Notes under the pieces: model-generated
Databases searched by the model: none
What the model was told of the DNA's origin: nothing
Seen by the model: the letters and a program-made list of their open reading frames with translations, nothing else
Translations under genes and position numbers: made by a program
Part shown: positions 1-64,000 of the stretch, piece by piece
Layout of the letters: the number at the start of each line of letters is the position of its first letter
How positions within the stretch are numbered: position 1 is the stretch's first letter
Origin: Phototrophicus methaneseepsis
Lineage (GTDB): Bacteria > Chloroflexota > Anaerolineae > Aggregatilineales > Phototrophicaceae
Reading direction: 5' to 3'
Length of the DNA stretch: 64,000 bases
Assembly: GCF_015500095.1 (NCBI RefSeq)
Contig: NZ_CP062983.1
Coordinates: forward strand, 1,736,001 to 1,800,000

Positions 1-119
1 TTTAGTTCTTTAGGGTTGAAATAGGCCCACAGTACTACCTTCTGCGCCAAAATGCGGCGTTACAATGAAATTGTATGAAGTCGTTCATAACGACTGATAA
101 TTTGTTAAGGGAGTGATGC

Positions 120-572
120 ATGTCGGCATATACCAACGACCAACGCGATGTGGTGACAATTTTCAATCGCCAGCCCTGGCGTTTGAGCGTCGCCGATAAC
201 AAAGCCAAGGGCGAGAAGAATATTCCCCCTGGTGTGCGCTTTAGGTTGGAAGATGGTACGTCTGTTGCTGAGGTATCAACCGAGAAAGAAATTGTCATCG
301 GTCGCAAACCGCGCGACCGTGATCCCAATGTGACTGTCCAGCTCGATGAGCATCAGGGTCACAAGTATGGGGTATCTCGTTATCACGCTATGATCATCGC
401 CATGCAGGGCCACCTGACATTGCGTGATCTGGATAGCGTTAATGGGACGCTTCTTAATGGGCAGCGTTGTATCAAATTGCACAGTTATGTCCTGCGCTCA
501 GGCGATGTTATCAGCCTCGGCCAAATGAAACTTACGATTGAATTCCTGGACGAGCCACCACAGTACCAGTAA
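120..572 (+). CDS. FHA domain protein, first of a tandem pair
   Basis: This is a 150-residue cytoplasmic protein made almost entirely of one forkhead-associated (FHA) domain, a beta-sandwich that binds phosphothreonine peptides. The FHA signature is complete: Gly61-Arg62 in the first conserved loop, Ser86-Arg87-x-His89 in the phosphate-binding loop and Asn108-Gly109 in the third. About 35 residues without recognisable motif precede the domain. There is no membrane segment and no fused kinase or enzyme domain, so it probably acts as an adaptor or reader for a Ser/Thr kinase encoded elsewhere. The ATG is preceded by AGGGAGTG at good spacing. The next gene is a paralogue in the same orientation, 169 bp away. 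The fold call is secure; the partner is unknown. Confidence 0.9.
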   Translation: MSAYTNDQRDVVTIFNRQPWRLSVADNKAKGEKNIPPGVRFRLEDGTSVAEVSTEKEIVIGRKPRDRDPNVTVQLDEHQGHKYGVSRYHAMIIAMQGHLTLRDLDSVNGTLLNGQRCIKLHSYVLRSGDVISLGQMKLTIEFLDEPPQYQ

Positions 573-741
573 GCGTAGCGCCGAAGGGCTGGCACGGTGC
601 AGGTTTCTGTTTGATCAGACGATCTAACTTCGATCACGCAAGAATCGGGACCAGGAACAAACACAAAAATTTTAAAGCGATTGTCGTAGGCAACAAACGC
701 TTTGAAGATTGTTTCTGTCTATCTGGTAGGGGGATACCTGG

Positions 742-1188
742 ATGAAGACTAACGACGTAGACCGTACGATGGAAATTCCGAAGCCGACGACTCGGTTAAC
801 TGTGCGGCAAGATGATCTGGAAGGTGCACGTGCAGCGCTCCCAGATCAATTGCGTTTCACCCTGGTAGATGCGAATGTCACGGTTGAGATCAACTTGAAT
901 CGAGATATTATCATTGGCCGTCAAACCTCTTCCGTTGCACAGGTTCATTTCGATCTGACGCCCTTCATCCATAGCAAGCATGGTGTTTCTCGCCAGCATT
1001 GTGTCATCTCAGAAATTTACGGCAAGCTCATGCTGCAAGACCTGGACAGCACCAATGGCACGATGCTCAATGATAAGAGCCTCAAGCCGTATCAGCGTTA
1101 CGAAATCCAATCTGGGGACCGTATGCTGCTGGGCCGCTGCGACATACAGGTTGAGTTTGTCTTCAAGCGTCGCTACGCGACAATTTAA
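742..1188 (+). CDS. FHA domain protein, second of a tandem pair
   Basis: A 148-residue protein with one FHA domain from about residue 36 to the end. Conserved phosphothreonine-recognition residues are Gly59-Arg60, Ser83-Arg84-x-His86 and Asn105-Gly106-Thr107. It aligns with the upstream neighbour along its whole length, including the sequence around the SRxH and NGT loops, so the two arose by tandem duplication. The N-terminal 35 residues differ and contain TVRQDD-like charged sequence that could itself be a modified tail. The start ATG has AGGGGGA about 8 bp upstream. No kinase or phosphatase lies nearby, so the phosphorylated partner cannot be named from this window. Confidence 0.9.
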   Translation: MKTNDVDRTMEIPKPTTRLTVRQDDLEGARAALPDQLRFTLVDANVTVEINLNRDIIIGRQTSSVAQVHFDLTPFIHSKHGVSRQHCVISEIYGKLMLQDLDSTNGTMLNDKSLKPYQRYEIQSGDRMLLGRCDIQVEFVFKRRYATI

Positions 1189-1593
1189 CGTCACTCAAAG
1201 CTACTGAACAGCAAATAGCAAAGCCCATAATCGAGGCAATACAATCCAGGGAAGGCCGTATAACGGACTTCTCTACTTTCGTGTTCCGGATCCGTTCCGG
1301 GTCATTGTCATTGTAGCTGTTGAGCCATGCCCATTAAAGCTTAAAGGCGAACGGGACATTCGCCTTTAAACAAGATAAGGATTTGCTTTTTTGAGTGCCG
1401 GGACTGCACTCACGGGACACTCTAAGTATGGCATACCTTTGTGTCATTTGGCGTAAAGATTGCGTTGACACATTCGATAGGAAAAATCGCGCAAGTATTG
1501 CGATGAGGTTATGTCATCAGATGGCACTATATTTTGCCATCACATGCTGAAGGTTTTATCAATGGATTGAGATAAGCGGCATCAAGAGTGGCA
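1189..1593. other. Intergenic region between convergent FHA and TIR genes
   Basis: These 405 bases carry no credible gene. They hold an 11-bp perfect hairpin (1341-1369) and a short repeated GTTCCGG word near 1282-1300. The TIR gene ends at 1594 on the minus strand, so the region lies between two converging transcripts. I see nothing else in it. Confidence 0.5.
1341..1369 (+). terminator. Hairpin, likely terminator of the FHA pair
   Basis: TTAAAGGCGAA (1341-1351) pairs perfectly with TTCGCCTTTAA (1359-1369) around a 7-nt loop. A canonical T-run does not follow at once (the next T-rich stretch is at about 1386), so it could serve as a weak or bidirectional terminator between the FHA genes and the convergent TIR gene. 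Confidence 0.5.
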
Positions 1594-2412
1594 TCAGGGC
1601 GTGGGGATGGTTGGCGGTTGCAGGTTCCGTAACCCTTGTAGGCCTTGCAGGATCTGACGTACAGAATCGACCATCTGGGAAATAGCCATCGTCGCATTGA
1701 GGTCTTGCTGCAAAAATGTGACGACGAACCACAAAATCAGGCCGCCAATCACAGCGACGATCAATATCGTGATAATGCAGCCCACGGCAGAACGAATTGC
1801 CTGGGCGACGATCAACTGGACAAGCCAGCTTATCGTGCCTGCAATACGCTTGAGTAACCACCAGATAAAGCGCAGCGGCCACAGAAAAATATCCAGTGGC
1901 GAAGTCACCCGTGGGAGCGGTTCTGACCGATAAATGACTGTTTCCGTCGGGGTAGGCCGTGCTTCTGTACGTGGGCGAGCCTGGGGCTGGGCGTTACTTT
2001 GTAGCAGCGCTACCAGCCTCACAATGTCATTTTCAGTGTCATTCAGGTGGAATGGCGTCACATAAGCTAAATCACGCATTTGCTGCGGTAGTTGGTCTGC
2101 TGTTGGCATCCGCCCACCTGGCAGCACCACAGGAATGATGCGCTTTTCGTAGCGCAGTGCATAAGCTGTTGCAATGCCAACCAGATCATTCTGGGGAGCT
2201 TGGGCAATGCGCTGTGCCCATTCCGGGCCGATTAAGACCAGCACCATATCCGCGCGCGCAGCATACTTGGCGGCTGCCTTGCGCGCATCATCACCGGGTG
2301 GCAGCTTGATGCTGCTGTGCGCGACAGAAGCAGCGCCAAAGGCAGCTCGCAACCGCGCGACGACAACCTGAGCGATGTCTTGCTGATGATGCGCGACATA
2401 AACAGTTGGCAT
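1594..2412 (-). CDS. TIR domain protein with C-terminal membrane anchor
   Basis: A 272-residue protein with an N-terminal TIR_2-like domain (about residues 1-138): beta-strand A MPTVYVAHHQQD, the RADMVLVLIGPEW strand and the KRIIPVVLPG strand. A Pro/Arg/Thr-rich linker (140-170) leads to two hydrophobic stretches near 174-203 and 210-233, so the TIR domain should sit on the cytoplasmic side of the membrane. In NAD-cleaving TIR domains a glutamate stands just before the helix leading to the RIIPV strand; here that stretch reads NDLVGIATAYAL, with Ala81 at the expected place, so NADase activity is doubtful. The gene starts 15 bp after rsfS and is probably co-transcribed with it. A role as a scaffold or sensor is inference. 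Confidence 0.78.
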   Translation of the reverse strand: MPTVYVAHHQQDIAQVVVARLRAAFGAASVAHSSIKLPPGDDARKAAAKYAARADMVLVLIGPEWAQRIAQAPQNDLVGIATAYALRYEKRIIPVVLPGGRMPTADQLPQQMRDLAYVTPFHLNDTENDIVRLVALLQSNAQPQARPRTEARPTPTETVIYRSEPLPRVTSPLDIFLWPLRFIWWLLKRIAGTISWLVQLIVAQAIRSAVGCIITILIVAVIGGLILWFVVTFLQQDLNATMAISQMVDSVRQILQGLQGLRNLQPPTIPTP

Positions 2413-2427
2413 AGGGAGAGCAGGTGG

Positions 2428-2802
2428 CTACTGAATGCTCAGCAGCACATTGGCGACTTCGCCCCAGAGGCTTTCAAGCCCGTAGAATTCACGCTGTTCC
2501 GCTGTGAAGATATGTACGACCACATCCCCATAATCCAGCAGGACCCAACCGCTTTCTGGCTTGCCTTCGACGGCGAAGGGCCGGACTTTATAATCTTCCT
2601 TCAAACCTTCACGGATGTAATCGGTCAGCGCGCGCAACTGACGGTCGCTGGAACCGTTACAAATCACGAAGAAATCCGCAATGACCGTATCCGGCCGGAG
2701 ATCCAGCAGGACGATGTCCTGCGCTTTGTTATCTTCTACCACGTCAACAATATGACGGGCTAATTCCAATGCGTCCAGAGAATGCCTCCATCTGGTGTTC
2801 AT
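2428..2802 (-). CDS. rsfS: Ribosome silencing factor RsfS
   Basis: A 124-residue RsfS/Iojap/YbeB protein, which binds ribosomal protein uL14 on the large subunit and blocks subunit joining during starvation. Family features are the LDLRPDTVIADFFVICNG segment (about residues 33-50), the SSDRQLRALTDYI helix and the C-terminal stretch GWVLLDYGDVVVHIF followed by REFYGLESLWG. Length is normal for the family. In many bacteria rsfS lies next to nadD; here its downstream partner is a TIR membrane protein 15 bp away on the same strand. No strong ribosome-binding site precedes the ATG. Confidence 0.95.
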   Translation of the reverse strand: MNTRWRHSLDALELARHIVDVVEDNKAQDIVLLDLRPDTVIADFFVICNGSSDRQLRALTDYIREGLKEDYKVRPFAVEGKPESGWVLLDYGDVVVHIFTAEQREFYGLESLWGEVANVLLSIQ

Positions 2803-2962
2803 TTAATGGTAGGGTTATTTTAGCATATATTTGTATGACCCACGTATGTGCGACTTTTGCGATGCTGAAATGCGGTTTTCTCTTGGCATTTGAACACGCA
2901 CCGAGCGTGAAAATCGGGCATCGTGCGGGCATCTTATAAAAGCGGTACTAGCAGTAAGCGGT

Positions 2963-2982
2963 CTTTATCGAATACGATAAAG
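2963..2982. promoter_or_regulatory. Inverted repeat upstream of the antiporter
   Basis: CTTTATCG (2963-2970) and CGATAAAG (2975-2982) form a perfect 8-bp inverted repeat with a 4-nt loop, ending 17 bp before the antiporter start. It could be an operator or a 5'-leader hairpin. There is no T-run, so it does not look like a terminator. Confidence 0.4.
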
Positions 2983-2999
2983 GCTATCTTGCTAAATGA

Positions 3000-4523
3000 T
3001 TGAGACGGCCCATACGTTTGGACTATCCCATTCAGGTTATTTTCCTCATTGTTGCTGTTCTGCTCATTGCGAGCATCGTTGCCAGTAAGCTCGCTAATCG
3101 CTTCGGCGTGCCTGCCTTATTGCTCTTCATTCTGATCGGTATCAGCATCGGCTCAGAAGGCTTTGGTGGCATCGAGTTTGATAATCCCCAGCTCACACAA
3201 TCTGTTGGTGTATTGGCATTGGTGTTTATCCTCTTTTCTGGTGGGATGGATACGCGCTGGCAGTCCGTCAAAATGGCACTCGGAGAAGGCTTGCTGCTTT
3301 CTACGGTTGGTGTGCTCATTACAGCCCTGTCCGTTGGTTGGCTGGCACAGGCATTCCTGGGCTTTACCTGGCCGACGGGCATCTTATTAGGCGCCACTAT
3401 GGCCTCTACGGATGCGGCGGCGGTGTTTTCTGTCTTGCGAGGTAAAAGCGTGGGGCTGAAGGGCAAGCTCCGGCCTGTGCTGGAACTGGAATCCGGCAGT
3501 AATGACCCGATGGCGGTCTTCCTCACGCTGGGCATGATCCAACTCATCACCACGCCAGCAACACAATTGGGTGATTTACTGGTCCTGTTCGTCGTGCAGA
3601 TGAGCCTGGGGTTGGTGATAGGCATTTTGTCAGGCTATTTGATGCGCGCTGCTATCAATCAGTTGCGGCTGGAATATGATGGCCTTTACCCTGTGCTAAC
3701 GATCAGCTTCGTCTTGCTCTGCTATGGTCTAACGACGCTGATGGGTGGCAATGGCTTTTTGGCGATTTACCTGTGCGGCCTCGTCCTTGGGCGCAGTGAT
3801 TTCATTCACAAGAACAGCCTCCTCCAATTTCACGATGGCATTGCCTGGTTGATGCAAATCATCATGTTCATCATTCTGGGCTTACAGGTCTTCCCATCTC
3901 GCCTTCTCGATGTGGCCTTAGTCGGCTTTTTCGTGGCTGCATTTATGATCGTCATTGCGCGCCCTCTCAGTGTGTTCATAGCCTTGGCCCCGGTGCGTAT
4001 GTCGCTCCAGGAAAAAGTATTTATCTCCTGGGTGGGCTTACGAGGTGCCGCGCCGATTATCCTGGCGACGTTTAGCCAGCTCGCCGCGATTGAAATGCCC
4101 GTGCCGATCTTTGATCTGGTGTTCTTTGTGGTATTGGTATCTGTGCTGCTGCAGGGGACAACGATTGTGCCTGTGGCACGCTGGTTGAACCTGTATCAGC
4201 CTGATCAACCGACATCTTCTTTTTTCAATCGCATGCTAGAAGGGGAACAGTTCAAATCCTACCTGATAGAACTGGAAGTGAGCGAACACTCTAATCTGGT
4301 CGGGCAACGCCTGCTTCAACTTGGTTTGCCACAAGGGGCGCTGGTCGTGCTCATCAATCGGGCCTCTAAAATCATCATTCCACAGGGGCGCACCACACTC
4401 CAGGCTCATGACTACCTGCTGATTCTCTCCCCGCCGGAGTATCATGCGATATTACGGCAGCGTTTTGCCGCTGATGCCATGGTTACAGAGCTTGCCCCGC
4501 CGGATGATGCGACGTCTGATTAG
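3000..4523 (+). CDS. Potassium/proton antiporter, CPA1 family with RCK_C domain
   Basis: A 507-residue cation/proton antiporter of the NhaP2/CvrA type. It has about 12 membrane helices across residues 8-395, with the family motifs ASTDAAAVFS (about 135-144) and LELESGSNDPMAVFL (about 160-174), whose acidic residues form the ion site. A C-terminal RCK_C/TrkA-C domain (about 420-490, YLIELEVSEHSNLVGQ onward) probably binds a nucleotide or ion to gate transport. The likely role is K+ efflux and pH or osmotic homeostasis. The start is uncertain: the chosen TTG lacks a clear ribosome-binding site, and a second TTG lies at 3018. The stop overlaps the stop of the convergent lipoprotein gene by 4 bp. 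Confidence 0.88.
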   Translation: MRRPIRLDYPIQVIFLIVAVLLIASIVASKLANRFGVPALLLFILIGISIGSEGFGGIEFDNPQLTQSVGVLALVFILFSGGMDTRWQSVKMALGEGLLLSTVGVLITALSVGWLAQAFLGFTWPTGILLGATMASTDAAAVFSVLRGKSVGLKGKLRPVLELESGSNDPMAVFLTLGMIQLITTPATQLGDLLVLFVVQMSLGLVIGILSGYLMRAAINQLRLEYDGLYPVLTISFVLLCYGLTTLMGGNGFLAIYLCGLVLGRSDFIHKNSLLQFHDGIAWLMQIIMFIILGLQVFPSRLLDVALVGFFVAAFMIVIARPLSVFIALAPVRMSLQEKVFISWVGLRGAAPIILATFSQLAAIEMPVPIFDLVFFVVLVSVLLQGTTIVPVARWLNLYQPDQPTSSFFNRMLEGEQFKSYLIELEVSEHSNLVGQRLLQLGLPQGALVVLINRASKIIIPQGRTTLQAHDYLLILSPPEYHAILRQRFAADAMVTELAPPDDATSD

Positions 4524-5137
4524 TCTTCTGCCGTTGCTGTGACGGGGGCTGATGTCGCTGTAGAGGCGGCTGCGGGGGTGATATCCGTGAGCACCGTATC
4601 CGGGTCTGTGGTCTGCGATAAGATGCGCCCAGGGCTGATCATTGAAATACCCTGTGTACTGCGTGTATTGATCATCACAGCTTCTACAATCGGCTCATGC
4701 ACAGGTTGCTCCGCGCCCCATTCCACGATGAAATTTGCACCCCAGCCACCCCGGCGATCATTACTCTGGACGACGTAGCCAATCGTTGCCAGTGGGCCGA
4801 CTTCAATCGGCTCCGGCACATAATCCGTGACGAGTTGCCCATCTGTATCGTAATAGCGCACTGATTGCACGATGATAGGCAGTTCCAGGTCTGTATTGTG
4901 GATGGAGAGCGTCACAGCCAGTTCAATGGTCTGGTTACCTGTGCCTAGGAATATCTCGGAATAAGCAGGGACGTAAATCATCTGCCCGGTGACGATCTGC
5001 AAATCGCGCGCGGTGACAGCGCGCGTGCTGCCTACCGCCCCTTGCTGTTGTTGTGTTGGGGTGGCGACAGTGTCGCAGGCACCCAGGCAGATAGCGATTA
5101 GAATGAGACATGGCAAGAGGCGGCTTAATACGGGCAT
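4520..5137 (-). CDS. DUF3124 lipoprotein
   Basis: A 205-residue exported lipoprotein. Residues 1-20 are a hydrophobic signal ending in the lipobox LGAC with Cys21 as the lipid-anchored residue. A Gln-rich linker follows, then a DUF3124 domain (about 45-180) recognised by VYVPAYSEIFLG, the run LAVTLSIHNTDLELPI, the SVRYYDTDGQLV strand, GANFIVEW and the terminal QGISMISPGRIL. The C-terminus is an Ala/Thr-rich tail. The function of DUF3124 proteins is unknown; the domain is probably an extracytoplasmic beta-sandwich. The gene converges on the antiporter with a 4-bp overlap of stop codons, leaving no space for separate terminators. Confidence 0.85.
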   Translation of the reverse strand: MPVLSRLLPCLILIAICLGACDTVATPTQQQQGAVGSTRAVTARDLQIVTGQMIYVPAYSEIFLGTGNQTIELAVTLSIHNTDLELPIIVQSVRYYDTDGQLVTDYVPEPIEVGPLATIGYVVQSNDRRGGWGANFIVEWGAEQPVHEPIVEAVMINTRSTQGISMISPGRILSQTTDPDTVLTDITPAAASTATSAPVTATAED

Positions 5138-5385
5138 TGGCTATACTCTGAGCTAAGCTGTCGAATGCTGAGAATGTACCATACTCTATCTTCATAATAG
5201 AACCTAATTCCGCATAAGTATCCTTGAAAGCGCGCTATTCTGGAAGATATAAAGCCTGCGCGTTTATGTACGTGCAAGGTGGGGACCCTATGCTACAGTC
5301 AGGAACATACCGTTTACTTACAGAATATAGACCCGCTTTATACAATAGAGCGTCCTTAATAATTGACGATAAATTGTTATAAATC

Positions 5386-5414
5386 TTAACTTTATTCGCT
5401 TTTTCTGTTACTAT
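5386..5414 (+). promoter_or_regulatory. Putative promoter of rluD, near-leaderless
   Basis: TTAACT (5386-5391), a 17-bp spacer and an extended -10 TGTTACTAT (TACTAT at 5409-5414) lie directly before the rluD ATG at 5422. Only seven bases separate the -10 from the start codon, so transcription would begin at or next to the A of ATG. No Shine-Dalgarno sequence is visible, which fits a leaderless mRNA. Confidence 0.45.
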
Positions 5415-5421
5415 CTGAATT

Positions 5422-6354
5422 ATGGAAAGTCACAACATCGTGCAGTTCACAGTTTCGGAATCGGGCGAGCGCCTTGATAAGATTATCATTGCTCAGTTGC
5501 CCGCTTTATCGCGCGCCCAGGTGCAGGCTCTTATTAAAGATGGTATGGTTACCGTCGATGGTGAGACATCGAAGCCCAGCGCCAAACTTAAGGGCGAATC
5601 ACTCATCCAGGTTACACTCCCCGTTGTCGAAGACGAAAGCATCATCGAGCCAGAATCGCTCGATCTTGATATTCGCTACGAAGACGAACATATCGTTGTT
5701 TTGAACAAACCGTCGGGCCTTGTGGTGCATCCTGGCGTCGGCAATGTACAGGGCACGCTCGTTAATGCGCTGCTCGCTCGCTACCCTGAAATGATTGATA
5801 TGCAGGATGACCCCCAGGCGGAAGGTCGCATGGGCATTGTGCATCGTCTGGATAAAGATACCAGCGGTCTGATGGTCGTTGCCCGCCATGTAGAGGCCCT
5901 GTACCAGCTTATGGGGCAGTTCCAGGCACGCACTGTAGAAAAATATTACACAGCTTTATTAGAGCGCCGCCCTAAGACCAATACCGGCACCATTGACGCG
6001 CCCATTGCTCGTGATCCTCGTCAGCGCAAACGTATGGCCGTTGTGCGCGATGGTAAACCAGCCGTTACAGAGTTCGAACTCATTGATGACAACTTCCTGG
6101 ATGGGCGGGCGCTGGTTTGCTTACGGCTGCATACAGGGCGCACGCATCAGATTCGCGTGCATATGGCGTTCATCGGCTGCCCGGTTGTTGGCGATATCGT
6201 CTATGGTTATCGCAAACAGCGGACCGGGCTTAAGCGCCAGTTTTTGCATGCGTCGGAACTGGCTTTTGATCATCCGGCGACGGGTGAACGTCTCCATTTC
6301 ACCTCAGAATTACCTGTAGGGCTGCAAAATATCCTGGATAAGTTGCGAAGCTAG
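5422..6354 (+). CDS. rluD: Ribosomal large subunit pseudouridine synthase, RluD type
   Basis: A 310-residue RluA-family pseudouridine synthase, which isomerises specific uridines of 23S rRNA. An S4 RNA-binding domain occupies about residues 14-75 (GERLDKIIIAQLPALSRAQV). The catalytic domain follows, with KPSGLVVHPG and the signature GIVHRLDKDTSGLMVVA; Asp144 is the catalytic aspartate. Further conserved stretches are KYYTALLERRP, TGRTHQIRVHMAFIGCPVVGD and the terminal LHASELAFDHP. Length fits RluD. The start is preceded by a promoter-like sequence rather than a ribosome-binding site. The family call is firm; RluD rather than RluC rests on overall resemblance. Confidence 0.93.
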   Translation: MESHNIVQFTVSESGERLDKIIIAQLPALSRAQVQALIKDGMVTVDGETSKPSAKLKGESLIQVTLPVVEDESIIEPESLDLDIRYEDEHIVVLNKPSGLVVHPGVGNVQGTLVNALLARYPEMIDMQDDPQAEGRMGIVHRLDKDTSGLMVVARHVEALYQLMGQFQARTVEKYYTALLERRPKTNTGTIDAPIARDPRQRKRMAVVRDGKPAVTEFELIDDNFLDGRALVCLRLHTGRTHQIRVHMAFIGCPVVGDIVYGYRKQRTGLKRQFLHASELAFDHPATGERLHFTSELPVGLQNILDKLRS

Positions 6355-6432
6355 GGCTGGCAGTGCGGTCTCAATCGGCAGTGTGAGATGACGATTTGTC
6401 TGGTATCTATTTCAACTGGGAGATAAGCCGCT

Positions 6433-7761
6433 ATGCAAGCGACACGTATTTTGTATCTCGATGACAATATCAGCGAGCATACATTCATCAGAAGTGTGCT
6501 GAGCAAAATCCAGCAGCAAGTTTTCGAGTTGACGAGCGTTTATACCTATGATGATGCCGTTGAAACATTACTCAGCCAATCGTTTGACATCTGCCTTGTT
6601 GATTATTACCTCAATGACGTCCATGAACGCACCGGGGTGGATTTTGTCCGCGAGATGACGAAGCAGCAAGAAGTGCGTTGCCCTTTTATCCTGCTCACCG
6701 TCGCGCATGAACGTGAATCTGACGAAGAAGGTTTACGGGCTGGGGCTGTTGCCTATCTTGAAAAACCCCATTTGCGCCCAGAACTCTTGGAACGTACGAT
6801 TCGCTATACCATTGAACAACATCGCGTCCGCCGTGAATTGGAAGAGCTCTATTCTCAGATTCGTGAGTTAGAAGCTTTTAAAGCCAGCCTCGTCCGGTTA
6901 GCTGGCCATAACTTGCGCAACCACATCACAAACGTCAAGCTCAGCGTGCGGATGTTGGAGAACCTCGTTGAAAAGAGCGAAACAGCCTCCCGTAATTTGA
7001 ATCGCATCGTCCAGGCTGTGAGCAGTATGGAGCAACTGACTGGCGATATCCTCATGCTGGAACGTCTGAATCTATCGGATAATGATCTGGACATAACGGT
7101 TAACCTGGCGGAGATGGCAACAGAAATTTGCGAAGGCTATCGCAGCTATGGCCTCAAGCCAGGACAGAGATTGCTCTACTCAGCGCCAGAAGGCGACTTG
7201 AATGTCCGCTGCGAACCCACTCAACTGCGAGAAGCGATCAATAATCTGATTAACAATGCTTCTAAGTACACGCCAAACGAAGGCACCATCACCGTACAGG
7301 TCTATGAAGAAGGCCACAAAGTTGGCATTTCTGTAGAAGATAATGGCTATGGTATCCCTGCGGACCGTCAGAATGAGTTGTTCCAGCCGTTTGCGCGCGT
7401 ACTGACCAAGACCACAGAACATATTCATGGGACTGGTCTGGGGCTCTACCTTGTGAAGACCCTCGTTGAAAAATATGGGGGCGAGATCGACTTTGAAAGC
7501 ACCTATGGCAAAGGTAGCCGCTTCTGGTTTACGATGCCTAAAGTCGTGGGGCAAGCTGCTAATACGGCCTTGGCAGATGAAACGACAAAGCGACTGAGCC
7601 AGCCCATTTTTACGACAGACCCCAATCAGATCCCCACATCGGACTTGGACCCTAATAGCTTAAACGATGTCCTGGAAGAAGAACCCGGAGAAACGGCAGA
7701 ACTTAAGCCAAAAGAACCTCCCAGAACGGGCCCAACCCCGCCTAAAGGCACAGAAAGTTAG
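6433..7761 (+). CDS. Receiver-histidine kinase (response regulator fused N-terminally to kinase)
   Basis: A 442-residue signalling protein whose receiver domain comes first. Receiver (1-125): acidic pocket Asp10/Asp11, phospho-acceptor Asp57 in DICLVDYYL and Lys111 in LEKPH. A coiled coil (about 128-155) leads to the dimerisation/phospho-acceptor helix with His159 in LAGHNLRNHIT. The HATPase domain (about 225-372) shows the N box NNLINNASKYTP, G1 VEDNGYGIP and G2 HGTGLGLYLVKTL. A Pro/Thr/Glu-rich tail of about 70 residues ends the protein. No sensor or membrane segment exists, so it takes its signal by phosphotransfer or by partner binding. The ATG follows GGGAGATAAGCCGCT. No DNA-binding partner is adjacent. 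Confidence 0.9.
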   Translation: MQATRILYLDDNISEHTFIRSVLSKIQQQVFELTSVYTYDDAVETLLSQSFDICLVDYYLNDVHERTGVDFVREMTKQQEVRCPFILLTVAHERESDEEGLRAGAVAYLEKPHLRPELLERTIRYTIEQHRVRRELEELYSQIRELEAFKASLVRLAGHNLRNHITNVKLSVRMLENLVEKSETASRNLNRIVQAVSSMEQLTGDILMLERLNLSDNDLDITVNLAEMATEICEGYRSYGLKPGQRLLYSAPEGDLNVRCEPTQLREAINNLINNASKYTPNEGTITVQVYEEGHKVGISVEDNGYGIPADRQNELFQPFARVLTKTTEHIHGTGLGLYLVKTLVEKYGGEIDFESTYGKGSRFWFTMPKVVGQAANTALADETTKRLSQPIFTTDPNQIPTSDLDPNSLNDVLEEEPGETAELKPKEPPRTGPTPPKGTES

Positions 7762-7909
7762 GTATATTGGCCTTACTTTACAGGGCTATCCGTAGAAGGT
7801 TCCTGTAAAAGAGTATGCCCATGATGAATGCCCATTTTGTGACACTGCCGACACGATTATTGCCTCCAAAATAAGAGGCGATTTTAGTCTATGGTGCACA
7901 TCGGCTATT

Positions 7910-7928
7910 CGTTTCCAACTACGAAACG
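7910..7928. promoter_or_regulatory. Inverted repeat with downstream -10 box
   Basis: CGTTTC (7910-7915) and GAAACG (7923-7928) form an inverted repeat with a 7-nt spacer, followed at 7932-7937 by TATGAT, a good -10 match. The repeat would cover the -35 region of the gene at 7985, as a repressor or activator site would. No -35 consensus is visible. Confidence 0.35.
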
Positions 7929-7984
7929 CGGTATGATATAAGGTAACTTAGAGCGATTCATGATCATGTGGGGGAATGGGATCG

Positions 7985-8689
7985 ATGCGTTCATTTTTGA
8001 GTGCCATCCCACGTTTTCTTAAAAAATATATGGGAAAATTGCGTTTGAAAGCACGTTCTGCATCGGCTGATCTCTCTGATCAAATAGCCGTAGAGACGCC
8101 CCAGCCCAGACGGCGCGCCTTTGGCGGCTTTACAATCTTGAAGCGTGCAACACCGGGTCGTACCGAGTGGGCGAGCTGGTTCGACCATAACGGTATGGCT
8201 CCGGTCACATCGGATGACACAGGCGGCGGCGGTGGTGGCGGCTACCTGATGCAATTGGGCCACTTTGTGCTGAATGCAGGTGGCAGCGGTCAGGGCCACA
8301 GCCGAGAGACAGAATCCCATATTGCCCGCCTGGGTGATGGTCAGGGCTTTGTCGATGCGGGCTATGTTGTCGTTCAGCAACCTTATTTCCGCATTTTCCC
8401 TTTGATGGGTTTTGGCGGCTTTTTCGGTCGTGCTCAGATCATCGATAAATCTTCGCTTGATGATGCAATCCTTGATAAAGAATCTCTCTCGATGGGCGCT
8501 GCCGGGATGTATCTTGGGGTAGGCCTGGACATTCTCATCCCGGTGTGGCGGTTTCGGCTGGTGGTTGGGTTGCGGGTTGGCTATCGGCTGGCGAATTTTG
8601 GATTCAATCACAATCGTGCACAGTCCTTTGATCCAAATGCCAGAGGCTTCTTCACACGCTTGATCGGCGGTTGGGAACGTCGCCAATAA
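7985..8689 (+). CDS. Unknown protein with Gly-rich hinge and barrel-like C-terminus
   Basis: I do not recognise this protein of about 234 residues. A basic N-terminus (RSFLSAIPRFLKKYMGKLRLK) is followed by a conserved-looking segment FGGFTILKRATPGRTEWASW, a run of seven glycines near residue 80 and a C-terminal half of alternating hydrophobic and aromatic strands, such as RIFPLMGFGGFFGR and WRFRLVVGLRVGYRL. It has no clean signal peptide and no typical membrane helix. The strand pattern recalls bacterial outer-membrane beta-barrels, which would be odd in a phylum usually described as single-membraned, so this is only a resemblance. GTGGGGGA precedes two in-frame ATGs; 7985 has the better spacing, 7976 is the alternative. 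Confidence 0.72.
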   Translation: MRSFLSAIPRFLKKYMGKLRLKARSASADLSDQIAVETPQPRRRAFGGFTILKRATPGRTEWASWFDHNGMAPVTSDDTGGGGGGGYLMQLGHFVLNAGGSGQGHSRETESHIARLGDGQGFVDAGYVVVQQPYFRIFPLMGFGGFFGRAQIIDKSSLDDAILDKESLSMGAAGMYLGVGLDILIPVWRFRLVVGLRVGYRLANFGFNHNRAQSFDPNARGFFTRLIGGWERRQ

Positions 8690-8913
8690 CTATAGGCATC
8701 GAAGAAAAACAACATCACTGCAAAATCTCCCTAAAAAGCTCACAAGATAGCCCACAAATCAGCCCAAAAAATAACAACTTGTAACAACCGGACTAAACTC
8801 TTATAGGGTGCTAGAGGTAGATCGTTATACTAGAAAGTACATGAATGGGTCGTCTGGCTTGCTCATTTTTCATCATGCTCAGGATACGTTCAGGCAGGTA
8901 AATTGAGGTTGAT

Positions 8914-9504
8914 ATGTCCATACAAACGACTTGGGTTGATGACGACCACCATATTTTATTAATGCGCTTCGAAGGTGCCTGGACGGGCGAAGAGCTAAAA
9001 ACAGCGATTTATTACGTACATGCGTTGCATAAATTTGATGCTTCTGTTCCCCATCATATTATTGTTGATTTTACCAGTACACCGATTTTGCCGATTCGCG
9101 CTTTGCAACAATTACAGAATTTCGTGAACTTGATTGGACCATTGCGCAAAGAATATGGTTACGTTGTTTTTGTTGGGGCGAGTCGTCTGCTGCGGGCTGT
9201 CGGGAATTTATTATCGCAAGGGTTTCCGCGTACCACCTCTAAAATCTATAACGTGAATACATATAGTGATGCACTTGCATTGATCGAGAATGTGTCCAAT
9301 AAGCGGTTCCAGGCGTTGGATCAATTATCGCCTGATGATACACAGGTGCCGCATGAGCCATCACCTGAGCCATCAGCGATTGACGAGACCCAAGCATCAG
9401 ATAATACGCTGCGCAAGCAGTGGAATGAAACCGTGCAGTTTGATACAAACCTCGATGATACACATCCTTCAGTTTCTCATCAGGACAGTGACATCGTTCA
9501 TTAG
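8914..9504 (+). CDS. STAS/SpoIIAA-like protein with acidic tail
   Basis: A 196-residue cytoplasmic protein. Residues 1-130 have the strand-helix pattern of a SpoIIAA-like/STAS fold: TTWVDDDHHILLMRFEGAWTG, a helix ELKTAIYYVHALHK, the strand HHIIVDFTST, the helix ALQQLQNFVNLIG, the strand YGYVVFVGAS and the final YSDALALIEN. Such domains often act as small switches in partner-switching pathways or as modules of unknown ligand. Residues 135-196 are rich in Asp, Glu, Pro, Ser and Gln and are probably disordered. GAGG lies five bases before the ATG. No anti-sigma factor or kinase is next to it, so a partner-switch role is speculative. Confidence 0.75.
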   Translation: MSIQTTWVDDDHHILLMRFEGAWTGEELKTAIYYVHALHKFDASVPHHIIVDFTSTPILPIRALQQLQNFVNLIGPLRKEYGYVVFVGASRLLRAVGNLLSQGFPRTTSKIYNVNTYSDALALIENVSNKRFQALDQLSPDDTQVPHEPSPEPSAIDETQASDNTLRKQWNETVQFDTNLDDTHPSVSHQDSDIVH

Positions 9505-9613
9505 CAAATTTTGCATAAAAGCGTCGCTTAGGTGACGCATCAATATGCTGCGACTGGTTTGCAGTCCCCCAACAGCCTCCTGGCATGGTAAACTAAAAAT
9601 CTCATGGGTAAAC

Positions 9614-9650
9614 TGATTAACTTGGTCATTAACCATGATGATCATTAACC
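9614..9650 (+). repeat. Short direct repeats upstream of the J-protein gene
   Basis: TGATTAAC (9614-9621), TCATTAAC (9626-9633) and TCATTAAC (9642-9649) stand in the same orientation before the gene at 9701; the last two are nine-base copies (TCATTAACC) 16 bp apart. They may be tandem regulator sites. Chance repetition in AT-rich DNA is possible. Confidence 0.3.
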
Positions 9651-9700
9651 CGTATTGAAGTCAACTTGTCGATGAAGCTGGGTAGAGCCCTGTAACGGAT

Positions 9701-10693
9701 ATGGCAGACGAGAGCCACTATGATGTGCTTGGTGTGCGCCCTATGGCCGATGTGGAGGCCATTAAGCGTGCTTACCGGGATAAAGTTCGCCAACATCATC
9801 CTGACCGTTTTGCGGGTGAACGTGCTCGTTTGCAGCGCGAGGGTAATGATGCTGCCGTGCGCGAAATTGACCGTAAAATTGCTCAGGCTGAGAAGAAAAC
9901 GCAGCAGCTCAATCAGGCCTATGCCGTCCTCTCGGACCCTGTGCAGCGCTCCAATTATGATCGCTCTCGCGGGATGTTTGGCAGGCGTTCAACGCCCTCT
10001 TCAGAGGCAAGCTCTGGCCCATATCCGAATACGAACCCCTTTGCAGGCTTCCAGCAGCAGCCCCCACCACGCACGCCCAAAAATGATAAGGTTCCCTGGG
10101 TTTGGTTTGGTGGTCTGATCATCGTCGTGTTCATCTCCTTGATGATGATTAACGCCTTCCTGGGGGGTAGCTCCAATGCCCCTACGACGGACCCGGCAGA
10201 ATCAGCAAGTGGGCCCAGCGCACGTCAACTGCAATCGACAGAATCCGCATTGCAAGCGACACGCAGCGCCCGCACACAGGCGATTGCGCAACCCACATCA
10301 ACGCCACTTGCCCCGGAAGATTATGTCAGCTCGGCGGATGCTTTTATGGACCTCGGCTTTTACGAGCTAGCGTTAGATGGCTACGATGAGGCTTTTGACG
10401 CTTATCGGAATGACGCCACCATCTATCTGAAGCGAGGCCAGGCCTATGCGGGGTTAGCAGAGGGCAAACCCGGCGATGCCGCTGACGCTGCCCTGGTGAA
10501 CTTCCGTCGGGCCTTATTCCTGCAACCAGACCTTGTTGATGTGTACCGAGAGCGAGGCTTGCTATATTATGCGCTCTGGCGTAGCAGCGAGGACACAGCC
10601 TATGCAGAGCTTGCTCGTGCGGATCTCCAACAAATTAGCGAGCCGGACGCGGCTGTCACCTCTGCGCTCAATCAGTTGAACGCCACCAGCTAA
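9701..10693 (+). CDS. Membrane-anchored J-domain protein with TPR-like C-terminus
   Basis: A 330-residue DnaJ-type co-chaperone. The J domain (residues 6-88) has the HPD motif at 33-35 and the helix IV region YAVLSDPVQRSNYD; about 25 extra charged residues lie between helices II and III. A Gly/Pro-rich stretch (95-128) leads to a membrane helix (about 130-152, WVWFGGLIIVVFISLMM). Outside the membrane a Ser/Thr/Gln-rich linker precedes TPR-like repeats (about 205-325, ADAFMDLGFYELALDGYDEAF and following). It probably recruits DnaK to the inner face of the membrane while the TPR part binds something outside. No dnaK is near, so it is not the general dnaJ. Confidence 0.88.
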   Translation: MADESHYDVLGVRPMADVEAIKRAYRDKVRQHHPDRFAGERARLQREGNDAAVREIDRKIAQAEKKTQQLNQAYAVLSDPVQRSNYDRSRGMFGRRSTPSSEASSGPYPNTNPFAGFQQQPPPRTPKNDKVPWVWFGGLIIVVFISLMMINAFLGGSSNAPTTDPAESASGPSARQLQSTESALQATRSARTQAIAQPTSTPLAPEDYVSSADAFMDLGFYELALDGYDEAFDAYRNDATIYLKRGQAYAGLAEGKPGDAADAALVNFRRALFLQPDLVDVYRERGLLYYALWRSSEDTAYAELARADLQQISEPDAAVTSALNQLNATS

Positions 10694-10853
10694 AACACCT
10701 TTTAGACCTGAATATCGTATAGGGCATATGACAGCGCACAATTGGCGCGCTGCGTGCGTGCTGCTATAGTTGATGCGTGGTCATGAACGTGTAGGGGGCA
10801 CAAGGCCACACCATTATTGGATCATCATGCATGCCATTGAAAGGAACCTTGTT

Positions 10854-11936
10854 ATGGTGCAGTGGATCATCTACGGGATGCTTGTGTTTGTCCCCTTAAC
10901 GCTTCTGGGGCAGTCCAGCGGTTGGAATGCTGATCTCATCTTCTTATTTTCTGCCCTGGCTATTGTGCCGCTTGCCAAGCTGATTGGCGACGCCACAGAA
11001 GAATTAGCCGTCCACACAGGGCCGCGTATTGGTGGCCTGCTCAATGCGACGTTGGGCAACGCCGCAGAACTGATTATCACGATTTTTGCGCTGCGCGAGG
11101 GCCTCAATGATCTGGTCCGTGCGTCGATTGTTGGGTCGATCATCGGTAACGTGCTGGTCGTGCTGGGTCTGAGTTTATTGATTGGTGGCCTTAAGAATGG
11201 CCTCCAGAGCTTTAGCCGACGCACAGCAGGTATGAATGGCGTCTTGCTGATTTTGGCGGTATCTGCTTTGGCGCTGCCGTCTTTGTTCGATGTCGCCCTG
11301 GCAGAGTTCCCTGCGGCAGAACTCCAACTTTCTGAAGGCATCGCGATTATTATGATTGTCCTCTATGCGCTCAGTGTCCTGTTCAGCTTCCAACAAGGGC
11401 AGGATCTCTCGCATCAAGGGGATGAAGCCCACGAACCTAAATGGAGCATTCCTGTTTCTGTGGGTATCCTGGCGGTGGCCACGATTGGTATCGTGCTGAT
11501 GAGTGAAGCACTCGTGGGCGCGGTGGAAGTCGTCACAGAGTCGCTTGGGCTGAGCGAGATTTTCCTCGGTATTATCGTCATCCCGATTGTGGGTAACATT
11601 GCTGAGCACATCGTCGCCGTGCAGGTGGCTTATAAGAATAAGATGGAACTCAGCCTGGCGATTTCATTAGGCTCCAGCTTGCAGATTGCGCTCTTCGTCG
11701 CACCGGTACTTGTCTTTATCTCGCTGCTGATCAACCCGGATAACCCGTTGTTGCTCGTCTTTACCAGTTTTGAGTTAGTCGCTTTGCTGGCGGCAGCTTT
11801 ATTGGCGGCCTTTGTGGCGCAGGATGGGGAATCCAACTGGCTAGAAGGGGCGCTGCTGCTGGGCGTCTACCTGATGATTGCCCTGGCGTTCTTTGAGCTA
11901 CCTGCGGAGATTGTCGCTGCGGCACACGGGGGCTAG
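10854..11936 (+). CDS. Calcium/proton exchanger (CAX family)
   Basis: A 360-residue polytopic membrane protein of the Ca2+:cation antiporter superfamily, CAX branch, which exports or sequesters Ca2+ in exchange for protons. It has about 11 hydrophobic helices and the two inverted alpha-repeat signatures of the family: GGLLNATLGNAAELIITIFAL in the first half and VGNIAEHIVAVQVAYKNK followed by SLGSSLQIALFVAPVLVF in the second; the Glu of NAAEL and NIAEH are the transport residues. An acidic loop separates the halves. I chose the ATG at 10854 because AAAGGAA stands eight bases before it; in-frame ATGs extend upstream to 10770. A terminator follows the stop. Confidence 0.92.
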   Translation: MVQWIIYGMLVFVPLTLLGQSSGWNADLIFLFSALAIVPLAKLIGDATEELAVHTGPRIGGLLNATLGNAAELIITIFALREGLNDLVRASIVGSIIGNVLVVLGLSLLIGGLKNGLQSFSRRTAGMNGVLLILAVSALALPSLFDVALAEFPAAELQLSEGIAIIMIVLYALSVLFSFQQGQDLSHQGDEAHEPKWSIPVSVGILAVATIGIVLMSEALVGAVEVVTESLGLSEIFLGIIVIPIVGNIAEHIVAVQVAYKNKMELSLAISLGSSLQIALFVAPVLVFISLLINPDNPLLLVFTSFELVALLAAALLAAFVAQDGESNWLEGALLLGVYLMIALAFFELPAEIVAAAHGG

Positions 11937-11967
11937 CACACGCTCACCAGTTTAACGAATAAGGCTA

Positions 11968-11995
11968 AGGGCACGAGACTATCGTGTCCTTTTTT
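11968..11995 (+). terminator. Rho-independent terminator of the exchanger gene
   Basis: AGGGCACGA (11968-11976) pairs with TCGTGTCCT (11982-11990) with one G-T pair and a 5-nt loop, and is followed by a run of T to 11995. It ends the Ca2+/H+ exchanger transcript. Confidence 0.85.
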
Positions 11996-12112
11996 ATACC
12001 ATCTTATTGTGCTGCATTTATATGCTTTATAGGTCAATTGACCCTCGCGGGCCTGCTCTAAATGGCCCAAATTGAGACATCACTATTGTGCAAGCCATAC
12101 AAACTACATCGC

Positions 12113-12141
12113 TTGACATTTGAACCCTAATGACCCATAAT
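12113..12141 (+). promoter_or_regulatory. Strong sigma-70-type promoter with long leader
   Basis: TTGACA (12113-12118), a 17-bp spacer and CATAAT (12136-12141) give a near-consensus promoter in the 441-bp gap after the exchanger terminator. Transcription should start near 12148, giving a leader of about 230 nt before the gene at 12378. No coding sequence longer than about 15 codons is seen in that leader and I recognise no riboswitch. Confidence 0.6.
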
Positions 12142-12377
12142 GATCTACGTAACCATCGAGATTGGGGTGTTTTATGTGAATAACGTCCCATCTCGTACCA
12201 GAAGGGGTTATAGGATGTAAAATGATGTGTAATTGAAATCGGCATGTCAGGATGTTACAATCATGATGGATGTTCTGCCTATCAAGTGAATTGCCCGTTA
12301 TTCTGGTGAGATTCTAAGATTCAGGGCGTATACTGATAGCAGCCGAGCATATCCAGCATGCCGCTGGAGGGTAAAGC

Positions 12378-13346
12378 ATGGACGCACCCGATACTCGCGC
12401 AATAACAATCGTAGACATTCCCTTAATCCGTCGTTTGAGCAACCGTGGTACGGTGTTGGACAGCGAACGGGGTTTGACGCGCGATGCCCGTGGAGCGAAT
12501 AGCGCCTTACTCAGCAGCATCCTCTTCCCCCGTGGACTGTACACGCTCGTCGCGAAAAACGATCAACAGCAAGTTGTCGGCCAGTTCCGCTATAACTCGG
12601 ACGATACCTGTGCACATATTGTGTACCTGGCCCCTTCGCTGGAAGATGAGGCGGATAACACCATTCTCTTGCATATCCTGGATGCGATGACGCAAGAGGC
12701 GGGTAAGCATGGTGCTCATGCCTTGCTGGCGGAAGTCGAACCAAGCAACAGCTTATTCGAGACATTCCGCAATGCGCGTTTTGCACCGTATACCCGCCAG
12801 ATGATATGGCGGCATGATCCCATTCACATCAAGCGCGAGGACTGTGACCTCAAACTTGTAGAAGTGGGCGAAGATGATCAAATCAGCATTGCGTCGCTGA
12901 TGGGTAATATCGTACCCAAGATGCTACAGCAGTTCGCAGTGCCTTTTGCCGATATGCGCGGTCTGATCTATCGGCAAGCTGAGCGCGTTGTCGCTTATGT
13001 CGCCTATTCTGAAGGGGAAAATGGTGTCTACATTTTGCCTTTCATCGATACGGATGCTGTGCCGGATGCGCGAAACATCATCAAGGCGACGATCGCACAG
13101 ACGAGCCGCGCACGTCGTGTGCCCGTTTATGTGTGTGTACGCAGCTATCAGGAGTGGCTGAGCGAGACACTCTTAAACATCGAATTTGAACCCTGGATCG
13201 AGCAGGCCGTAATGGTCAAACACATTGCGGCGGGCGTCCGGCACCCTGGCTTCCGCCGCGTCAGCCTGACGCATACGGAAGTTGCCAAGCCCGCTGTTCC
13301 AGCATTATGCTCGGTACCTGCATATCATGATGAGGAACTTACGTAG
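12378..13346 (+). CDS. GNAT-like protein of unknown substrate
   Basis: A 322-residue cytoplasmic protein. The middle of the first half resembles a GNAT acetyltransferase core: the strands VVGQFRYNS and AHIVYLAPSL, a helix ILDAMTQEAGKHGAHALLAEV and the end FETFRNARFAPYTRQMIW. The second half (about 160-322) has a similar alternation (VVAYVAYSEGENGVYILPFI, RRVPVYVCVRSYQEWL, LNIEFEPWIEQAVMVKHI), so the protein may be a degenerate double-GNAT. The acetyl-CoA loop is not clearly conserved, and catalysis is not assured. GGAGGG precedes the ATG. It ends 5 bp before the AAA/R3H gene, so the two are almost certainly co-transcribed. Confidence 0.75.
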   Translation: MDAPDTRAITIVDIPLIRRLSNRGTVLDSERGLTRDARGANSALLSSILFPRGLYTLVAKNDQQQVVGQFRYNSDDTCAHIVYLAPSLEDEADNTILLHILDAMTQEAGKHGAHALLAEVEPSNSLFETFRNARFAPYTRQMIWRHDPIHIKREDCDLKLVEVGEDDQISIASLMGNIVPKMLQQFAVPFADMRGLIYRQAERVVAYVAYSEGENGVYILPFIDTDAVPDARNIIKATIAQTSRARRVPVYVCVRSYQEWLSETLLNIEFEPWIEQAVMVKHIAAGVRHPGFRRVSLTHTEVAKPAVPALCSVPAYHDEELT

Positions 13347-13351
13347 GCTGT

Positions 13352-14974
13352 ATGGAACGACGGATTACCGACAACATCGATAAACTCATGCGCGTGCTGC
13401 CTATCAATATCAATTACGCGCTAGAAGAGCACGGTGATAATAACAATCTCCTAGAAGTCGTCATGGACCTGGGTCGTGTACCTACGGCTCGTTATGTAAA
13501 TGGCGAAGTTGTCCTCTCTGACAAAGAAATAACCCGCGAAGACCTGGATAAAATGGCTGCCCGCATCGGTGAATTTGATGCGGATAACCGCGCCGGTATG
13601 GAGCGTACCCTGCATCGTATCAGCGCCATCCGCAACCGTAAGGGCGAAATTATCGGCGTGACCTGCCGTATTGGGCGCGCGGTTTATGGGACAATTGACA
13701 TCATAGAAGACCTGGTGAAATCAGGTCGTAGTGTGTTGATGCTGGGTGCGCCTGGCGTCGGCAAGACGACGATGCTGCGCGAAGTCGCGCGTGTCCTTGC
13801 AGAAGAAAAGCGTGTTGTCATCGTAGATACTTCTAACGAAATTGGTGGCGATGGTGATGTGCCGCATCCGGCAGTGGGTAAAGCCCGCCGGATGCAGGTT
13901 AGCCACCCGGAACGCCAGCACGAAGTCATGATTGAAGCGGTTGAAAACCACAACCCAGAAGTCATCGTGATCGACGAGATTGGCCGCGAGATGGAAGCCA
14001 TGGCGGCCCGCACTATTGCGGAACGCGGCGTCCAACTCATCGGCACTGCTCATGGTAACACGATGGAAAACCTGATGCTGAACCCGACACTGAGCGATCT
14101 CGTCGGCGGCATCGAATCAGTCACGCTCAGTGACGATGAAGCGCGTCGCCGGGGCACCCAGAAGACGGTTTTGGAGCGTCGCAGCCCACCAACCTTTGAA
14201 ATCCTGGTGGAAATCCGCGACCGCGATACACTCTCTGTGCACAACGATGTCGCGGAATCGGTGGATTCGATCCTTCGGGGTCGCCCGTTACCGATTGAAA
14301 CGCGTCAACGTCGCTCAGATGGCACTATTGATAAGCACGAAGAAGCGCTCAAGCTAGAATCATCCCGCCTGAGTAAAAATGGCGGTGGCCCGGATAAGAG
14401 CAATGGCGTGCAGCGTACCCGCATGGTCCGCAGCAACCAGGATGCCCCCATCTCTCGTAAAGAGAAGATGGATCTGGCACCGGATCATCGCAGCGACCTG
14501 ACGCTGAAGACGGTTTATGCCTATGGCGTCGCTCGTAACCGGCTGGTGCAGGCTGCGAAGCGGCTCAATGTACCTTTGGAAGTCAGCGAGCATATGGGCG
14601 AAGCACAGGCGGTCGTCACGCTCAAGAGCTACTATCGCAACCGGCCTAAGGCGGTTTCCGACGCTGAAAAGCAGGGCAAGCCGCTCTATGTGCTCCGGGC
14701 GAATACAGTCTCCCAGATGGAGAACTTCCTGGTCGATCTCTTCAAGCTGGAGGAGCGCAAAGCAGAAGACGACCCTTTTGATGAAGCGATACTTGAGGCC
14801 GAACAAGCCATTATGCGTATTCGGTCCGGCCAGGATGCCGTTGTTGATCTGGCACCTCAGGTATCGGAAGTGCGTAAACAGCAGCATCGGTTGGCTCGTC
14901 GTGCCCAGTTGACATCACGCAGCCATGGCGACGAACCTAAGCGACACGTTCGTATCTACGGTGACGCTGTTTAA
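13352..14974 (+). CDS. AAA ATPase with R3H domain (Ycf45/SpoIIIAA-like)
   Basis: A 540-residue P-loop ATPase related to SpoIIIAA and to the cyanobacterial/plastid Ycf45 proteins. Residues 1-100 form the N-terminal domain. The ATPase core has Walker A GAPGVGKTT (132-140), the segment DTSNEIGGDGDVPH (159-172), Walker B VIVIDE (205-210) and GTAHGNTMENL. A basic, probably flexible region (about 300-370) leads to a domain around 385-480 and a C-terminal R3H motif EVRKQQHRLARRA (RxxxH) that binds single-stranded nucleic acid. It may act as an ATP-dependent motor on RNA or DNA; the substrate is unknown. It lies 5 bp after the GNAT-like gene and is closed by a strong terminator. Confidence 0.9.
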   Translation: MERRITDNIDKLMRVLPININYALEEHGDNNNLLEVVMDLGRVPTARYVNGEVVLSDKEITREDLDKMAARIGEFDADNRAGMERTLHRISAIRNRKGEIIGVTCRIGRAVYGTIDIIEDLVKSGRSVLMLGAPGVGKTTMLREVARVLAEEKRVVIVDTSNEIGGDGDVPHPAVGKARRMQVSHPERQHEVMIEAVENHNPEVIVIDEIGREMEAMAARTIAERGVQLIGTAHGNTMENLMLNPTLSDLVGGIESVTLSDDEARRRGTQKTVLERRSPPTFEILVEIRDRDTLSVHNDVAESVDSILRGRPLPIETRQRRSDGTIDKHEEALKLESSRLSKNGGGPDKSNGVQRTRMVRSNQDAPISRKEKMDLAPDHRSDLTLKTVYAYGVARNRLVQAAKRLNVPLEVSEHMGEAQAVVTLKSYYRNRPKAVSDAEKQGKPLYVLRANTVSQMENFLVDLFKLEERKAEDDPFDEAILEAEQAIMRIRSGQDAVVDLAPQVSEVRKQQHRLARRAQLTSRSHGDEPKRHVRIYGDAV

Positions 14975-15012
14975 AGGGCGCTCTCTGGCGCAAGCTCACA
15001 AAGAGCCATCAC

Positions 15013-15041
15013 AAAGGCCCATCCATAACGGATGGGCCTTT
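15013..15041 (+). terminator. Strong Rho-independent terminator
   Basis: AAAGGCCCATCC (15013-15024) and GGATGGGCCTTT (15030-15041) form a perfect 12-bp stem with a 5-nt loop and a short T-run. It ends the GNAT-AAA/R3H operon and, being symmetrical, can also serve the convergent TPR gene. Confidence 0.9.
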
Positions 15042-15095
15042 TGCGTGTAAGCCATATAGCGCGACAACATAGGTTCGCTATTGTGGGTGCATCAT

Positions 15096-16367
15096 CTAGC
15101 GGATGCTGACGCGCACAGGGCCTTCAAAGCTCGCGTTGGCGTGGCTGACAACGAGGGTATACGTGCCATCTTCCGGCAGTTCGAAGTCAGCAATCTCGCT
15201 ATCGAAGCCGAGTGTGCCACCGCCGCTATCATCATCACCCGCGAGGGGCGTTTCATCAGGACCAAGTAAGGCAATGAGCGCGTCGACGCTGGTTTGGCCC
15301 TGGGCGCTGGCCGTCATCGTGACGGTATCGCCGGCTGTGCCCTCAAACGTCAGATAATAGACTGTGCCATAACCCATTGTGACGTCGATGCTATCGCCAA
15401 TTTCGACAGTTTCATTGACAGCTTCTGTTTCCAGGATTTGCATCCGTTCCAGGAAGTCTGCACCCGCTGCTTCGAGATCACCCTCAGCGCCGTAAGCAAT
15501 GCCACGTCCCAAGTAGCTGTCGTGCATCTGGGGGTACAGGGCCAATGCTTCGCTGTAATCTTCAATGGCGGAGATCGCATCATCCATGGAGTAGAAAGCC
15601 AGTGCCCGATTGTAATAAGCATAGGCCGCTATGCGCGACGTATTATCCAGGGTGATCACATCTGTGAAGATGCCTATCGCGCCTGCGATGTCGCCGCTTG
15701 ATTGGCTAATGAGTCCCCTCGCCATCGTCTGATACACTTCGATTTCGTCATTCAGGCCCCGCAGCTCCGCGACGGTCGCCAGGCTGATATAAGCATCAAC
15801 ATAGCGCGGGTTATATTCCAGCGCCCGCAGATAGTCCGCGTTGGCGTCAGCATAGTCCCCTGTCTGGGCGAAGGCATCACCCCGGAAAGTATAAAAATCC
15901 CATCGGTAGGGAATCAACTCCAGCGCAAAGGTGAAGTCATCAATTGCTAGCTCCATGTTGCCAATTTGCGAGCGCGCCAGCCCACGGATCACCATAGCTT
16001 CGGCATTATCCGGTTCCAGTTCCAGCACTTCATTCATGAGCGCAATCGCGCCGTCAAAGTCACCTGATTGGAAGGCCGCTGTGGCATCGGCAAAGAGCGC
16101 TTCAATGTTTTCATCGCCAGAGGGGGCTGTCTCGGTGGCGTCGGATGGCTCAGCGGTCGTTGTAGGCTCCTCTGGGGCGGTCGTGGGGGCAGTTGTTGGG
16201 GCGATAGTCGCTGTCGGCTGGGGTGCCGTTGTGGTGGGTTCATTACCATCTGGCGTTGGCGTAAGCTCTGTGATAGCTCGTACAATGCCCGGTTGTACGG
16301 CAAAAGTGCCCACCGCCAGGATGATGATCACGGTGATTGTCATCAGGAAAAAGCGTTGTTTCGTCAT
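15096..16367 (-). CDS. Exported TPR protein with C-terminal PPC domain
   Basis: A 423-residue protein with an N-terminal hydrophobic segment (about 5-27, FFLMTITVIIILAVGTFAV) acting as signal or anchor, a Thr/Pro/Ala-rich linker (35-85) and five or six TPR repeats (about 88-315), for example ATAAFQSGDFDGAIALMNEV and AEAMVIRGLARSQIGNMELA. The last about 95 residues match a bacterial pre-peptidase C-terminal (PPC) beta-sandwich, with YYLTFEGTAGDTVTMTASA and the terminal GTYTLVVSHAN. PPC domains often accompany secreted enzymes, but no enzyme domain is present, so it is likely a cell-surface binding or scaffold protein. GAGG stands before the ATG. Confidence 0.87.
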   Translation of the reverse strand: MTKQRFFLMTITVIIILAVGTFAVQPGIVRAITELTPTPDGNEPTTTAPQPTATIAPTTAPTTAPEEPTTTAEPSDATETAPSGDENIEALFADATAAFQSGDFDGAIALMNEVLELEPDNAEAMVIRGLARSQIGNMELAIDDFTFALELIPYRWDFYTFRGDAFAQTGDYADANADYLRALEYNPRYVDAYISLATVAELRGLNDEIEVYQTMARGLISQSSGDIAGAIGIFTDVITLDNTSRIAAYAYYNRALAFYSMDDAISAIEDYSEALALYPQMHDSYLGRGIAYGAEGDLEAAGADFLERMQILETEAVNETVEIGDSIDVTMGYGTVYYLTFEGTAGDTVTMTASAQGQTSVDALIALLGPDETPLAGDDDSGGGTLGFDSEIADFELPEDGTYTLVVSHANASFEGPVRVSIR

Positions 16368-16533
16368 AGGTGCCTCGTCAATAGGATGCCTTGTTCAGGT
16401 TCAGTGGATAGCCAGTAGGTGAGAAGCAGCCAACCTTCTGGCTAATGAATGTAAGGTGCAGTGAAATGCCATACAACCCATTAAAAACGATCAAGCTGAG
16501 AGGGATGTAAGTTTTATCAGGCGCTTTGCAACT

Positions 16534-17088
16534 TTAACGCTCCCTGGCGTGCCATTCCTCAGCCAGCAAGCCGTATAAATACATATCAAAGCGTTTGCCA
16601 TCGCGGGCGAGGAACTGCCGGTAAGCGCCTTCCCGGACGAAGCCCAGGCGCTCATATAGGGCGATTGCGCGTATATTGTATTCAAAGACGCTGAGTTGTA
16701 TGCGGAATAAATTCAGCTCATTAAAGGCGAAGTTCAACAGCAGTCGCATAGCTTCTTCACCGTAGCCATGCCCCCGGTTGGCTGGATCACCAATGCCGAT
16801 GCTGACCCAGGCGGTGCCGTGGGACCAGATAATGCCATCCAGATCTATCAACCCGATCAGTCGGTCACTATCCAACGGGCGGATGGCAAATTTATAAATA
16901 TCGTTTTCTTTATCATCATTCTCCCACCAGCGCTGCCAGTGTCGCTGACTGCGAGGAAAAGCCGGTTTCGCTTCGTACAAACGCACGAAATGGCTGTCGT
17001 GGTACCAGCTCGTAATGACGGGGATGTCTTCTGGCCCTAGGGCGGTTAACCGGATATGTAACCCGCGAAACAAATCTCCTGGCTGCAT
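16534..17088 (-). CDS. GNAT N-acetyltransferase, RimJ/RimL-like
   Basis: A 184-residue acetyltransferase of the RimJ/RimL subgroup, which transfers acetyl from acetyl-CoA to protein N-termini or small amines. Visible GNAT features are the N-terminal strand RGLHIRLTALGPEDIPVI, the central AWVSIGIGDPANRGHGYGEEA with the acetyl-CoA binding loop RGHGYG, and the strand-helix end IRAIALYERLGFVREG (about 140-155). Length is normal. The ATG is preceded by GGAGGTGAT, one of the best ribosome-binding sites in the window. The substrate cannot be told from sequence. It is flanked by exported-protein genes on the same strand but separated from both by more than 100 bp. Confidence 0.9.
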   Translation of the reverse strand: MQPGDLFRGLHIRLTALGPEDIPVITSWYHDSHFVRLYEAKPAFPRSQRHWQRWWENDDKENDIYKFAIRPLDSDRLIGLIDLDGIIWSHGTAWVSIGIGDPANRGHGYGEEAMRLLLNFAFNELNLFRIQLSVFEYNIRAIALYERLGFVREGAYRQFLARDGKRFDMYLYGLLAEEWHARER

Positions 17089-17203
17089 GCATCACCTCCA
17101 AGGCGAGAGCAGGGTAAAATGCATCTAGAGCTAAAAGTGATGTCGGCTATTCAATCGACAGCGACAACGCACGACAGGGACAACGCAGAAAGCGAACCTG
17201 ATG

Positions 17204-18085
17204 TTACCCGGCTTGTTGCCAGTTGATGACGGCTACATTGGCGGAACAATCGCCCGGTAGTTCAACCAACAATACATCAGAGACGGCTGTGCCCGTGCTG
17301 CTGGTGAGTTGTACCGTGTACTGCCCACTGATGAGCGTATTGCTCAGCACAAGTTCCCAGCCACCTGGCCCGATGTGGTCCGCACTGCCTGTAAAAACAA
17401 CCTGTTCTTCAGTACCGCTGTCAACCAGGACGCGGTAGCCATTAACAGGCTCGCCGTCGGATGCCTGGACTGTGCCCGTCATGCTGGACCAATCACAACC
17501 CTGCGTGCCCGTATTTGCCTGATAGGCGATATCCCCCACAAGTGCGAAAGCGGCCCCTGTAGCATTATTGGCTGTATCGACAATTTCAGCCGTTGGGGTT
17601 GCTTCGGATGTGGCCGTTGCGGCTGGCAGCGTGGCATCTACCAGCCCCATGCCCACTTCCGGCGTGACGGTGATTTCAATGTAGCGCGTCGGTGGTGGGA
17701 ACGGATTCAACGAAACATAGGGATCCTGCCAGATCATGCTAAAAACCCAGATCAGGCCGCACATCGCCATCAGGACAAGCAGGGTAAAGAAATTCGTCCC
17801 CCACTTAATCGGCTCATAGACGCGCTTTCTGGGCATGGGCTGACGTGGACGCGCTGGCTCTACAGGCACGCCTTCCGGTGCCAATGGCGGGAAGCGCTCT
17901 TCCTCCGGCGTGATTTTTAGCGGGCGCATTGCATCGCTGTGACGCAGCCTTTCCAGCACGTCATCATCGTCGGCTTCCAGGTCCTCTGAGGGCAGCCAGT
18001 CGTCTGAGAATGCTGCCTCAGCTAGGTTGTCTTCTGGTTCTTCGCGCCGCCTGCCAAACAGCCCTCGTCTACGTGATTTACTCAT
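17204..18085 (-). CDS. Single-pass membrane protein, exported paired domain (copy 2)
   Basis: A 293-residue protein of unknown function. A charged cytoplasmic part (1-100) starts with a basic SKSRRRGLFGRRRE and turns strongly acidic; a membrane helix lies at about 102-124. Outside follows a Thr/Ala-rich linker and a domain of about 115 residues (175-293) with two cysteines (in GCDW and GDC) that could form a disulfide. This domain aligns with the C-terminal domain of the neighbour at 18095: both run C-W, a short G-V strand, DGxPxxGYxV, a GWE-L strand, SxxGTxxS and PGxCxxNxAxxNxxQ. It begins 9 bp after that gene ends, so the pair is co-transcribed and probably acts together. Confidence 0.85.
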   Translation of the reverse strand: MSKSRRRGLFGRRREEPEDNLAEAAFSDDWLPSEDLEADDDDVLERLRHSDAMRPLKITPEEERFPPLAPEGVPVEPARPRQPMPRKRVYEPIKWGTNFFTLLVLMAMCGLIWVFSMIWQDPYVSLNPFPPPTRYIEITVTPEVGMGLVDATLPAATATSEATPTAEIVDTANNATGAAFALVGDIAYQANTGTQGCDWSSMTGTVQASDGEPVNGYRVLVDSGTEEQVVFTGSADHIGPGGWELVLSNTLISGQYTVQLTSSTGTAVSDVLLVELPGDCSANVAVINWQQAG

Positions 18086-18094
18086 CGTCGCTGC

Positions 18095-18886
18095 TTATCG
18101 CTGCTGCCGGAAGTTAAGGATTGCTGTGTTGCCTTCGCAGGTACCAGGGAACTGAACCTGGATACGCGGCGAAATTTCCGTGCCAATCGTGCTTTCTAGC
18201 ACGACGAAGTAAAGCTGGGTATTCGGCTGTGTATCGAGCGCAATTTCCCACCCGCTGACGGCCCCGTATTGGGAGTTCGTGCCAACAACAGCGGTACGGT
18301 CCACAAAGTCATTAAAGATGTGTACCACATAGCCCCGGTCTAAGGGGATAGGTTGCCCATCAATACCATAAACAGCCCCACCTGCCCCCTGCCACAGACA
18401 GCCTGCTGCATTGGCGAAGTTGGTGGAAAATGAAAGCGGCTCGCGCAGATTAAACAGGAACGGCGAAGTCGTCGCTGTCGGGATCGCTGTGGGGCCTGTC
18501 GGCGTTGGGGTCAGCGTGAAGGTTGGCGTCACCGTCGGCGTTGATGTGATGGTGGGCGTTGCTGTTGCGCCGGGTGTATCTGTGATCGTCGGCGAAACAG
18601 TCACTGTGGGCGTGAAGGTCGCGGAAGGCGTGGGCGAGAGCGTTTCCGTAAAAGTTGGTGTAAAGGTCGGCGGGCGCGTTGATGAAGGTATCGGCGTGAT
18701 GGTCGGCGTATTGGATGGCGTCGAACTGGGAAAAACAGCCTGTGTTGGTAGCAAGGCGAGTTGCGTCATCCGCAGCGATTCCTGATAAGGATTCGGCTGA
18801 GAAAACAGGTAAATTAGGCCACCGACCACGGCCACTGTTGCCAACAGTGCGAGCCCGGTAATGAAATTATAAATACTGTCCCCCAT
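18095..18886 (-). CDS. Single-pass membrane protein, exported paired domain (copy 1)
   Basis: A protein of about 263 residues with almost no cytoplasmic part: GDSIYNFITGLALLATVAVV starts a membrane helix at residues 7-27. Next comes a long Thr/Pro/Ser linker (about 45-140) built of TPT-type repeats, likely extended across the cell wall. The last 120 residues are the same domain as in the next gene, with cysteines in AGCLW and PGTC. I chose the ATG at 18886 because AAGGAC precedes it; an upstream ATG at 18955 would add 23 residues without a ribosome-binding site. The function is unknown; the linker and domain suggest display at the cell surface. Confidence 0.83.
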   Translation of the reverse strand: MGDSIYNFITGLALLATVAVVGGLIYLFSQPNPYQESLRMTQLALLPTQAVFPSSTPSNTPTITPIPSSTRPPTFTPTFTETLSPTPSATFTPTVTVSPTITDTPGATATPTITSTPTVTPTFTLTPTPTGPTAIPTATTSPFLFNLREPLSFSTNFANAAGCLWQGAGGAVYGIDGQPIPLDRGYVVHIFNDFVDRTAVVGTNSQYGAVSGWEIALDTQPNTQLYFVVLESTIGTEISPRIQVQFPGTCEGNTAILNFRQQR

Positions 18887-19040
18887 AGGCCTTGTCCTTT
18901 TTGTGGATTCCCTGTTCAGGTATATATTGAATCGACGTGCTGGGGCTTTCCCCATCGAATGAGCGCTGCTGACGCCGATTCATTTTCGCTTATGCACTCG
19001 GTAACGCCCGCTTAAGTGATTGGGTGTTTTCTCAGTGCGC

Positions 19041-20018
19041 CTATTGATAGCGTTCTATCGTTGCTGCCCTGTATTGGCCTTCTAACCAGTTGACGAAGAC
19101 GTTCTCCATCAACAGGGGCAGCCGTTCGACTTCTACTTCACGTTCAGCCCGTTCAATGAGCTGGATGACATGATAACCAATACGAGTCGCAATCGGCCCG
19201 GCGATCTGGCCTTCTTGCAGGCCAAATGCCACATCTGCGAGCCGGTTATCCATCAATTCTTCAGCAGTGAACCAACCCAGGTCGCCACCGCGATCTTTCG
19301 TCGTTACGTCGATGCTTTCTTGCTGGGCAATCGTCTCGAACGATTCCCCATTTTGCAGGCGCGTCAGGATATTATTGGCTTCCTGTTCCGTCTGTACCAC
19401 AATATGCCGTGCATGCACCTGTGGAATCGTACCGCTTAAGGGTTCCAGGACGGCATCGCGCACGCGTTGGGCAATGAGAGCATCGCGTTGGGCCTCTGCA
19501 AATTCTTCTTCTGTGGTGTAACCGTTGAGTTGCAGGGCTTGCTGCCATTCCTCGTCGGTTAGTTCCTGACGCAGGCTGTTAATTTCCGCCTGAACATCTT
19601 CATCTGTGACTGTTACGCCCAATACGGGGGCGGCTTGTTCAATCAACTGCTGCTCAATCAGCGTATCCAGCACCTGCTGAGATACAGCCGTCGGATCAGC
19701 GGCGAAGCTGTTTTCCAGGCGGCGAGCCAGTTCTGCTTCGTATTCCGCCTTCGTAATCGGGACGCCGTTCACACTTGCGACCCATTCACTTGTATCAGCG
19801 CTGATCGTTGGCCCCGCATTTGTCGGGTCAATGGTCGGCTGTACATCCGTGTTTTCAGTGCTATCAGCGTTCGTGGTATCGACGTTGCTGCTATCTGCGC
19901 TGGTTGGCACAGACGGTTGTTGTACCGGGTCATTATTGGCTGTTGCGCTTTCGCTTGTGCAGGCAGCCATTATCGCAATGAGCAGCACAACCCAGATAAT
20001 ATGATAACGATAAGACAA
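19041..20018 (-). CDS. Peptidylprolyl isomerase lipoprotein, PpiC/SurA type
   Basis: An extracytoplasmic foldase of about 325 residues. The signal ends in a lipobox (IMAAC, Cys20), followed by a Thr/Asn/Ser-rich linker. A SurA-like N-terminal helical chaperone domain (about 80-205, NGVPITKAEYEAEL and TLIEQQLIEQAAPVLGV) precedes a parvulin rotamase domain (about 210-310) with VHARHIVVQTEQEA, GGDLGWFTAEEL and the terminal RIGYHVIQLIER. It should help exported proteins fold at the membrane surface. I prefer the TTG at 20018, because GGGAG precedes it and it starts the signal sequence; ATG codons further upstream add about 25 residues that do not fit a signal peptide. Confidence 0.9.
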   Translation of the reverse strand: MSYRYHIIWVVLLIAIMAACTSESATANNDPVQQPSVPTSADSSNVDTTNADSTENTDVQPTIDPTNAGPTISADTSEWVASVNGVPITKAEYEAELARRLENSFAADPTAVSQQVLDTLIEQQLIEQAAPVLGVTVTDEDVQAEINSLRQELTDEEWQQALQLNGYTTEEEFAEAQRDALIAQRVRDAVLEPLSGTIPQVHARHIVVQTEQEANNILTRLQNGESFETIAQQESIDVTTKDRGGDLGWFTAEELMDNRLADVAFGLQEGQIAGPIATRIGYHVIQLIERAEREVEVERLPLLMENVFVNWLEGQYRAATIERYQ

Positions 20019-20258
20019 GGGACGCTCCCAGGAGACAGACGTTGGTCTAAGGCATGAAGTTAAATGTATCCGTGCCATCAAGCGGCACATCACTTACCCT
20101 GCATATTATGCTATCAGCCTGCTATGCGTGCAAATAGGCAATTACCCCTATAAACGTTACAAATAGAAGTGTTACAACGTATCAGCCTTTACCCGTAACG
20201 ACAATGAGCCACCCGCAGGCAGCTCATTGTCATCATTACGATAGAGCGTAGAGGTTTC

Positions 20259-21827
20259 TTACTCTGTTGATTCCATATCGTCCATCATCATGCCGTGATA
20301 AGCTGCGACGGATTCCGGCTTGGTGATTTCCAGGCTGTAGGTCGGTGTAGAATCCATCATGCCCGTCATATCGAGGATGCCCTCAAAGTAGAGAATGGCA
20401 TCGTTGGCTTTTTCAGCAACGTAGAGGCCGTTACCATCCCAGACGATGTCTACCGGGTTGCCCAGCATAGATTCAGGGCCGAGGATGTGCAGGCTCACGG
20501 TGACGTTGCCATTCGCCATGCTGGCCCCTGGCACCGCGTAGATGTGACCGTCTGTGGCATCATCTGCGGAACCTACGTCTGTTACGATAACCGTATCGCT
20601 GGCGGCATCATAAGCCACACCATGCAGGTTGATCGTCACAGCTTCACCATCGCCATTGCTGGGGTAGATGATTGCTGTCGGACCATTCGCGCCCATATCT
20701 TCGGAGAAGTTGCCATAAGCTAGCAGTGCGCCTGTGGTCCCGGTTGCGAACAGCGTGTCAATTTCTTCTGCGTAGTACACATCCCAGATGCTGCCATCAA
20801 CGCCGCCCAGGTCATCAATGAAGACAGTCGGTGCGACATCGCCTTCTGCGCTCAGGCTAAAGCCCTTGATGTTCGTGGCGCCGAAGTTTGCGATCAGTAC
20901 AAGGTCCAGTTCTTCGATGATGTCCAGGCCCTTGGGCGACACGATGCCTGCGGCTTCAGTCCCGCCAACCATACGCGTTCCCATACCAACCATCATGCTT
21001 TCAGCATCGCTCATGCCTTCAACAACCAGCAAGCCACCTTGTCCTTCTGCGACATCGACTGTCACATAGGCGGTGCCATCTGCCGTGAATGCAATGCTTT
21101 CGACGCTTGAAATGCCTTCAAAACCATCAAACGTATCTACTGTTTCGCTGAGATCATTTGTGAGGGTGACGATAGCATCATTTTCGAGTTCAGCCGGATT
21201 CAGAGAAGCATATAGCGTGAAGTCCATCGTGCTTTCTTCCATGGCTTCATCGTACATGTTGCCTTCTTCTTCCATGCTGTCTTCGGACATCATGCCTTCT
21301 TCCAACATGCTCGCGATTTCCGGCGGAACGAGGACGGTATCAATCACGTGGATGACGCCGTTGCTCGCGATAATGTCGGCAGTAACAACCGTCGCATTAT
21401 TGACCATCACAGTGCCATCTTCTGTAACGGAAATATCCAGCTCGCTGCCTTCCAGGTCAGCACCAGGGGCCGTCATTTCCATTGAAGGCGCCATCATGGG
21501 GCTGATCATATCGGAGGTTACAGTCCCCTCTACGACATGATAGGTGAGAACGCGCGTCAGCAGTTCAGTATCTGCCAGCAGCATATCGAGCACACCGTCT
21601 GGCAGTGCGTCAAAAGCTGCATTGGTCGGCGCGAACACAGTCCATTCGGCGTCCGGGTCGGCCAGTACATCAACCAGGCCAGCGGCTTCGACCGCTGTCA
21701 CTAACGTACTGAAGTCTTCGTTTCCTGCGGCAATTTCGACAATTGTTTGATCTTGTGCCTGGATGCCGCCAATGCTCACCAATAGTAACGCAACTATGGC
21801 TATGATGAGGGTCTGTAACTTCTTCAT
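20259..21827 (-). CDS. Secreted fasciclin domain fused to a beta-propeller
   Basis: A 522-residue exported protein. A signal peptide (1-25, KKLQTLIIAIVALLLVSIGG) is followed by a FasI/fasciclin domain (about 28-170) with VFAPTNAAFDALP and YHVVEGTVTSDM, ending in VIHVIDTVLVPPEI. A Met/Glu-rich acidic linker leads to a C-terminal half (about 205-500) of repeated strand segments (GLDIIEELDLVLIANFG, GSIWDVYYAEEIDTLFATG, NPVDIVWDGNGLYVAEKAND) that resembles an NHL/ScyD-like propeller. Fasciclin domains mediate adhesion; a propeller partner is unusual. The ATG at 21827 follows GGAGAG. A spaced 28-bp motif about 100 bp upstream is shared with the ferritin-like gene at 28909. Confidence 0.87.
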   Translation of the reverse strand: MKKLQTLIIAIVALLLVSIGGIQAQDQTIVEIAAGNEDFSTLVTAVEAAGLVDVLADPDAEWTVFAPTNAAFDALPDGVLDMLLADTELLTRVLTYHVVEGTVTSDMISPMMAPSMEMTAPGADLEGSELDISVTEDGTVMVNNATVVTADIIASNGVIHVIDTVLVPPEIASMLEEGMMSEDSMEEEGNMYDEAMEESTMDFTLYASLNPAELENDAIVTLTNDLSETVDTFDGFEGISSVESIAFTADGTAYVTVDVAEGQGGLLVVEGMSDAESMMVGMGTRMVGGTEAAGIVSPKGLDIIEELDLVLIANFGATNIKGFSLSAEGDVAPTVFIDDLGGVDGSIWDVYYAEEIDTLFATGTTGALLAYGNFSEDMGANGPTAIIYPSNGDGEAVTINLHGVAYDAASDTVIVTDVGSADDATDGHIYAVPGASMANGNVTVSLHILGPESMLGNPVDIVWDGNGLYVAEKANDAILYFEGILDMTGMMDSTPTYSLEITKPESVAAYHGMMMDDMESTE

Positions 21828-21927
21828 CTTTCTCTCCATAATGTTCTTAAGCTATTAAAAGTATGAGCAGGCGAGAGCCGGCGTTCCTGCCTGCTTACAC
21901 TCCTATTTCGGGATAAGAAGGCATTTT

Positions 21928-21955
21928 GGATGTATAAACGTCCGACATACTCACC
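21928..21955. promoter_or_regulatory. Spaced motif shared with the ferritin-like gene (copy 1)
   Basis: GGATG (21928), CGTCC (21939) and ATACTCACC (21947) stand about 100 bp upstream of the fasciclin-propeller start. The same three words recur with identical spacing at 29747-29774, upstream of the ferritin-like gene; 21 of 28 positions match. GGATG/CGTCC is itself a near inverted repeat. It may be an operator or an alternative sigma-factor promoter. Confidence 0.55.
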
Positions 21956-22036
21956 TGCTACTTAAAAACTTTCCCTATACACGCCCTCATAAGCGGTTTG
22001 TATCCGCAGCGTAGGCAAATTTTTATATCGCTCTTA

Positions 22037-22065
22037 TAGACAGAAGGGTTGTTGTGCCTTATATT
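22037..22065 (+). promoter_or_regulatory. Promoter of the tetR gene
   Basis: TAGACA (22037-22042), a 17-bp spacer and TATATT (22060-22065) give a good sigma-70-type promoter. Its -10 box overlaps the first bases of the palindromic operator at 22063-22084, so a bound TetR dimer would block its own transcription. Confidence 0.6.
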
Positions 22066-22084
22066 GATTGAACGTTCATTCAAT
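22063..22084. promoter_or_regulatory. TetR operator 1 (22-bp palindrome)
   Basis: A near-perfect palindrome centred on AACGTT (22071-22076); ten of eleven positions in the half-sites pair. It covers the -10 box and expected start of the tetR promoter. Operator 2 at 22695-22716 is its exact reverse complement, which makes site recognition by the encoded TetR protein very likely. Confidence 0.8.
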
Positions 22085-22100
22085 ACCGCGAACAGAGAAG

Positions 22101-22667
22101 ATGACTGAAGCTGAAAAACGTATTGCGATCTTAAACGCCACCCTGGAACTCATTGCAGAGCATGGCTTCCATGGCGCGCCTATTGCCAAGATCGCTAAGA
22201 AATCCGGCGTGAGTGCTGGCATTATTTATCACTATTTTGCCGATAAAGATGATCTCATTTATGGGCTGTATATTCATATTAAGAAGGAACATGCCAGAGC
22301 GTTATTAAGCCAGAATCTGGTTGGTCTGCCGTTTCCACAAAATCTTAAGCAGATGTGGCTGAACGCCTATGCATATTATGTGACGCATCCCAAAGAAACG
22401 CTCTTCCTGGAGCAGTACGAAAATTCGCCTTACCCGCAGTCACTCTCTGAAGAAGTGATTGATAAGTACTTTTCTGGATTGATGCAGATGATAAAGGCTG
22501 CGTGCAGCCAGGGGCGCATGGTGGATCTGCCGTTGGATGTTATCTATGAACTAACCTTCCGTGTGGCGGCAGGTATCGCCAAAAAGCAAATTTCTGGCAT
22601 CTTAGCGTTATCGGACGAACAGCTTGACGAAGTGGCAGAGGCTTGCTGCCGGGCCGTAACGCATTAA
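22101..22667 (+). CDS. TetR/AcrR family transcriptional repressor
   Basis: A regulator of about 188 residues. The N-terminal TetR helix-turn-helix lies at about residues 8-55 (LNATLELIAEHGFHGAPIAK, KSGVSAGIIYHYFADKDDLI); the rest is an all-helical ligand-binding and dimer domain. I chose ATG 22101 because the in-frame TTG at 22068 lies inside the operator, at the predicted transcription start. Two identical 22-bp palindromes flank the gene, one over its own promoter and one before the dehydrogenase gene downstream. It should therefore repress itself and the dehydrogenase and be released by a small, probably hydrophobic, ligand. The ligand is unknown. Confidence 0.92.
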   Translation: MTEAEKRIAILNATLELIAEHGFHGAPIAKIAKKSGVSAGIIYHYFADKDDLIYGLYIHIKKEHARALLSQNLVGLPFPQNLKQMWLNAYAYYVTHPKETLFLEQYENSPYPQSLSEEVIDKYFSGLMQMIKAACSQGRMVDLPLDVIYELTFRVAAGIAKKQISGILALSDEQLDEVAEACCRAVTH

Positions 22668-22694
22668 TTGTTATGAAAGTTCTTTTTACAAAGC

Positions 22695-22716
22695 ATTGAA
22701 TGAACGTTCAATCAAT
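22695..22716. promoter_or_regulatory. TetR operator 2 (22-bp palindrome)
   Basis: The exact reverse complement of operator 1, centred on AACGTT (22703-22708), lying between tetR and the dehydrogenase gene. A TATATT box at 22724-22729 starts eight bases after it, so the operator would cover the -35 region of the dehydrogenase promoter. Confidence 0.8.
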
Positions 22717-22794
22717 TTCGTTTTATATTTCGATGCAAGGCTGTGCAGTAAAGTGTGCAACAAAGACCGTAGAGTAGCCTAAGGAGCAAGACTC

Positions 22795-23736
22795 ATGGTG
22801 AACTGGAATGCAAATGATATACCCAGCCAATCCGGTAAGGTGGTAATTGTCACTGGTGCCAACAGCGGCCTGGGTTATGAAACGACGTTGGCGCTCGTCC
22901 GTAAAAATGCGCATGTGATAATGGCCTGCCGTAATCTGGAAAAAGGCCAGCGTGCGGTTGACCTGATTGAGGCCAAAGTCCCCGGTGCCTCTGTGGAGTT
23001 GATGCCGCTTGATCTGGCAAGTCTTGCTTCGATTCATGCTTTTGCGGAGTCATTCATCGCCAAGTACGACCACCTGGACCAGCTTTATAACAACGCGGGT
23101 GTGATGGCGATCCCACGCCGAGAGACAGCCGACGGCTTCGAAATGCAGTTCGGTACCAATCACCTGGGGCACTTTGCATTGACGGGCTTGCTGCTGCCAA
23201 CGCTGCTACAGACGCCGCACAGCCGTGTCATCACCACGAGCAGCGGGTTGCACCGCACAGGCAAGATGGATTTTGATGATTTGCAGCACGAGAAATCCTA
23301 TACGCGCTATGGGGCCTACGGTCAGAGCAAATTAGCGAATATCCTCTTTATGCTGGAATTGGAACGTCGCCTGATGCCGACTGCGGCGACTACGATCAGT
23401 GTGGGTGGGCATCCTGGTTTCTCCAATACCAACCTGCAATCCAACAGTGCGGAGGCGTCTGGCTCTGGCATTGAAAAGGTTATGTACAGTCTGGGGGCGA
23501 TTTTTGCGCAGAGCCAGGCCATGGGGGCACTGCCGCAGCTATACGCCGGTACAGCATCCGACGTGGTTGGTGGGGAGTATTATGGCCCGTCTATTATGAG
23601 CATGCGTGGCAACCCAACGCTGGAAACGCCCAGTGATGCGGCACGTAACGAAGCAGATGCTGCCCGTCTATGGGCGATCTCGGAAGAACTCACGGGCGTG
23701 CACTATCGTGAACTGGATAAAGAGCCTGCCATCTAA
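22795..23736 (+). CDS. Short-chain dehydrogenase/reductase, retinol-dehydrogenase-like
   Basis: A 313-residue NAD(P)-dependent oxidoreductase of the classical SDR fold. The cofactor motif is TGANSGLG near residues 20-27, the NNAG motif lies near 99-102, and the catalytic residues are Ser in TTSSGLH and the YGQSK (YxxxK) pair around 175-179. It resembles the retinol dehydrogenase/WWOX group that acts on hydrophobic alcohols, aldehydes or ketones. AAGGAG precedes the ATG. The palindromic operator upstream and the adjacent TetR gene imply induction by a lipophilic substrate or a similar compound. A perfect terminator follows at 23758, just before the insertion sequence. Confidence 0.92.
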   Translation: MVNWNANDIPSQSGKVVIVTGANSGLGYETTLALVRKNAHVIMACRNLEKGQRAVDLIEAKVPGASVELMPLDLASLASIHAFAESFIAKYDHLDQLYNNAGVMAIPRRETADGFEMQFGTNHLGHFALTGLLLPTLLQTPHSRVITTSSGLHRTGKMDFDDLQHEKSYTRYGAYGQSKLANILFMLELERRLMPTAATTISVGGHPGFSNTNLQSNSAEASGSGIEKVMYSLGAIFAQSQAMGALPQLYAGTASDVVGGEYYGPSIMSMRGNPTLETPSDAARNEADAARLWAISEELTGVHYRELDKEPAI

Positions 23737-23757
23737 AGCGCTCAATGGGCATTCTTC

Positions 23758-23785
23758 AAAAGGGACCTGTTTCGGTCCCTTTTTT
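23758..23785 (+). terminator. Rho-independent terminator of the dehydrogenase gene
   Basis: AAAAGGGACC (23758-23767) pairs perfectly with GGTCCCTTTT (23774-23783) across a 6-nt loop, followed by more T. It ends the TetR-controlled transcript. Confidence 0.92.
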
Positions 23786-23831
23786 GTTAGGCACTTCAGT
23801 GAGTTGAGTGCCGAAGGCACGAAACAGAAAA

Positions 23832-23850
23832 CCACCCGCTATGCGGGTGG
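23832..23850 (+). repeat. IS left-end hairpin
   Basis: A perfect 8-bp stem CCACCCGC/GCGGGTGG with a TAT loop, identical in sequence and orientation to the right-end hairpin at 24471-24489. Confidence 0.88.
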
Positions 23851-23937
23851 AGAAGAAAAGCCTTATAGGAAAAGAAAATCACTCCCGTTAGGATGGCAGT
23901 GTTCAAGCCGCCAACTCTATAACGAGGAGTGAAATCC

Positions 23938-24384
23938 ATGAGCAAAAGTCTAGCACACACGAAATGGATGTGTAAGTATCACATCGTGTTCACGCCCAAG
24001 TACCGACGGAAAGTAATCTACAACCAGTACAAAGCCAGTATTGTGGAGATATTGAAGGATTTGTGCAAGTGGAAAGGCGTGGAGATCATAGAGGGAAACG
24101 CCCGAATCGATCACATCCATCTGTTAGTATCGATCCCACCCAAATATAGCGTGTCGGTTATCATGGGCTATCTGAAAGGCAAGAGTGCCACGATGATCTT
24201 TGACCGCCATGCGAATCTAAAATACAAGTTCGGGAATCGGCATTTCTGGGCGCGAGGCTACTACGTAAGCACAGTAGGACTGAATGAAGCGACGATCGCA
24301 AAGTACGTGCGTGAGCAAGAGAAACACGATCAAATGATGGATCGGATCAGCACAAAAGAGCATGACGACCCCTTTAGGGGTTAG
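23938..24384 (+). CDS. tnpA: IS200/IS605 transposase TnpA (Y1 HUH)
   Basis: A 148-residue Y1 transposase that cuts and rejoins single-stranded DNA at hairpin ends. The N-terminus TKWMCKYHIVFTPKYRRKVI is typical. The HUH metal-binding pair is His-Ile-His in DHIHLLVSIPP, and the catalytic tyrosine is in the terminal helix ATIAKYVREQE. The tnpA hallmark FWARGYYVSTVG is also present. Length is complete and the reading frame intact, so the element may still be active. I chose the ATG at 23938 because GAGGAG precedes it; a GTG nine bases earlier overlaps that site. Confidence 0.95.
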   Translation: MSKSLAHTKWMCKYHIVFTPKYRRKVIYNQYKASIVEILKDLCKWKGVEIIEGNARIDHIHLLVSIPPKYSVSVIMGYLKGKSATMIFDRHANLKYKFGNRHFWARGYYVSTVGLNEATIAKYVREQEKHDQMMDRISTKEHDDPFRG

Positions 24385-24470
24385 CCAGGTAATCGATGCA
24401 TCGGCTTGAACGCAGTGAAAGAGCACCTTGAGGTGCAGCAAGTGCCAAGCCCTTATAGGGCTGGATCAAG

Positions 24471-24489
24471 CCACCCGCTATGCGGGTGG
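24471..24489 (+). repeat. IS right-end hairpin
   Basis: The same 19-nt hairpin as the left end, about 90 bp after the tnpA stop. A second small hairpin, GCACCTTGAGGTGC, lies a little upstream. Confidence 0.88.
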
Positions 24490-24534
24490 TCTTGACTTAG
24501 AGTCTAGCTCGGAGATTTAATTTAGAGGTTCAAC

Positions 24535-25437
24535 TCAGAGATTCAACGCGACTTCGAGGGGGTTTTGTTCTGCCGGACTGTAGCTTATGACAGTGCCATT
24601 GAATGTAAAGGCTTGTTCCGCATAGAGGCGCTGCAGCGCTGCCAGGTCAGGATTGTTCTCACGGGTGAGTTGTGCCACTTCATCAATAAGGGCGACTGTT
24701 GCTTCATCTGTCATCAGCGCATCTTCTGCGATTGTTTCCGAGAGGCCCCAGCTATCCCAGCATAGGCACTCGGCCTTATTCAACCCGGCCAGATCCTGCA
24801 GCACATGCGACATGACATAATGGGCACCTCTGGGCTGTTCTATATCTGGCGATACACAGAATTGATCAGGGTCTGCATTCTCATGCCGGATCATCTGCCA
24901 TGCATCGCCGCCAATGATGAACTGATCTCGTGGGACGTCCATCACATCGAAGGTTAAATGCAGGTTCTGAACCATCTCCGGGCCCATCTGTGGGTCCACC
25001 AACACCCACCGCTCACCATTCCAATAGTCCGTGATGACGTGATCGCCATAAAAATCGCCGAAGTAAGCGCCGAAGCCATAGCGCACCCGGCAGGGGATGC
25101 CTTTGTGGCGCGCAATCGAGCAGAATAAAGTCGCGAAGTCTCGGCAGCAGCCAACGATTTTATTGGCATGTTCGCGTGGTTTTCTCAGTGGGGCGTCATC
25201 AAGCTCCATCAGCCGCGCCAGCATGCGCTGTGCATAACGCAGGTCAATCTCCGGTTGGCGCTCCGGCGGCACCTGATAGCCAAACGTCCATTGGCCTGCA
25301 AAATAATGATAGACAAGGCCTTGCACTGCCTGAGCCATGCTATCGACATCATCCGGGATGGCATCATATAAATAAGCGTATTCGCCGGGGTCTGTAAAAG
25401 GGCTGTGTTCTCTATAAAAAGACAGCGTATCTGGCAT
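24535..25437 (-). CDS. Transglutaminase-like protein
   Basis: A 300-residue cytoplasmic protein of the transglutaminase/cysteine-protease-like superfamily. The core shows Cys in NKIVGCCRDFATLFC, the family's hydrophobic segment GIPCRVRYGFGAYF, His in DFYGDHVITDYW and Asp in ERWVLVDPQM, so the Cys-His-Asp triad is intact. The remaining C-terminal third is not recognised. Such bacterial proteins can be peptidases, peptide:N-glycanases or amide cross-linkers. Start 25437 is chosen because AGGAGATC precedes it; an in-frame ATG-like codon at 25488 has no such site. The IS element lies just beyond its 3' end. Confidence 0.85.
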   Translation of the reverse strand: MPDTLSFYREHSPFTDPGEYAYLYDAIPDDVDSMAQAVQGLVYHYFAGQWTFGYQVPPERQPEIDLRYAQRMLARLMELDDAPLRKPREHANKIVGCCRDFATLFCSIARHKGIPCRVRYGFGAYFGDFYGDHVITDYWNGERWVLVDPQMGPEMVQNLHLTFDVMDVPRDQFIIGGDAWQMIRHENADPDQFCVSPDIEQPRGAHYVMSHVLQDLAGLNKAECLCWDSWGLSETIAEDALMTDEATVALIDEVAQLTRENNPDLAALQRLYAEQAFTFNGTVISYSPAEQNPLEVALNL

Positions 25438-25559
25438 GATCTGATCTCCTCTTAAGTGAGATAGAGCTTTCAATAGAACCCTCACCATCTTAGCACATTT
25501 GTTCCTGTTTGACTCTAAAAGCCGTGCACTTGGTTTTACGGAACAAATGGAGAAAATGT

Positions 25560-27080
25560 TCAGATCATGGTGGGCTTTTGGGCTTTGCCGAGCACCGCTT
25601 TGCCTGTTTGCCCATGCACCAACCCAACGCGCACATCGTTGTCATCTTCTGTGATCGTCGCGACCCATATGGGGGCCAGCACCAGCCGGAATTGCATACT
25701 GGTCAGCAGCGATGTCACCGTTACTTCTTCGTCATTCCTGGGGACGCCGCTTTGCCGCTGCCGGATCAATTTGGAGATTTCGCCGCGTGCTTTCATTGAG
25801 GCGCGATCAAAGCCCAGACTGTAGATTTCAGCAGTATGAGGCCCTAGCAGGCGCGCATCATATGGCTGAACCTGCGTCAGATGGAACTGGCCTAAACGCC
25901 GGACCAACCCCGGGTTGGGCGACTTAAAAGCAGGTACAGGCCAGTTATTTTCGGCTTCTGTCAGGTCTTCTGTGCGTACGGAGAGCTGCGCTTGAATCCG
26001 GTTACGGCGGTCATAGGCCATCGTTTTCTTATCTCGGACTGTGCGCTTGACCTGCCAGACGGTATCGAAATACCAGATCGGCACATAGACGCCGTTCATC
26101 AGCATTTGATTGGCTTTATTATTGACGAAGATACCCTTCAGGCGTTCCACACGGCTTTCTACCGCTTGCCAGATCGCTTCTTCGGCCTGCTCCTGGGGCA
26201 CACGGAAAGGCAGCAAGCCATCCGGCTCCAAAAAGCTATCCAGGGCATCTTTATGAATAACGTGATTGCTGCCACAGAAAGGGCACACTTCGTTTAAGAC
26301 GGTCGCCGGGATGGTGCGTTCTGCACCGCAGTTATTGCAATGTAAAAAGCGCGTTCCCACATCCCATTTGGCAGCTTGTCCGCGCTGCTTCAGCATGGTC
26401 ATGATGAAGCTCTTCATGCCATAGGTGCCGCCATGTTCCATGTCCATGACGCGCTCCCGATGCCCACATGTCTTACACGTGGCAAAAGGTTCTCCTTCGT
26501 AATGTTCCAGTTCATCACTGCCGCATACAGAGCACTTAATAACATCGGCTGTGGCCTTAACGGGTGCGTCCGTCGCTATCACGACCTGGTCGCGGCCCTC
26601 AACCGTGCGATCAGCCTCTTCTGCTGTCATCTGGCCGTTGAGTACCATCAACTCGCGCACTGCTTCTTCATGGTTGGGGCGGTAGGCAATGAGGATGCCG
26701 TAATGCTTCCGTTTGGCTTCCGGGTCATCATAAAGGCGCGCCAGCCACAGATGCCCATCCAGGAAATCATGCTGGTTCTCGATAGCCTGCTCAAACGACC
26801 GGATTGCTTCGTCGTAGCGCTCCATACGTACGGCGTCGATGCCACTGTTGAACTTAGCCTGTGTCCAGCGATCCACAGCGCCAGGATGAATGGTCCCGTA
26901 GCTCAGTGGATAATCCAATTTTTTACGTTGTGGTGGTGGCGGTGCCTTTTCTGCCTCTGTCTGACCGTCTTTCCAGCCGCATAGGCGGCAGGTTAATTTT
27001 CGGTCATCATCAATGAATAGGCTCCCTGGTGCCTGGCACTTCGGGCATAATTTAGGCGCAAGGCGGCGAATCACGCTCAT
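25560..27080 (-). CDS. Zinc-ribbon protein with TPR-like segment, unknown role
   Basis: A 506-residue protein. It has three cysteine clusters that look like zinc ribbons: CPKCQ...CRLCG at about 13-36, CSVCG...CKTCG at about 182-203, and CNNCG...CPFCG at about 249-272. Between the first two lies a TPR-like helical part (about 70-150, RWTQAKFNSGIDAVRMERYD). The second half (about 300-506) is soluble alpha/beta sequence with NKANQMLMNGVYVPIWYFDT. Repeated zinc ribbons and short helical repeats suggest an assembly or nucleic-acid-related role, but no family name is certain. The ATG follows GGGAGCTCTC. Its neighbours are not obviously related. Confidence 0.8.
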   Translation of the reverse strand: MSVIRRLAPKLCPKCQAPGSLFIDDDRKLTCRLCGWKDGQTEAEKAPPPPQRKKLDYPLSYGTIHPGAVDRWTQAKFNSGIDAVRMERYDEAIRSFEQAIENQHDFLDGHLWLARLYDDPEAKRKHYGILIAYRPNHEEAVRELMVLNGQMTAEEADRTVEGRDQVVIATDAPVKATADVIKCSVCGSDELEHYEGEPFATCKTCGHRERVMDMEHGGTYGMKSFIMTMLKQRGQAAKWDVGTRFLHCNNCGAERTIPATVLNEVCPFCGSNHVIHKDALDSFLEPDGLLPFRVPQEQAEEAIWQAVESRVERLKGIFVNNKANQMLMNGVYVPIWYFDTVWQVKRTVRDKKTMAYDRRNRIQAQLSVRTEDLTEAENNWPVPAFKSPNPGLVRRLGQFHLTQVQPYDARLLGPHTAEIYSLGFDRASMKARGEISKLIRQRQSGVPRNDEEVTVTSLLTSMQFRLVLAPIWVATITEDDNDVRVGLVHGQTGKAVLGKAQKPTMI

Positions 27081-27259
27081 GAGAGCTCCCTCGTGATTGG
27101 ATCTAACATATCCATCATATCGGGTTTTTCTGGTCAGTTCCCCTCAATTATTAGGGAGAAAGTGTTAATACCATTACGTAATTCAGGTGGTAGCGCGTAT
27201 GTCATAGAGGGCATAATTTATGTTAGACTATAAGCCCGTGTATGATGAGAGTCATAAAG

Positions 27260-27691
27260 ATGCAATCACTCCCCATTACTCAGGAACAGATTCAAATCGT
27301 TCGAACTTCGTTCGAAAAGGTTGCTGCGTCTCGTTTACCGACGGGCAAGCTCTTTTATGATCGCCTTTTTGAGCTTGCACCGCAGACAAAGGCCCTCTTC
27401 GTAAATACAGAGATTGAAGCTCAAGGCGATAAGCTCGTACGTATGATTGGCGTCGCAGTAGGGGCTTTATCCCAACCGGATGCTCTGATCCCCGTGCTGG
27501 TTGGCCTGGGGGAACGTCATCTAAATTATGGCGTGACGGATGAAATGTACAACCCAGGGGGCGAAGCGCTCATCTGGACCCTGCGCTACGTGCTGGGGGC
27601 TGAATTTACGAAAGAAGTTCAGGAAGCATGGTTGTCTGTTTATAGCTTGATGGTGCAGGTCATCCTGGATGCAGCCCATCAAGCCCAATAA
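27260..27691 (+). CDS. Single-domain bacterial globin
   Basis: A haem protein of about 143 residues with the classical globin fold, like the globin part of flavohaemoglobin but without the reductase. The N-terminus ITQEQIQIVRTSFEKVAA is helix A; FYDRLFELAPQTKALF carries the B/C/CD region with the conserved Phe; the proximal haem ligand is His in VGLGERHLNYGV (helix F); the G and H helices are intact. It probably binds oxygen or nitric oxide. The start is uncertain: 27260 gives the usual family length, while ATGs at 27242 and 27245 add six residues; none has a clear ribosome-binding site. A bidirectional terminator follows. Confidence 0.92.
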   Translation: MQSLPITQEQIQIVRTSFEKVAASRLPTGKLFYDRLFELAPQTKALFVNTEIEAQGDKLVRMIGVAVGALSQPDALIPVLVGLGERHLNYGVTDEMYNPGGEALIWTLRYVLGAEFTKEVQEAWLSVYSLMVQVILDAAHQAQ

Positions 27692-27746
27692 CGCGCCGAC
27701 CTACCAGCCACCATCACGCAGATAAACATCAAACTAAATAAAATAG

Positions 27747-27777
27747 AAATCCCCCTGTTATGGCAGGGGGATTTTTT
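27747..27777. terminator. Bidirectional terminator between globin and ferritin-like genes
   Basis: AAATCCCCCTG (27747-27757) pairs perfectly with CAGGGGGATTT (27764-27774), followed by T-run to 27778. It sits between converging genes and has an A-run on the other side, so it can serve both. Confidence 0.92.
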
Positions 27778-27807
27778 TGATCTGTGGAGGTGTCTGTTGT
27801 GCTTGGA

Positions 27808-28833
27808 TTACATTTCTGGCAGGTCGTTGGCCCCATCTGTCTCGCTAACGGTATCTGAGCGAATCCAGCCACCGCTGGCGACATGCCACCAGACATAGCC
27901 ATCACTGCCCATCCGCTGCCCATCAATCGTTGTAGATGAATTGGCTGTGAGTACGCTAACGACGTTGGAGCTGGTTGAAGGCATCTCACGGATGTTAACG
28001 TCCTGTGAACCGCTGGTAGCTGTGACGCCACCCGCCATGCTTTCCGTGCTGGTATCTTCGGAACTGCTGGCAGCGGCCATATCCATGGCTGCATAGGGCT
28101 GAATATCGCCCGTATAGCCAAGTTCACCAGCTTCTGCGCGGATCGCTGCAATCTGATCGGCTGTGGGGGCTGCCACCGGGCCGACGAAGCCGTCAGCGGT
28201 GCCATCTAGGAAGGGTTGCAGCACCGGTACGGCGTCACTCACGTTGGAGAATTGGAAGTTCTCATAAGAACGATCGTTTGGCAAACGGCGACCAATCTGG
28301 CGAACAAGAGCGCGGTGTTCGGATTCAACGCCGGCGATCTGGGCTGTGGTCACGGCAAAAGCGGCTTCGCCCAATTCTGTGAAGATGCGCGTTGCTGCTA
28401 AATAAGCAGAAACGAAGGTTGTCTCCGCGACTTCTGTTATTTCTGAAAATAACGCCACATCGCTGAACAGGCCATCCGGCACGTAGAATTCGCTGACGAG
28501 CGGTTCGGCACCCAATGAAACCAGTAGATCATAGTGATCTTGCTCGGAGATAAAGGCTGTTTTCATATAATTCAGCTCAATATCATCCAGATCGAGATCA
28601 CCGTTCGTGGTGGCGTTGATCGCCGCCAGGTAATGCGTGGTTGCGAATAGTTCAGCAGTGGCGGCCAGGTTCAAAATTGTCTGGACGTCATCATTGGTGC
28701 CGGATGTCTCCTGAGCGAATACACGGCTGATACCAAAGAGCGAACTCCAGCTTAGGGTGGTTGCGCCAATACCGATGAGGCTGCTTTTGAGCATATCGCG
28801 GCGAGAAAGGCCGTTCTGTTTTGTCTGTGTCAT
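27808..28833 (-). CDS. Tat-exported ferritin-like protein with SH3b domain
   Basis: A 341-residue protein. A twin-arginine signal LSRRDMLKSSLIGIG ends near FAQ (about residue 40), so it is exported folded. A ferritin_2-like four-helix domain (about 45-210) follows, with helices such as QTILNLAATAELFATTHY, AFISEQDHYDLLVSLGAEPL and QIAGVESEHRALVRQIG; several Glu and His residues could bind two metals. A Ser-rich link leads to a bacterial SH3b domain (about 275-335, VNIREMPSTSSNVV, WWHVASGGWI) that often binds cell wall. It is a paralogue of the next gene, which lacks the SH3b part. Suggested roles are metal handling or peroxide defence outside the membrane. Confidence 0.88.
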   Translation of the reverse strand: MTQTKQNGLSRRDMLKSSLIGIGATTLSWSSLFGISRVFAQETSGTNDDVQTILNLAATAELFATTHYLAAINATTNGDLDLDDIELNYMKTAFISEQDHYDLLVSLGAEPLVSEFYVPDGLFSDVALFSEITEVAETTFVSAYLAATRIFTELGEAAFAVTTAQIAGVESEHRALVRQIGRRLPNDRSYENFQFSNVSDAVPVLQPFLDGTADGFVGPVAAPTADQIAAIRAEAGELGYTGDIQPYAAMDMAAASSSEDTSTESMAGGVTATSGSQDVNIREMPSTSSNVVSVLTANSSTTIDGQRMGSDGYVWWHVASGGWIRSDTVSETDGANDLPEM

Positions 28834-28908
28834 TTTAGTTCATCCTTTTATGATGGGAGTGGTCAAATAACGTTTTGCGCTGGTTGCTTCAGGGTTACGT
28901 ACTCAGTG

Positions 28909-29634
28909 TTACATGGCCGCGAATGGCATGATGTCACTGTCGTAACCGAGGTCGCCAGCTTCCGCACGGATTGCGGCCACTTCGTCATCTGTCGGCGGTG
29001 CGACAGGGCCGATAAAGCCTTCACCACTACCATCCAGGAAGGGTTGCAGGACCGGCACAGCATCACTGACGTTCAGGAACTGGAATTCTTCATAAGAACG
29101 GTCATTCGGCAAGCTCATGCCAATCTGGCGGACGAGGGCGCGATGCTCGGATTCAACACCAGCGATCTGGGCTGTCGTCACGGCAAATGGCGTTTGGCCG
29201 CCTTCCGCGAAGATGCGCGTTGCTGCCAGATAAGCGGAGACAAAAGTCGTTTCCGCGACTTCTGTCGTCGCTGAGAACAAGGCCACATCGCTAAATAAGC
29301 CATCTGGCACATAGAACTCGCTTGCGACGGGCTCCGCACCCAGGGAAACCAACAAATCATAATGATCACGTTCAGCAATAAAGGCCGCTTTAAGATAATT
29401 CGTTTGAATGTCCGTCAGGCCCAGGTCGCCATTGATAGCAGCCAGGTAGTGCGTCGAGGCGAATAACTCGGCAGTTGCGGCCAGGTTCAGGATCGTCTGG
29501 ACGTCATCATTTCCTCCCGCCATATCTTGCGCGAAGACGGTACTAAAACCGAACAGCCCATTGAGACCAACAAGGGCAGACCCGGCAGCAATGGTGCTTC
29601 CTTTAAGAAAATTGCGTCGTGATAGCTGTGACAT
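28909..29634 (-). CDS. Tat-exported ferritin-like protein
   Basis: A 241-residue protein with the Tat signal LSRRNFLKGSTIAAG and a cleavage region near FAQD. Residues 40-205 form a ferritin_2-like helical bundle, with AATAELFASTHYLAAI, AFIAERDHYDLLVSLGAEPV and AGVESEHRALVRQIGMSLP. It is very similar to the downstream paralogue and keeps the same candidate metal-binding Glu/His positions, but ends soon after the bundle. GGAGGA precedes the ATG. A 28-bp spaced motif (29747-29774) shared with the fasciclin gene and a 12-bp-stem hairpin (29687-29717) lie in its leader. The downstream paralogue is 75 bp away in the same direction and is probably co-transcribed. Confidence 0.88.
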   Translation of the reverse strand: MSQLSRRNFLKGSTIAAGSALVGLNGLFGFSTVFAQDMAGGNDDVQTILNLAATAELFASTHYLAAINGDLGLTDIQTNYLKAAFIAERDHYDLLVSLGAEPVASEFYVPDGLFSDVALFSATTEVAETTFVSAYLAATRIFAEGGQTPFAVTTAQIAGVESEHRALVRQIGMSLPNDRSYEEFQFLNVSDAVPVLQPFLDGSGEGFIGPVAPPTDDEVAAIRAEAGDLGYDSDIMPFAAM

Positions 29635-29686
29635 TGGGAATCCTCCACGAAATATTTTCGAAAGTGACTTTAAACCAAATCATGTT

Positions 29687-29717
29687 GTGTAAAAGCCAAT
29701 CCTTCTGGCCTTTTCAC
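29687..29717 (-). promoter_or_regulatory. 5'-leader hairpin of the ferritin-like gene
   Basis: In the transcript, GTGAAAAGGCCA (29717-29706) can pair with TGGCTTTTACAC (29698-29687) with one mismatch and one G-U pair around a 7-nt loop, about 55 bases before the start codon. It could affect mRNA stability. No metal-responsive family is recognised. Confidence 0.4.
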
Positions 29718-29746
29718 GAACCTTGTTCGCAGCTTTACGGTCATAT

Positions 29747-29774
29747 GGATGAACTTCCGTCCAATATACTCACC
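29747..29774. promoter_or_regulatory. Spaced motif shared with the fasciclin gene (copy 2)
   Basis: GGATG (29747), CGTCC (29758) and ATACTCACC (29766) repeat the arrangement at 21928-21955 with the same spacing. It lies about 115-140 bp before the ferritin-like start, on the upstream side of the leader hairpin. Confidence 0.55.
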
Positions 29775-29887
29775 CCTTGCTCATTCTGAAAGCAACTGCG
29801 TGATACATTTTTCGCTCGTCTATCCCTTTGTATCTCTGGTAACTTCACAAAGGTAATCACTGTATTTGACGAAACTATATTTGACGA

Positions 29888-29918
29888 AAAAGAAAAGCGC
29901 GCCTACAAGGGGCGCGCC
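29888..29918 (-). terminator. Terminator of the polytopic membrane protein gene
   Basis: On the minus strand GCGCGCC (29917-29911 region) pairs with GGCGCGC (29903-29897) and is followed by TTTTCTTTTT. It is GC-rich and stands about 50 bp after the stop of the gene ending at 29969. Confidence 0.7.
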
Positions 29919-29968
29919 TATTACATTCACGATATGTCAGATCATGCATACACCAGCTAACCCGCCCA

Positions 29969-31786
29969 TTAGCGGATTTCCCAGACTTGCATCCCCTCGT
30001 TATAGATTAGGTCCAGAGCTTCATTTTCCTCAATGGCTTGCAGTTGGTCCACATCATCAGATGGGATATTCGTTAGCACATGCGTAAAGTCTGCCAGGGC
30101 GTCTTCTGCGAATACAGACGTATCCATCAACGTGTTATAAGGTGTGGCGTCATCGGGCAGGGTATGCAAAACATCCGGCTGATCTGCTGCGCCAGGATAA
30201 AGCATACTAGCAAGTGCGTCGCGCTCAGCTAATACGGGCACCCAGACCTGAGTCGGCGCAGTCAGGATGGTGGCCTCTGCTGGTAGGTTTTCGTACATCC
30301 AGCGTGAGGCGTCGATTTCTTCCTGCGTGCCATAGACATCATCCAACATCAGCGTATCCTGGATACGCTGCCATGTGGTATTGCCACCCGCGATAACGAG
30401 AGCAAGGACAATGACGCCAGCCCCGGCCAACCAGTAAATGCGCGCCCGTGCGATACTTCTCAAACCGAGGGGGATGCGCTCCCATAACCATAATAGCCCC
30501 ATACCAGCCAGGGTCGTTAAGGGGATAATCGCGCCAATTTGGGCCGTAAGTTCCAGGTTCAAGTTATTTGCGATGAAAGGCAGCAGGGTGGGCAAAATGC
30601 CAATCACGGTGAGATCCACCACCAGCAGCAGCCAAATGAGGCAGATGACTGTCACTTGCAGCCAATGATGGGTGCGATCTTTCCAGGCAACCCATATTCC
30701 CAGGAGTGCCAGCGGCAGCAGAACGAGGTTATTTTGCAGCATCACACTCAAGTTACCCATTGTAGGGCCATCTGCAAAACGCTGAACGTTCGTCATCAGG
30801 GTCCAGTTGTTCACCAACCATGGGCCGACACCGAAGAAGAAGACAACGCCGATGCCCAGCGTCAGGTTAAGCCATGATTTGCGCGTCGGGCGCTCCCCAA
30901 ACGGCAATAGATACGTGATGAGCACAGCCACATAAGCCAGCAGTGCCACAACGCCCATTTCGAAGTTCGCGATGCAGGCTGCGCCAAGCATCAGGCCGCC
31001 CCCTATTAGGTCGAAGCGACCCCCACCACGAGCAATCCGTATTAAGAGGATGAACGCGGTAATGGCAAAGGCAAATCCCATCACATGGGTGAAGTTGCCG
31101 CCCAGGTATGTTCGCAGCAAACCCACGCCGATGAGCAGCGCCAACGTAGTCGCACGCCCCAGGCGTTTATCTCCTAATTCACTGCCCAGGTCATAGGCGC
31201 TCCACGCCGCCAAGACCAACGATACAGCCGCCAGCGCAGAGAGAACCATTGAAATAGGTTGGTGCATCTGCGCGCTGAGATAAGCGACGATTGCCGGGTA
31301 GCCAGGTGGGTGCAAATAGTACACATCCGGGTGAAACGGTGCGAGCGTGTTCAATGTGCCGCCCTGCTTGGCAAGCACTGCCAGGAAGCCTGTTTCAGCA
31401 GCGCCGACGCCTGCTGGCAGCGGAACCAGCAGCATGGGCATGATGGCTAACAAAGCCACCATGGCGAAAAAAGCCAGGTCTTCAGGACCTGTCCAGCCCA
31501 TATCCTGGTCTGCGAGTTCCTCGCCCTTGGCCTCAGCACGGGCCTGTGCCCCGCTGAGGGTGCCGCCCAATACCACAAATGAAACCAGGGCGAACATGAG
31601 ATAATCAATGACCAGCGTGCCCCAGGAAAACAGCGACGCCCACCATACAGCCCCGCCGACCAGCAGCGCCAGGCTAAAGCTCGCGCTGATACCGACGCGC
31701 GGTTGTTTGGTCGGCCAGGATGGCGAGAGCATCGACCCCGCGCCAATGATGACAGCCCCGACGACAAATACGATAAAAATTGCCAT
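29969..31786 (-). CDS. Polytopic membrane protein, possible GT39/ArnT-like glycosyltransferase
   Basis: A 605-residue membrane protein with about 12 hydrophobic helices over residues 1-480 and a soluble C-terminal part (about 485-605). The stretch DVYYLHPPGYPAIVAYLS near residue 155 resembles the HPP-type first-loop motif of lipid-linked-sugar glycosyltransferases of the ArnT/PMT group. The C-terminal region contains ASRWMYENLPAEATILTA, a pattern common in such enzymes. The sugar donor and acceptor cannot be predicted. GGTAGGGG lies just before the ATG. It is a single-gene unit bordered by a terminator at 29888 and a non-coding upstream region. Confidence 0.75.
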   Translation of the reverse strand: MAIFIVFVVGAVIIGAGSMLSPSWPTKQPRVGISASFSLALLVGGAVWWASLFSWGTLVIDYLMFALVSFVVLGGTLSGAQARAEAKGEELADQDMGWTGPEDLAFFAMVALLAIMPMLLVPLPAGVGAAETGFLAVLAKQGGTLNTLAPFHPDVYYLHPPGYPAIVAYLSAQMHQPISMVLSALAAVSLVLAAWSAYDLGSELGDKRLGRATTLALLIGVGLLRTYLGGNFTHVMGFAFAITAFILLIRIARGGGRFDLIGGGLMLGAACIANFEMGVVALLAYVAVLITYLLPFGERPTRKSWLNLTLGIGVVFFFGVGPWLVNNWTLMTNVQRFADGPTMGNLSVMLQNNLVLLPLALLGIWVAWKDRTHHWLQVTVICLIWLLLVVDLTVIGILPTLLPFIANNLNLELTAQIGAIIPLTTLAGMGLLWLWERIPLGLRSIARARIYWLAGAGVIVLALVIAGGNTTWQRIQDTLMLDDVYGTQEEIDASRWMYENLPAEATILTAPTQVWVPVLAERDALASMLYPGAADQPDVLHTLPDDATPYNTLMDTSVFAEDALADFTHVLTNIPSDDVDQLQAIEENEALDLIYNEGMQVWEIR

Positions 31787-31996
31787 AAACCCCTACCCAT
31801 CGTGCTAAATTGCCACACTGCTAGTATACGTAGTTTGAAGATACTTTGTGAGGCTAAGTATTTTTATAGGCCTTTTTAGCCCACAATTCAACGATTTGGC
31901 GGCAAAATCATCATAAAATGCCATGAATCGTGATGGTTTTTACAATCTCAACCAAGCATATTTGCATGAAAGGGGTATACTAGGGGCGATTTCCAC

Positions 31997-32021
31997 GCTG
32001 AACGCATTTAGCTGAACGCAT
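31997..32021 (+). repeat. 11-bp direct repeat upstream of the DUF1269-like gene
   Basis: GCTGAACGCAT occurs at 31997-32007 and 32011-32021, a period of 14 bp, about 15 bp after a TATACT -10-like box at 31976-31981. It may be a transcriptional regulator site or chance. Confidence 0.35.
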
Positions 32022-32074
32022 CTTACTTGAATTTATTGCCTTGAACCGTTTCATCGAGCCAGAGAGGGCACGTT

Positions 32075-32632
32075 ATGACAACCGGGATCATTGTGGCGAT
32101 TTTTCCTTCGCGTAAGATTCTCCTGCGCGCACTGGACCATCTCACGAACAGCGAAAGTATCCTTATCAACAGAGCCGCCATCGTCGCAAAAGCGGCAACG
32201 GGCGAATTCGTCGTGCTCGATGATGATATGAGCCCTAGTGAAGGCAGTGTCGCGGGTGGGGCGCTGGGTGCTGCGATGGCAGCCCTGGGCATGGTTCAGT
32301 TGGGTGCGCTGTTGCTCCCCGGCGTGGGTCCGGTTATTGCTATTGGGGCCGGTGCCTTGGTTGGTGGCCTCGTCGGCAGTGTAACCGGGCGCTTTGCCGC
32401 TAATCTGCTGGATTTTGGCTTTAAGACGGAGCAGATTCAAGCGCTTTCTAAACGGCTGGAAACAGGCCGCCCCGCGCTTGTGGTTGAGCTATCTCAGCCA
32501 GAATCCGCCATTGATAAGCTGCGTCAGGCACTCCAGGGCTATAATGCGGAGATTATCGAGCCGCTGCACCGAGCCATCACAGGTGGGGATAATGCTGAAG
32601 ACAGCGGCCCTTCCACCCATGGCGGTGCATGA
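32075..32632 (+). CDS. DUF1269-like protein with glycine-zipper segment
   Basis: A 185-residue protein. The N-terminal strand TTGIIVAIFPSRKILLRALD and the segment EGSVAGGALGAAMAALGMV resemble the DUF1269 family. The middle (about 65-108) is a hydrophobic Gly/Ala zipper that may insert in or lie on a membrane. It is followed by the LDFGFKTEQIQAL helix and the strand PALVVELSQPES. Members of this group are small stress or envelope proteins with no known reaction. GAGAGGG precedes the ATG. It is followed by an SH3b protein 82 bp downstream. Assignment is by pattern only. Confidence 0.7.
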   Translation: MTTGIIVAIFPSRKILLRALDHLTNSESILINRAAIVAKAATGEFVVLDDDMSPSEGSVAGGALGAAMAALGMVQLGALLLPGVGPVIAIGAGALVGGLVGSVTGRFAANLLDFGFKTEQIQALSKRLETGRPALVVELSQPESAIDKLRQALQGYNAEIIEPLHRAITGGDNAEDSGPSTHGGA

Positions 32633-32714
32633 CTGAGAAATAAGCCCAGGGTCACATGTTGCAATCTCTTGCATTCGGCTACAATAGAAGCGTAACCGAA
32701 GGAGATTGTGTGCC

Positions 32715-33812
32715 ATGCACTCAACCATGCAGCACTCAACGCGCATTATGCGGCCCCTGGCTTTGTTCATCGTGATTGCTATGCTGGTGTGGCCTGCTGC
32801 CGCCCAGGATGAAGACGAGGATGATGATTACCCGCGCCCCATCGCGCCGGGTGAGACTATCTTGCCTATCGAAGACTTAGCCCTGGAAAACGGCTGCTTT
32901 GCGCCGTTCCCCCTCGTGGCTGGGGACCTCATTTATATTGAACCGGGTGTGAACATTCGCAACGGTCCATCACAATCCAGCGCTCTGGTCTGGAATACCA
33001 TCTACGATAATCTGGATGATCGCGGTAATGTGGTCGACAATCCCGTTTACGTCGATGCCGTTATTGTGGGTGGGCCAGTCTGTGCTGAAGGCCTCAACTG
33101 GTGGCAGATCACGGGCACAAGTAACCCCGGCTGGGTGGCGGAAGGACGTCGTGATTATGAAGGCGGCTACTGGATCACAGCCCCCGGCACGGAATATCGC
33201 GGCATTTGCGATGGTATTTATGATCTGCAAACAGGTGAAGTCGTTGACCTGACGTATAATGCCCGCATCCGAGAAGCCCCGACCACACAGGCACTCACCA
33301 AGACCATCGTGCCTAATGAAAACCCTGTGACCATTATCAGCGGGCCACAGTGCGTGGATGGCGTATTGTGGTGGTATGTGCGGGCGACTGTCGTCAATGT
33401 GCAGTATGAGGGTTGGATGGCTGAAGGCGAGAATGAAGTCGCCTATCTGGTGCCGGAAGACCTTGAAGTGCCATCTCTTGAAGATGGGACGCTCTGCGCG
33501 ACGCCTTATGAAATCCTCAGTGTGGGCATTCGCGGCTATGTGAACTACCACGATAACAAGCCTAAATCGCTGCGTGCGACCCCTGGTACGGATAGTACGC
33601 TGTTGTTCACGCTTGTTGATGGAGTGCCCTTCGTGATTGAAGGGGGGCCTGTCTGTGCGGATAACATGAACTGGTGGCAAATCCGCATCCTTGCCAGCAC
33701 GGAAGTCGTCGGCTGGATGTCGGAAGGCTCACCGAGTGCGGGCTATTGGATGAGCCGCATCAACCCGGACGAATACCGCTATTCCAACCCACCCGGCACC
33801 CGGGAAGATTAA
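32715..33812 (+). CDS. Secreted protein with SH3b repeats
   Basis: A protein of about 365 residues. Residues 1-30 form a signal peptide with a PLALFIVIAMLVWPAAA core, and an acidic stretch (QDEDEDDDYP) follows. Three repeated modules (about 65-150, 155-245 and 260-350) each contain NIRNGPSQSSALV- or RATPGTD-like sequence, a conserved GPVC or GPQC and (N/L)WWQI or WWYVRA. This is the pattern of bacterial SH3b domains, here with cysteines in each copy, that bind peptidoglycan or cell-wall peptides. No catalytic domain is present. AAGGAG stands before ATG 32715; an in-frame TTG at 32706 is less likely. A terminator ends the unit at 33854. Confidence 0.85.
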   Translation: MHSTMQHSTRIMRPLALFIVIAMLVWPAAAQDEDEDDDYPRPIAPGETILPIEDLALENGCFAPFPLVAGDLIYIEPGVNIRNGPSQSSALVWNTIYDNLDDRGNVVDNPVYVDAVIVGGPVCAEGLNWWQITGTSNPGWVAEGRRDYEGGYWITAPGTEYRGICDGIYDLQTGEVVDLTYNARIREAPTTQALTKTIVPNENPVTIISGPQCVDGVLWWYVRATVVNVQYEGWMAEGENEVAYLVPEDLEVPSLEDGTLCATPYEILSVGIRGYVNYHDNKPKSLRATPGTDSTLLFTLVDGVPFVIEGGPVCADNMNWWQIRILASTEVVGWMSEGSPSAGYWMSRINPDEYRYSNPPGTRED

Positions 33813-33822
33813 TCCTCAAACG

Positions 33823-33854
33823 AAAAGGCACGCTCATTGCAACGTGCCTTTTTT
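33823..33854 (+). terminator. Rho-independent terminator after the SH3b gene
   Basis: AAAAGGCACG (33823-33832) pairs with CGTGCCTTTT (33843-33852) over a 10-nt loop and ends in a T-run. It is shared with the convergent peptidase gene. Confidence 0.88.
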
Positions 33855-33884
33855 ATTGCTAATGGCGCTGTTTTGTATGAAAAG

Positions 33885-34619
33885 TCACAGTCGCAGTGTC
33901 GGGCCATTTTCTCGCAGCCATTTACGATGCCGCTTATAGGCCGGGCAGTAATCCCCGACGTGCGCCCAGAACCGTGAGGAGTGGTTCATCTCCCAGAAGT
34001 GGCACAATTCATGGATGATGACGTATTCGATAATCTCCGGCGGCGCCATCATCAGGCGGCGGTTGAAGTTGAGATTATTCTTGCTGCTGGCACTGCCCCA
34101 GCGTGTCCGCTGATCTTTGATGCGGATGGACCCGATACTGAGCTGCATCTGCTGCGCCCATTGTTGGGCTAAGGGCACGATGTAGGCCCTGGCTTGTTTG
34201 CTGTACCATCTGCCAAATGCCTCGCGGATCGCGGTAATGCGCGCTGATCCCTTGAGCGTTCCCGGTACGTGTACGATAAAGCCGTTTGCTTCATCCCATG
34301 TGACGCGGGCCCGGTCGCTATCCGTCGGGCGGATGGCGAGGGAATAGGGCGTGCCTAAATAAGGCATCGTGCTGCCTGCTTCAAAGACGGTTGTACCTTG
34401 TGTGGCGGTGGTGGCTTCGTAGCGCGGCAGATGCTTCAGTATCCAATCGGCGCGGCTTTCCAGCAGCAGCAATATCTCTCGCTGGCTGACGCGCATCGTC
34501 TTTGGCACCACCACTTGCAAGCCGTTTTTGCTATCTAATCGCAGGCTGAGGTACTTGGCGCGCCCACTCTTGCGCACGATGTAGGTCACAGGTTGGTCAT
34601 TGAGGATGATTTGTGGCAT
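33885..34619 (-). CDS. YgjP-like (DUF45) zinc metallopeptidase
   Basis: A 244-residue putative metallopeptidase of the YgjP/M48-like group. The zinc motif is HELCHFWEMNH (HExxH) near residue 198, preceded by PPEIIEYVII and followed by RFWAHVGDYCPAYKRHRKWL. The middle region TRWGSASSKNNLNFN is typical of the family. The N-terminal part is a strand-rich domain (VTYIVRKSGRAKYLSLRLD). Substrates are unknown. I chose ATG 34619, which stands 5 bp after the stop of the upstream M23 gene, because YgjP proteins start there; upstream in-frame codons would overlap that gene. The close spacing points to one operon with the M23 peptidase. Confidence 0.85.
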   Translation of the reverse strand: MPQIILNDQPVTYIVRKSGRAKYLSLRLDSKNGLQVVVPKTMRVSQREILLLLESRADWILKHLPRYEATTATQGTTVFEAGSTMPYLGTPYSLAIRPTDSDRARVTWDEANGFIVHVPGTLKGSARITAIREAFGRWYSKQARAYIVPLAQQWAQQMQLSIGSIRIKDQRTRWGSASSKNNLNFNRRLMMAPPEIIEYVIIHELCHFWEMNHSSRFWAHVGDYCPAYKRHRKWLRENGPTLRL

Positions 34620-34624
34620 GGTCT

Positions 34625-35587
34625 CTAGCTGCTGGGCAGCCACATATTGACGAATTCGAGCCCATCGATCCATTCTCCCTGCACGATTACTTCCCAGTGC
34701 AGGTGGGGCCCGTTGCTGCGCCCGGTGTTGCCACTCAGGCCGATAATCGTCCCCTGCTGTACACTCATTCCGGCTTCTACATTGAACTGCGAGAAGTGGG
34801 CATAGCCCGTATACACACCCCAGCCATGGTCGATGAGCACATAATTGCCGCGAATATCAAGTTGATCCGCGAAGACGACCACACCATCGGCCATTGCTGT
34901 GACGGGGGTGCCAACAGGTGCGCGCTGGTCCCAGCCTGTGTGACGAGTGATGCTGTTCTGATTGAGGATGCGATACAGCCCGAAGGCGGAATTGATCTCA
35001 CTGTCGATAGGCAGGGTAAAGCGATTCTCGCCCCATAGCATCTGCGGCGTTTGTGGGTCGGTATAGACGCCTAATCGTGCGAATTCATACCGCTCAACTT
35101 CCGGCTCAGTCAGGAAGGCGCGGTCAGCGGGGACGGTGAAGCTCTGGCGGATATAGCCCGCTGATTCAATGGTGACCTGCCCCTCAACTGTGGCGGCCTG
35201 TCCATCAGCATGTTGTACGATGACAGACAGCGTATAGGCGCGGGCCTGGGCATCAATATCCGCGACGATGAGCGCATACCAGCCATCACTGGCCGGATAA
35301 AAAGTATACTCTCGGCTGCGCAGCAGGGCATGTGCTTCGCTGATGTCATCGCCAACCAATCGCAGCAAGCCAACCTGCCCCTGTACCAATGGGCCGAAGT
35401 ACTGCTCCACCTGGAACCCATCGCCCTGTAAGGTCAGGGTTGCTGGCGGGCGCGTCGGCGCTGCCGGGCTGGTGACGGCTTCCTCCTGGGCCAGCGCAGG
35501 GGCCAGCATCAGGCAAAGGCAAAACAAGATGAATAGCGCGCGCTTGAGCATCGGATTGAGCGCGCGATGGGACATGCGCTTGAGCAT
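34625..35587 (-). CDS. Exported M23 (LytM) peptidoglycan endopeptidase
   Basis: A protein of about 320 residues with an N-terminal signal sequence (PMLKRALFILFCLCLMLAPA), a strand-rich middle region resembling immunoglobulin-like extracellular folds and a C-terminal M23 domain. The zinc ligands are visible: TRHTGWD (HxxxD) near residue 210, DHGWGVYTGYAHFSQ and NGPHLHWEV. M23 enzymes cut cross-bridges in peptidoglycan during growth and division. No pro-domain or LysM motif is present. The start is uncertain among ATGs at 35617, 35587, 35575 and 35551. It is directly followed by the YgjP-like peptidase, 5 bp away. Confidence 0.9.
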   Translation of the reverse strand: MLKRMSHRALNPMLKRALFILFCLCLMLAPALAQEEAVTSPAAPTRPPATLTLQGDGFQVEQYFGPLVQGQVGLLRLVGDDISEAHALLRSREYTFYPASDGWYALIVADIDAQARAYTLSVIVQHADGQAATVEGQVTIESAGYIRQSFTVPADRAFLTEPEVERYEFARLGVYTDPQTPQMLWGENRFTLPIDSEINSAFGLYRILNQNSITRHTGWDQRAPVGTPVTAMADGVVVFADQLDIRGNYVLIDHGWGVYTGYAHFSQFNVEAGMSVQQGTIIGLSGNTGRSNGPHLHWEVIVQGEWIDGLEFVNMWLPSS

Positions 35588-35710
35588 GGCGTCACTCGGT
35601 GAATATGGCCGGATCATCGTCAGGGCGTTAACGGCTCTGATAGGTCGTTTCGTATTGTACCCCAAGCCAGGGCGCAGGCTATAGTCAGATGGCCTTATCA
35701 CGACCAGGGC

Positions 35711-37027
35711 TTAGATGACGCGCCACAACAGAGGGATGAGCATCTCCCATTCATCCAGGCCGCCGTGCCAGCTTACTAGGTTCAGGTCGATGACGCTGGT
35801 ATCTTCAATGATCCAGCCCCGGCGCGGAATAATGAGCAGGTCCCCGGCGCGGTGATGAGTCCCCAAGGCATGAGGTGCTGGTCCATAAAATCCGGCGGCA
35901 AGCGCTTCTGCACTGTCAATGTACGTCAACGCATGGCTGAAATGGGTATCAATCGTGGCTTTGACCTGTTCAGCCATGCCTTCGCGCACGTGCAGGATGC
36001 CGAGGCGATGATCGCCGCTCAGGCCGTGAGCGCTGGCTTCATAAATAGGGCGTGCTTCTGGCAGGGTGGCGATATCAATGATATTGGGTGCGTCATATTC
36101 GCCATGATCAGCGGCGATCATGACCAGGGTGCGGCTATCCTGTACAGCCGGATCATTGAGCAGGCGAGCCAGCATGGTGAGCTGTGTTTTAATCTCCTGA
36201 TGGGCATAGCGGGAATGCGCGCCATACAGGTGGCTGATGCTATCGACACCCGGCCAATAAACGCCTACGTAGCCGCGCTGACCTCGTGTTTCGACAAGGG
36301 CGTCGTGCAGGCGTAGGGCCATATCGCTGTAGCTGCAATGGACGTAAGCCTTTTCTACACCTCGGTGCAAGATGCTGGAAAGGCCGCTGCCCATCAAACC
36401 TTGATCCTGCACCTGATAAGTCGGGATACCTGCTTGCGCCAGATGCGCTGCGATCCCTGGCAGGGGCACAAAAGTCCCTAGGTTCATGCCCATCGCCACG
36501 AGCGCTTCGCGGCTATGCCGCCCCGGCAGCGGGCTAAAAGCGAGCATGCTGCTGAGCATACTATATTCACGCAGATGCATCGACGTACCGAGCAATCCCG
36601 TTTGGCCGGGTGTGCCGCCCGTCCATAAGGCCGTTAATGCAATGGCCGTTGATGACGGTGCGACGGACGTCAGCGGGACCGGGCCGCGCCCATTGGTGAG
36701 GGCTTCGACACTGTGACGAATCTCGTCATCTTCTTGCATCAGTTGACGCAAGTACAGGTAGCCCATCCCATCCATCAGGAAGACGACCACACGGTCGATC
36801 TGGCCTGTGGGCAGCTCGCCACCCCAGACGCGTTCATCCAGCGGGATGCTCTCTGCAAAAGGTGCGCCTAAGGCAGCCGCCACGCTGTGCGGGATGTTGC
36901 GCAGCGATAAGCCGTTATAAGAAGGATAGAGCAGTTCATCGGCCCAGGGTGTGGGCAATGATAGGAGACGATTTGCCCGAATATCGCTTTCAAGTGCGGC
37001 GGCTGTCTGGCTGAGGCTGAAGGTCAT
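35711..37027 (-). CDS. Type I phosphodiesterase/nucleotide pyrophosphatase-like protein
   Basis: A 438-residue protein of the alkaline phosphatase superfamily, phosphodiesterase branch. Metal-site motifs are VVVFLMDGMGYLY (Asp) near residue 85, PSSTAIALTALWTG with the nucleophile Thr/Ser, YWPGVDSISHLYGAHS and MIAADHGEYD, and GDHRLG near the end. There is no signal peptide, so it is probably cytoplasmic, or exported by another route. Related proteins hydrolyse nucleotide or lipid phosphodiesters. The start at 37027 is supported by GGAGAG; longer starts have no such site. It is not clearly part of the peptidase operon because a 124-bp gap follows. Confidence 0.88.
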   Translation of the reverse strand: MTFSLSQTAAALESDIRANRLLSLPTPWADELLYPSYNGLSLRNIPHSVAAALGAPFAESIPLDERVWGGELPTGQIDRVVVFLMDGMGYLYLRQLMQEDDEIRHSVEALTNGRGPVPLTSVAPSSTAIALTALWTGGTPGQTGLLGTSMHLREYSMLSSMLAFSPLPGRHSREALVAMGMNLGTFVPLPGIAAHLAQAGIPTYQVQDQGLMGSGLSSILHRGVEKAYVHCSYSDMALRLHDALVETRGQRGYVGVYWPGVDSISHLYGAHSRYAHQEIKTQLTMLARLLNDPAVQDSRTLVMIAADHGEYDAPNIIDIATLPEARPIYEASAHGLSGDHRLGILHVREGMAEQVKATIDTHFSHALTYIDSAEALAAGFYGPAPHALGTHHRAGDLLIIPRRGWIIEDTSVIDLNLVSWHGGLDEWEMLIPLLWRVI

Positions 37028-37224
37028 GAGAGGGGCTCTCCTGCGATGGCGAAGATAATCGCAAGCACTATACCGCAGCTCAACTTGCCAGTACATGGCT
37101 TCCTGCACATAATTAGAAGTGTGAGCGTTGCGCGCAAATGACAATATGCGTTAGAGAGATCCGAAGAGATGGATCCGATAATTTGACGAGCGCGTTGAAA
37201 ATATCAACATGAGGAGTGGGTGTC

Positions 37225-37602
37225 ATGGCGAAGAAACAACCTGTTACGGCCAACCAGCCGCACCGGGAAGAACTCTATAATATGGCGATTTCTGCCGTAC
37301 GAGAAGGCAATCCCCAGGGGGCGAAGGTCCTCTTTACGCAGATTTTGCAGCAGGACCCCCGTAATGCACGGGCGATGATGTGGCTGGCGAAGATTGCCCG
37401 GTCGAAATCGGAACGCCGCCGCTGGCTGAACCGCGTACTGGACATCAACCCCCAGAACGAAGCCGCCCAGAAGTTGCTGGATCGGATGGATTATAATGAT
37501 TCCTCACGTAGGAACCGCCTCCTGTTCCGCCTGGTGACCGGGGCGTATGTGGTTATTGTGCTGATTGTGGCGTTACTGCTGCTGTTTGCCTTCGCTTTCT
37601 AA
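37225..37602 (+). CDS. Small TPR membrane protein
   Basis: A 125-residue protein. Three TPR-like helical hairpins (about residues 12-80, ELYNMAISAVREGNPQGAKV, DPRNARAMMWLAKIARSK, RRRWLNRVLDINPQNEAA) are followed by a single C-terminal membrane helix (about 100-122, LVTGAYVVIVLIVALLLLF). It is thus a tail-anchored protein displaying TPRs on the cytoplasmic side. The ATG at 37225 follows GAGGAG. The next gene, a PGRP amidase, starts 1 bp after its stop, so they are translationally coupled. It may dock the amidase or help its export. Confidence 0.8.
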   Translation: MAKKQPVTANQPHREELYNMAISAVREGNPQGAKVLFTQILQQDPRNARAMMWLAKIARSKSERRRWLNRVLDINPQNEAAQKLLDRMDYNDSSRRNRLLFRLVTGAYVVIVLIVALLLLFAFAF

Positions 37603-37603
37603 G

Positions 37604-38368
37604 ATGGCTTCTCATCAATTCACACGCCGGGATGCCCTGCTGGCGATAGGTCTGCTGGGCATTGGGACTGGTTTCATAGGGGCATTGGGGATAAGCGGGC
37701 TGTTCTGGCGAAAGCGCGATGGTGCGCCAAGAGAGATGCCCCCTACGCCTACTGCCGCGCCCGATGAACAAGCGACATTGGCGAGCGCACCACCTATGGT
37801 CACGCGTGCACAGTGGGGCGCGCTGGCGCCAGATCACAATGCACGCGCCGAAAATGGATTTTACGGCCCTGGCAACCCAGGTGGCTGGCGTGTTTACGAT
37901 GCACCGCTCGCAGAGGTCTATACGACGCTGGTTGTGCATCACTCATCCTATATTTTTATTGATGATCGTAGGACCTTGCTAGATATTCAACGCCTCCACC
38001 GTGAAGATCGTCGTTGGGCTGATGTCGCTTATCATTACTTCGTGGGGCGGGATGGCGTTCTTTACGAAGGGCGTGATATCCATGTGCGTGGTGCCCACGT
38101 AGAAGGGGCTAATACGGGCAGCGTCGGCGTCTGCTTTTTAGGCAATTACGTCCATGACGAGTTACCCGCCGCCCAGATTCAAGGCACTTTTGTGCTGATG
38201 CGCTGGCTGGCAGATACCTTACAGTTGACGCATATCGCCACACATCGCGCGTTCAATGATTTTACGGAGTGCCCTGGCGAACAACTTACCGCTTATATAC
38301 CCCAATTCGCGGCCATTACCGGGCTGGCTATCGGCACAGAAGGCTACGTGCCACCAAGTGAATCCTGA
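37604..38368 (+). CDS. N-acetylmuramoyl-L-alanine amidase, PGRP type
   Basis: A 254-residue exported amidase of the PGRP/amidase_2 family that cuts the bond between N-acetylmuramic acid and L-alanine in peptidoglycan. The N-terminus MASHQFTRRDALLAIGLLG is a twin-arginine-like signal, followed by a Pro/Thr stretch. The catalytic domain (about 60-235) has the zinc ligands His in VVHHSSYIF, His in IATHRAFNDF and Cys in TECPGEQL, with YHYFVGRDGVLYEGRD as the conserved core. It is coupled to the small TPR membrane protein by a 1-bp gap. No cell-wall-binding repeat is attached. Confidence 0.92.
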   Translation: MASHQFTRRDALLAIGLLGIGTGFIGALGISGLFWRKRDGAPREMPPTPTAAPDEQATLASAPPMVTRAQWGALAPDHNARAENGFYGPGNPGGWRVYDAPLAEVYTTLVVHHSSYIFIDDRRTLLDIQRLHREDRRWADVAYHYFVGRDGVLYEGRDIHVRGAHVEGANTGSVGVCFLGNYVHDELPAAQIQGTFVLMRWLADTLQLTHIATHRAFNDFTECPGEQLTAYIPQFAAITGLAIGTEGYVPPSES

Positions 38369-38526
38369 CTTTATACCGTTTCTATGGTTTGCACCGCTTT
38401 GTTTGCATCGCTGAATAATCCGCACTTATTGGGAATAGTTAATGCTGCGTCAGGCAATCGTTGAGTTGTGGGCAGAATAGGGTGTTATGCTCAAATTATG
38501 ATTGACGCCTCGCCTGGATTTGAGAC

Positions 38527-39738
38527 ATGCACACTTGCAAACATATTTCGCATCGCTTTATAACGCTGCTTCTTCTTTTCCTGTTTATGATAAACCCTGC
38601 TTATGCACAGCTTTATGATGCTGACGATCCTGCTCCTCAATTTTTATATCGAGATGATGACCAACTCATCATGGTGAATGGCTACACAGGGGAGACTTCT
38701 ACACTCGATATTGACATAACTGATCAAGATTTTTTCTCGTGGACGCCGGATGGTACGTATTTATTCTCAGCGCATCACCAGGGAAATAACAACGTGAGCT
38801 GCATCAACTTTTATGACGTTGATACAGAAACATGGCTGTACGATGAACCAGTTTCCTGTGATGTTGATGTTCGAGAAATAGAATATGCTGCTGATGGAGC
38901 AACATTAGCTTATTCAACCGTTGATGACAGCGGTGGCAGCTTATGGCTGCATGATCTAGAGAATGGTACCGACAAGGAACTTTATCGAGCGGAAGGGGAA
39001 GGTCTGAATGATGCGGGCATTAGCACTATACAATGGTCGCCCACAGGCGCCTATCTGACCTTTATCCATCACAATTGGATTATGGGGGGGACACTCAATA
39101 ACTTCGTCGTTCTAAAGATGGATAGTGGTGATCATTTTTGGGTGACGGGTGCTAATCCATATTATGCTTCTTATGCACCAATCTGGTCTGAGGATGACAA
39201 TTGGTTTCTCATTACGTTAAAAGCGCAGTATGTGGAGAGCGGTGGTGCTCCGTTTACGAATCATGAAGGGGATGTTTACCTCGTCCACAACGAGACAGGA
39301 GATCAGTATCGCTTAACATACACGCCTGCGGTCTTTGAGTATGATGTACATTGGACAGATGACGGCGACATCGCATTTACCATCGCCACAGAGCATGAAT
39401 TTACGTTTTCATTGCAAGATGCCATGAACATCGATGTTGTTCCATATGAAGACATTGTGCAGCCAGAAGATTTTGATGTGGAAGCCTATTTTGATGCTGG
39501 ACGATCCGATAATGATCTCATTTCGCCTGATCGAGATTTTTCCGCTTGGATCACCAACCGTATGGATGAATCCGACGAGCACATATACGAATTGAATATA
39601 GGCGTTGATAAACGCGCATACATCGATATTGAAGGCGATAACGGCATTGTCTACTCTGTGCTCCTACCGGAGGATTACCAACGCAGGAATATTCTCATTG
39701 GCTGGCGTCCGTCTCACTATCCGTATTCTTATGGGTAG
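38527..39738 (+). CDS. Secreted beta-propeller-like protein
   Basis: A 403-residue exported protein of unknown role. A signal peptide (about 1-28, FITLLLLFLFMINPAYA) is followed by repeated four-stranded segments such as QDFFSWTPDGTYLFSAHH, REIEYAADGATLAYSTV, STIQWSPTGAYLTFIHH and APIWSEDDNWFLITL. This is the TolB/WD40-like propeller pattern (W-S-P/D-G/D) at intervals of about 40-45 residues. It is acidic and more AT-rich than its neighbours, which may indicate recent acquisition. No strong ribosome-binding site precedes the ATG. Its 3' end overlaps the converging USP-DUF389 gene by 44 bp. Confidence 0.75.
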   Translation: MHTCKHISHRFITLLLLFLFMINPAYAQLYDADDPAPQFLYRDDDQLIMVNGYTGETSTLDIDITDQDFFSWTPDGTYLFSAHHQGNNNVSCINFYDVDTETWLYDEPVSCDVDVREIEYAADGATLAYSTVDDSGGSLWLHDLENGTDKELYRAEGEGLNDAGISTIQWSPTGAYLTFIHHNWIMGGTLNNFVVLKMDSGDHFWVTGANPYYASYAPIWSEDDNWFLITLKAQYVESGGAPFTNHEGDVYLVHNETGDQYRLTYTPAVFEYDVHWTDDGDIAFTIATEHEFTFSLQDAMNIDVVPYEDIVQPEDFDVEAYFDAGRSDNDLISPDRDFSAWITNRMDESDEHIYELNIGVDKRAYIDIEGDNGIVYSVLLPEDYQRRNILIGWRPSHYPYSYG

Positions 39739-41794
39739 GTGAACTGACACCTGCCCGCACCACATCCTGCACGATAACGGTCAGGGAGACAGTCTCTTCC
39801 AGGGTCGCATTCAGCACATTTTCGGCATCACGGACTTGCTCCGGCGTGATGCCATTCGCGCTGCGCCAGACGGCTTCTACCAGCAGGGTGTTGGTTGCCT
39901 CGTCCTCTTCATCGCCGACGGGGATTTCTTCCACGTTGTAATCTACCAGGCTGACGCCGGGCAAGTTGGCTTCCAGATAGTCGATGAGTGTGCTGCGGAC
40001 CTGGCTCTGCGGGCGCACAATCTGCAAGCTGACGACTTCCAGCTCGACAGGCTCGCCGAGCAAGTTCGCTAAGCCCGCTTCGGCTTGGTCAATGCGCTCC
40101 GGCGCGATGCTGTGGATCGAACGCGCTGTGTAGATGATCGTCAGGACGCCATTATCACGTTCTGTTTCCAGGCTAGTATACTGCGCATCCGGTATCTGCT
40201 CCTGCATGTAGCTGACGATGCTGGCTTCGTCAATGGCGCGCAGGCCCAACGCCACGAGCACTACCACCACTACCACGCCCATCGCGCCAATGGCGGTCAG
40301 CAGCAGGCGCGTGCTCAGCTTGCTTTGTTGATCTGCCGGGTTGAGCGGGCGCATCCCCAGCCAGAAGAAAATGATATATTCCGCCGCGATGATGAATAGA
40401 ATGTTCGCCAGGAAGAGCAACCCAGACCCGAAAGCAAGCTGGACTTCCTGGAAGGCAATCGCCAGCCCGACAGTACACAGCGGTGGCATCAAGGCGGCGG
40501 CGATGGCGACACCTGCCAGGGCAGCCGGGATCTCTTTACGAGCTGTGGCATAAGCCGCCACAAGGCCGGAGACGAATGCGACAGCCGCATCAATCAGGGT
40601 AGGATTGCCGCGTAAGAGCATTTCATCCGTCGGGGTATCCCCTGGCAACAGTAGCCCCGCAATCACAGAAATGACAAGAGCCAGCCCGACCCCTTCTACC
40701 AGCGTGGTAAAAGATCGGCGTGTGATCGGCAGCCGGCTGGTAACCAGCCCCATCGCCAACGAGGAAAGCGGCGTCATCAGCGGGGCAACGAGCATCGCGC
40801 CAATGATGACGGCAACGCTGTTCAGCAGTAAGCCAAGCGAGGCTAACAAAGCCGAGAGCAAAATCATCGCATCATAGTCAATGCCACCGAGGGCTGTTTT
40901 TTGCGCTTGCCATAATAATTCATTACGCTCGCCGCTGGTCAGCGCAGGGTTGAAGCGCTGCAACTGCCGCTGCACGCCCTCCATAAGGCGGTTTTCTTCT
41001 TCGTACAAGCGCGAGACGAGCAAGACCGGGCCAGGGGCGCGGTTCAACAAGACATCCGCCAGATTGTTGACGAGTTGGCTATCCAATTCTGATTTTTGCT
41101 GGAAGCCCATAACCAGCAAATCATCTTCATCCATACTCAGTAAGATGCGCTCTGCCGGGTAAGCACCTGGGATGATCTCCTTATGGATGCTGCCTGTATC
41201 ATGCTGGACCATCAGTGTGTTCTGGGCTTGCTCGTGATCTTCTCGATAGATGTAATCCCGCTGAACGTAGAGTGGTGAAAGCGGAATGCCGCGCGTTTTG
41301 GCAATGACGACAGCGCGGTTCAGGGCCGTGATATTGCGATTGCGGCCATCGAGCGTGACGACAACGCGGTCAAATTTAGGGGTTTTGCCCAGGCGATAAA
41401 CGAGCACATCACAGGTAGCCGCCTGGACGATATTTTCTACGACGCTGCCGAGCTTGACTTCTCGGTGGGTCGCTTGATGCACGCCAATGATGAGCATCTC
41501 TGCGCCATATTCACGGGTGGCATCCAGGATGCCGCGCGTGATGCTGCCGGCTGGTTGGGCCACAAATTCCAGCTTATAGCCTTCTTCCTGGAATTGCTCA
41601 ATGATGGGTGTGCAAGCCGCGACAGTTTCAGCCGTGCGTGAATTTTCATTTTCTGTGTTCACTGTCAGGGCAATGACGCGCCCTTCTTTAGGATCAATCA
41701 GCGATGTCGCTAATTCCAGCATATGGGGCGCTGTATCGGGCCGGGCGATGGGCACGATAATCGTTTTTGCGTAACGCAACTGGGTATCGATCAA
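39695..41794 (-). CDS. Universal stress protein fused to DUF389 membrane domain
   Basis: A 699-residue protein. Residues 1-about 250 hold two USP-like units (TIIVPIARPDTAPHMLELAT and RVVVTLDGRNRNITALNRAV) with the nucleotide-binding strand-helix pattern. A DUF389/TIGR00271-like membrane domain (about 300-480) follows, with GIDYDAMILLSALLASLGLL and the conserved GAMLVAPLMTPLSSLAMG, and six hydrophobic helices. The C-terminal 200 residues are soluble alpha/beta repeats (NTLLVEAVWRSANGITPEQV). The family may move small molecules or sense stress, but no substrate is established. The start is a TTG with weak support. The 3' end overlaps the propeller gene by 44 bp. Confidence 0.85.
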   Translation of the reverse strand: MIDTQLRYAKTIIVPIARPDTAPHMLELATSLIDPKEGRVIALTVNTENENSRTAETVAACTPIIEQFQEEGYKLEFVAQPAGSITRGILDATREYGAEMLIIGVHQATHREVKLGSVVENIVQAATCDVLVYRLGKTPKFDRVVVTLDGRNRNITALNRAVVIAKTRGIPLSPLYVQRDYIYREDHEQAQNTLMVQHDTGSIHKEIIPGAYPAERILLSMDEDDLLVMGFQQKSELDSQLVNNLADVLLNRAPGPVLLVSRLYEEENRLMEGVQRQLQRFNPALTSGERNELLWQAQKTALGGIDYDAMILLSALLASLGLLLNSVAVIIGAMLVAPLMTPLSSLAMGLVTSRLPITRRSFTTLVEGVGLALVISVIAGLLLPGDTPTDEMLLRGNPTLIDAAVAFVSGLVAAYATARKEIPAALAGVAIAAALMPPLCTVGLAIAFQEVQLAFGSGLLFLANILFIIAAEYIIFFWLGMRPLNPADQQSKLSTRLLLTAIGAMGVVVVVVLVALGLRAIDEASIVSYMQEQIPDAQYTSLETERDNGVLTIIYTARSIHSIAPERIDQAEAGLANLLGEPVELEVVSLQIVRPQSQVRSTLIDYLEANLPGVSLVDYNVEEIPVGDEEDEATNTLLVEAVWRSANGITPEQVRDAENVLNATLEETVSLTVIVQDVVRAGVSSPTHKNTDSETDASQ

Positions 41795-42025
41795 CTCAAC
41801 CGCCTGGGATCATTGTCCATAAACATAAGCCTAAATAGTAACGGCGGCCTCTTTATACGTCAATCAGGAGCCACTGATATGAGGCTACATGTGACTTTCT
41901 TTGTGGAATTTTAAGCTGGCCCTCATGACGTGTCGTTATGCTTATACTCTGTCACCTAATTTTTTTTAGTTTAATCATTGGCGTCGGCTGGCGTATGCCA
42001 TCACCTACGATGAAGAAGGGCTGTA

Positions 42026-43081
42026 ATGATGCAAAACTTGTTGAAGACGGATAGGCAAGCCGCTGATTGGGGGATTCTCTTTGCAGTGGGCGTTTGTATA
42101 GCGATTATTGCTCTGGGCGGCTATCTAACGCAGTTCCCGCTGGCAACTGAAGACCCGACAGCGCCGGATATGTTCCTGGGCTTCTTCTACCAATGGCAGC
42201 TTGCCAATCCAACGATCCTATCGCGTTTGACGGCATGGGTGGCTTTTGCGGTGCACACCTTGTTGATCTGGATGACGATCTATTGGGCTGTAGAGAAATC
42301 GCCCCGCACGTATACGGACCGCCTCAAGCCTGTGAATTATGTCGCCCTGGGGATTAACGCCCTGTTCATCGTGCTGCATTATCTGCAAACGGCTGTCTTC
42401 TATGATGGGCTGGCGCAGGACGTCCCCAGTTGGACGGCCCAGTTCACGGTCATCATGATGCTGTTCATCATCATCGCTATTGAAAACCGGCGACGGGGCA
42501 TGTTCTTTGGCAAGAAGGTGCCGTTCCGTAAAGAGTTTTATCGCTGGCTGCGCGATTATCATGGTTACGCCTTTAGCTTTGCCGTGATCTATACCTTCTG
42601 GTTCCATCCGATGGTATTTACATGGGGGCACCTGGTCGGTTTTTTGCATGTGATGCTGGTGATGGTACAAGGATCGCTGATGTTCACGCGGATGCACCTC
42701 AACCGCAAGTGGATTCTTATTTTGGAGCTGCTGGTGCTGCCGCATTCCGCCATCATCGCCATGACGCAGGCCAATAGCCTGGCGTATATGTTCGTCTTTG
42801 GCTTTATGTCCATCTTCATTGTGACGCAGATGCACACCTTGCGTCTCAAAACATGGGTGAAGAACCTGATTTATCTGGGTTTTGTGGCGACGCTGCTGTA
42901 TGTCTACTTGTTCGTGCGGCAGCCCTACCAGATTAATGAGGTCATCCGCATCCCCTTGATTGATTACCTGATGATTTTCATGACCTATGGGCTGTGGTTA
43001 TTGTTTGCGCGCCTGACGGGCCGGGTGGACAGTTTGAGAGTGGAGGAGCCAGCTCCGCCGATGCCTGTAGCTGGGGACTGA
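42026..43081 (+). CDS. Polytopic membrane protein, unknown family
   Basis: A 351-residue protein with about nine hydrophobic helices, starting at ADWGILFAVGVCIAIIALGG. Loops are short; several histidines lie inside or next to helices (AFAVHTLLIWM, FIVLHYLQTAV, YGYAF-like YHGYAFSF, WFHPMVFTWGHLVGFLHV), which could bind haem or metal but may be chance. The tail after about residue 330 is Pro/Glu-rich. I do not recognise the family. ATG has AAGAAGGG upstream. It is a stand-alone gene; the next feature is a hairpin at 43110. Confidence 0.75.
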   Translation: MMQNLLKTDRQAADWGILFAVGVCIAIIALGGYLTQFPLATEDPTAPDMFLGFFYQWQLANPTILSRLTAWVAFAVHTLLIWMTIYWAVEKSPRTYTDRLKPVNYVALGINALFIVLHYLQTAVFYDGLAQDVPSWTAQFTVIMMLFIIIAIENRRRGMFFGKKVPFRKEFYRWLRDYHGYAFSFAVIYTFWFHPMVFTWGHLVGFLHVMLVMVQGSLMFTRMHLNRKWILILELLVLPHSAIIAMTQANSLAYMFVFGFMSIFIVTQMHTLRLKTWVKNLIYLGFVATLLYVYLFVRQPYQINEVIRIPLIDYLMIFMTYGLWLLFARLTGRVDSLRVEEPAPPMPVAGD

Positions 43082-43109
43082 GCCGGAATAGAAAAATGAA
43101 CCACACACG

Positions 43110-43146
43110 CCCCTTGCCACAGAGCGAATGCTTTGTGGCTTTGGGG
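43110..43146 (+). terminator. Hairpin after the polytopic membrane protein
   Basis: CCCC (43110-43113) plus GCCACAGAGC pairs with GCTTTGTGGC and GGGG (43143-43146) around GAAT. The stem is strong but no T-run follows, so it may be a weak terminator or an mRNA-stabilising hairpin. Confidence 0.45.
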
Positions 43147-43197
43147 TTATCCTAACCTGAGAGAGGCTTTTTCTGGTTGCTCACTGATGTGAACAGG

Positions 43198-43227
43198 CTA
43201 TGATGGGAGTATGTTTTTCCATCATAG
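43198..43227. promoter_or_regulatory. Perfect 9-bp inverted repeat before the DUF4062 gene
   Basis: CTATGATGG (43198-43206) and CCATCATAG (43219-43227) are perfect inverted repeats with a 12-nt spacer, ending 14 bp before the likely start at 43242. The spacing fits a repressor site or a leader hairpin that could hide the AGGA ribosome-binding site. Confidence 0.5.
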
Positions 43228-43241
43228 TTTAGGATATGGCG

Positions 43242-44501
43242 ATGCTAAAGCGCGTTTACATCAGTCTTTCTTATGGGTTAGAAATCGAAAATATTCAGGT
43301 TCAATTTGGCACAGCAGATACCATCTGGTATCTGCTTGGCGGGTATCATTCCCAAGCGCAGCCCCTATCTGTGATTGATTTTGACAAGATAAATGTCTTT
43401 GTGGGCATCTATGGGCCGAATTACGGGCCTGTTCCAGAAGGTGACACGGCTTCCATCACCGAACAGGAATACACACTCGCATCACAAAGTTATATCCCCA
43501 TGTTGATCTTCGCACAGCAACAGGCCCGCGAAACTGACGACGAGCGGCAATATGCTTTCCTACAATATGTCGCCCGCCATAATGTAATCAATCAGTTTAC
43601 GTCAGCAGAAGATTTATCCGCCAAATTGGCTCTGGCAATCAAGCAGCTTTTTAATCAGCAGGGGACTGTTGCGCGCGCCCAGGTAGCGCCACCGGAGCCG
43701 CCGATTATCACGCCAGAACCAAAGTTTGGCTCTCGCACCCGTTCAGCAGTACCGCCGCCAGCCCCCGCGCCTGCTGCACCTGCGCCGTCTCGCTCTGCTG
43801 AATTTGACGAATCAGACGAGATGGCCGCTTTGGAAGAACAGGGCGTTCTGCTTGGCGGGGAACTCGCCACACCGGATGACCCTTTTGAAGCGACAATTGA
43901 CCGGGCGCTGGCCCTGGCGAGCGATGACCTGGAGACGATTGTGCGGCGCGCTCTGGAACTACACGATGCACAGCGCCTTGTGCATGAGGAGAATTTGCCC
44001 GATGGCTGGCTCAAGGTCGATCCACTGTTTGGGCAGCCTTCGATGCGCAGCCAATTCCAGATGGATATCTTCATGGTGATGCCGTTTGAAGAGCCTTATA
44101 ACAGCATCTATCATGATCTCATTGTGCCGATTGCGAATGAACTCAACCTGGTGATTAAGCGCGGGGATGAATTCGCATCGCAGCGCGGCATTATCATCAG
44201 CGAAGTATGGGCCGCGATGAATGGCTGCCGTATGGTCATCGCGGATGCTTCTCTGCCGAATCCGAACGTCTACTATGAGCTTGGCATTGCCCATACGCTG
44301 GGCAAGCCGACCATCTTGCTGACGGATACAGAGGACTTCGACACGGTCCCGTTCGATATTCAGCATCTACGCTTTGTCAGCTATGAAAATTCGATTGAGG
44401 GTGGCAATAAGCTACGTGAGGATTTGCGCAAAAATATCTTGTGGCTGCTCAATGATCTGCAAGAGGCCGATGATACGGGCGGCAATGCTGATCAAACATA
44501 A
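43242..44501 (+). CDS. DUF4062 domain fused to a TIR-like/deoxyribosyltransferase-like domain
   Basis: A 419-residue two-domain cytoplasmic protein. The N-terminal domain (1-135) matches DUF4062: KRVYISLSYGLEIENIQ, the strand INVFVGIYGPNYGPVPEG and SITEQEYTLA. A Pro/Ala-rich linker (about 150-190) follows, then a helical stretch and a C-terminal Rossmann-like domain (about 275-405): DIFMVMPFEEPYNSIYHDLI, GCRMVIADASLPNPNVYYEL and GIAHTLGKPTILLTD. The Glu in YYELG is the position of the catalytic glutamate in related nucleotide hydrolases. DUF4062 proteins are often found with NTPase signalling or immune modules; no partner is next to it. The ATG at 43242 is preferred over 43236 because AGGA lies seven bases before it. 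Confidence 0.85.
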   Translation: MLKRVYISLSYGLEIENIQVQFGTADTIWYLLGGYHSQAQPLSVIDFDKINVFVGIYGPNYGPVPEGDTASITEQEYTLASQSYIPMLIFAQQQARETDDERQYAFLQYVARHNVINQFTSAEDLSAKLALAIKQLFNQQGTVARAQVAPPEPPIITPEPKFGSRTRSAVPPPAPAPAAPAPSRSAEFDESDEMAALEEQGVLLGGELATPDDPFEATIDRALALASDDLETIVRRALELHDAQRLVHEENLPDGWLKVDPLFGQPSMRSQFQMDIFMVMPFEEPYNSIYHDLIVPIANELNLVIKRGDEFASQRGIIISEVWAAMNGCRMVIADASLPNPNVYYELGIAHTLGKPTILLTDTEDFDTVPFDIQHLRFVSYENSIEGGNKLREDLRKNILWLLNDLQEADDTGGNADQT

Positions 44502-44525
44502 AAAGCCGGGTTAACCCGGCTTTTT
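44500..44525. terminator. Symmetrical terminator
   Basis: AAAAAGCCGGGTT and AACCCGGCTTTTT form a perfect palindrome that overlaps the TAA of the DUF4062/TIR-like gene and ends in a T-run. Being symmetrical it can stop the convergent gene at 44555 as well. Confidence 0.9.
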
Positions 44526-44554
44526 AACGAAGCAAACTGTATCATCTCGTCTGA

Positions 44555-45037
44555 TTATTCGTCGTCGGTGAGGTCGTCGGCCATGCCATCAATCTTATCC
44601 ATGAGGTCGTCGGCTTCTTCGCTGAGCCGATCCCCACGTTTTTCTGCTGTTTCTTGGGTGCGGTCGATGGCGGTATCAAGTTGTTTATGCAGGCGTTGAC
44701 CTGCCGATTCAAACCCGGCCTGAATATCCTTAAAGGCGGCTTCCATCTCTGTGAAGAAATCTTTGGCGGCGTCTTTTGCATCGGGTGTGGCATCCGAAGG
44801 GGTATCCGATGGCTTGGGGGTTTGCTTGTTGACTGTCGCCTGGAGTTCATCAACCGCTTGCATGAACTGCGTTTTTGCTTCTTCCCCGGCTTGATTGGCA
44901 CGATCCATAAACTGATCCAGATCAATGCCCCATTCCTTGAGGGTGCCCTTTAATTCTTCGCCTTTGGCACGCAGATCCTGGACAAACTTATCTTCCTGAC
45001 GTGGACCTTTTGGTGGAATCTGTTGTTCATCACTCAT
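44555..45037 (-). CDS. Acidic helical protein, probable coiled coil
   Basis: A 160-residue charged protein without hydrophobic segments. It is nearly all helix-forming, with regular hydrophobic spacing: QDLRAKGEELKGTLKEWGID, ANQAGEEAKTQFMQAVDELQ and RTQETAEKRGDRLSEEADDL. A short Thr/Pro/Asp linker (about residues 75-92) separates two helical halves. The ends are acidic. The pattern recalls phasin-like or late-embryogenesis-like proteins, but no family motif is seen. GGAG precedes the ATG. It converges on the DUF4062 gene across one terminator. Confidence 0.7.
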   Translation of the reverse strand: MSDEQQIPPKGPRQEDKFVQDLRAKGEELKGTLKEWGIDLDQFMDRANQAGEEAKTQFMQAVDELQATVNKQTPKPSDTPSDATPDAKDAAKDFFTEMEAAFKDIQAGFESAGQRLHKQLDTAIDRTQETAEKRGDRLSEEADDLMDKIDGMADDLTDDE

Positions 45038-45206
45038 GTGCGGTACACTCCGGTGATTATAGATGTTGTGGGTTAATCAGATTGTAAACGATGCCAGTTC
45101 CCCTGCCAAGCTGTGACCAACCTGCTTAAAAACCCCTCATAAATCACGAAAGACTCTAGCTGTTCACATTGTCAAACGCATAATCACATACATAGAAAGA
45201 TACGTC

Positions 45207-45704
45207 ATGATCTCTTCAAAACAGCTAACCGATATTCGTCAACGTCAAGTTGGGTTGATGCAAAAAACGCTCCAACTCTGGCAGAATGTCATCTCACAGG
45301 TGACGCAAGAAGAAGCCACAACCTATCGCGATGGTCCGGATGGCTGGACCGTCCTGGAAGTGCTGGGTCATATACGTGATTTCGATGGGTTTTTCCTGGG
45401 GCGTGCCAAGATGATGTTGGAACAGGACATGCCCCAACTGCCGCGTTATGATCACGAAGCGATTGCCATCGAGCAAGCTTATAATAAACAGGACTTGCAG
45501 ACTGTCATTGCAGAACTGACTGCTTCGCGCGAGGCGTTCATTGCTTTCTTCCAGGGCCTGGATGATGAACAATGGGAACGTGCTGGCATTCACCCGGAAC
45601 GCGGCGAATTTAATATGCTGGACGCAGCTATACAGGTTGGCGGCCATGATGTCAATCATCTGGAGCAGGTGACGCGTATCCTCAAGCAGCGCGAGGAAAA
45701 ATAG
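45207..45704 (+). CDS. DinB family protein
   Basis: A 165-residue four-helix-bundle protein of the DinB/YfiT-like superfamily. The three metal-binding histidines are visible: His in TVLEVLGHIRDFDGFFLGR (about residue 54) and the pair in VGGHDVNHLEQV (HxxxH, about 150 and 154). In such proteins a divalent metal serves thiol-dependent transferase or hydrolase reactions, and members are often induced by stress or damage; the substrate here is unknown. The ATG lies after a weak AGAAAG. The next gene is the HAD phosphatase, 55 bp downstream on the same strand. Confidence 0.88.
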   Translation: MISSKQLTDIRQRQVGLMQKTLQLWQNVISQVTQEEATTYRDGPDGWTVLEVLGHIRDFDGFFLGRAKMMLEQDMPQLPRYDHEAIAIEQAYNKQDLQTVIAELTASREAFIAFFQGLDDEQWERAGIHPERGEFNMLDAAIQVGGHDVNHLEQVTRILKQREEK

Positions 45705-45759
45705 CCTGAAAGTGGCCTGAAAGTAGTTTGATAATCGTATTGCAGAAGGACTGTCATAT

Positions 45760-46416
45760 ATGCCTATACAAGCGGTGATCTTCGACATGGATGGGGTTTT
45801 GGTCGATAGCGAAGTGTACTGGTCACAATCGCGTGTGGAATTTGCTCAATCACGCGGTAAGCAGTGGACGGATGAAGATCAGCGTTTGGCGATGGGCCGC
45901 AGTACGGTCGAGTGGGCGATGGTGATGCAGCAGCGTCTGGGACTGACGATGCCTGTGGATGCGATCATCAGCGAGATGAAAGAGCGCGTCATCGCCCATT
46001 ATGCGAGCCGGATGCCGACGCGCCCTGGCGCGCTTGAAGCTGTTCATGAGATGGCGGCGCACTATCGCTGTGGGCTGGCTTCTGGCTCACCGACGGAAAT
46101 TATCAAAGCCGTCCTTGAAATTACAGGGCTGGACCAGGTATTTGAGGTGGTCGTCTATGGGGATGATGTGCCGCTTGGCAAGCCCGCGCCAGATATTTAC
46201 CTTGAAGCTTTGCAGCAAATGGGCGCGGATGCCGCCGTCAGTGTCGGTATTGAAGATTCCGCCAATGGCATCCGCGCCTTAAAAGCCGCAGGTATGGCCG
46301 CTATTGCGGCCCCTAGCCCTGCCTTCCCCCTGCCTGATGATATCCTGGCGCTTTGCGATGCCCGTATTGATAGCCTGGAAGATCTTACTCTGGCGCTGGT
46401 GCAGGGACTGCGCTAA
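45760..46416 (+). CDS. HAD family phosphatase, beta-phosphoglucomutase-like
   Basis: A 218-residue haloacid-dehalogenase hydrolase. Motif I is IFDMDGVLVDSE (nucleophile and general-acid Asp at about residues 9 and 11); motif II is the Ser in CGLASGSPTEI; motif III is Lys in PLGKPAPDIYLEAL; motif IV is VGIEDSANGIRAL. The helical cap between residues 15 and 85 places it with beta-phosphoglucomutase and sugar-phosphatase relatives. AAGGA precedes the ATG. It is followed after 137 bp by the DeoR gene and the rhamnulose genes, so it may act on a sugar phosphate from that pathway. Confidence 0.92.
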   Translation: MPIQAVIFDMDGVLVDSEVYWSQSRVEFAQSRGKQWTDEDQRLAMGRSTVEWAMVMQQRLGLTMPVDAIISEMKERVIAHYASRMPTRPGALEAVHEMAAHYRCGLASGSPTEIIKAVLEITGLDQVFEVVVYGDDVPLGKPAPDIYLEALQQMGADAAVSVGIEDSANGIRALKAAGMAAIAAPSPAFPLPDDILALCDARIDSLEDLTLALVQGLR

Positions 46417-46465
46417 GCCACACCCCTGCCATACCCCAACTTTCCGATTGTCGTTTATACTAAAG

Positions 46466-46491
46466 GCGAAACGTGTTTCAATTTGTTTCGC
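46466..46491. promoter_or_regulatory. DeoR-like operator upstream of the regulator
   Basis: GCGAAAC (46466-46472) and GTTTCGC (46485-46491) form a perfect inverted repeat with a 12-nt spacer. TTTCGCTT recurs at 46486 and 46514. Spaced TTTCG words are typical of DeoR/GlpR sites, and a related word lies before the kinase gene, so autoregulation is likely. Confidence 0.5.
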
Positions 46492-46553
46492 TTGGTTCAT
46501 TTTATTTACTTTATTTCGCTTATGATGATCCCATCCTAATTGGACAGCCGTAT

Positions 46554-47333
46554 ATGTCAGATTCTCTCTTTTTGGAAGAACGCCGCCGCTTAATTCTGGA
46601 ACAACTGCGTGACAGGGGGCGCGTCTTCGTCAATGACCTCAGCCGCCAAATGAACGTCAGCGCGGTGACGATCCGCCAGGATTTGCGTGCCCTGGAGGCC
46701 GATGGCTTGTTGGCGCGGACGCATGGTGGCGCTGTCCAACCGGCGCGCCTGGGTGCGGAACAGCCGGAACTCTCTTTTGACATCCGGCGGACGCAAAACC
46801 AGGAAGAGAAGGACGCCCTGGGCCGGGCGGCAGCGCAGATGGTTGAACCAGGGTATGCGATTGCGTTGGATGCCAGTACGACAGTTTGCAGCATTGTGCC
46901 CTATCTGGCACATCTCGATAGCCTGACCATTGTGACCAATAATCTGCTGGTGGCGGAAATGGTGCTGCCGTATCCGCGCATTCGTGTGTTGATGCCGGGG
47001 GGCCGTATGCGGCGGGATTCGTTCTCGCTGGTGGGGCTGCCACAGAGCTTGCCGGATATTAACCTGAACATCGGCTTTATGAGCGCCTGGGGCATCACAC
47101 CACAAAATGGCCTGACAGAAGTCAGCGAGGATGAAATGACCATGAAGCAGGCTCTGCTAGCGCGCAGCCTGCGTAAGGTCGTTCTCGTGGATAGCAGCAA
47201 GTGGGGGCAGGTCGCGCCTTATACCTATGCACGTGCCAGTGATGTGGATATCATCCTCACAACAGGCCGGACGCCTGCTGTGGCGCGTCATGCGCTTCAT
47301 GAGGGCCATATCCAGGTGGTGCCTGTTGCATAA
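46554..47333 (+). CDS. DeoR/GlpR family transcriptional regulator
   Basis: A 259-residue regulator. The N-terminal DeoR helix-turn-helix (about 5-60) reads EERRRLILEQLRDRGRVFVN and SRQMNVSAVTIRQDLRALEA, followed by the family link GLLARTHGGAV. The C-terminal sensor domain (about 75-235) has the sugar-phosphate-isomerase-like fold, with AIALDASTTVCSIVPYL, TIVTNNLLVAEMVL and VDSSKWGQVAPYTYA. It should respond to a phosphorylated sugar intermediate and control the rhamnulokinase and aldolase genes that follow. I chose the ATG at 46554, where family homology starts; an ATG-like codon at 46473 lies inside the operator-like region. Confidence 0.9.
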   Translation: MSDSLFLEERRRLILEQLRDRGRVFVNDLSRQMNVSAVTIRQDLRALEADGLLARTHGGAVQPARLGAEQPELSFDIRRTQNQEEKDALGRAAAQMVEPGYAIALDASTTVCSIVPYLAHLDSLTIVTNNLLVAEMVLPYPRIRVLMPGGRMRRDSFSLVGLPQSLPDINLNIGFMSAWGITPQNGLTEVSEDEMTMKQALLARSLRKVVLVDSSKWGQVAPYTYARASDVDIILTTGRTPAVARHALHEGHIQVVPVA

Positions 47334-47356
47334 CGGGTGCCTTCCGACTGCCCAAG

Positions 47357-47385
47357 TTGACAGACATCGCTAAAGGGGTTACTAT
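47357..47385 (+). promoter_or_regulatory. Sigma-70 promoter of the kinase-aldolase operon
   Basis: TTGACA (47357-47362), a 17-bp spacer and TACTAT (47380-47385) form a near-consensus promoter with a start expected near 47392. A DeoR-like site lies directly at that point. The leader to the kinase start is about 220 nt. Confidence 0.7.
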
Positions 47386-47392
47386 TCGATCT

Positions 47393-47407
47393 GAAACAAA
47401 ACGAAAG
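47393..47407. promoter_or_regulatory. DeoR-like operator at the kinase promoter
   Basis: GAAACAAAACGAAAG (47393-47407) stands over the expected transcription start and resembles, on the opposite strand, the TTTCG/GTTTC words before the DeoR gene. A repressor bound here would block the promoter. Confidence 0.45.
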
Positions 47408-47611
47408 CAATCATAAGTAAATTGAAGTTTGCCGTTCGTCGGTGATTCTTCGGTTTTAAGTGTTGTTTTGCGTGTTCCGGCCTTTGAATTATTTTTTGAA
47501 CAGGTTTTATTCGATGCCTCAACTATTTGTTTTTGGCTCAAGTAGCCCCATCTGCTCCGTTTCAACACAAGGCGCATGGACGCATGGTGCTCATTCCCTG
47601 GGGGTGGCACG

Positions 47612-49063
47612 ATGACGGAAAAATACGTCCTGGCTGTAGACCTGGGTGCGGAATCCGGCAGGGTCATGTGTGCCGGGTTCGATGGTCAGCGGATTGAAAT
47701 GACGGAAGTTCACCGCTTTTCCAATACGCCCGTATATGCCAACGGCACGCTGTATTGGGATGCTTTGCGCCTCTGGCACAATATTCAGTTAGGCATTCGT
47801 CAGGCTGCCGCTGAGCACGAAATCGCTTCCATTGGTGTAGATTCCTGGGGTGTGAACCCGATCCTGTTGGATAACAACGGACATTTGCTCTCAAACCCGG
47901 TCCATTACCGTGATAACCGTACAGATGGGGCCATGTCATGGGTCTTTGAGCGTATGCAGCGCCGTGAAGTCTACGAGCGTACAGGCATTCAGTTCATGCA
48001 GATGAACGGCCTCTATCAGCTTGCCAGCATGGTCCGTGATAACAGCTCTCAACTGAAGGCTGTGGGAACGCTGCTTTCGATCTGCGATCTGTTCAATTAC
48101 TGGCTAACGGGCACCAAAAAAGCTGAGTTCACCATGGCGACGACCATGCAGCTATGTGACCCGCGCACCAAAGATTGGGACCGCGCTCTGTTTGAGGCGA
48201 TTGGCTTCCCTCTGGATACCCTAGTGCCGATTGTGGAACCAGGTGAACCGATTGGTACGTATGAAGGCATCCCTGTCATTGCCTCCGCGGGCCATGATAC
48301 TGGCGCGGCTGTGGTTGGCATCCCGACGACGACGCAGGAATACGCTTACCTGAGCAGTGGCACATGGAGCCTGTTGGGGCTGGAACTCGATCATCCTGTG
48401 ATTAACGATGCTGCTTATGAAGCGAACCTCACAAACGAAGGCGGCTATGCTGGGACAATCCGCCTGTTGAAGAACATCATGGGCTTGTGGATCGCGCAGC
48501 AGTGCCGTAATACCTGGGCTGAGGCAGGGCGCGATTACTCTTATGATGATCTGGTTCGGTTGGCCCAGAGCGCTACGCCGTTCCAGGCATTCGTGGACCC
48601 GGATGTTGATGACTTCTTCCATGTGGGCGATATGCCGGAGAAAATCCGCGCGTATTGCCGCCGAACCGGGCAGATGCCTCCGGAAAGCGACGCTCAGATG
48701 ATCCGTACAGTGTACGAGAGCCTTGCGCTAAAGTATCGTCTGGTGTTGGAACACCTGATTGCGGTATCCGGGCAATCTGTTGAACGGCTGCATGTCATCG
48801 GCGGCGGGACGAATAATGCCTTGCTATGCCAGATGACGGCGAATGCGATTGATCGCCCTGTGATTGCTGGCCCGGCAGAGGCGACGGCACTTGGTAACGC
48901 GGTGGTGCAGTTGATTGCCCAGGGTGAACTGGCGAATCTGGCTGAGGCGCGCGCGATGCTGGCGGAAAGTATTGATACGGTGACGTATGAGCCCCAGGAC
49001 AGCGCGCTCTGGATTGAACAAGCCGGACGCTTAAGTGAGCAGGTAGCCGCAACTCAGCAGTGA
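47612..49063 (+). CDS. rhaB: Rhamnulokinase (FGGY family)
   Basis: A 483-residue sugar kinase that phosphorylates L-rhamnulose (or a closely related ketose) with ATP. FGGY signatures are the N-terminal AVDLGAESGRVM (ATP site), IGVDSWGVNPILL, the NPVHYRDNRTDG segment, STG-like YAYLSSGTWSLLGLEL near 245-260 and the C-terminal HVIGGGTNNALLCQMTANAI. These match rhamnulokinase more closely than xylulokinase or glycerol kinase. Start 47612 is preceded by GGGGGTGG. It is controlled by a sigma-70 promoter and a DeoR-like site, and the aldolase gene follows 59 bp downstream. An isomerase gene is not in this window. Confidence 0.93.
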   Translation: MTEKYVLAVDLGAESGRVMCAGFDGQRIEMTEVHRFSNTPVYANGTLYWDALRLWHNIQLGIRQAAAEHEIASIGVDSWGVNPILLDNNGHLLSNPVHYRDNRTDGAMSWVFERMQRREVYERTGIQFMQMNGLYQLASMVRDNSSQLKAVGTLLSICDLFNYWLTGTKKAEFTMATTMQLCDPRTKDWDRALFEAIGFPLDTLVPIVEPGEPIGTYEGIPVIASAGHDTGAAVVGIPTTTQEYAYLSSGTWSLLGLELDHPVINDAAYEANLTNEGGYAGTIRLLKNIMGLWIAQQCRNTWAEAGRDYSYDDLVRLAQSATPFQAFVDPDVDDFFHVGDMPEKIRAYCRRTGQMPPESDAQMIRTVYESLALKYRLVLEHLIAVSGQSVERLHVIGGGTNNALLCQMTANAIDRPVIAGPAEATALGNAVVQLIAQGELANLAEARAMLAESIDTVTYEPQDSALWIEQAGRLSEQVAATQQ

Positions 49064-49122
49064 GTGCCCTACAGGGTGGCGTCGCTGCTTAAGTGATTAT
49101 TTAAGATGAATTTGAGGCTGTG

Positions 49123-49893
49123 ATGCCATCTCCTACAAGCCAGCAAGATAAGCTCGATGCGCTGTTGCAGATGACGCGCACATTGGGCGAGCCACATCGT
49201 GAGTACGTCATTATTGGCGAAGGAAATACATCCTGCCGTATTGATGCGGACGCGTTCTATATCAAGGCCAGTGGTCAACAGATGGTCAATATCGGCGCTG
49301 AGGGCTTCGTCGCGGTACAGTTTGCGCCCGTACTGGCGCTGCTGGACGACCCGCCAGCGACCTACAGCGAGGCCAAGCGTATCTCCAATGATGCCCGTGT
49401 GGATCGCTCCGTCAGTGTGGTGCCCTCTGTTGAGGTGAGCTTCCATGCGATGCTGCTGCACGAGTGCGATGCACAGATTATCGGCCATACGCACCCTATC
49501 GCTGTGAACCGGCTACTATGCAGCAATCATGCGGAAGCCTTCGCAAAAAATCGTACATGCCCTGATGAGGTGGTACTCTGTGGGCCGGAATCGGTCTTTG
49601 TGCCTTATGTAGACCCTGGTTTGCCGCTGGCGATCATCATGCGGGACAAGGTGCGCGCCTATATGGCCGCCTATGATGAAGCCCCCAAGGTGATCTTGCT
49701 CGCAAATCACGGCATGATTGCGATTGGGCAGACACCAACTGAAGTGCTGAACATCACGGCCATGTGCGTCAAAGCGGCGCATATCCTGATGGGCGCTTAT
49801 GCTGTCGGTGAACCTGTCTTTTTACCCCGCGAAGAAATTTTGCACATCTACAAACGCCCCGATGAAATCTACCGCCGTAATCAATTTGTGTAG
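49123..49893 (+). CDS. Class II aldolase, fuculose/rhamnulose-1-phosphate type
   Basis: A 256-residue zinc-dependent class II aldolase/adducin-family enzyme that should split a deoxyketose 1-phosphate into dihydroxyacetone phosphate and lactaldehyde. The catalytic Glu is in VPSVEVSFHAMLLH (about residue 108) and the zinc ligands are in IIGHTHPIAVNRLL and LANHGMIAIGQ. The N-terminal YVIIGEGNTSCRIDADAFYIKASG is typical of the family. The ATG at 49123 follows GAGG; a GTG three bases earlier is the alternative. It follows the kinase and is probably in the same operon. Its stop codon lies inside the inverted repeat of the next, toxin-antitoxin, unit. Confidence 0.9.
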   Translation: MPSPTSQQDKLDALLQMTRTLGEPHREYVIIGEGNTSCRIDADAFYIKASGQQMVNIGAEGFVAVQFAPVLALLDDPPATYSEAKRISNDARVDRSVSVVPSVEVSFHAMLLHECDAQIIGHTHPIAVNRLLCSNHAEAFAKNRTCPDEVVLCGPESVFVPYVDPGLPLAIIMRDKVRAYMAAYDEAPKVILLANHGMIAIGQTPTEVLNITAMCVKAAHILMGAYAVGEPVFLPREEILHIYKRPDEIYRRNQFV

Positions 49894-49921
49894 CATGATG
49901 TGCTAAAATAGAATCATGCTA
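49891..49921. promoter_or_regulatory. Inverted repeat in the toxin-antitoxin promoter
   Basis: TAGCATGAT (49891-49899) and ATCATGCTA (49913-49921) are perfect 9-bp inverted repeats around a TGCTAAAAT extended -10-like box. Toxin-antitoxin units are commonly repressed by their own antitoxin at such sites. Confidence 0.6.
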
Positions 49922-49965
49922 TAGCATCACTCCGATGAACGCCCGCTGGATAAAGGGGGGGCATT

Positions 49966-50184
49966 GTGTCTGTTCAAGACTTGATTCAACAAGCACAAAC
50001 GCTTTCTGTGAATGAGCGTAAACAACTTATGAAAGCCCTTGTTGATATGTTTGAATCGGATAGTGCTCAAATACAAAAGCGCCGTCTGAGGGACTTCAAA
50101 GGCGTAGCCGCTCATTTATATGACGGAACTGATGCGCAGGGTTATGTAAATCAGCTTCGCGATGAGTGGGACGATCATTCGTGA
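49966..50184 (+). CDS. Small antitoxin-like protein of a VapBC-like pair
   Basis: A 72-residue protein starting at a GTG preceded by a G-rich Shine-Dalgarno run. The first half is a helix-rich segment, VQDLIQQAQTLSVNERKQLM, common to small antitoxin-type proteins; the second half is acidic and charged and would wrap the toxin. It is not a recognisable AbrB, RHH or Phd protein. Its stop overlaps the PIN-domain gene by 4 bases (GTGA), which means translational coupling. The inverted repeat upstream fits autoregulation. Assignment rests mainly on the position before the PIN gene. Confidence 0.7.
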   Translation: MSVQDLIQQAQTLSVNERKQLMKALVDMFESDSAQIQKRRLRDFKGVAAHLYDGTDAQGYVNQLRDEWDDHS

Positions 50185-50630
50185 AAATCCCGGATGTGTT
50201 GCAAGATGTGCACGCCCTATGTATAGAAACAGCCCCTTATATTTATTATATTGAAGGCCATCCGCATTATGCAGCCAAGATGGATGCCATCTTCGCATTC
50301 ATCGAAGCTCAGGAAATCCAAATTTATACCTCGGTCTTGACGCTGACAGAAACGTTAGTGAAGCCGATTCAACGAAATGATGAGGCTGTAGTTAATGCCT
50401 ATCGCGCGCTGTTGACGGACACATCTCCCGTTCATCTCATGCCTGTGACGCCACCTATTGCTGAGAAAGCGGCTTATTTGCGTGCACAATATAATCTGCG
50501 CACGCCGGATTCTCTGCATGTTGCCCTTGCCATCGAAATGGGCTGTGAGGCGTTTTTGACGAACGATAAAGGCATCAAGAGGGTCACAGATTTGGTTGTC
50601 CTAGTTCTGGACGAACTAGAACTCCCTTAA
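50181..50630 (+). CDS. PIN domain ribonuclease, VapC-like toxin
   Basis: A 149-residue PIN-domain protein expected to be an RNase inhibited by the preceding antitoxin. Conserved PIN positions are visible: the first acidic position reads ETAPYIYYIEGH with Glu in place of the usual Asp, then Glu in TLTETLVKP, and RTPDSLHVALAIEMGCEAFLT with Asp, then NDKGIKRV. The fold is convincing; the Asp-to-Glu change at the first site may reduce activity. The GTG start shares bases with the antitoxin stop. No other toxin-antitoxin genes are near. Confidence 0.85.
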   Translation: MKIPDVLQDVHALCIETAPYIYYIEGHPHYAAKMDAIFAFIEAQEIQIYTSVLTLTETLVKPIQRNDEAVVNAYRALLTDTSPVHLMPVTPPIAEKAAYLRAQYNLRTPDSLHVALAIEMGCEAFLTNDKGIKRVTDLVVLVLDELELP

Positions 50631-50692
50631 CGAGATGCCTAACAAAATCACCTCACAGCATGCTGGGCTCATGGATGTGATTGAGCGCTTAT

Positions 50693-51667
50693 TTAGAATG
50701 GCCGCTCGTCGGTGCGGAGCTCCAGCCATGCGACTTCGGCATCTGTCAGGCGTTGATGGAAGGCGCGCAGATTCTCCTGATATTCTTTGACGCTGCGAGC
50801 ACCAACCAGCGCGTAGATATTTAATGGCTGACTGAAGACATAAGCCAAGCTGAGCTGTGGCAGCGTAATCTCTTTTTCAGCAGCTAGCTGGTCCGCGCGG
50901 TCTAACCGCTTGAAGTTATCCTCATAGCAGTAGGCATGGATGGCGACCTCGTCAAAGTAATCTGTGAGCTGGTCCAAGTTATCGCGGCGATAACGGCCTG
51001 TCATAAAGCCACCTGCTAAACTGGCCCACGTAAAGAGCGGCATCTGTTGTTGCAAGTACCATGCACGTGCTTCTTCATGACTGGGGCCACCGATGCTAAT
51101 GCAGCCATCCCATGCAGGTTTGACCATTTCTGCCAGGCTGAACTGTGGGCTGCTGACGGCAAACGGTACAAGGCCATTTTTCTCAGCATAATCATTGGCG
51201 GCGGCGATGCGCTCATAAGACCAGTTAGAGCCGCCAAATGCATGGATGCGCCCTGCGTCGTGGTGCTCATTGAGCGTATCGACGATCATTTCTACAGGTT
51301 GTTCTTCATCGTCGCGGTGCAGCACATACAAGTCGATATAATCCGTTTGCAGGCGTTCGAGTGAATCGTGAATATCGGAGGTGATGTCATCATGGGTAAC
51401 GCGCTTGCGGCCATCGTAGGGATGCGCGCCCTTATCCAGGATGACGACTTGATCACGCACGCCCCGGCTGTTGATCCACTGGCCCAGGACGCGCTCACAA
51501 TCGCCGCGACCGTAGCCATGGGCTGTATCGAAAGTTGTCCCGCCTGCATCCAGGATGACGTCGCATAGCTCAAAAGCCACTTCAGGCTCATCAATTTTGA
51601 AATAAACAGTTCCCTGTACAAGCCGAGAAACAGATTTTTCAATGCCTTTTATTTGACCGTATTCCAT
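50693..51667 (-). CDS. Aldo/keto reductase
   Basis: A 324-residue NAD(P)H-dependent oxidoreductase of the AKR family, a (beta/alpha)8 barrel that reduces aldehydes and ketones. The catalytic tetrad is visible: Asp in GGTTFDTAHGYGRGD with Tyr in the same stretch, Lys in QVVILDKGAHP and His in LYVLHRDDEE. Later segments include FGGSNWSYERI, and the NADP-binding end YVFSQPLNIYALVGARSV. It resembles the Tas/YajO/auxin-induced group. AGGA precedes the ATG at 51667. The neighbouring genes are convergent and divergent, so the gene stands alone. The substrate is unknown. Confidence 0.93.
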   Translation of the reverse strand: MEYGQIKGIEKSVSRLVQGTVYFKIDEPEVAFELCDVILDAGGTTFDTAHGYGRGDCERVLGQWINSRGVRDQVVILDKGAHPYDGRKRVTHDDITSDIHDSLERLQTDYIDLYVLHRDDEEQPVEMIVDTLNEHHDAGRIHAFGGSNWSYERIAAANDYAEKNGLVPFAVSSPQFSLAEMVKPAWDGCISIGGPSHEEARAWYLQQQMPLFTWASLAGGFMTGRYRRDNLDQLTDYFDEVAIHAYCYEDNFKRLDRADQLAAEKEITLPQLSLAYVFSQPLNIYALVGARSVKEYQENLRAFHQRLTDAEVAWLELRTDERPF

Positions 51668-51790
51668 TTGATAAATCCTAATTTGCAATGAGTATCCCCG
51701 CATTATAACGCGCCTTGCGATCGTGCTGTTTTTTTGGTCTGCTTGCTGCTATCCTGTGCCCATTATTGATGACTCAAGCAGGAGTCTCTG

Positions 51791-52915
51791 ATGCGTAAAG
51801 TTATGCTATTGATGCTATTGGTCGTCCTGGGGCTTGCCCCTGTTGCGGCCCAGGATACTGTGCTCACAGATGAAGAGACAGGCACGCGCTATAAGATTGA
51901 GCAGTTCATGCTGGCGAACTTCCCAGTGGGGATGGTCTTCGCGCCGGATGGCACGCTGTTTTACAACGAGAAAACCACGGGCAATGTGCGGATGGTGAGC
52001 CCGGATGGGATTTTGCAGGAAGACCCGGTGATTACACTGCCGACGAATGCCCTGCAAGAGCGCGGCATGCTCGGCCTCGCTCTGGACCCCAACTTTGAAA
52101 ATAACCAGATGATGTATGTGGTGCATACGCGCGAAGGGACTGCCAGCGACTGGCCCGCGAATACGTTGGTGCGCTTTAGGCTAGAAGACGGACACGCTGC
52201 TGATGTGGAAGAACTCCTGAGTGTGCCGATTACCAACGGCGAGCTGATGCACAACGGCGGCAATGTGCATTTTGATGCCGAAGGCTACCTCTATCTCTCC
52301 TTGGGGGATTATAACGATGCGACCAACAGCCAGGACTTGGAAACACTCCCCGGCAAGATTCATCGCTATGAAGTGACGGATGAGGGCCTCGTCCCAGTGG
52401 CTGATAACCCTTATGGCAACAGCATTTATGCACTGGGTTTCCGCAATCCGTTTGATTTTACCTTCGACCCTGAGACGAACAACCTGTTCACCACGGAAGT
52501 GGGCCCAAGTTGCGATGATGAACTGGACATCGTATTCCCCGGCTTTAATTATGGCTGGCATGAAGATTACCAGTGCAGCGGGCTGGAGCCGATCACGGGG
52601 TTGGAAAATGGCATTTACTATACGCCTTTGCTTTCCTATACGCCCGTAATCTCCCCGACGGGGATTGCCTTCTACGAAGGCGATGCCTTCCCGGAATGGC
52701 AGGGCGATCTTTTCTTCTGTGATTGGAACTTTGGCACGATGCGGCGGGTGGTGCTTAATGAGAGGCGCATGCATATTGAGGACGTCTATGATATGGACCT
52801 TGGCGATATGCAGTGCCGGGTTGACTTAGTGGTTGGGCCGGATGACGCATTTTATTTCGGTACAGTCGGGGAATTTGGCGGGGCGATTATGCGACTTGCC
52901 CCTGTAGACGAGTAA
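51791..52915 (+). CDS. PQQ-dependent sugar dehydrogenase-like secreted protein
   Basis: A 374-residue exported protein. A signal peptide (about 1-20, MLLMLLVVLGLAPVAAQ) precedes a six-bladed propeller of the soluble glucose/sorbosone dehydrogenase family. Diagnostic stretches are VGMVFAPDGTLFYNEKTTG, QERGMLGLALDPNFE, MHNGGNVHFDAEGYLYLSLGD, NSIYALGFRNPFDFTF and the terminal DDAFYFGTVGEFGGAIMRL; the histidine before the GGNVHF motif and the arginine in GFRNPFD are typical of the PQQ pocket. It probably oxidises a sugar or related alcohol outside the cell using PQQ; whether the cofactor is bound is not shown. AGGAG precedes the ATG. Confidence 0.9.
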   Translation: MRKVMLLMLLVVLGLAPVAAQDTVLTDEETGTRYKIEQFMLANFPVGMVFAPDGTLFYNEKTTGNVRMVSPDGILQEDPVITLPTNALQERGMLGLALDPNFENNQMMYVVHTREGTASDWPANTLVRFRLEDGHAADVEELLSVPITNGELMHNGGNVHFDAEGYLYLSLGDYNDATNSQDLETLPGKIHRYEVTDEGLVPVADNPYGNSIYALGFRNPFDFTFDPETNNLFTTEVGPSCDDELDIVFPGFNYGWHEDYQCSGLEPITGLENGIYYTPLLSYTPVISPTGIAFYEGDAFPEWQGDLFFCDWNFGTMRRVVLNERRMHIEDVYDMDLGDMQCRVDLVVGPDDAFYFGTVGEFGGAIMRLAPVDE

Positions 52916-52951
52916 GCTGTCCTTTGGCTTATGTGTATCCATAAGCTTAGT

Positions 52952-52975
52952 GCCCTCCTCGGATGCGGGGAGGGC
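52952..52975. terminator. Hairpin between the sugar dehydrogenase and the minus-strand gene
   Basis: GCCCTCC (52952-52958) pairs with GGAGGGC (52969-52975) with additional C-G pairs inward. There is no T-run, so it is a weak terminator candidate between converging genes. Confidence 0.4.
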
Positions 52976-53005
52976 CGCGATTGGCTCAAGAGCATCTGTA
53001 AGCAG

Positions 53006-53287
53006 TTATGTGGTTGGTGGCTCCGGCAGGCGCTCTTTGATCTCTTGGAGGGTCGCCAGGATTTTGCTCAGACGACGATGGATGACTTCCAGCGCCAGGA
53101 TGATGAGGCCCACGATCAGCACCGCACCGCCTAATTCGATGCCCAATACCTGGTAAAGCTGAGTATCCCAGGCGGCGTCATAGCCTCTGTTGAGCATCAG
53201 GGAGCGCCAGACGGCCCCCAGTGCGAAACCGCCTACAAAGCCTAACAAAACGCCCATCCACCAGTATCGCCGTATAAATGCCAGCAT
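53006..53287 (-). CDS. Small membrane protein, two helices
   Basis: A 93-residue protein with two hydrophobic segments, about 9-27 (YWWMGVLLGFVGGFALGAVW) and about 40-62 (LYQVLGIELGGAVLIVGLII), then a charged C-terminal tail (VIHRRLSKILATLQEIKERL). It is a hairpin in the membrane with cytoplasmic charged ends. No family is recognised. The ATG follows AAGGAGAG. The gene converges on the sugar dehydrogenase and is not linked to any other. Confidence 0.7.
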   Translation of the reverse strand: MLAFIRRYWWMGVLLGFVGGFALGAVWRSLMLNRGYDAAWDTQLYQVLGIELGGAVLIVGLIILALEVIHRRLSKILATLQEIKERLPEPPTT

Positions 53288-53518
53288 TCTTCTCTCCTTT
53301 GTATTCTCTTTGTATCCTCGCGCGATGCGATGCTGCGCTATCTGCTCAACACCATCACTGAATCTGATAGCTAGTATATTGCGAAATATGGCAATGAGAT
53401 ATGTATCGCCTGGTTATAAGGGGGATGGCCCCTATCATATACGGCGTTTTGCGTTATGCTATGGCGATATCGTAAACCCATTCTGAAAATTGGCAGCACA
53501 GCCAACAGGGATTCCTCC

Positions 53519-53806
53519 ATGCTGAAGATCGACTATGACTTTGATACAGAAGGCGAAGCCCACGAGGACGCCTATTTTGACCCGTATGAATTGAATATGC
53601 TCTTTGAACAGACGCGCCAATCGCTGGATACAGGGCTGCGTCGTAAGCTAGAAGGCGTCGTCTGTAAAGAACACAATCAGCCGCCAAGCATCACCATCAC
53701 CGGGCGCTATAACCAGGAAACAGAGCAGATGGATATTAACTATCATGTGGATACCTGCTGCCAGATGTTCCTTGTGCGTGTGGTGAGCATGCTGAATAAC
53801 GTTTAA
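53519..53806 (+). CDS. Small acidic protein of unknown function
   Basis: A 95-residue cytoplasmic protein starting MLKIDYDFDTEGEAHEDAYF. Strands near PSITITGRYNQETEQMDINY and a conserved-looking end VDTCCQMFLVRVVSMLNNV with two adjacent cysteines suggest a small folded domain, but I recognise no family. The start at 53519 is preceded by AGGGA; an in-frame codon 63 bp upstream is less likely. It ends 6 bp before the convergent hydrolase gene ends. Conservation in related genomes would be the best test of whether it is real. Confidence 0.6.
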   Translation: MLKIDYDFDTEGEAHEDAYFDPYELNMLFEQTRQSLDTGLRRKLEGVVCKEHNQPPSITITGRYNQETEQMDINYHVDTCCQMFLVRVVSMLNNV

Positions 53807-53812
53807 GGCGCT

Positions 53813-54520
53813 TCAGGCCAGTTCCAGCAGGAGATCGGCCAATTTTTGTGGCTGCGTGATCATGGCATCGTGGCCTGTGTGTAATGTGCGATAGTACCAG
53901 CCCTGTTTAATCAGGGCTTTTTTCTCCTCCGCGAGGTTCTCCTCAGTTTGGCCCAGGGTGCATGTGATGAAGGTATGCAGCAGCGTAGATTCCGCCGGGA
54001 GTTGGAATGTGACGGGCGTTTCCAGCGCATGGATCGGGAAGGGCGTCAATTTAGATTCCACCCATGCCAGATCATAGGCTTTCGTAATGCCGAAGGTCCA
54101 ATCTGGCGGGACAGGCACCCACCATTTATTGCCTGATCCCAGGGCCAAATCGCGCAGGCGCTCGTAAAAGCGTGGGTATGCTTCCTGATAAGAATGGCCG
54201 TTGCTGGGCATGAGGCCATCCACGCTGATGAGGTGCATCAGTCGCTCGCGTGCCTGGGCCGCTACAGCAAGGACGATGCCTGCCCCGTAGCTGTGACCAC
54301 AGAGCAGGACGTCGTTTAAATCTTCGTATTTCAGGACGTTGAGGACATCTTGCACATGGATGTCGAAGTCAATTTGCGCCATATTGAGATGCGCCCGCTC
54401 GCCAAGCCCGGTCAAGGTTGGCGTGTAGACTTTGTGCCCCGCGGCTTCTAGCAAAGGCCGCAGCTTTTGCCAGCACCAGCCACCATGCCACATACCATGT
54501 ACCAATACAAATGTCGCCAT
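53813..54520 (-). CDS. Alpha/beta hydrolase, EstC-like
   Basis: A 235-residue esterase-type alpha/beta hydrolase. The N-terminal strand ATFVLVHGMWHGGWCWQKL contains the oxyanion region; the nucleophile Ser is in LLCGHSYGAGIV (GxSxG, about residue 79); the catalytic His is near the C-terminus in TLHTGHDAMITQ. It resembles methylketone synthase/salicylate-esterase-type hydrolases (EstC/HNL-like), for which the substrate is often a small ester. A GGGAGGAGC ribosome-binding site supports the ATG at 54520. The upstream gene on the same strand starts 35 bp before. Confidence 0.9.
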   Translation of the reverse strand: MATFVLVHGMWHGGWCWQKLRPLLEAAGHKVYTPTLTGLGERAHLNMAQIDFDIHVQDVLNVLKYEDLNDVLLCGHSYGAGIVLAVAAQARERLMHLISVDGLMPSNGHSYQEAYPRFYERLRDLALGSGNKWWVPVPPDWTFGITKAYDLAWVESKLTPFPIHALETPVTFQLPAESTLLHTFITCTLGQTEENLAEEKKALIKQGWYYRTLHTGHDAMITQPQKLADLLLELA

Positions 54521-54554
54521 TGCTCCTCCCGATGTTTGAGGGTGATGATGGCTG

Positions 54555-55967
54555 TTATTGATCAACCTCGCCCAATGTGGGCTGCCCATTCTGGCGTGCC
54601 ATGACCCAACCAGAGAAGGTGAGCGTCTGCACGCGCCACCACTCGATGTCACCATCAGTCAGGGGTCCGGCTGTGATGATAATCTCATTCCCTGCTGTCA
54701 GGCCGGTGAGCGCTTCCGCATCCTGGGCGGGTTCGGCATAAAGCGTCAAATTTGGCACGATGACCTGTAACAATTCGCCCACGGCGTATTCGTCCGGGAT
54801 GACGGGCTGCGGCGTATCTGTCTCCTCAACCGTATCTGATTCCGGCAGCAGCAAGGGGATCGCACTGGGGGGTAAGGCATTATTCACCCAGGCAATTGCA
54901 GGCGTCCCGGCGACAAGTTCCGTGATGTCTATGACTGTGCCATTAATCTGCGCGATATAGGTGCGCCCATCAATCAGGAGCCGGACTGCGCTGCGGTCTG
55001 GTGACCAATCAACTTCGCTCGGGGCACTGGTGCCAATAGGCTCCGTTAGCATGGTCCCTGCTTCATCGTAGAGGGCCAATGGCTCGGTCGCGTTCTGCCC
55101 GCCGAGCATGACGAGCTGCCCGGTCGTCATCACCTGAGCGGCATTCTGTACCCAGTTCAGGCCGATGCTTGTCGCTGGTACGGTAATGGCATTGCTGCCA
55201 TCCAGGGCCACGCTGCCAAAGACAGCCGTACCATTGCTATCGCTGCCACTGACAATCAGGCGCGTTGGGTCATTGGACCACGTCCCGTAATCATAGCGCA
55301 GCGGGTTCGGTGCAGTAATCGCTTGCTGGTTTTCTTCCCCACGGATCGGATAGCGAATTTCCAGCGCGCGGCGGTTCTCATTCAGAAGCTCAATATGGAT
55401 GAGCATCGCGCTGGCATCCGGTGCCCAGTCGACCGAGAGGGCACGCCACTGCTGCCCCGTCGCCGCGCCTGTCGCATCGCAGAATGGCGGGCATACCCGC
55501 AGCACTTGGTAGCTGGGGTCCGTACCGTAGAAGTGCTCCGGCTGCCAGAACCAGATACCCCGACTGAGCGTATCAATCTCCGGGTTGTTGATGCGGAAGG
55601 CCATATGCTGCCCCACAGGGGCCATATCAACCTCACGGACCTGGAGTTCGTTTTCTTGTGGCGTATTCTGGGTGAAGCCGTCGAAGTAGGGGCTATCCGT
55701 GTAGATAACCTCGCCAGCGGATTCCGGCGGCACGAACCGAATCATGCCCACTTCGTCGATGCGCGCATATTGGGCAGGGTTGGCCCCGGCAAAGCTGATG
55801 CTGTAGCTATTACCTGGCAGGGGCATCTCCGCCACAGTCAGGCCATTTTGAGTGCTGAGCACAATCGCACGGCTGGCAGGGTCCGGTAACGTGGCCGAAT
55901 CCTGCGCCTGAATGCCCATCGTCAGGGTCAATAGGCTCAGCAAAATCAGGACAAAGCGTCTGTACAT
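54555..55967 (-). CDS. Secreted beta-propeller-like protein with C-terminal SH3b domain
   Basis: A 470-residue exported protein. The signal peptide (about 1-22, RRFVLILLSLLTLTMGIQAQ) is followed by a propeller-like set of strands (about 30-340, for example SVDWAPDASAMLIHIEL, GTWSNDPTRLIVSGSDS, SEVDWSPDRSAVRLLIDG). An SH3b domain closes the protein (about 395-462, LYAEPAQDAEALTGL and EWWRVQTLTFSGWV), likely binding cell wall. No catalytic residues are apparent. GAGGAAG precedes the ATG. It is probably co-transcribed with the hydrolase 35 bp downstream. Other propeller proteins in this window share its overall style, not its sequence. Confidence 0.8.
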   Translation of the reverse strand: MYRRFVLILLSLLTLTMGIQAQDSATLPDPASRAIVLSTQNGLTVAEMPLPGNSYSISFAGANPAQYARIDEVGMIRFVPPESAGEVIYTDSPYFDGFTQNTPQENELQVREVDMAPVGQHMAFRINNPEIDTLSRGIWFWQPEHFYGTDPSYQVLRVCPPFCDATGAATGQQWRALSVDWAPDASAMLIHIELLNENRRALEIRYPIRGEENQQAITAPNPLRYDYGTWSNDPTRLIVSGSDSNGTAVFGSVALDGSNAITVPATSIGLNWVQNAAQVMTTGQLVMLGGQNATEPLALYDEAGTMLTEPIGTSAPSEVDWSPDRSAVRLLIDGRTYIAQINGTVIDITELVAGTPAIAWVNNALPPSAIPLLLPESDTVEETDTPQPVIPDEYAVGELLQVIVPNLTLYAEPAQDAEALTGLTAGNEIIITAGPLTDGDIEWWRVQTLTFSGWVMARQNGQPTLGEVDQ

Positions 55968-56239
55968 TATCTTCCTCAGTGTATCCTTTGTTGCTCGATA
56001 CGTCCCCCATTATACGCAGCAGGCCTCAACTTTGTAATCTGCGCTTCTCGTGCGCCCGTCTGACGGTGAACCCACGCGTAATATGCGATTGTGATATGCT
56101 ATAAAATAGGCATACTTGATAGGAACCAGGGGCGGATTTGCTTGCATGCATATAGTATGCGTCGCATTGTCCGGCAAAAGGCGACCTGGGTTGCGATAAT
56201 AACGTTCAGATTGACGAGCACCCTACGGAAGGACTCGAG

Positions 56240-56695
56240 TTGAGCGACGATAAGTGGAAACAAGATCTTGATGCTTTTTTTGAAGCACAGGAACAAGAAG
56301 ATAAGCGCAAAGAACAAGAAGCTATTGCCAATCTAAACAACGAAAGCAAAGAAGCCGCAGAAGCAGCGACCTTCTTCCATACCGTTGCGAAGGCCGCTTT
56401 TGAAGAAATTGCCACACAGCTCAAGCAGCATGGCCGTATGGTATGGGTGAACGTGACCAATAACTCGGCACATATCCGCGTGGAATATGGTGATGTGCAT
56501 GAGTTGAACTTTACGCTGCGGGCGCGCGGTCGTATCGTCTATACGATCGAACGCTTTAACCAGGATGGTAAAGCGCAATCCCGCGAAGGCTTCATTGACC
56601 GGGCTTTTAACGACACATTTTCTAACCTGACGCAGGATAAAATCATCCGGCATACCCTGGAGCGATATAAGGATAACGTGCGCCGCAGCCGCTAA
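56240..56695 (+). CDS. Conserved-looking charged protein, unknown
   Basis: A 151-residue cytoplasmic protein. A charged N-terminal helix (SDDKWKQDLDAFFEAQEQED) leads to an alpha/beta part with FHTVAKAAFEEIATQLKQHG and the strands AHIRVEYGDVHELNFTLRAR and RIVYTIERFNQDG. I do not recognise a family; the second half could be a small sandwich or a regulatory domain. The start is a TTG supported by GGAAGGA at good spacing. It stands alone: upstream is the divergent propeller gene, downstream an intergenic stretch without features. Confidence 0.7.
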   Translation: MSDDKWKQDLDAFFEAQEQEDKRKEQEAIANLNNESKEAAEAATFFHTVAKAAFEEIATQLKQHGRMVWVNVTNNSAHIRVEYGDVHELNFTLRARGRIVYTIERFNQDGKAQSREGFIDRAFNDTFSNLTQDKIIRHTLERYKDNVRRSR

Positions 56696-56858
56696 GGGCT
56701 GGTTGGCAGCTTTTCTCTCTTTCGTAGAGTAGAGCGAGGGCAGCTTGCTTGTGTGCTGGGCGTCAGCGCGTCATACTAAGGTCTCATAACGGTGTCCTGG
56801 GCATGATATGCCTACGGCACAGAGACGATTTTTACGATGACGCATAGAAGGAACCCTT

Positions 56859-57797
56859 ATGTCTAAAATTAAATTTGGCTGGCGCTCCCCGGCATTCTCT
56901 TTTGATGGAACGCGAGGGACCGATTTCCTCGAACAGATTACAACAACGATGGACCTCGTTCATGGTTCGTTCGATTCTGTCTGGGTGGCGGATCATTTCA
57001 TTCCCTGGGCATCTTTTGCTGCCCCGGATACAGACACCCTGGAAGCCTGGACGACAATTAGCTATCTGGCAGGTGCTTATCCCAATATCGACTTCGGCAG
57101 TATTGTACTCTCCCAGTCCTATCGTAACCCGGCTTTATTGGCAAAATCGGCGGCGACGCTGCAATGGCTGACGGGTGGGCGGTTTATCCTGGGGATTGGT
57201 GCCGGCTGGAAAGAAGATGAGTACCTGGCTTATGGTTACGACTTCCCCAAAGCATCTGTACGCATCAAGCAGTTGAGCGAGGCGGTGCATATTATCCGCA
57301 AGATGTGGACGGAATCACCAGCGACTTTTGAAGGTGACTATTATCAGATCAAGGATGCTTACTGCGAGCCAATGCCGGACCCAGCACCACCCATTATGAT
57401 TGGCGGCGGTGGAGAGCAGTTGACGCTGCGCGTCGTTGCAGAACAGGCTGATTGGTGGAATTTGAGCGGCTCCGCAGATTTCTATGGTCATAAGCTGGAT
57501 GTGCTGCGTGGTCACTGCGAAGCTGTCGGGCGTGATTATGAGTCGATCGTCAAGACGTGGACGAGTGACACCATCCTCTTAGCGCCGAGCGAAGCAGAAG
57601 CCCAGCGCATCGCAGCAGCAAACCCATTGATGGATGGCGTGAGCGGTTATACGCCGCAACATCTCATGGATCAATTACAAAGTCTGATTGATCTGGGCGT
57701 GAGTTACTTCATGCTGCGCTTTGCAGATTTCCCCCATACAGAGGGCATCCAGATGTTTATGGAAGAGGTGATGCCGGTGCTGCGCGAGAAAAATTAG
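56859..57797 (+). CDS. LLM class flavin-dependent oxidoreductase
   Basis: A 312-residue oxidoreductase of the luciferase-like monooxygenase superfamily, a TIM barrel binding FMN or F420. Conserved segments are FDSVWVADHFIPWA near the N-terminus, TISYLAGAYPNIDFGSIVLS, the LTGGRFILGIGAGWKEDEYLAYGYDF block (about 107-130), PPIMIGGGGEQLTLRVVAEQADWWN and the terminal DLGVSYFMLRFADFPHTEGI. The LGxGAGW block is typical of F420- or FMN-using members. Substrate is unknown. AAGGAA precedes the ATG. A terminator follows at 57852. Confidence 0.93.
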   Translation: MSKIKFGWRSPAFSFDGTRGTDFLEQITTTMDLVHGSFDSVWVADHFIPWASFAAPDTDTLEAWTTISYLAGAYPNIDFGSIVLSQSYRNPALLAKSAATLQWLTGGRFILGIGAGWKEDEYLAYGYDFPKASVRIKQLSEAVHIIRKMWTESPATFEGDYYQIKDAYCEPMPDPAPPIMIGGGGEQLTLRVVAEQADWWNLSGSADFYGHKLDVLRGHCEAVGRDYESIVKTWTSDTILLAPSEAEAQRIAAANPLMDGVSGYTPQHLMDQLQSLIDLGVSYFMLRFADFPHTEGIQMFMEEVMPVLREKN

Positions 57798-58124
57798 CCA
57801 GCAACAAATAACTGCCTTTGCTGGCATGATAATTGCCATATCGTTCGGGAGAAAAGCGTCAGACAACGGCCTGGCGCTTTTTTAAAAGGGACCCGTAACA
57901 AATTTAATTTAGGCAGTCAGCACGCACAAACCTCAAACTGCATGAAACCATGATCGTGCGGTTTTTGTTCTGTACGTGCACCGGGTGCACACAGATGACC
58001 CCAATACAATGATAAGATGTGATACTGTTCACTCAAGAAGTATGGTGTTGCACATGTGTTGCACGCCATTGCTCTGCCGTAGCGCTTGCGCGGCCAAAAA
58101 AGACCGCGCTGACGTGACGCCTGA
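57798..58124. other. Intergenic region with terminator and repeats
   Basis: Apart from the terminator at 57852-57883, these 327 bases hold no gene. They contain a GTGCACC/GGTGCAC inverted repeat (57976-57990), two TGTTGCAC words 11 bp apart (58046 and 58057) and a GC-rich hairpin (58088-58109) just past the end of the SpoVS gene, which reads in from the minus strand. Confidence 0.5.
57852..57883 (+). terminator. Rho-independent terminator of the LLM gene
   Basis: AAAAGCGTCAG (57852-57862) pairs with CTGGCGCTTTT (57871-57881) with one G-U pair and an 8-nt loop; the T-run extends to 57883. Confidence 0.88.
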
Positions 58125-58442
58125 TTATGCGCGCGGCTCGACTTTAAAGCGCACAGCAGTCCGTTCACTGCCATCAATGTCAACCTCTGTAAAGTAGGGT
58201 GTGCAGACAATGTCGATGGCATCACGCTCCAGATAGCCACGTGCAATCGCCAATGCCTTTACGGCCTGGTTGACGGCCCCTGCTCCAATCGCCTGTACCT
58301 CTGCCAGATCATGCTGGCGGATGACACCTGCGATAGCCCCCGCCACGGCCGTAGAACGTGACCGGGCCGACACCTTAATTAGATCAGGATGGGTTTCTTC
58401 GTTTGTGGGATTTTCTAAGGTAATCTCTTGGACGTCATTCAT
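58125..58442 (-). CDS. SpoVS family protein
   Basis: A 105-residue protein. The body ISVSARSRSTAVAGAIAGVI, QHDLAEVQAIGAGAVNQAVK and AIARGYLERDAIDIVC matches stage V sporulation protein S, an Alba-like fold that may bind nucleic acid. The N-terminal about 18 residues (NDVQEITLENPTNEETHPDL) precede the usual SpoVS start. SpoVS occurs in many bacteria that do not sporulate, and no other sporulation genes are near, so a general regulatory or developmental role is more likely here. TTGAGGATAACATC precedes the ATG. Confidence 0.92.
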   Translation of the reverse strand: MNDVQEITLENPTNEETHPDLIKVSARSRSTAVAGAIAGVIRQHDLAEVQAIGAGAVNQAVKALAIARGYLERDAIDIVCTPYFTEVDIDGSERTAVRFKVEPRA

Positions 58443-58612
58443 GATGTTATCCTCAACCTAAATCTATAGAAAAAACGTATACTTTACTTGGATCACATAC
58501 TTATCATGTAGCAATATTGTACACGGTAATGTAAATAACGTCCATTAGCCGATATTGAGTATCTCTCTTAAATTGGCAAATAAACGGTACAGAGGGGTTC
58601 AGAGAGGACAAT

Positions 58613-58631
58613 ATACACTTAATAAGTGTAT
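58613..58631. terminator. AT-rich hairpin at the end of the 931-residue gene
   Basis: ATACACTT (58613-58620) and AAGTGTAT (58624-58631) form a perfect 8-bp stem with an AAT loop, overlapping the stop codon of the gene at 58631. It is AT-rich and lacks a T-run, so terminator function is uncertain. Confidence 0.45.
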
Positions 58632-61426
58632 TAATCGTCTGCTTCAGCGCTCGGTTGAGCGCCTTCCATATAGCCGGCTAACCATTTCATGACGTCTAGC
58701 GCGCTCTGCGGGGCTTGCTCACCACTGGCAAGTCCACGGTCCACTGCTTCGTCGCTGCGGATCAATCCAGGTTTGCTGCGATTGGCTGCCATTGCCGTCA
58801 GGAGTTGTGCCAGCTCTTTGAGGTTGGTTGCGAGCACTTGCTGTTCATCCGGCGTCAGTTCTTCTGTTTGATCTGCCAACACCGTGCGGATCGTCTGTGT
58901 ATCGACGCCCAAATTGCGACTGTTGCTATCGAAGCCATCTGCAATCGCCCCCAGCACGGTAAAGGCTGTGTTGATCTGCTCGGCAAATTCTGGCAGGCTG
59001 CGGGTCCCGATGACTTTGCGCAGGGAGATATGCGTCTGGACGATGGCGCGCATTTCTTCTAAGCTGCGGCTGCCTTCTAACGCCTGATCGAGAAATTGCA
59101 ACTGGGCCAGCGGGAGCTTGCCGGTATAGCTGCGCCACCAGGACATCATATTGGAGCGCGCTGCCGGGTTCCAGTTGATGGCCTTGCGCAGTCGCTGAAA
59201 TTGTTTGGCTGTGTCGCCTTCCAGCGCGGCAGCATCTTCTTCCAACTGATCCAGTAGGCGGCGAACTGCTGCACGCAGCATGAGTTCGCTGCGAGTATCT
59301 TCGGCAAGGTCGATCATATGCCACAGCGTACCTGGCTCGACGCTGATATCCGGATTCTGGTTGAGCACGCGCGCCAATTGTTCGACGAGTTCTTCGTCTT
59401 CTTTTTCCCATGGGCGCTCTTCCATCATGGCGACGTAGCTATTTGCGGCCTGCTGTGAGGTGAGATGGTCGCTGCTGATGAGATTGCTGATGAGCATGAT
59501 TTTGTCGTCATCGTCGCGGTTGCTCTTCTGTAAGACGCGGGCCAGCGCGCCAGCAAGATAGGCTTGTTGGGATAGCGAGGCCGCTAGCTCTCGGAAGAGG
59601 GCATCTTCGTTTTCGTTGAGGATTAACGTGAGCAGGGTATCAATAGCGCCGTTGATGAGCTTGCTTGGTCCCGCCGCGACAATATCCCGGATGAGCGTTG
59701 CAGGGCGATAAGGCTCCGTCAAAATGATATGGCTGCCCTGATGCATCTGCCACAGCAAGCGAATAATGGGTGAATTCAGTGTGGGCTTCTCCGCAGAAAG
59801 TGCGCGCCGTACAGCGAGCAAGAATAACTCTCTCGCGCCATCCGCAAGGGCTTCTATACCGACGCTTGTCGGTTCTTGCAGTGTCGCGGCGAGTTCATCG
59901 GGGAGCTGTGCCATGAGCGTTTCATCTGCGATGAGTTCCGGTACCAGATTATCGCAGCGCTTGACGGCGAGAACGAGCAGTTCCTGGGCTAGCTCCGTAT
60001 CCTGATGCGCTTGCGGCAGTGCATCCGTAATGCCCTGGCAGAGAATATCAATCAGGTTGTAGGCACTTGGCTCTCTCGAGATGAGGCGCAGCCAATTGCT
60101 GATAATTGCCGGGTCGTTGGTTTCCATCGCCACAGCCAGGGCATTTTCAGCGGCGGTATGCAGCCTGCTGAGCCACTTCCCCCGGCGGGCTTCCTCTTCT
60201 GGTGTAGGCTCTGGCTCCGGGGTGCCGTTGCGCTGCCCCAGGCCGACGCGCGCCATCATATAGGCGGCATCGGGTTGTTGGTCTAGTGCTTCGGTCAGCA
60301 GCGGCTGTAGCGCTGTCTCAAGTTCAGGGTCTGCATCAATCCGGCGAACAATCTCAGCAGCGACATCTGTCGCATGTTCATCGAGTGCGTGCTTAAAGAG
60401 TCGCTTGATATAAGCCGTATACAGTTCATCTGTGGGCGGGATGGGCCCTTCTATGACCGAGAGCAAATCTTGTGTGCTGATCTCAATGCCACTCTGGACG
60501 GCGCGATCCCCCTGGTTGCGCCGTGCGATTGCAGCAAGCCCTTCTGTAGATGGCTCCTGGGCCATCAAAATCGGGGCATAACTCGCCATCGCGTCCAATA
60601 AGGTGACAAACGCGTCTATATCCTCGTCCCAGACGTTGTTCAGATAAGCGACATAGGCATTTGCCGTCAGCAGCGTCCCACTGAGCTGGAGATGCTCCCA
60701 ATCAATCGGGTAAACGCTGACGCCTTCTGGCACCTCACCATCGAATTGGATTTGCACATTGGGTTGGGCAGTCAGGGTATGTGTATTAAAGAGAATCCGG
60801 CTGCGGGCCGAAACAGGCAGCAAGCACAGTAAACCCTGGATCAACTGAAGACGTGCATCCAGGTCCGCTTCATAGTTGCTGATGTGCAGCGGGTCCGGGT
60901 GCAGCAATGCGCCCAACAGGGCGAAGGCTGTTTGCATATCACCATCGGGCAGCAGATCGCGCAGTGCCTGTAAATTGGCCTTGCGATCAATGACCGGGTC
61001 CGGGTCGGGTACTGTCAGGGGGTCCAGAGGGGCATCCGTGACGGTGCCAGCGCGGATGGGGACTTGTGCTAGTTTGCGGATGCGCGATAGATCGCCTTTC
61101 AGGGCATCACGTGCTTCTAGAGAGAGCAGGATATAGTGTAAATGGGCCTGCTCGTCTTCTTTTTCAGCGAGGGCCAGCACAAAGGTATCCGCTTCTGTGG
61201 GATGTGGCACCAGGGCCAGGGCCTGTGTATGCGAAGCGTCTTCTGCATCGAATGGTGCTAAGGAAATCGCCTCGTGTAAGGCGGATAAGGTATTGATAGG
61301 GAAATCCACCGTACGACCCCATACGACGGCGTTATCGTCGGATTCAGCGGCTTCCATGTATGGCACGCTATAGACGGCGTGTTGCAAAGCTGTATTCACA
61401 AGACTTCCCAGGCTATTATGATGCAC
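58631..61426 (-). CDS. Large helical protein, unknown, faint GAP1-like N-terminus
   Basis: A 931-residue cytoplasmic protein, the largest in the window. The N-terminal 250 residues (NTALQHAVYSVPYMEAAESD, CLLPVSARSRILFNTHT) faintly recall the N-terminal domain of GTPase-associated protein 1 from conflict systems; I give this low weight. The rest (about 270-900) is long amphipathic helices with no transmembrane segment or known catalytic motif, for example ELILARV-like VRRALSAEKPTLNSPIIRLLW and QQAANSYVAMMEERPWEKED, suggesting an alpha-solenoid scaffold. It starts with a GTG and lies about 110 bp downstream of recO on the same strand. Nothing here names a function. Confidence 0.8.
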   Translation of the reverse strand: MHHNSLGSLVNTALQHAVYSVPYMEAAESDDNAVVWGRTVDFPINTLSALHEAISLAPFDAEDASHTQALALVPHPTEADTFVLALAEKEDEQAHLHYILLSLEARDALKGDLSRIRKLAQVPIRAGTVTDAPLDPLTVPDPDPVIDRKANLQALRDLLPDGDMQTAFALLGALLHPDPLHISNYEADLDARLQLIQGLLCLLPVSARSRILFNTHTLTAQPNVQIQFDGEVPEGVSVYPIDWEHLQLSGTLLTANAYVAYLNNVWDEDIDAFVTLLDAMASYAPILMAQEPSTEGLAAIARRNQGDRAVQSGIEISTQDLLSVIEGPIPPTDELYTAYIKRLFKHALDEHATDVAAEIVRRIDADPELETALQPLLTEALDQQPDAAYMMARVGLGQRNGTPEPEPTPEEEARRGKWLSRLHTAAENALAVAMETNDPAIISNWLRLISREPSAYNLIDILCQGITDALPQAHQDTELAQELLVLAVKRCDNLVPELIADETLMAQLPDELAATLQEPTSVGIEALADGARELFLLAVRRALSAEKPTLNSPIIRLLWQMHQGSHIILTEPYRPATLIRDIVAAGPSKLINGAIDTLLTLILNENEDALFRELAASLSQQAYLAGALARVLQKSNRDDDDKIMLISNLISSDHLTSQQAANSYVAMMEERPWEKEDEELVEQLARVLNQNPDISVEPGTLWHMIDLAEDTRSELMLRAAVRRLLDQLEEDAAALEGDTAKQFQRLRKAINWNPAARSNMMSWWRSYTGKLPLAQLQFLDQALEGSRSLEEMRAIVQTHISLRKVIGTRSLPEFAEQINTAFTVLGAIADGFDSNSRNLGVDTQTIRTVLADQTEELTPDEQQVLATNLKELAQLLTAMAANRSKPGLIRSDEAVDRGLASGEQAPQSALDVMKWLAGYMEGAQPSAEADD

Positions 61427-61536
61427 TTGCGCGTGCCATTTTGGCAGAGACTCAGGGTTCTATCAAGGAAAAATCGTGCTTGTCATCCTCACCTGGGCCT
61501 CACTTGACGCGCGACTCGATGTGACCTCTCAGAGCG

Positions 61537-62355
61537 CTAATCTGCGGCTGTCATACGACGCAGTCGCTGGATGAAATCCACGCTCTGGAGTTTGTTTTCC
61601 AGCGTATACTGGATGTATCCTAGCATGATACGCTCTAACTCAGTGTGAAGATCTGGCGTGATTTTGAGTGCCGCGACCTGTACATAAGGGCTGCGCTGCA
61701 TATGTCGCAGCACTTTAAGCGCATTGACGCTGATAGGGACTGTCGCCAGGGCCAGGTGTCGGCTTTCTGGGGCGACGACGCCACCTTCTGCATAGCTAAA
61801 ATACTGGTCAATTGGCTCGACCGCTTCTCTCGTGATGACGCATTCGGTCAATTCCGGCCTGAAGCCGACGGAATCCAGCAAGTATAGCTCGAAATATCGC
61901 ACAGCGCGCCGGATATCTCCATCATAGGAAAGACGCGTCAACGTTTCTTCCAACAGCGTGTACAAATCCCCCTGATGTACATCGCCATCAAATGTAAAGC
62001 GATCCAGTAGTTCCACCACGTAACTTGCGTAAGCGCCCCGCCCTAATTCTTCTCTCAAGGGCAGGTAAGGTTCTGTCATTTCTGCTTGTACGAGGATATC
62101 AAGCTCACGCCCTTTGCTGAGCAAGACTTCCGCCCGTGTGAATAACTCCACATGCCCTGTCTTTTTACTGGCAGGCTTACGCGCACCCTTGGCAACAGCA
62201 TCGATTTTGCCGTGATCAGGGGTGAGCAAGGTGAGCAAGCGGTCAGCTTCGCCCAGGTTGCGCCGTTTGAGGATAATTGCCTGTGTGCGATAGGTCCGTT
62301 GGCGGCGCGTGTTTGGGTTCACATCGGGATTCAAAGCGAATGATCCTTCGCTCAT
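61537..62355 (-). CDS. recO: DNA repair protein RecO
   Basis: A 272-residue RecO. This protein of the RecFOR pathway helps load RecA on single-stranded DNA coated with SSB. Residues 16-95 form an OB-fold (RTYRTQAIILKRRNLGEADR, LLTPDHGKIDAVAKGARKPA, LFTRAEVLLSKGRELDILVQ), followed by a helical domain and a C-terminal part (SVNALKVLRHMQRSPYVQV, LERIMLGYIQYTLENKLQSV). The zinc-binding cysteine cluster of some RecO proteins is not seen. Start 62355 is chosen by length; in-frame ATGs lie further upstream. The 931-residue gene follows about 110 bp downstream. Confidence 0.9.
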   Translation of the reverse strand: MSEGSFALNPDVNPNTRRQRTYRTQAIILKRRNLGEADRLLTLLTPDHGKIDAVAKGARKPASKKTGHVELFTRAEVLLSKGRELDILVQAEMTEPYLPLREELGRGAYASYVVELLDRFTFDGDVHQGDLYTLLEETLTRLSYDGDIRRAVRYFELYLLDSVGFRPELTECVITREAVEPIDQYFSYAEGGVVAPESRHLALATVPISVNALKVLRHMQRSPYVQVAALKITPDLHTELERIMLGYIQYTLENKLQSVDFIQRLRRMTAAD

Positions 62356-62400
62356 GGCTGAACAAGACACATTGTGCATCCTCACTGTATGATACTGCAA

Positions 62401-62734
62401 ATTGGGCTATTTCGTAGCCTTCTTCACGTTTTTCTGTAAGTCTGTCTGTGCAGTCTTCTCTCATACAGTATGGAAGCGTTTAGGGCATCTGTGCGAGGCA
62501 TCTACAGCGGTAACCTGCTGAGGCCGATGGGTTTCCGTCAGGGTCGGTATGGCCGTCTTTAAGTATGAGAGGACCTGATGTTTAGAGAGCTAGCGGGATG
62601 TATCGCCATCTGGAAAGCCTCCTATACTCTGAAAATATATTGTTTTAATAATAAGTAACTTGACTTGAAATCATATTCCTCATAAGATTAAGAACCATTT
62701 AACTTTTTAATATATTCTTAACAAGAGGGTTCAT
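62401..62734. other. Divergent promoter region between recO and the MgtC gene
   Basis: No gene is seen in this stretch. The right half is very AT-rich and carries the promoter at 62660-62688 for the MgtC-like gene. The left half must contain the recO promoter but shows no clear -10/-35 pair. Confidence 0.5.
62660..62688 (+). promoter_or_regulatory. Promoter of the MgtC-like gene
   Basis: TTGACT (62660-62665), a 17-bp spacer and TAAGAT (62683-62688) give a good promoter with start near 62695, leaving a 40-nt leader with AAGAGGG before the ATG. The leader is AT-rich, without a clear Mg2+-responsive structure. Confidence 0.65.
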
Positions 62735-63283
62735 ATGACATCCCTCCTTAGCCTTGAGGAGCAAATAGTCCTTGCGCTCAACCTCACGTTGGCCCTGGTG
62801 TTGAGCAGTGTAATCGGGATGAACCGTGACCGTGTGAATAAATCTGCTGGCTTGCGGACGCACATGCTCACAGGGACCGGATCGTGCCTCTTTACGATTG
62901 TGTCGATGTATGCTTTCCCAGATGCGGATTCATCCCGTGTGGCAGCCAATATCGTGACGGGTATAGGCTTCCTCGGTGGGGGCATTATTATCCAGCGCAA
63001 AAATGAAACTTATGATGTGACCACTGCCGCAGGTGTATGGGCGACGGCAGCGATAGGGATGGCGGTCGGCGTGGGGGCGTGGTTCCTGGCGATTTATGCG
63101 ACGATCATGGTCTGGGTGACGCTGGCTTTACTGAAACGCGTAAAGACTGTGAAGTTGCCCTTTAACACAGGGCGTGATGAGAATGATGACCTGACCCCAC
63201 TCAACAGTGCGCCGACTGTGATTCCGTCCAGGCCGGAGAAATCGCGTTATTATCGCAAACAAGGAGCGGTCATCAATCAGTAG
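62735..63283 (+). CDS. MgtC/SapB family membrane protein
   Basis: A 182-residue membrane protein with about five hydrophobic helices and the MgtC/SapB signature: GMNRDRVNKSAGLRTHML (about 28-45), TGTGSCLFTIVSMYAF, TGIGFLGGGIIIQR and TTAAGVWATAAIGMAVGVG. MgtC proteins aid growth in low Mg2+ and affect membrane ATPase regulation. Length fits the short form lacking the soluble C-terminal domain found in Salmonella MgtC; here the last about 45 residues are polar and unrelated. Preceded by AAGAGGG and its own promoter. Its role in Mg2+ is family-based, not shown here. Confidence 0.93.
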   Translation: MTSLLSLEEQIVLALNLTLALVLSSVIGMNRDRVNKSAGLRTHMLTGTGSCLFTIVSMYAFPDADSSRVAANIVTGIGFLGGGIIIQRKNETYDVTTAAGVWATAAIGMAVGVGAWFLAIYATIMVWVTLALLKRVKTVKLPFNTGRDENDDLTPLNSAPTVIPSRPEKSRYYRKQGAVINQ

Positions 63284-63324
63284 GTCTTCTGTAGGTATCG
63301 CCGCCCTCTTATGAGAGGCCATGT

Positions 63325-63966
63325 TCAGACGTTCTTGCGTTTGCGGCGCAATTTGTTGATTTGCTGTTCTTGCTGCACAGTTGCCCACCACATGCCACAA
63401 GCTAACCCTGTCGCGACCAGAAAATGGATAGACAACACGGTCGTCACCTGGCCAACGAACAGATCTGGCAAGACGGAAAGCGACAGCAGCATCATCAATA
63501 TTGCGACAGCACCGGAGATAACGATCGCTGCCCATGACAGCCAGGGGTGATGCAGCAAACGGCTTGCTTCACGGACGATCTGTTTGGTCTGTGTTGGCTT
63601 GAAGAGCGTCTTGCGGTGGAACCGGAAAGCCAGGATGCCATAAAAGCTCGCCAAGGCAAGCGAAAAGGGCCATAGCGTAAATCCAATTAATGCCTCTAAA
63701 AGCATCGTGACCAGGGCCGCGCCAAGCAGCCAACGACTCGCTTGCTGCGTCATGCGCCTTTTGTCGTTGAGGTAGCCCAGTAACGGCCTGTTGCATAAGA
63801 CAGGGGCTGTTGCAAAGTCATCATAGGCCAGGGCTTGCAGGTCCGTCATAGATACCTGTTCAGGCGCTCTGGCTTGTGACTGCTGAGCTTGCATTTGTTG
63901 GAATAGCAGCAGGGCTTCCTGATAATTCTGGGCATCAAAGACGGCTTGGAGGCGTGCATCTGGCAT
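63325..63966 (-). CDS. Membrane protein, four helices, unknown
   Basis: A 213-residue protein. The N-terminal 75 residues are soluble, with an amphipathic start (LQAVFDAQNYQEALLLFQQM) resembling half a TPR. Four hydrophobic helices follow at about 80-100 (WLLGAALVTMLLEALIGF), 100-120, 145-168 and 172-195. The C-terminus is basic (QQINKLRRKRKNV) and should be cytoplasmic. No family is recognised. The ATG at 63966 is close to the window edge; the upstream region is outside the window, so a promoter or operon partner cannot be seen. Confidence 0.75.
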   Translation of the reverse strand: MPDARLQAVFDAQNYQEALLLFQQMQAQQSQARAPEQVSMTDLQALAYDDFATAPVLCNRPLLGYLNDKRRMTQQASRWLLGAALVTMLLEALIGFTLWPFSLALASFYGILAFRFHRKTLFKPTQTKQIVREASRLLHHPWLSWAAIVISGAVAILMMLLSLSVLPDLFVGQVTTVLSIHFLVATGLACGMWWATVQQEQQINKLRRKRKNV

Positions 63967-64000
63967 GGCAAATTCTCATGACTACGATCATTTTTATTAT

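What the first reader, a model, noticed from the sequence alone, without database searches (positions are those of the whole stretch)
43198..44525. DUF4062 plus TIR-like domain protein with a tight inverted repeat in front
The protein joins a DUF4062 domain to a nucleotide-hydrolase-like domain containing ADASLPNPNVYYELG. DUF4062 and TIR-like domains occur in bacterial immune and nucleotide-signalling systems. A perfect 9-bp inverted repeat sits immediately before the start, and a symmetrical terminator closes the gene, so it is a single-gene unit with its own control. It could be a stand-alone NAD- or nucleotide-depleting effector.
Basis: partly seen in the sequence, partly recalled or inferred. 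Interest (0 to 1): 0.6.

Follow-up and report, generated by a model that had tools for sequence, protein, structure and literature searches.

The report
Two-domain TIR-like bacterial immune protein
A bacterium of the Chloroflexota carries a single-gene protein made of two related enzyme-like domains, an eroded DUF4062 front half and a well-kept TIR-like back half, which probably destroys the cell's NAD+ when a phage is sensed; no defence activity has been shown for this protein.

Summary
The gene is real: an ORF of 421 codons at 43236-44501 (true start probably ATG 43242). Homologues confirm two domains: an N-terminal DUF4062 domain and a C-terminal TIR/nucleoside-deoxyribosyltransferase (NDT)-like domain, joined by a disordered linker and a helix.

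DUF4062 was shown in 2026 to be a TIR-like NADase used in phage defence (Swarozyc; PMC13174449). Here that domain keeps the aligned catalytic Glu (E76) but has lost the SST, DL..R and P..ME.F motifs and, in the model, helix A. It has only 33% identity to the syntenic orthologue in the same genus, against 73% for the C-domain. The C-domain keeps the catalytic Glu (E348), N344 and F279 in a Cap12/TIR-STING-like pattern.

Best reading (0.5): a one-protein abortive-infection NADase whose fast-evolving DUF4062 half senses or gates and whose C-domain cuts NAD+. Against it: no defence island, synteny within the genus, and housekeeping neighbours (DinB_2, RadA). The fold alone does not separate NADase from N-glycosidase.

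The 9-bp inverted repeat overlaps a -10-like box; its right arm is not conserved. The terminator hairpin sits between convergent genes.

Verdict: new variant of a known kind; interest 0.4.

The parts
43177..43204 (+). possible sigma-70-like promoter TTGCTC-16 nt-TATGAT; the -10-like box lies in the left arm of the inverted repeat
   Evidence: sequence read directly; below the threshold of the consensus scan; GGCTATGATGG.AGT.TG kept upstream of the same-genus orthologue L060
43198..43227 (.). 9-bp perfect inverted repeat, 12-nt spacer
   Evidence: RNA fold z -3.6; right arm not conserved in L060
43231..43234 (+). AGGA, likely ribosome-binding site for ATG 43242
   Evidence: sequence
43236..44501 (+). 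CDS of the DUF4062 + TIR-like protein (421 aa from ATG 43236; likely start ATG 43242, 419 aa)
   Evidence: homologues
43236..43682 (+). N-terminal degenerate DUF4062 domain (aa 1-149)
43461..43463 (+). E76 codon, aligned with the catalytic Glu of KpSwz (SITEQEY / SFTEKAF)
43683..43883 (+). Pro/Ala-rich linker (aa 150-216), mostly predicted disordered
   Evidence: AF2 pLDDT mostly under 60
43884..43985 (+). helix 217-250, possible stalk or oligomerisation helix
44043..44474 (+). C-terminal TIR/NDT-like domain (aa 270-413)
44265..44279 (+). N344-V-Y-Y-E348, active-site signature with catalytic Glu E348
   Evidence: E in 98% and N344 in 95% of 41 relatives
44499..44526 (.). perfect 14-nt palindrome, intrinsic terminator-like hairpin between convergent genes

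Best explanation
It is a single-gene TIR-superfamily effector. The C-terminal TIR/NDT-like domain is the catalytic unit and most likely hydrolyses the glycosidic bond of NAD+ using E348, once several copies come together. The N-terminal DUF4062 domain, itself descended from a TIR-like NADase, is here mainly a fast-evolving sensor and/or autoinhibitory clamp. A trigger, probably a phage protein, would change the packing of the N-domains, align the C-domains through the helix 217-250, switch on NAD+ loss and stop the infected cell (abortive infection). Shown here: the domain identities, the conserved glutamates, the fast N-domain and conserved C-domain, and the patchy one-gene distribution. Inferred: the NAD+ substrate, oligomeric activation, the phage trigger and the defence role.
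For: DUF4062 domains are NADases in phage defence (Swarozyc), shown biochemically and structurally in PMC13174449; the family profile hits that protein, PDB 10wc, at E 2e-25 and E76 aligns with its Glu. 39 of 41 C-domain relatives match PADLOC's TIR effector model PDLC00733 (window domain E 3e-7). E348, N344, F279 and P372-F373-D374 are at least 95% conserved. N344 and E348 are spaced like N80 and the catalytic E84 of the NADase SfSTING (PMC9402430). A Phe at the first strand is usual in TIR NADases, a Tyr in NDT, DNPH1 and ThsB2 (PMC11204291). Fold: SPARTA TIR Z 14.4, rmsd 2.4 over 126; SARM1 Z 13.6, rmsd 2.6 over 123. Between syntenic same-genus orthologues the N-domain is 33% identical, the C-domain 73%, neighbouring genes 65-82%, as for a sensor under pressure. 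Patchy: relatives at E <= 0.001 in 24 of 61 genomes. C-domain relatives sit as lone genes on prophages and plasmids, one about 2-3 kb from an AbiE pair.
Against: No defence genes next to the window gene or next to most relatives, whose neighbours are DinB_2, RadA, PEPcase, SCO1 and the like. The gene lies in a syntenic block shared with the congener, so it is inherited there rather than recently mobile. NDT, DNPH1 and MilB N-glycosidases fit the fold as well as TIR NADases (Z 14.0 against 14.4, a tie) and are the best sequence-profile hits. Fast N-domain change could be loss of constraint rather than an arms race. No activity data exist.
Confidence: 0.5

Rival explanations
1. Both domains are active NADases, or the DUF4062 domain is still the main enzyme as in Swarozyc and the C-domain is auxiliary.
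For: E76 and the S..E.EY motif are kept in the window protein and nearly all relatives; DUF4062 is a proven NADase (PMC13174449).
Against: The window domain lacks SST, DL..R and P..ME.F motifs and shows no helix A in either model; relative L010 lost the E.EY motif while keeping the C-domain Glu; DUF4062 profile score is below cut-off.
Confidence: 0.15
2. The C-domain is a nucleotide N-glycosidase or deoxyribosyltransferase acting on (d)NMPs, e.g. a nucleotide-pool sanitiser or a nucleotide-depleting effector.
For: Best profile hits are NDT, DNPH1/Rcl and MilB; Pfam's only match to the window C-domain is Nuc_deoxyrib_tr, below cut-off; frequent neighbours include RadA and DinB_2 genes.
Against: Phe rather than Tyr at the first-strand position (inferred by aligning the strand on the conserved Pro); 39 of 41 relatives match the TIR effector model; fusion to DUF4062.
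Confidence: 0.2
3. A housekeeping or stress-signalling protein of this Chloroflexota family, tied to the DinB_2 and RadA loci, with no role in immunity.
For: Adjacent or overlapping DinB_2 gene in L062, L064 and L068, and nearby in the window and L061; RadA next to others (L066, L068, L069, L071).
Against: Patchy presence, while DinB_2 and RadA loci occur without it; exchangeable N-terminal modules (wH-like, Clp_N, others) on the same C-domain; relatives on phages and plasmids.
Confidence: 0.15

Closest known systems
Swarozyc (DUF4062 TIR-like NADase, KpSwz; PMC13174449)
   Same: DUF4062 domain homologous (profile E 2e-25), aligned catalytic Glu kept, single-gene unit with a second domain behind the DUF4062 domain
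   Different: The second domain here is another TIR/NDT-like enzyme fold, not the HTH/winged portal-binding AUX domain; the DUF4062 domain has lost core motifs and, in the model, helix A; not in a defence island
CBASS TIR effectors, TIR-STING/Cap12 (PF10137, PADLOC PDLC00733)
   Same: C-domain signature N..(F/Y)E with the same spacing as N80/E84 of SfSTING; matches the PADLOC TIR effector model
   Different: No CD-NTase-type gene among the neighbouring genes scanned and no STING or SAVED domain; only a DUF4062 domain in front
Nucleoside 2-deoxyribosyltransferase / DNPH1 / MilB N-glycosidases
   Same: Same fold (Z about 13-14) and conserved Glu; best profile hits by sequence
   Different: Phe instead of Tyr on the first strand, Asn at the positions before the Glu, fused to DUF4062

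Membership tests
DUF4062 (PF13271) | Pfam gathering score | tested here: not met
   20.0 bits against 24.7; several full-length relatives do pass it, e.g. L006 31.8 bits
DUF4062 (PF13271) | homology to characterised DUF4062 by family profile | tested here: met
   profile A4, which includes the window domain, hits KpSwz E 2e-25 and TEP1 E 3e-7; the window domain alone does not
DUF4062 (PF13271) | catalytic Glu in the S.TE.EY motif | tested here: met
   E76 in SITEQEY
DUF4062 (PF13271) | SST..DL..R and P..ME.F motifs, helix A | tested here: not met
   absent in alignment and models
Swarozyc | portal-binding HTH/winged AUX domain | tested here: not met
   C-terminal half is a TIR/NDT-like domain
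Swarozyc | NADase activity and phage defence | not testable with these tools
   needs assay
CBASS TIR effector (PADLOC PDLC00733) | profile match over the TIR domain | tested here: met
   E 3e-7 for the window C-domain; 39 of 41 relatives
CBASS | neighbouring CD-NTase gene | tested here: not met
   none among the window genes scanned with PADLOC
TIR NADase fold | flavodoxin-like TIR fold with a Glu on helix C | tested here: met
   VIA Z 14.4 SPARTA, 13.6 SARM1; E348 on helix 343-354
NDT/DNPH1 | Tyr next to the catalytic Glu on the first strand | tested here: not met
   F279, Phe in 95% of relatives; the position was inferred from the alignment, not by superposition

The most novel reading that the evidence does not exclude
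A TIR-on-TIR immune protein in which one TIR-like NADase domain (DUF4062) has become a non-catalytic, fast-evolving sensor or clamp controlling a second TIR-like NADase in the same chain: a pseudo-enzyme receptor made from the same fold as its effector.
Probability: 0.3. Interest if true: 0.6.

Novelty: new variant of a known kind. Interest (0 to 1): 0.4.

Why it matters
DUF4062 has only just been recognised as a TIR-like NADase. A family that joins it to a second TIR-like domain, with the DUF4062 half eroding and diverging while the second half stays conserved, offers a natural test of how TIR domains divide sensing from catalysis, in a poorly studied phylum.

Tried and rejected
Inverted repeat as conserved operator: not supported; the same-genus orthologue keeps only the left arm, which holds the -10-like box. 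Frameshift or missed upstream coding explaining the short DUF4062 half: no DUF4062 motifs in the other frames upstream, and the same-genus orthologue L060 also lacks the motifs. Fold search of the N-domain alone gave no match at E <= 0.001 (best 6e-3; mixed Rossmann-like proteins, with TIR-STING and RPS4/RRS1 TIR at E about 0.1); KpSwz did not appear among the listed matches, and whether that structure is held in this library (entries up to April 2026) was not checked. The scan of genome contigs found only one relative. Fold comparison could not separate TIR NADase from NDT/DNPH1. I considered a RadA-DinB cargo hotspot: L068 has RadA-TIR-DinB, and L118, from the genus of L071, has DUF433 and Uma2 genes between RadA and DinB instead; suggestive, few genomes. 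The DUF4062-TIR grouping in the C-domain tree is not firmly resolved (support 94/90).

Full report
Observation. The gene is an ORF of 421 codons at 43236-44501 on the + strand. An in-frame stop at 43230-43232 rules out coding from 43198; AGGA at 43231-43234 fits ATG 43242 best. The gene before it ends at 43081 on the same strand and the gene after it (44555-45037) is convergent, so it is probably transcribed alone. The inverted repeat 43198-43227 is real. Its left arm holds TATGAT, a good -10-like box 16 nt after TTGCTC, although the consensus scan's threshold does not list it. The orthologue in the same genus (L060) keeps that left arm but not the right one, so the repeat is not a conserved control element. 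The palindrome 44499-44526 folds strongly and serves as a terminator-like hairpin between convergent genes.

Domains. Pfam gives two sub-threshold matches, DUF4062 and Nuc_deoxyrib_tr. Relatives from the same family and phylum (named relative: Anaerolineaceae bacterium NAT117) give alignments of 35 DUF4062 domains (A4) and 41 C-domains (A3). A4 finds KpSwz and TEP1, two DUF4062 proteins with solved structures. A3 finds NDT, DNPH1/Rcl and MilB, and weakly Cap12. The two halves are distantly alike (hhalign E 9e-5 but probability 59). AlphaFold gives a confident C-domain (aa 270-413), a mostly disordered linker, a helix 217-250 and a partly confident N-domain without helix A.

Active sites. In KpSwz the only Glu of the SFTEKAF stretch aligns with E76 of SITEQEY; the paper names E97 as catalytic, and I equate the two by alignment, not by numbering. 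The window DUF4062 domain lacks SST, DL..R and P..ME.F. In the C-domain E348 is kept in 98% of 41 relatives, N344 in 95%, F279 in 95% and P372-F373-D374 in 95%. N344 and E348 have the spacing of N80 and E84 in SfSTING. D374 lies 26 residues after the Glu, as does D110 of SfSTING, which completes the partner's active site; this parallel is only suggestive. A Phe rather than Tyr on the first strand favours NADase over N-glycosidase, but the fold alone does not (SPARTA Z 14.4, MilB and DNPH1 Z 14.0).

Evolution and context. In 61 genomes, relatives at E <= 0.001 occur in 24, many by one domain only. The window block is syntenic with the congener. There the N-domain is 33% identical, the C-domain 73%, and neighbouring genes 65-82%. 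C-domains also occur behind other N-terminal modules: wH-like (L026, L027; my reading of the sequence, no Pfam match), Clp_N (L012, where the Glu is lost) and others. A DinB_2 gene overlaps or adjoins the gene in L062, L064 and L068 and is near it in the window and L061; RadA adjoins others. DinB_2 loci also occur without it. Neighbours scanned are not defence genes, except a TIR protein near the L068 relative and a candidate-defence (PDC-S03) match of a Uma2 gene in L071; the SbcC-like gene beside L067 also matches SMC-type defence models, as expected of that superfamily. C-domain relatives are lone genes on prophages and plasmids.

Mechanism and rivals. I commit to a one-protein NAD+-depleting abortive-infection effector in which the C-domain is catalytic and the DUF4062 half senses or clamps (0.5). 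Rivals are an N-glycosidase (0.2), a Swarozyc-type active DUF4062 (0.15) and a housekeeping role (0.15). Shown: domains, conservation, divergence, distribution. Inferred: substrate, oligomeric activation, trigger, defence.

Novelty. DUF4062 NADases and TIR effectors are known. The fusion of the two with an eroded DUF4062 half was not found in the papers searched; the Swarozyc paper notes DUF4062 proteins with additional enzymatic domains, and its supplement could not be read. New variant of a known kind.

Noticed in passing
window 45207-45704 +; L062, L064, L068: A DinB_2 (YfiT-like) gene lies next to the TIR-like gene in several genera, overlapping it by a few bases in L064 and abutting it in L062.
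   Followed up: partly
L113 269-1246 -; L012 994-1896 +: In one genus both the DinB_2 protein and a TIR-like protein carry a Clp_N domain in front; the TIR-like one has lost its catalytic Glu.
   Followed up: no
L068, L071, L118: Stretch beside RadA (between RadA and DinB_2 in L068 and L118) holds different small cargo: TIR-like gene, PIN_3, DUF433, Uma2; may be an insertion hotspot.
   Followed up: partly
L066 8123-10266: Two different DUF4062-TIR-like genes lie head to tail, a few bases apart, in one genome.
   Followed up: no
window 50166-50630 +: PIN-domain (VapC-like) gene, no antitoxin identified.
   Followed up: no
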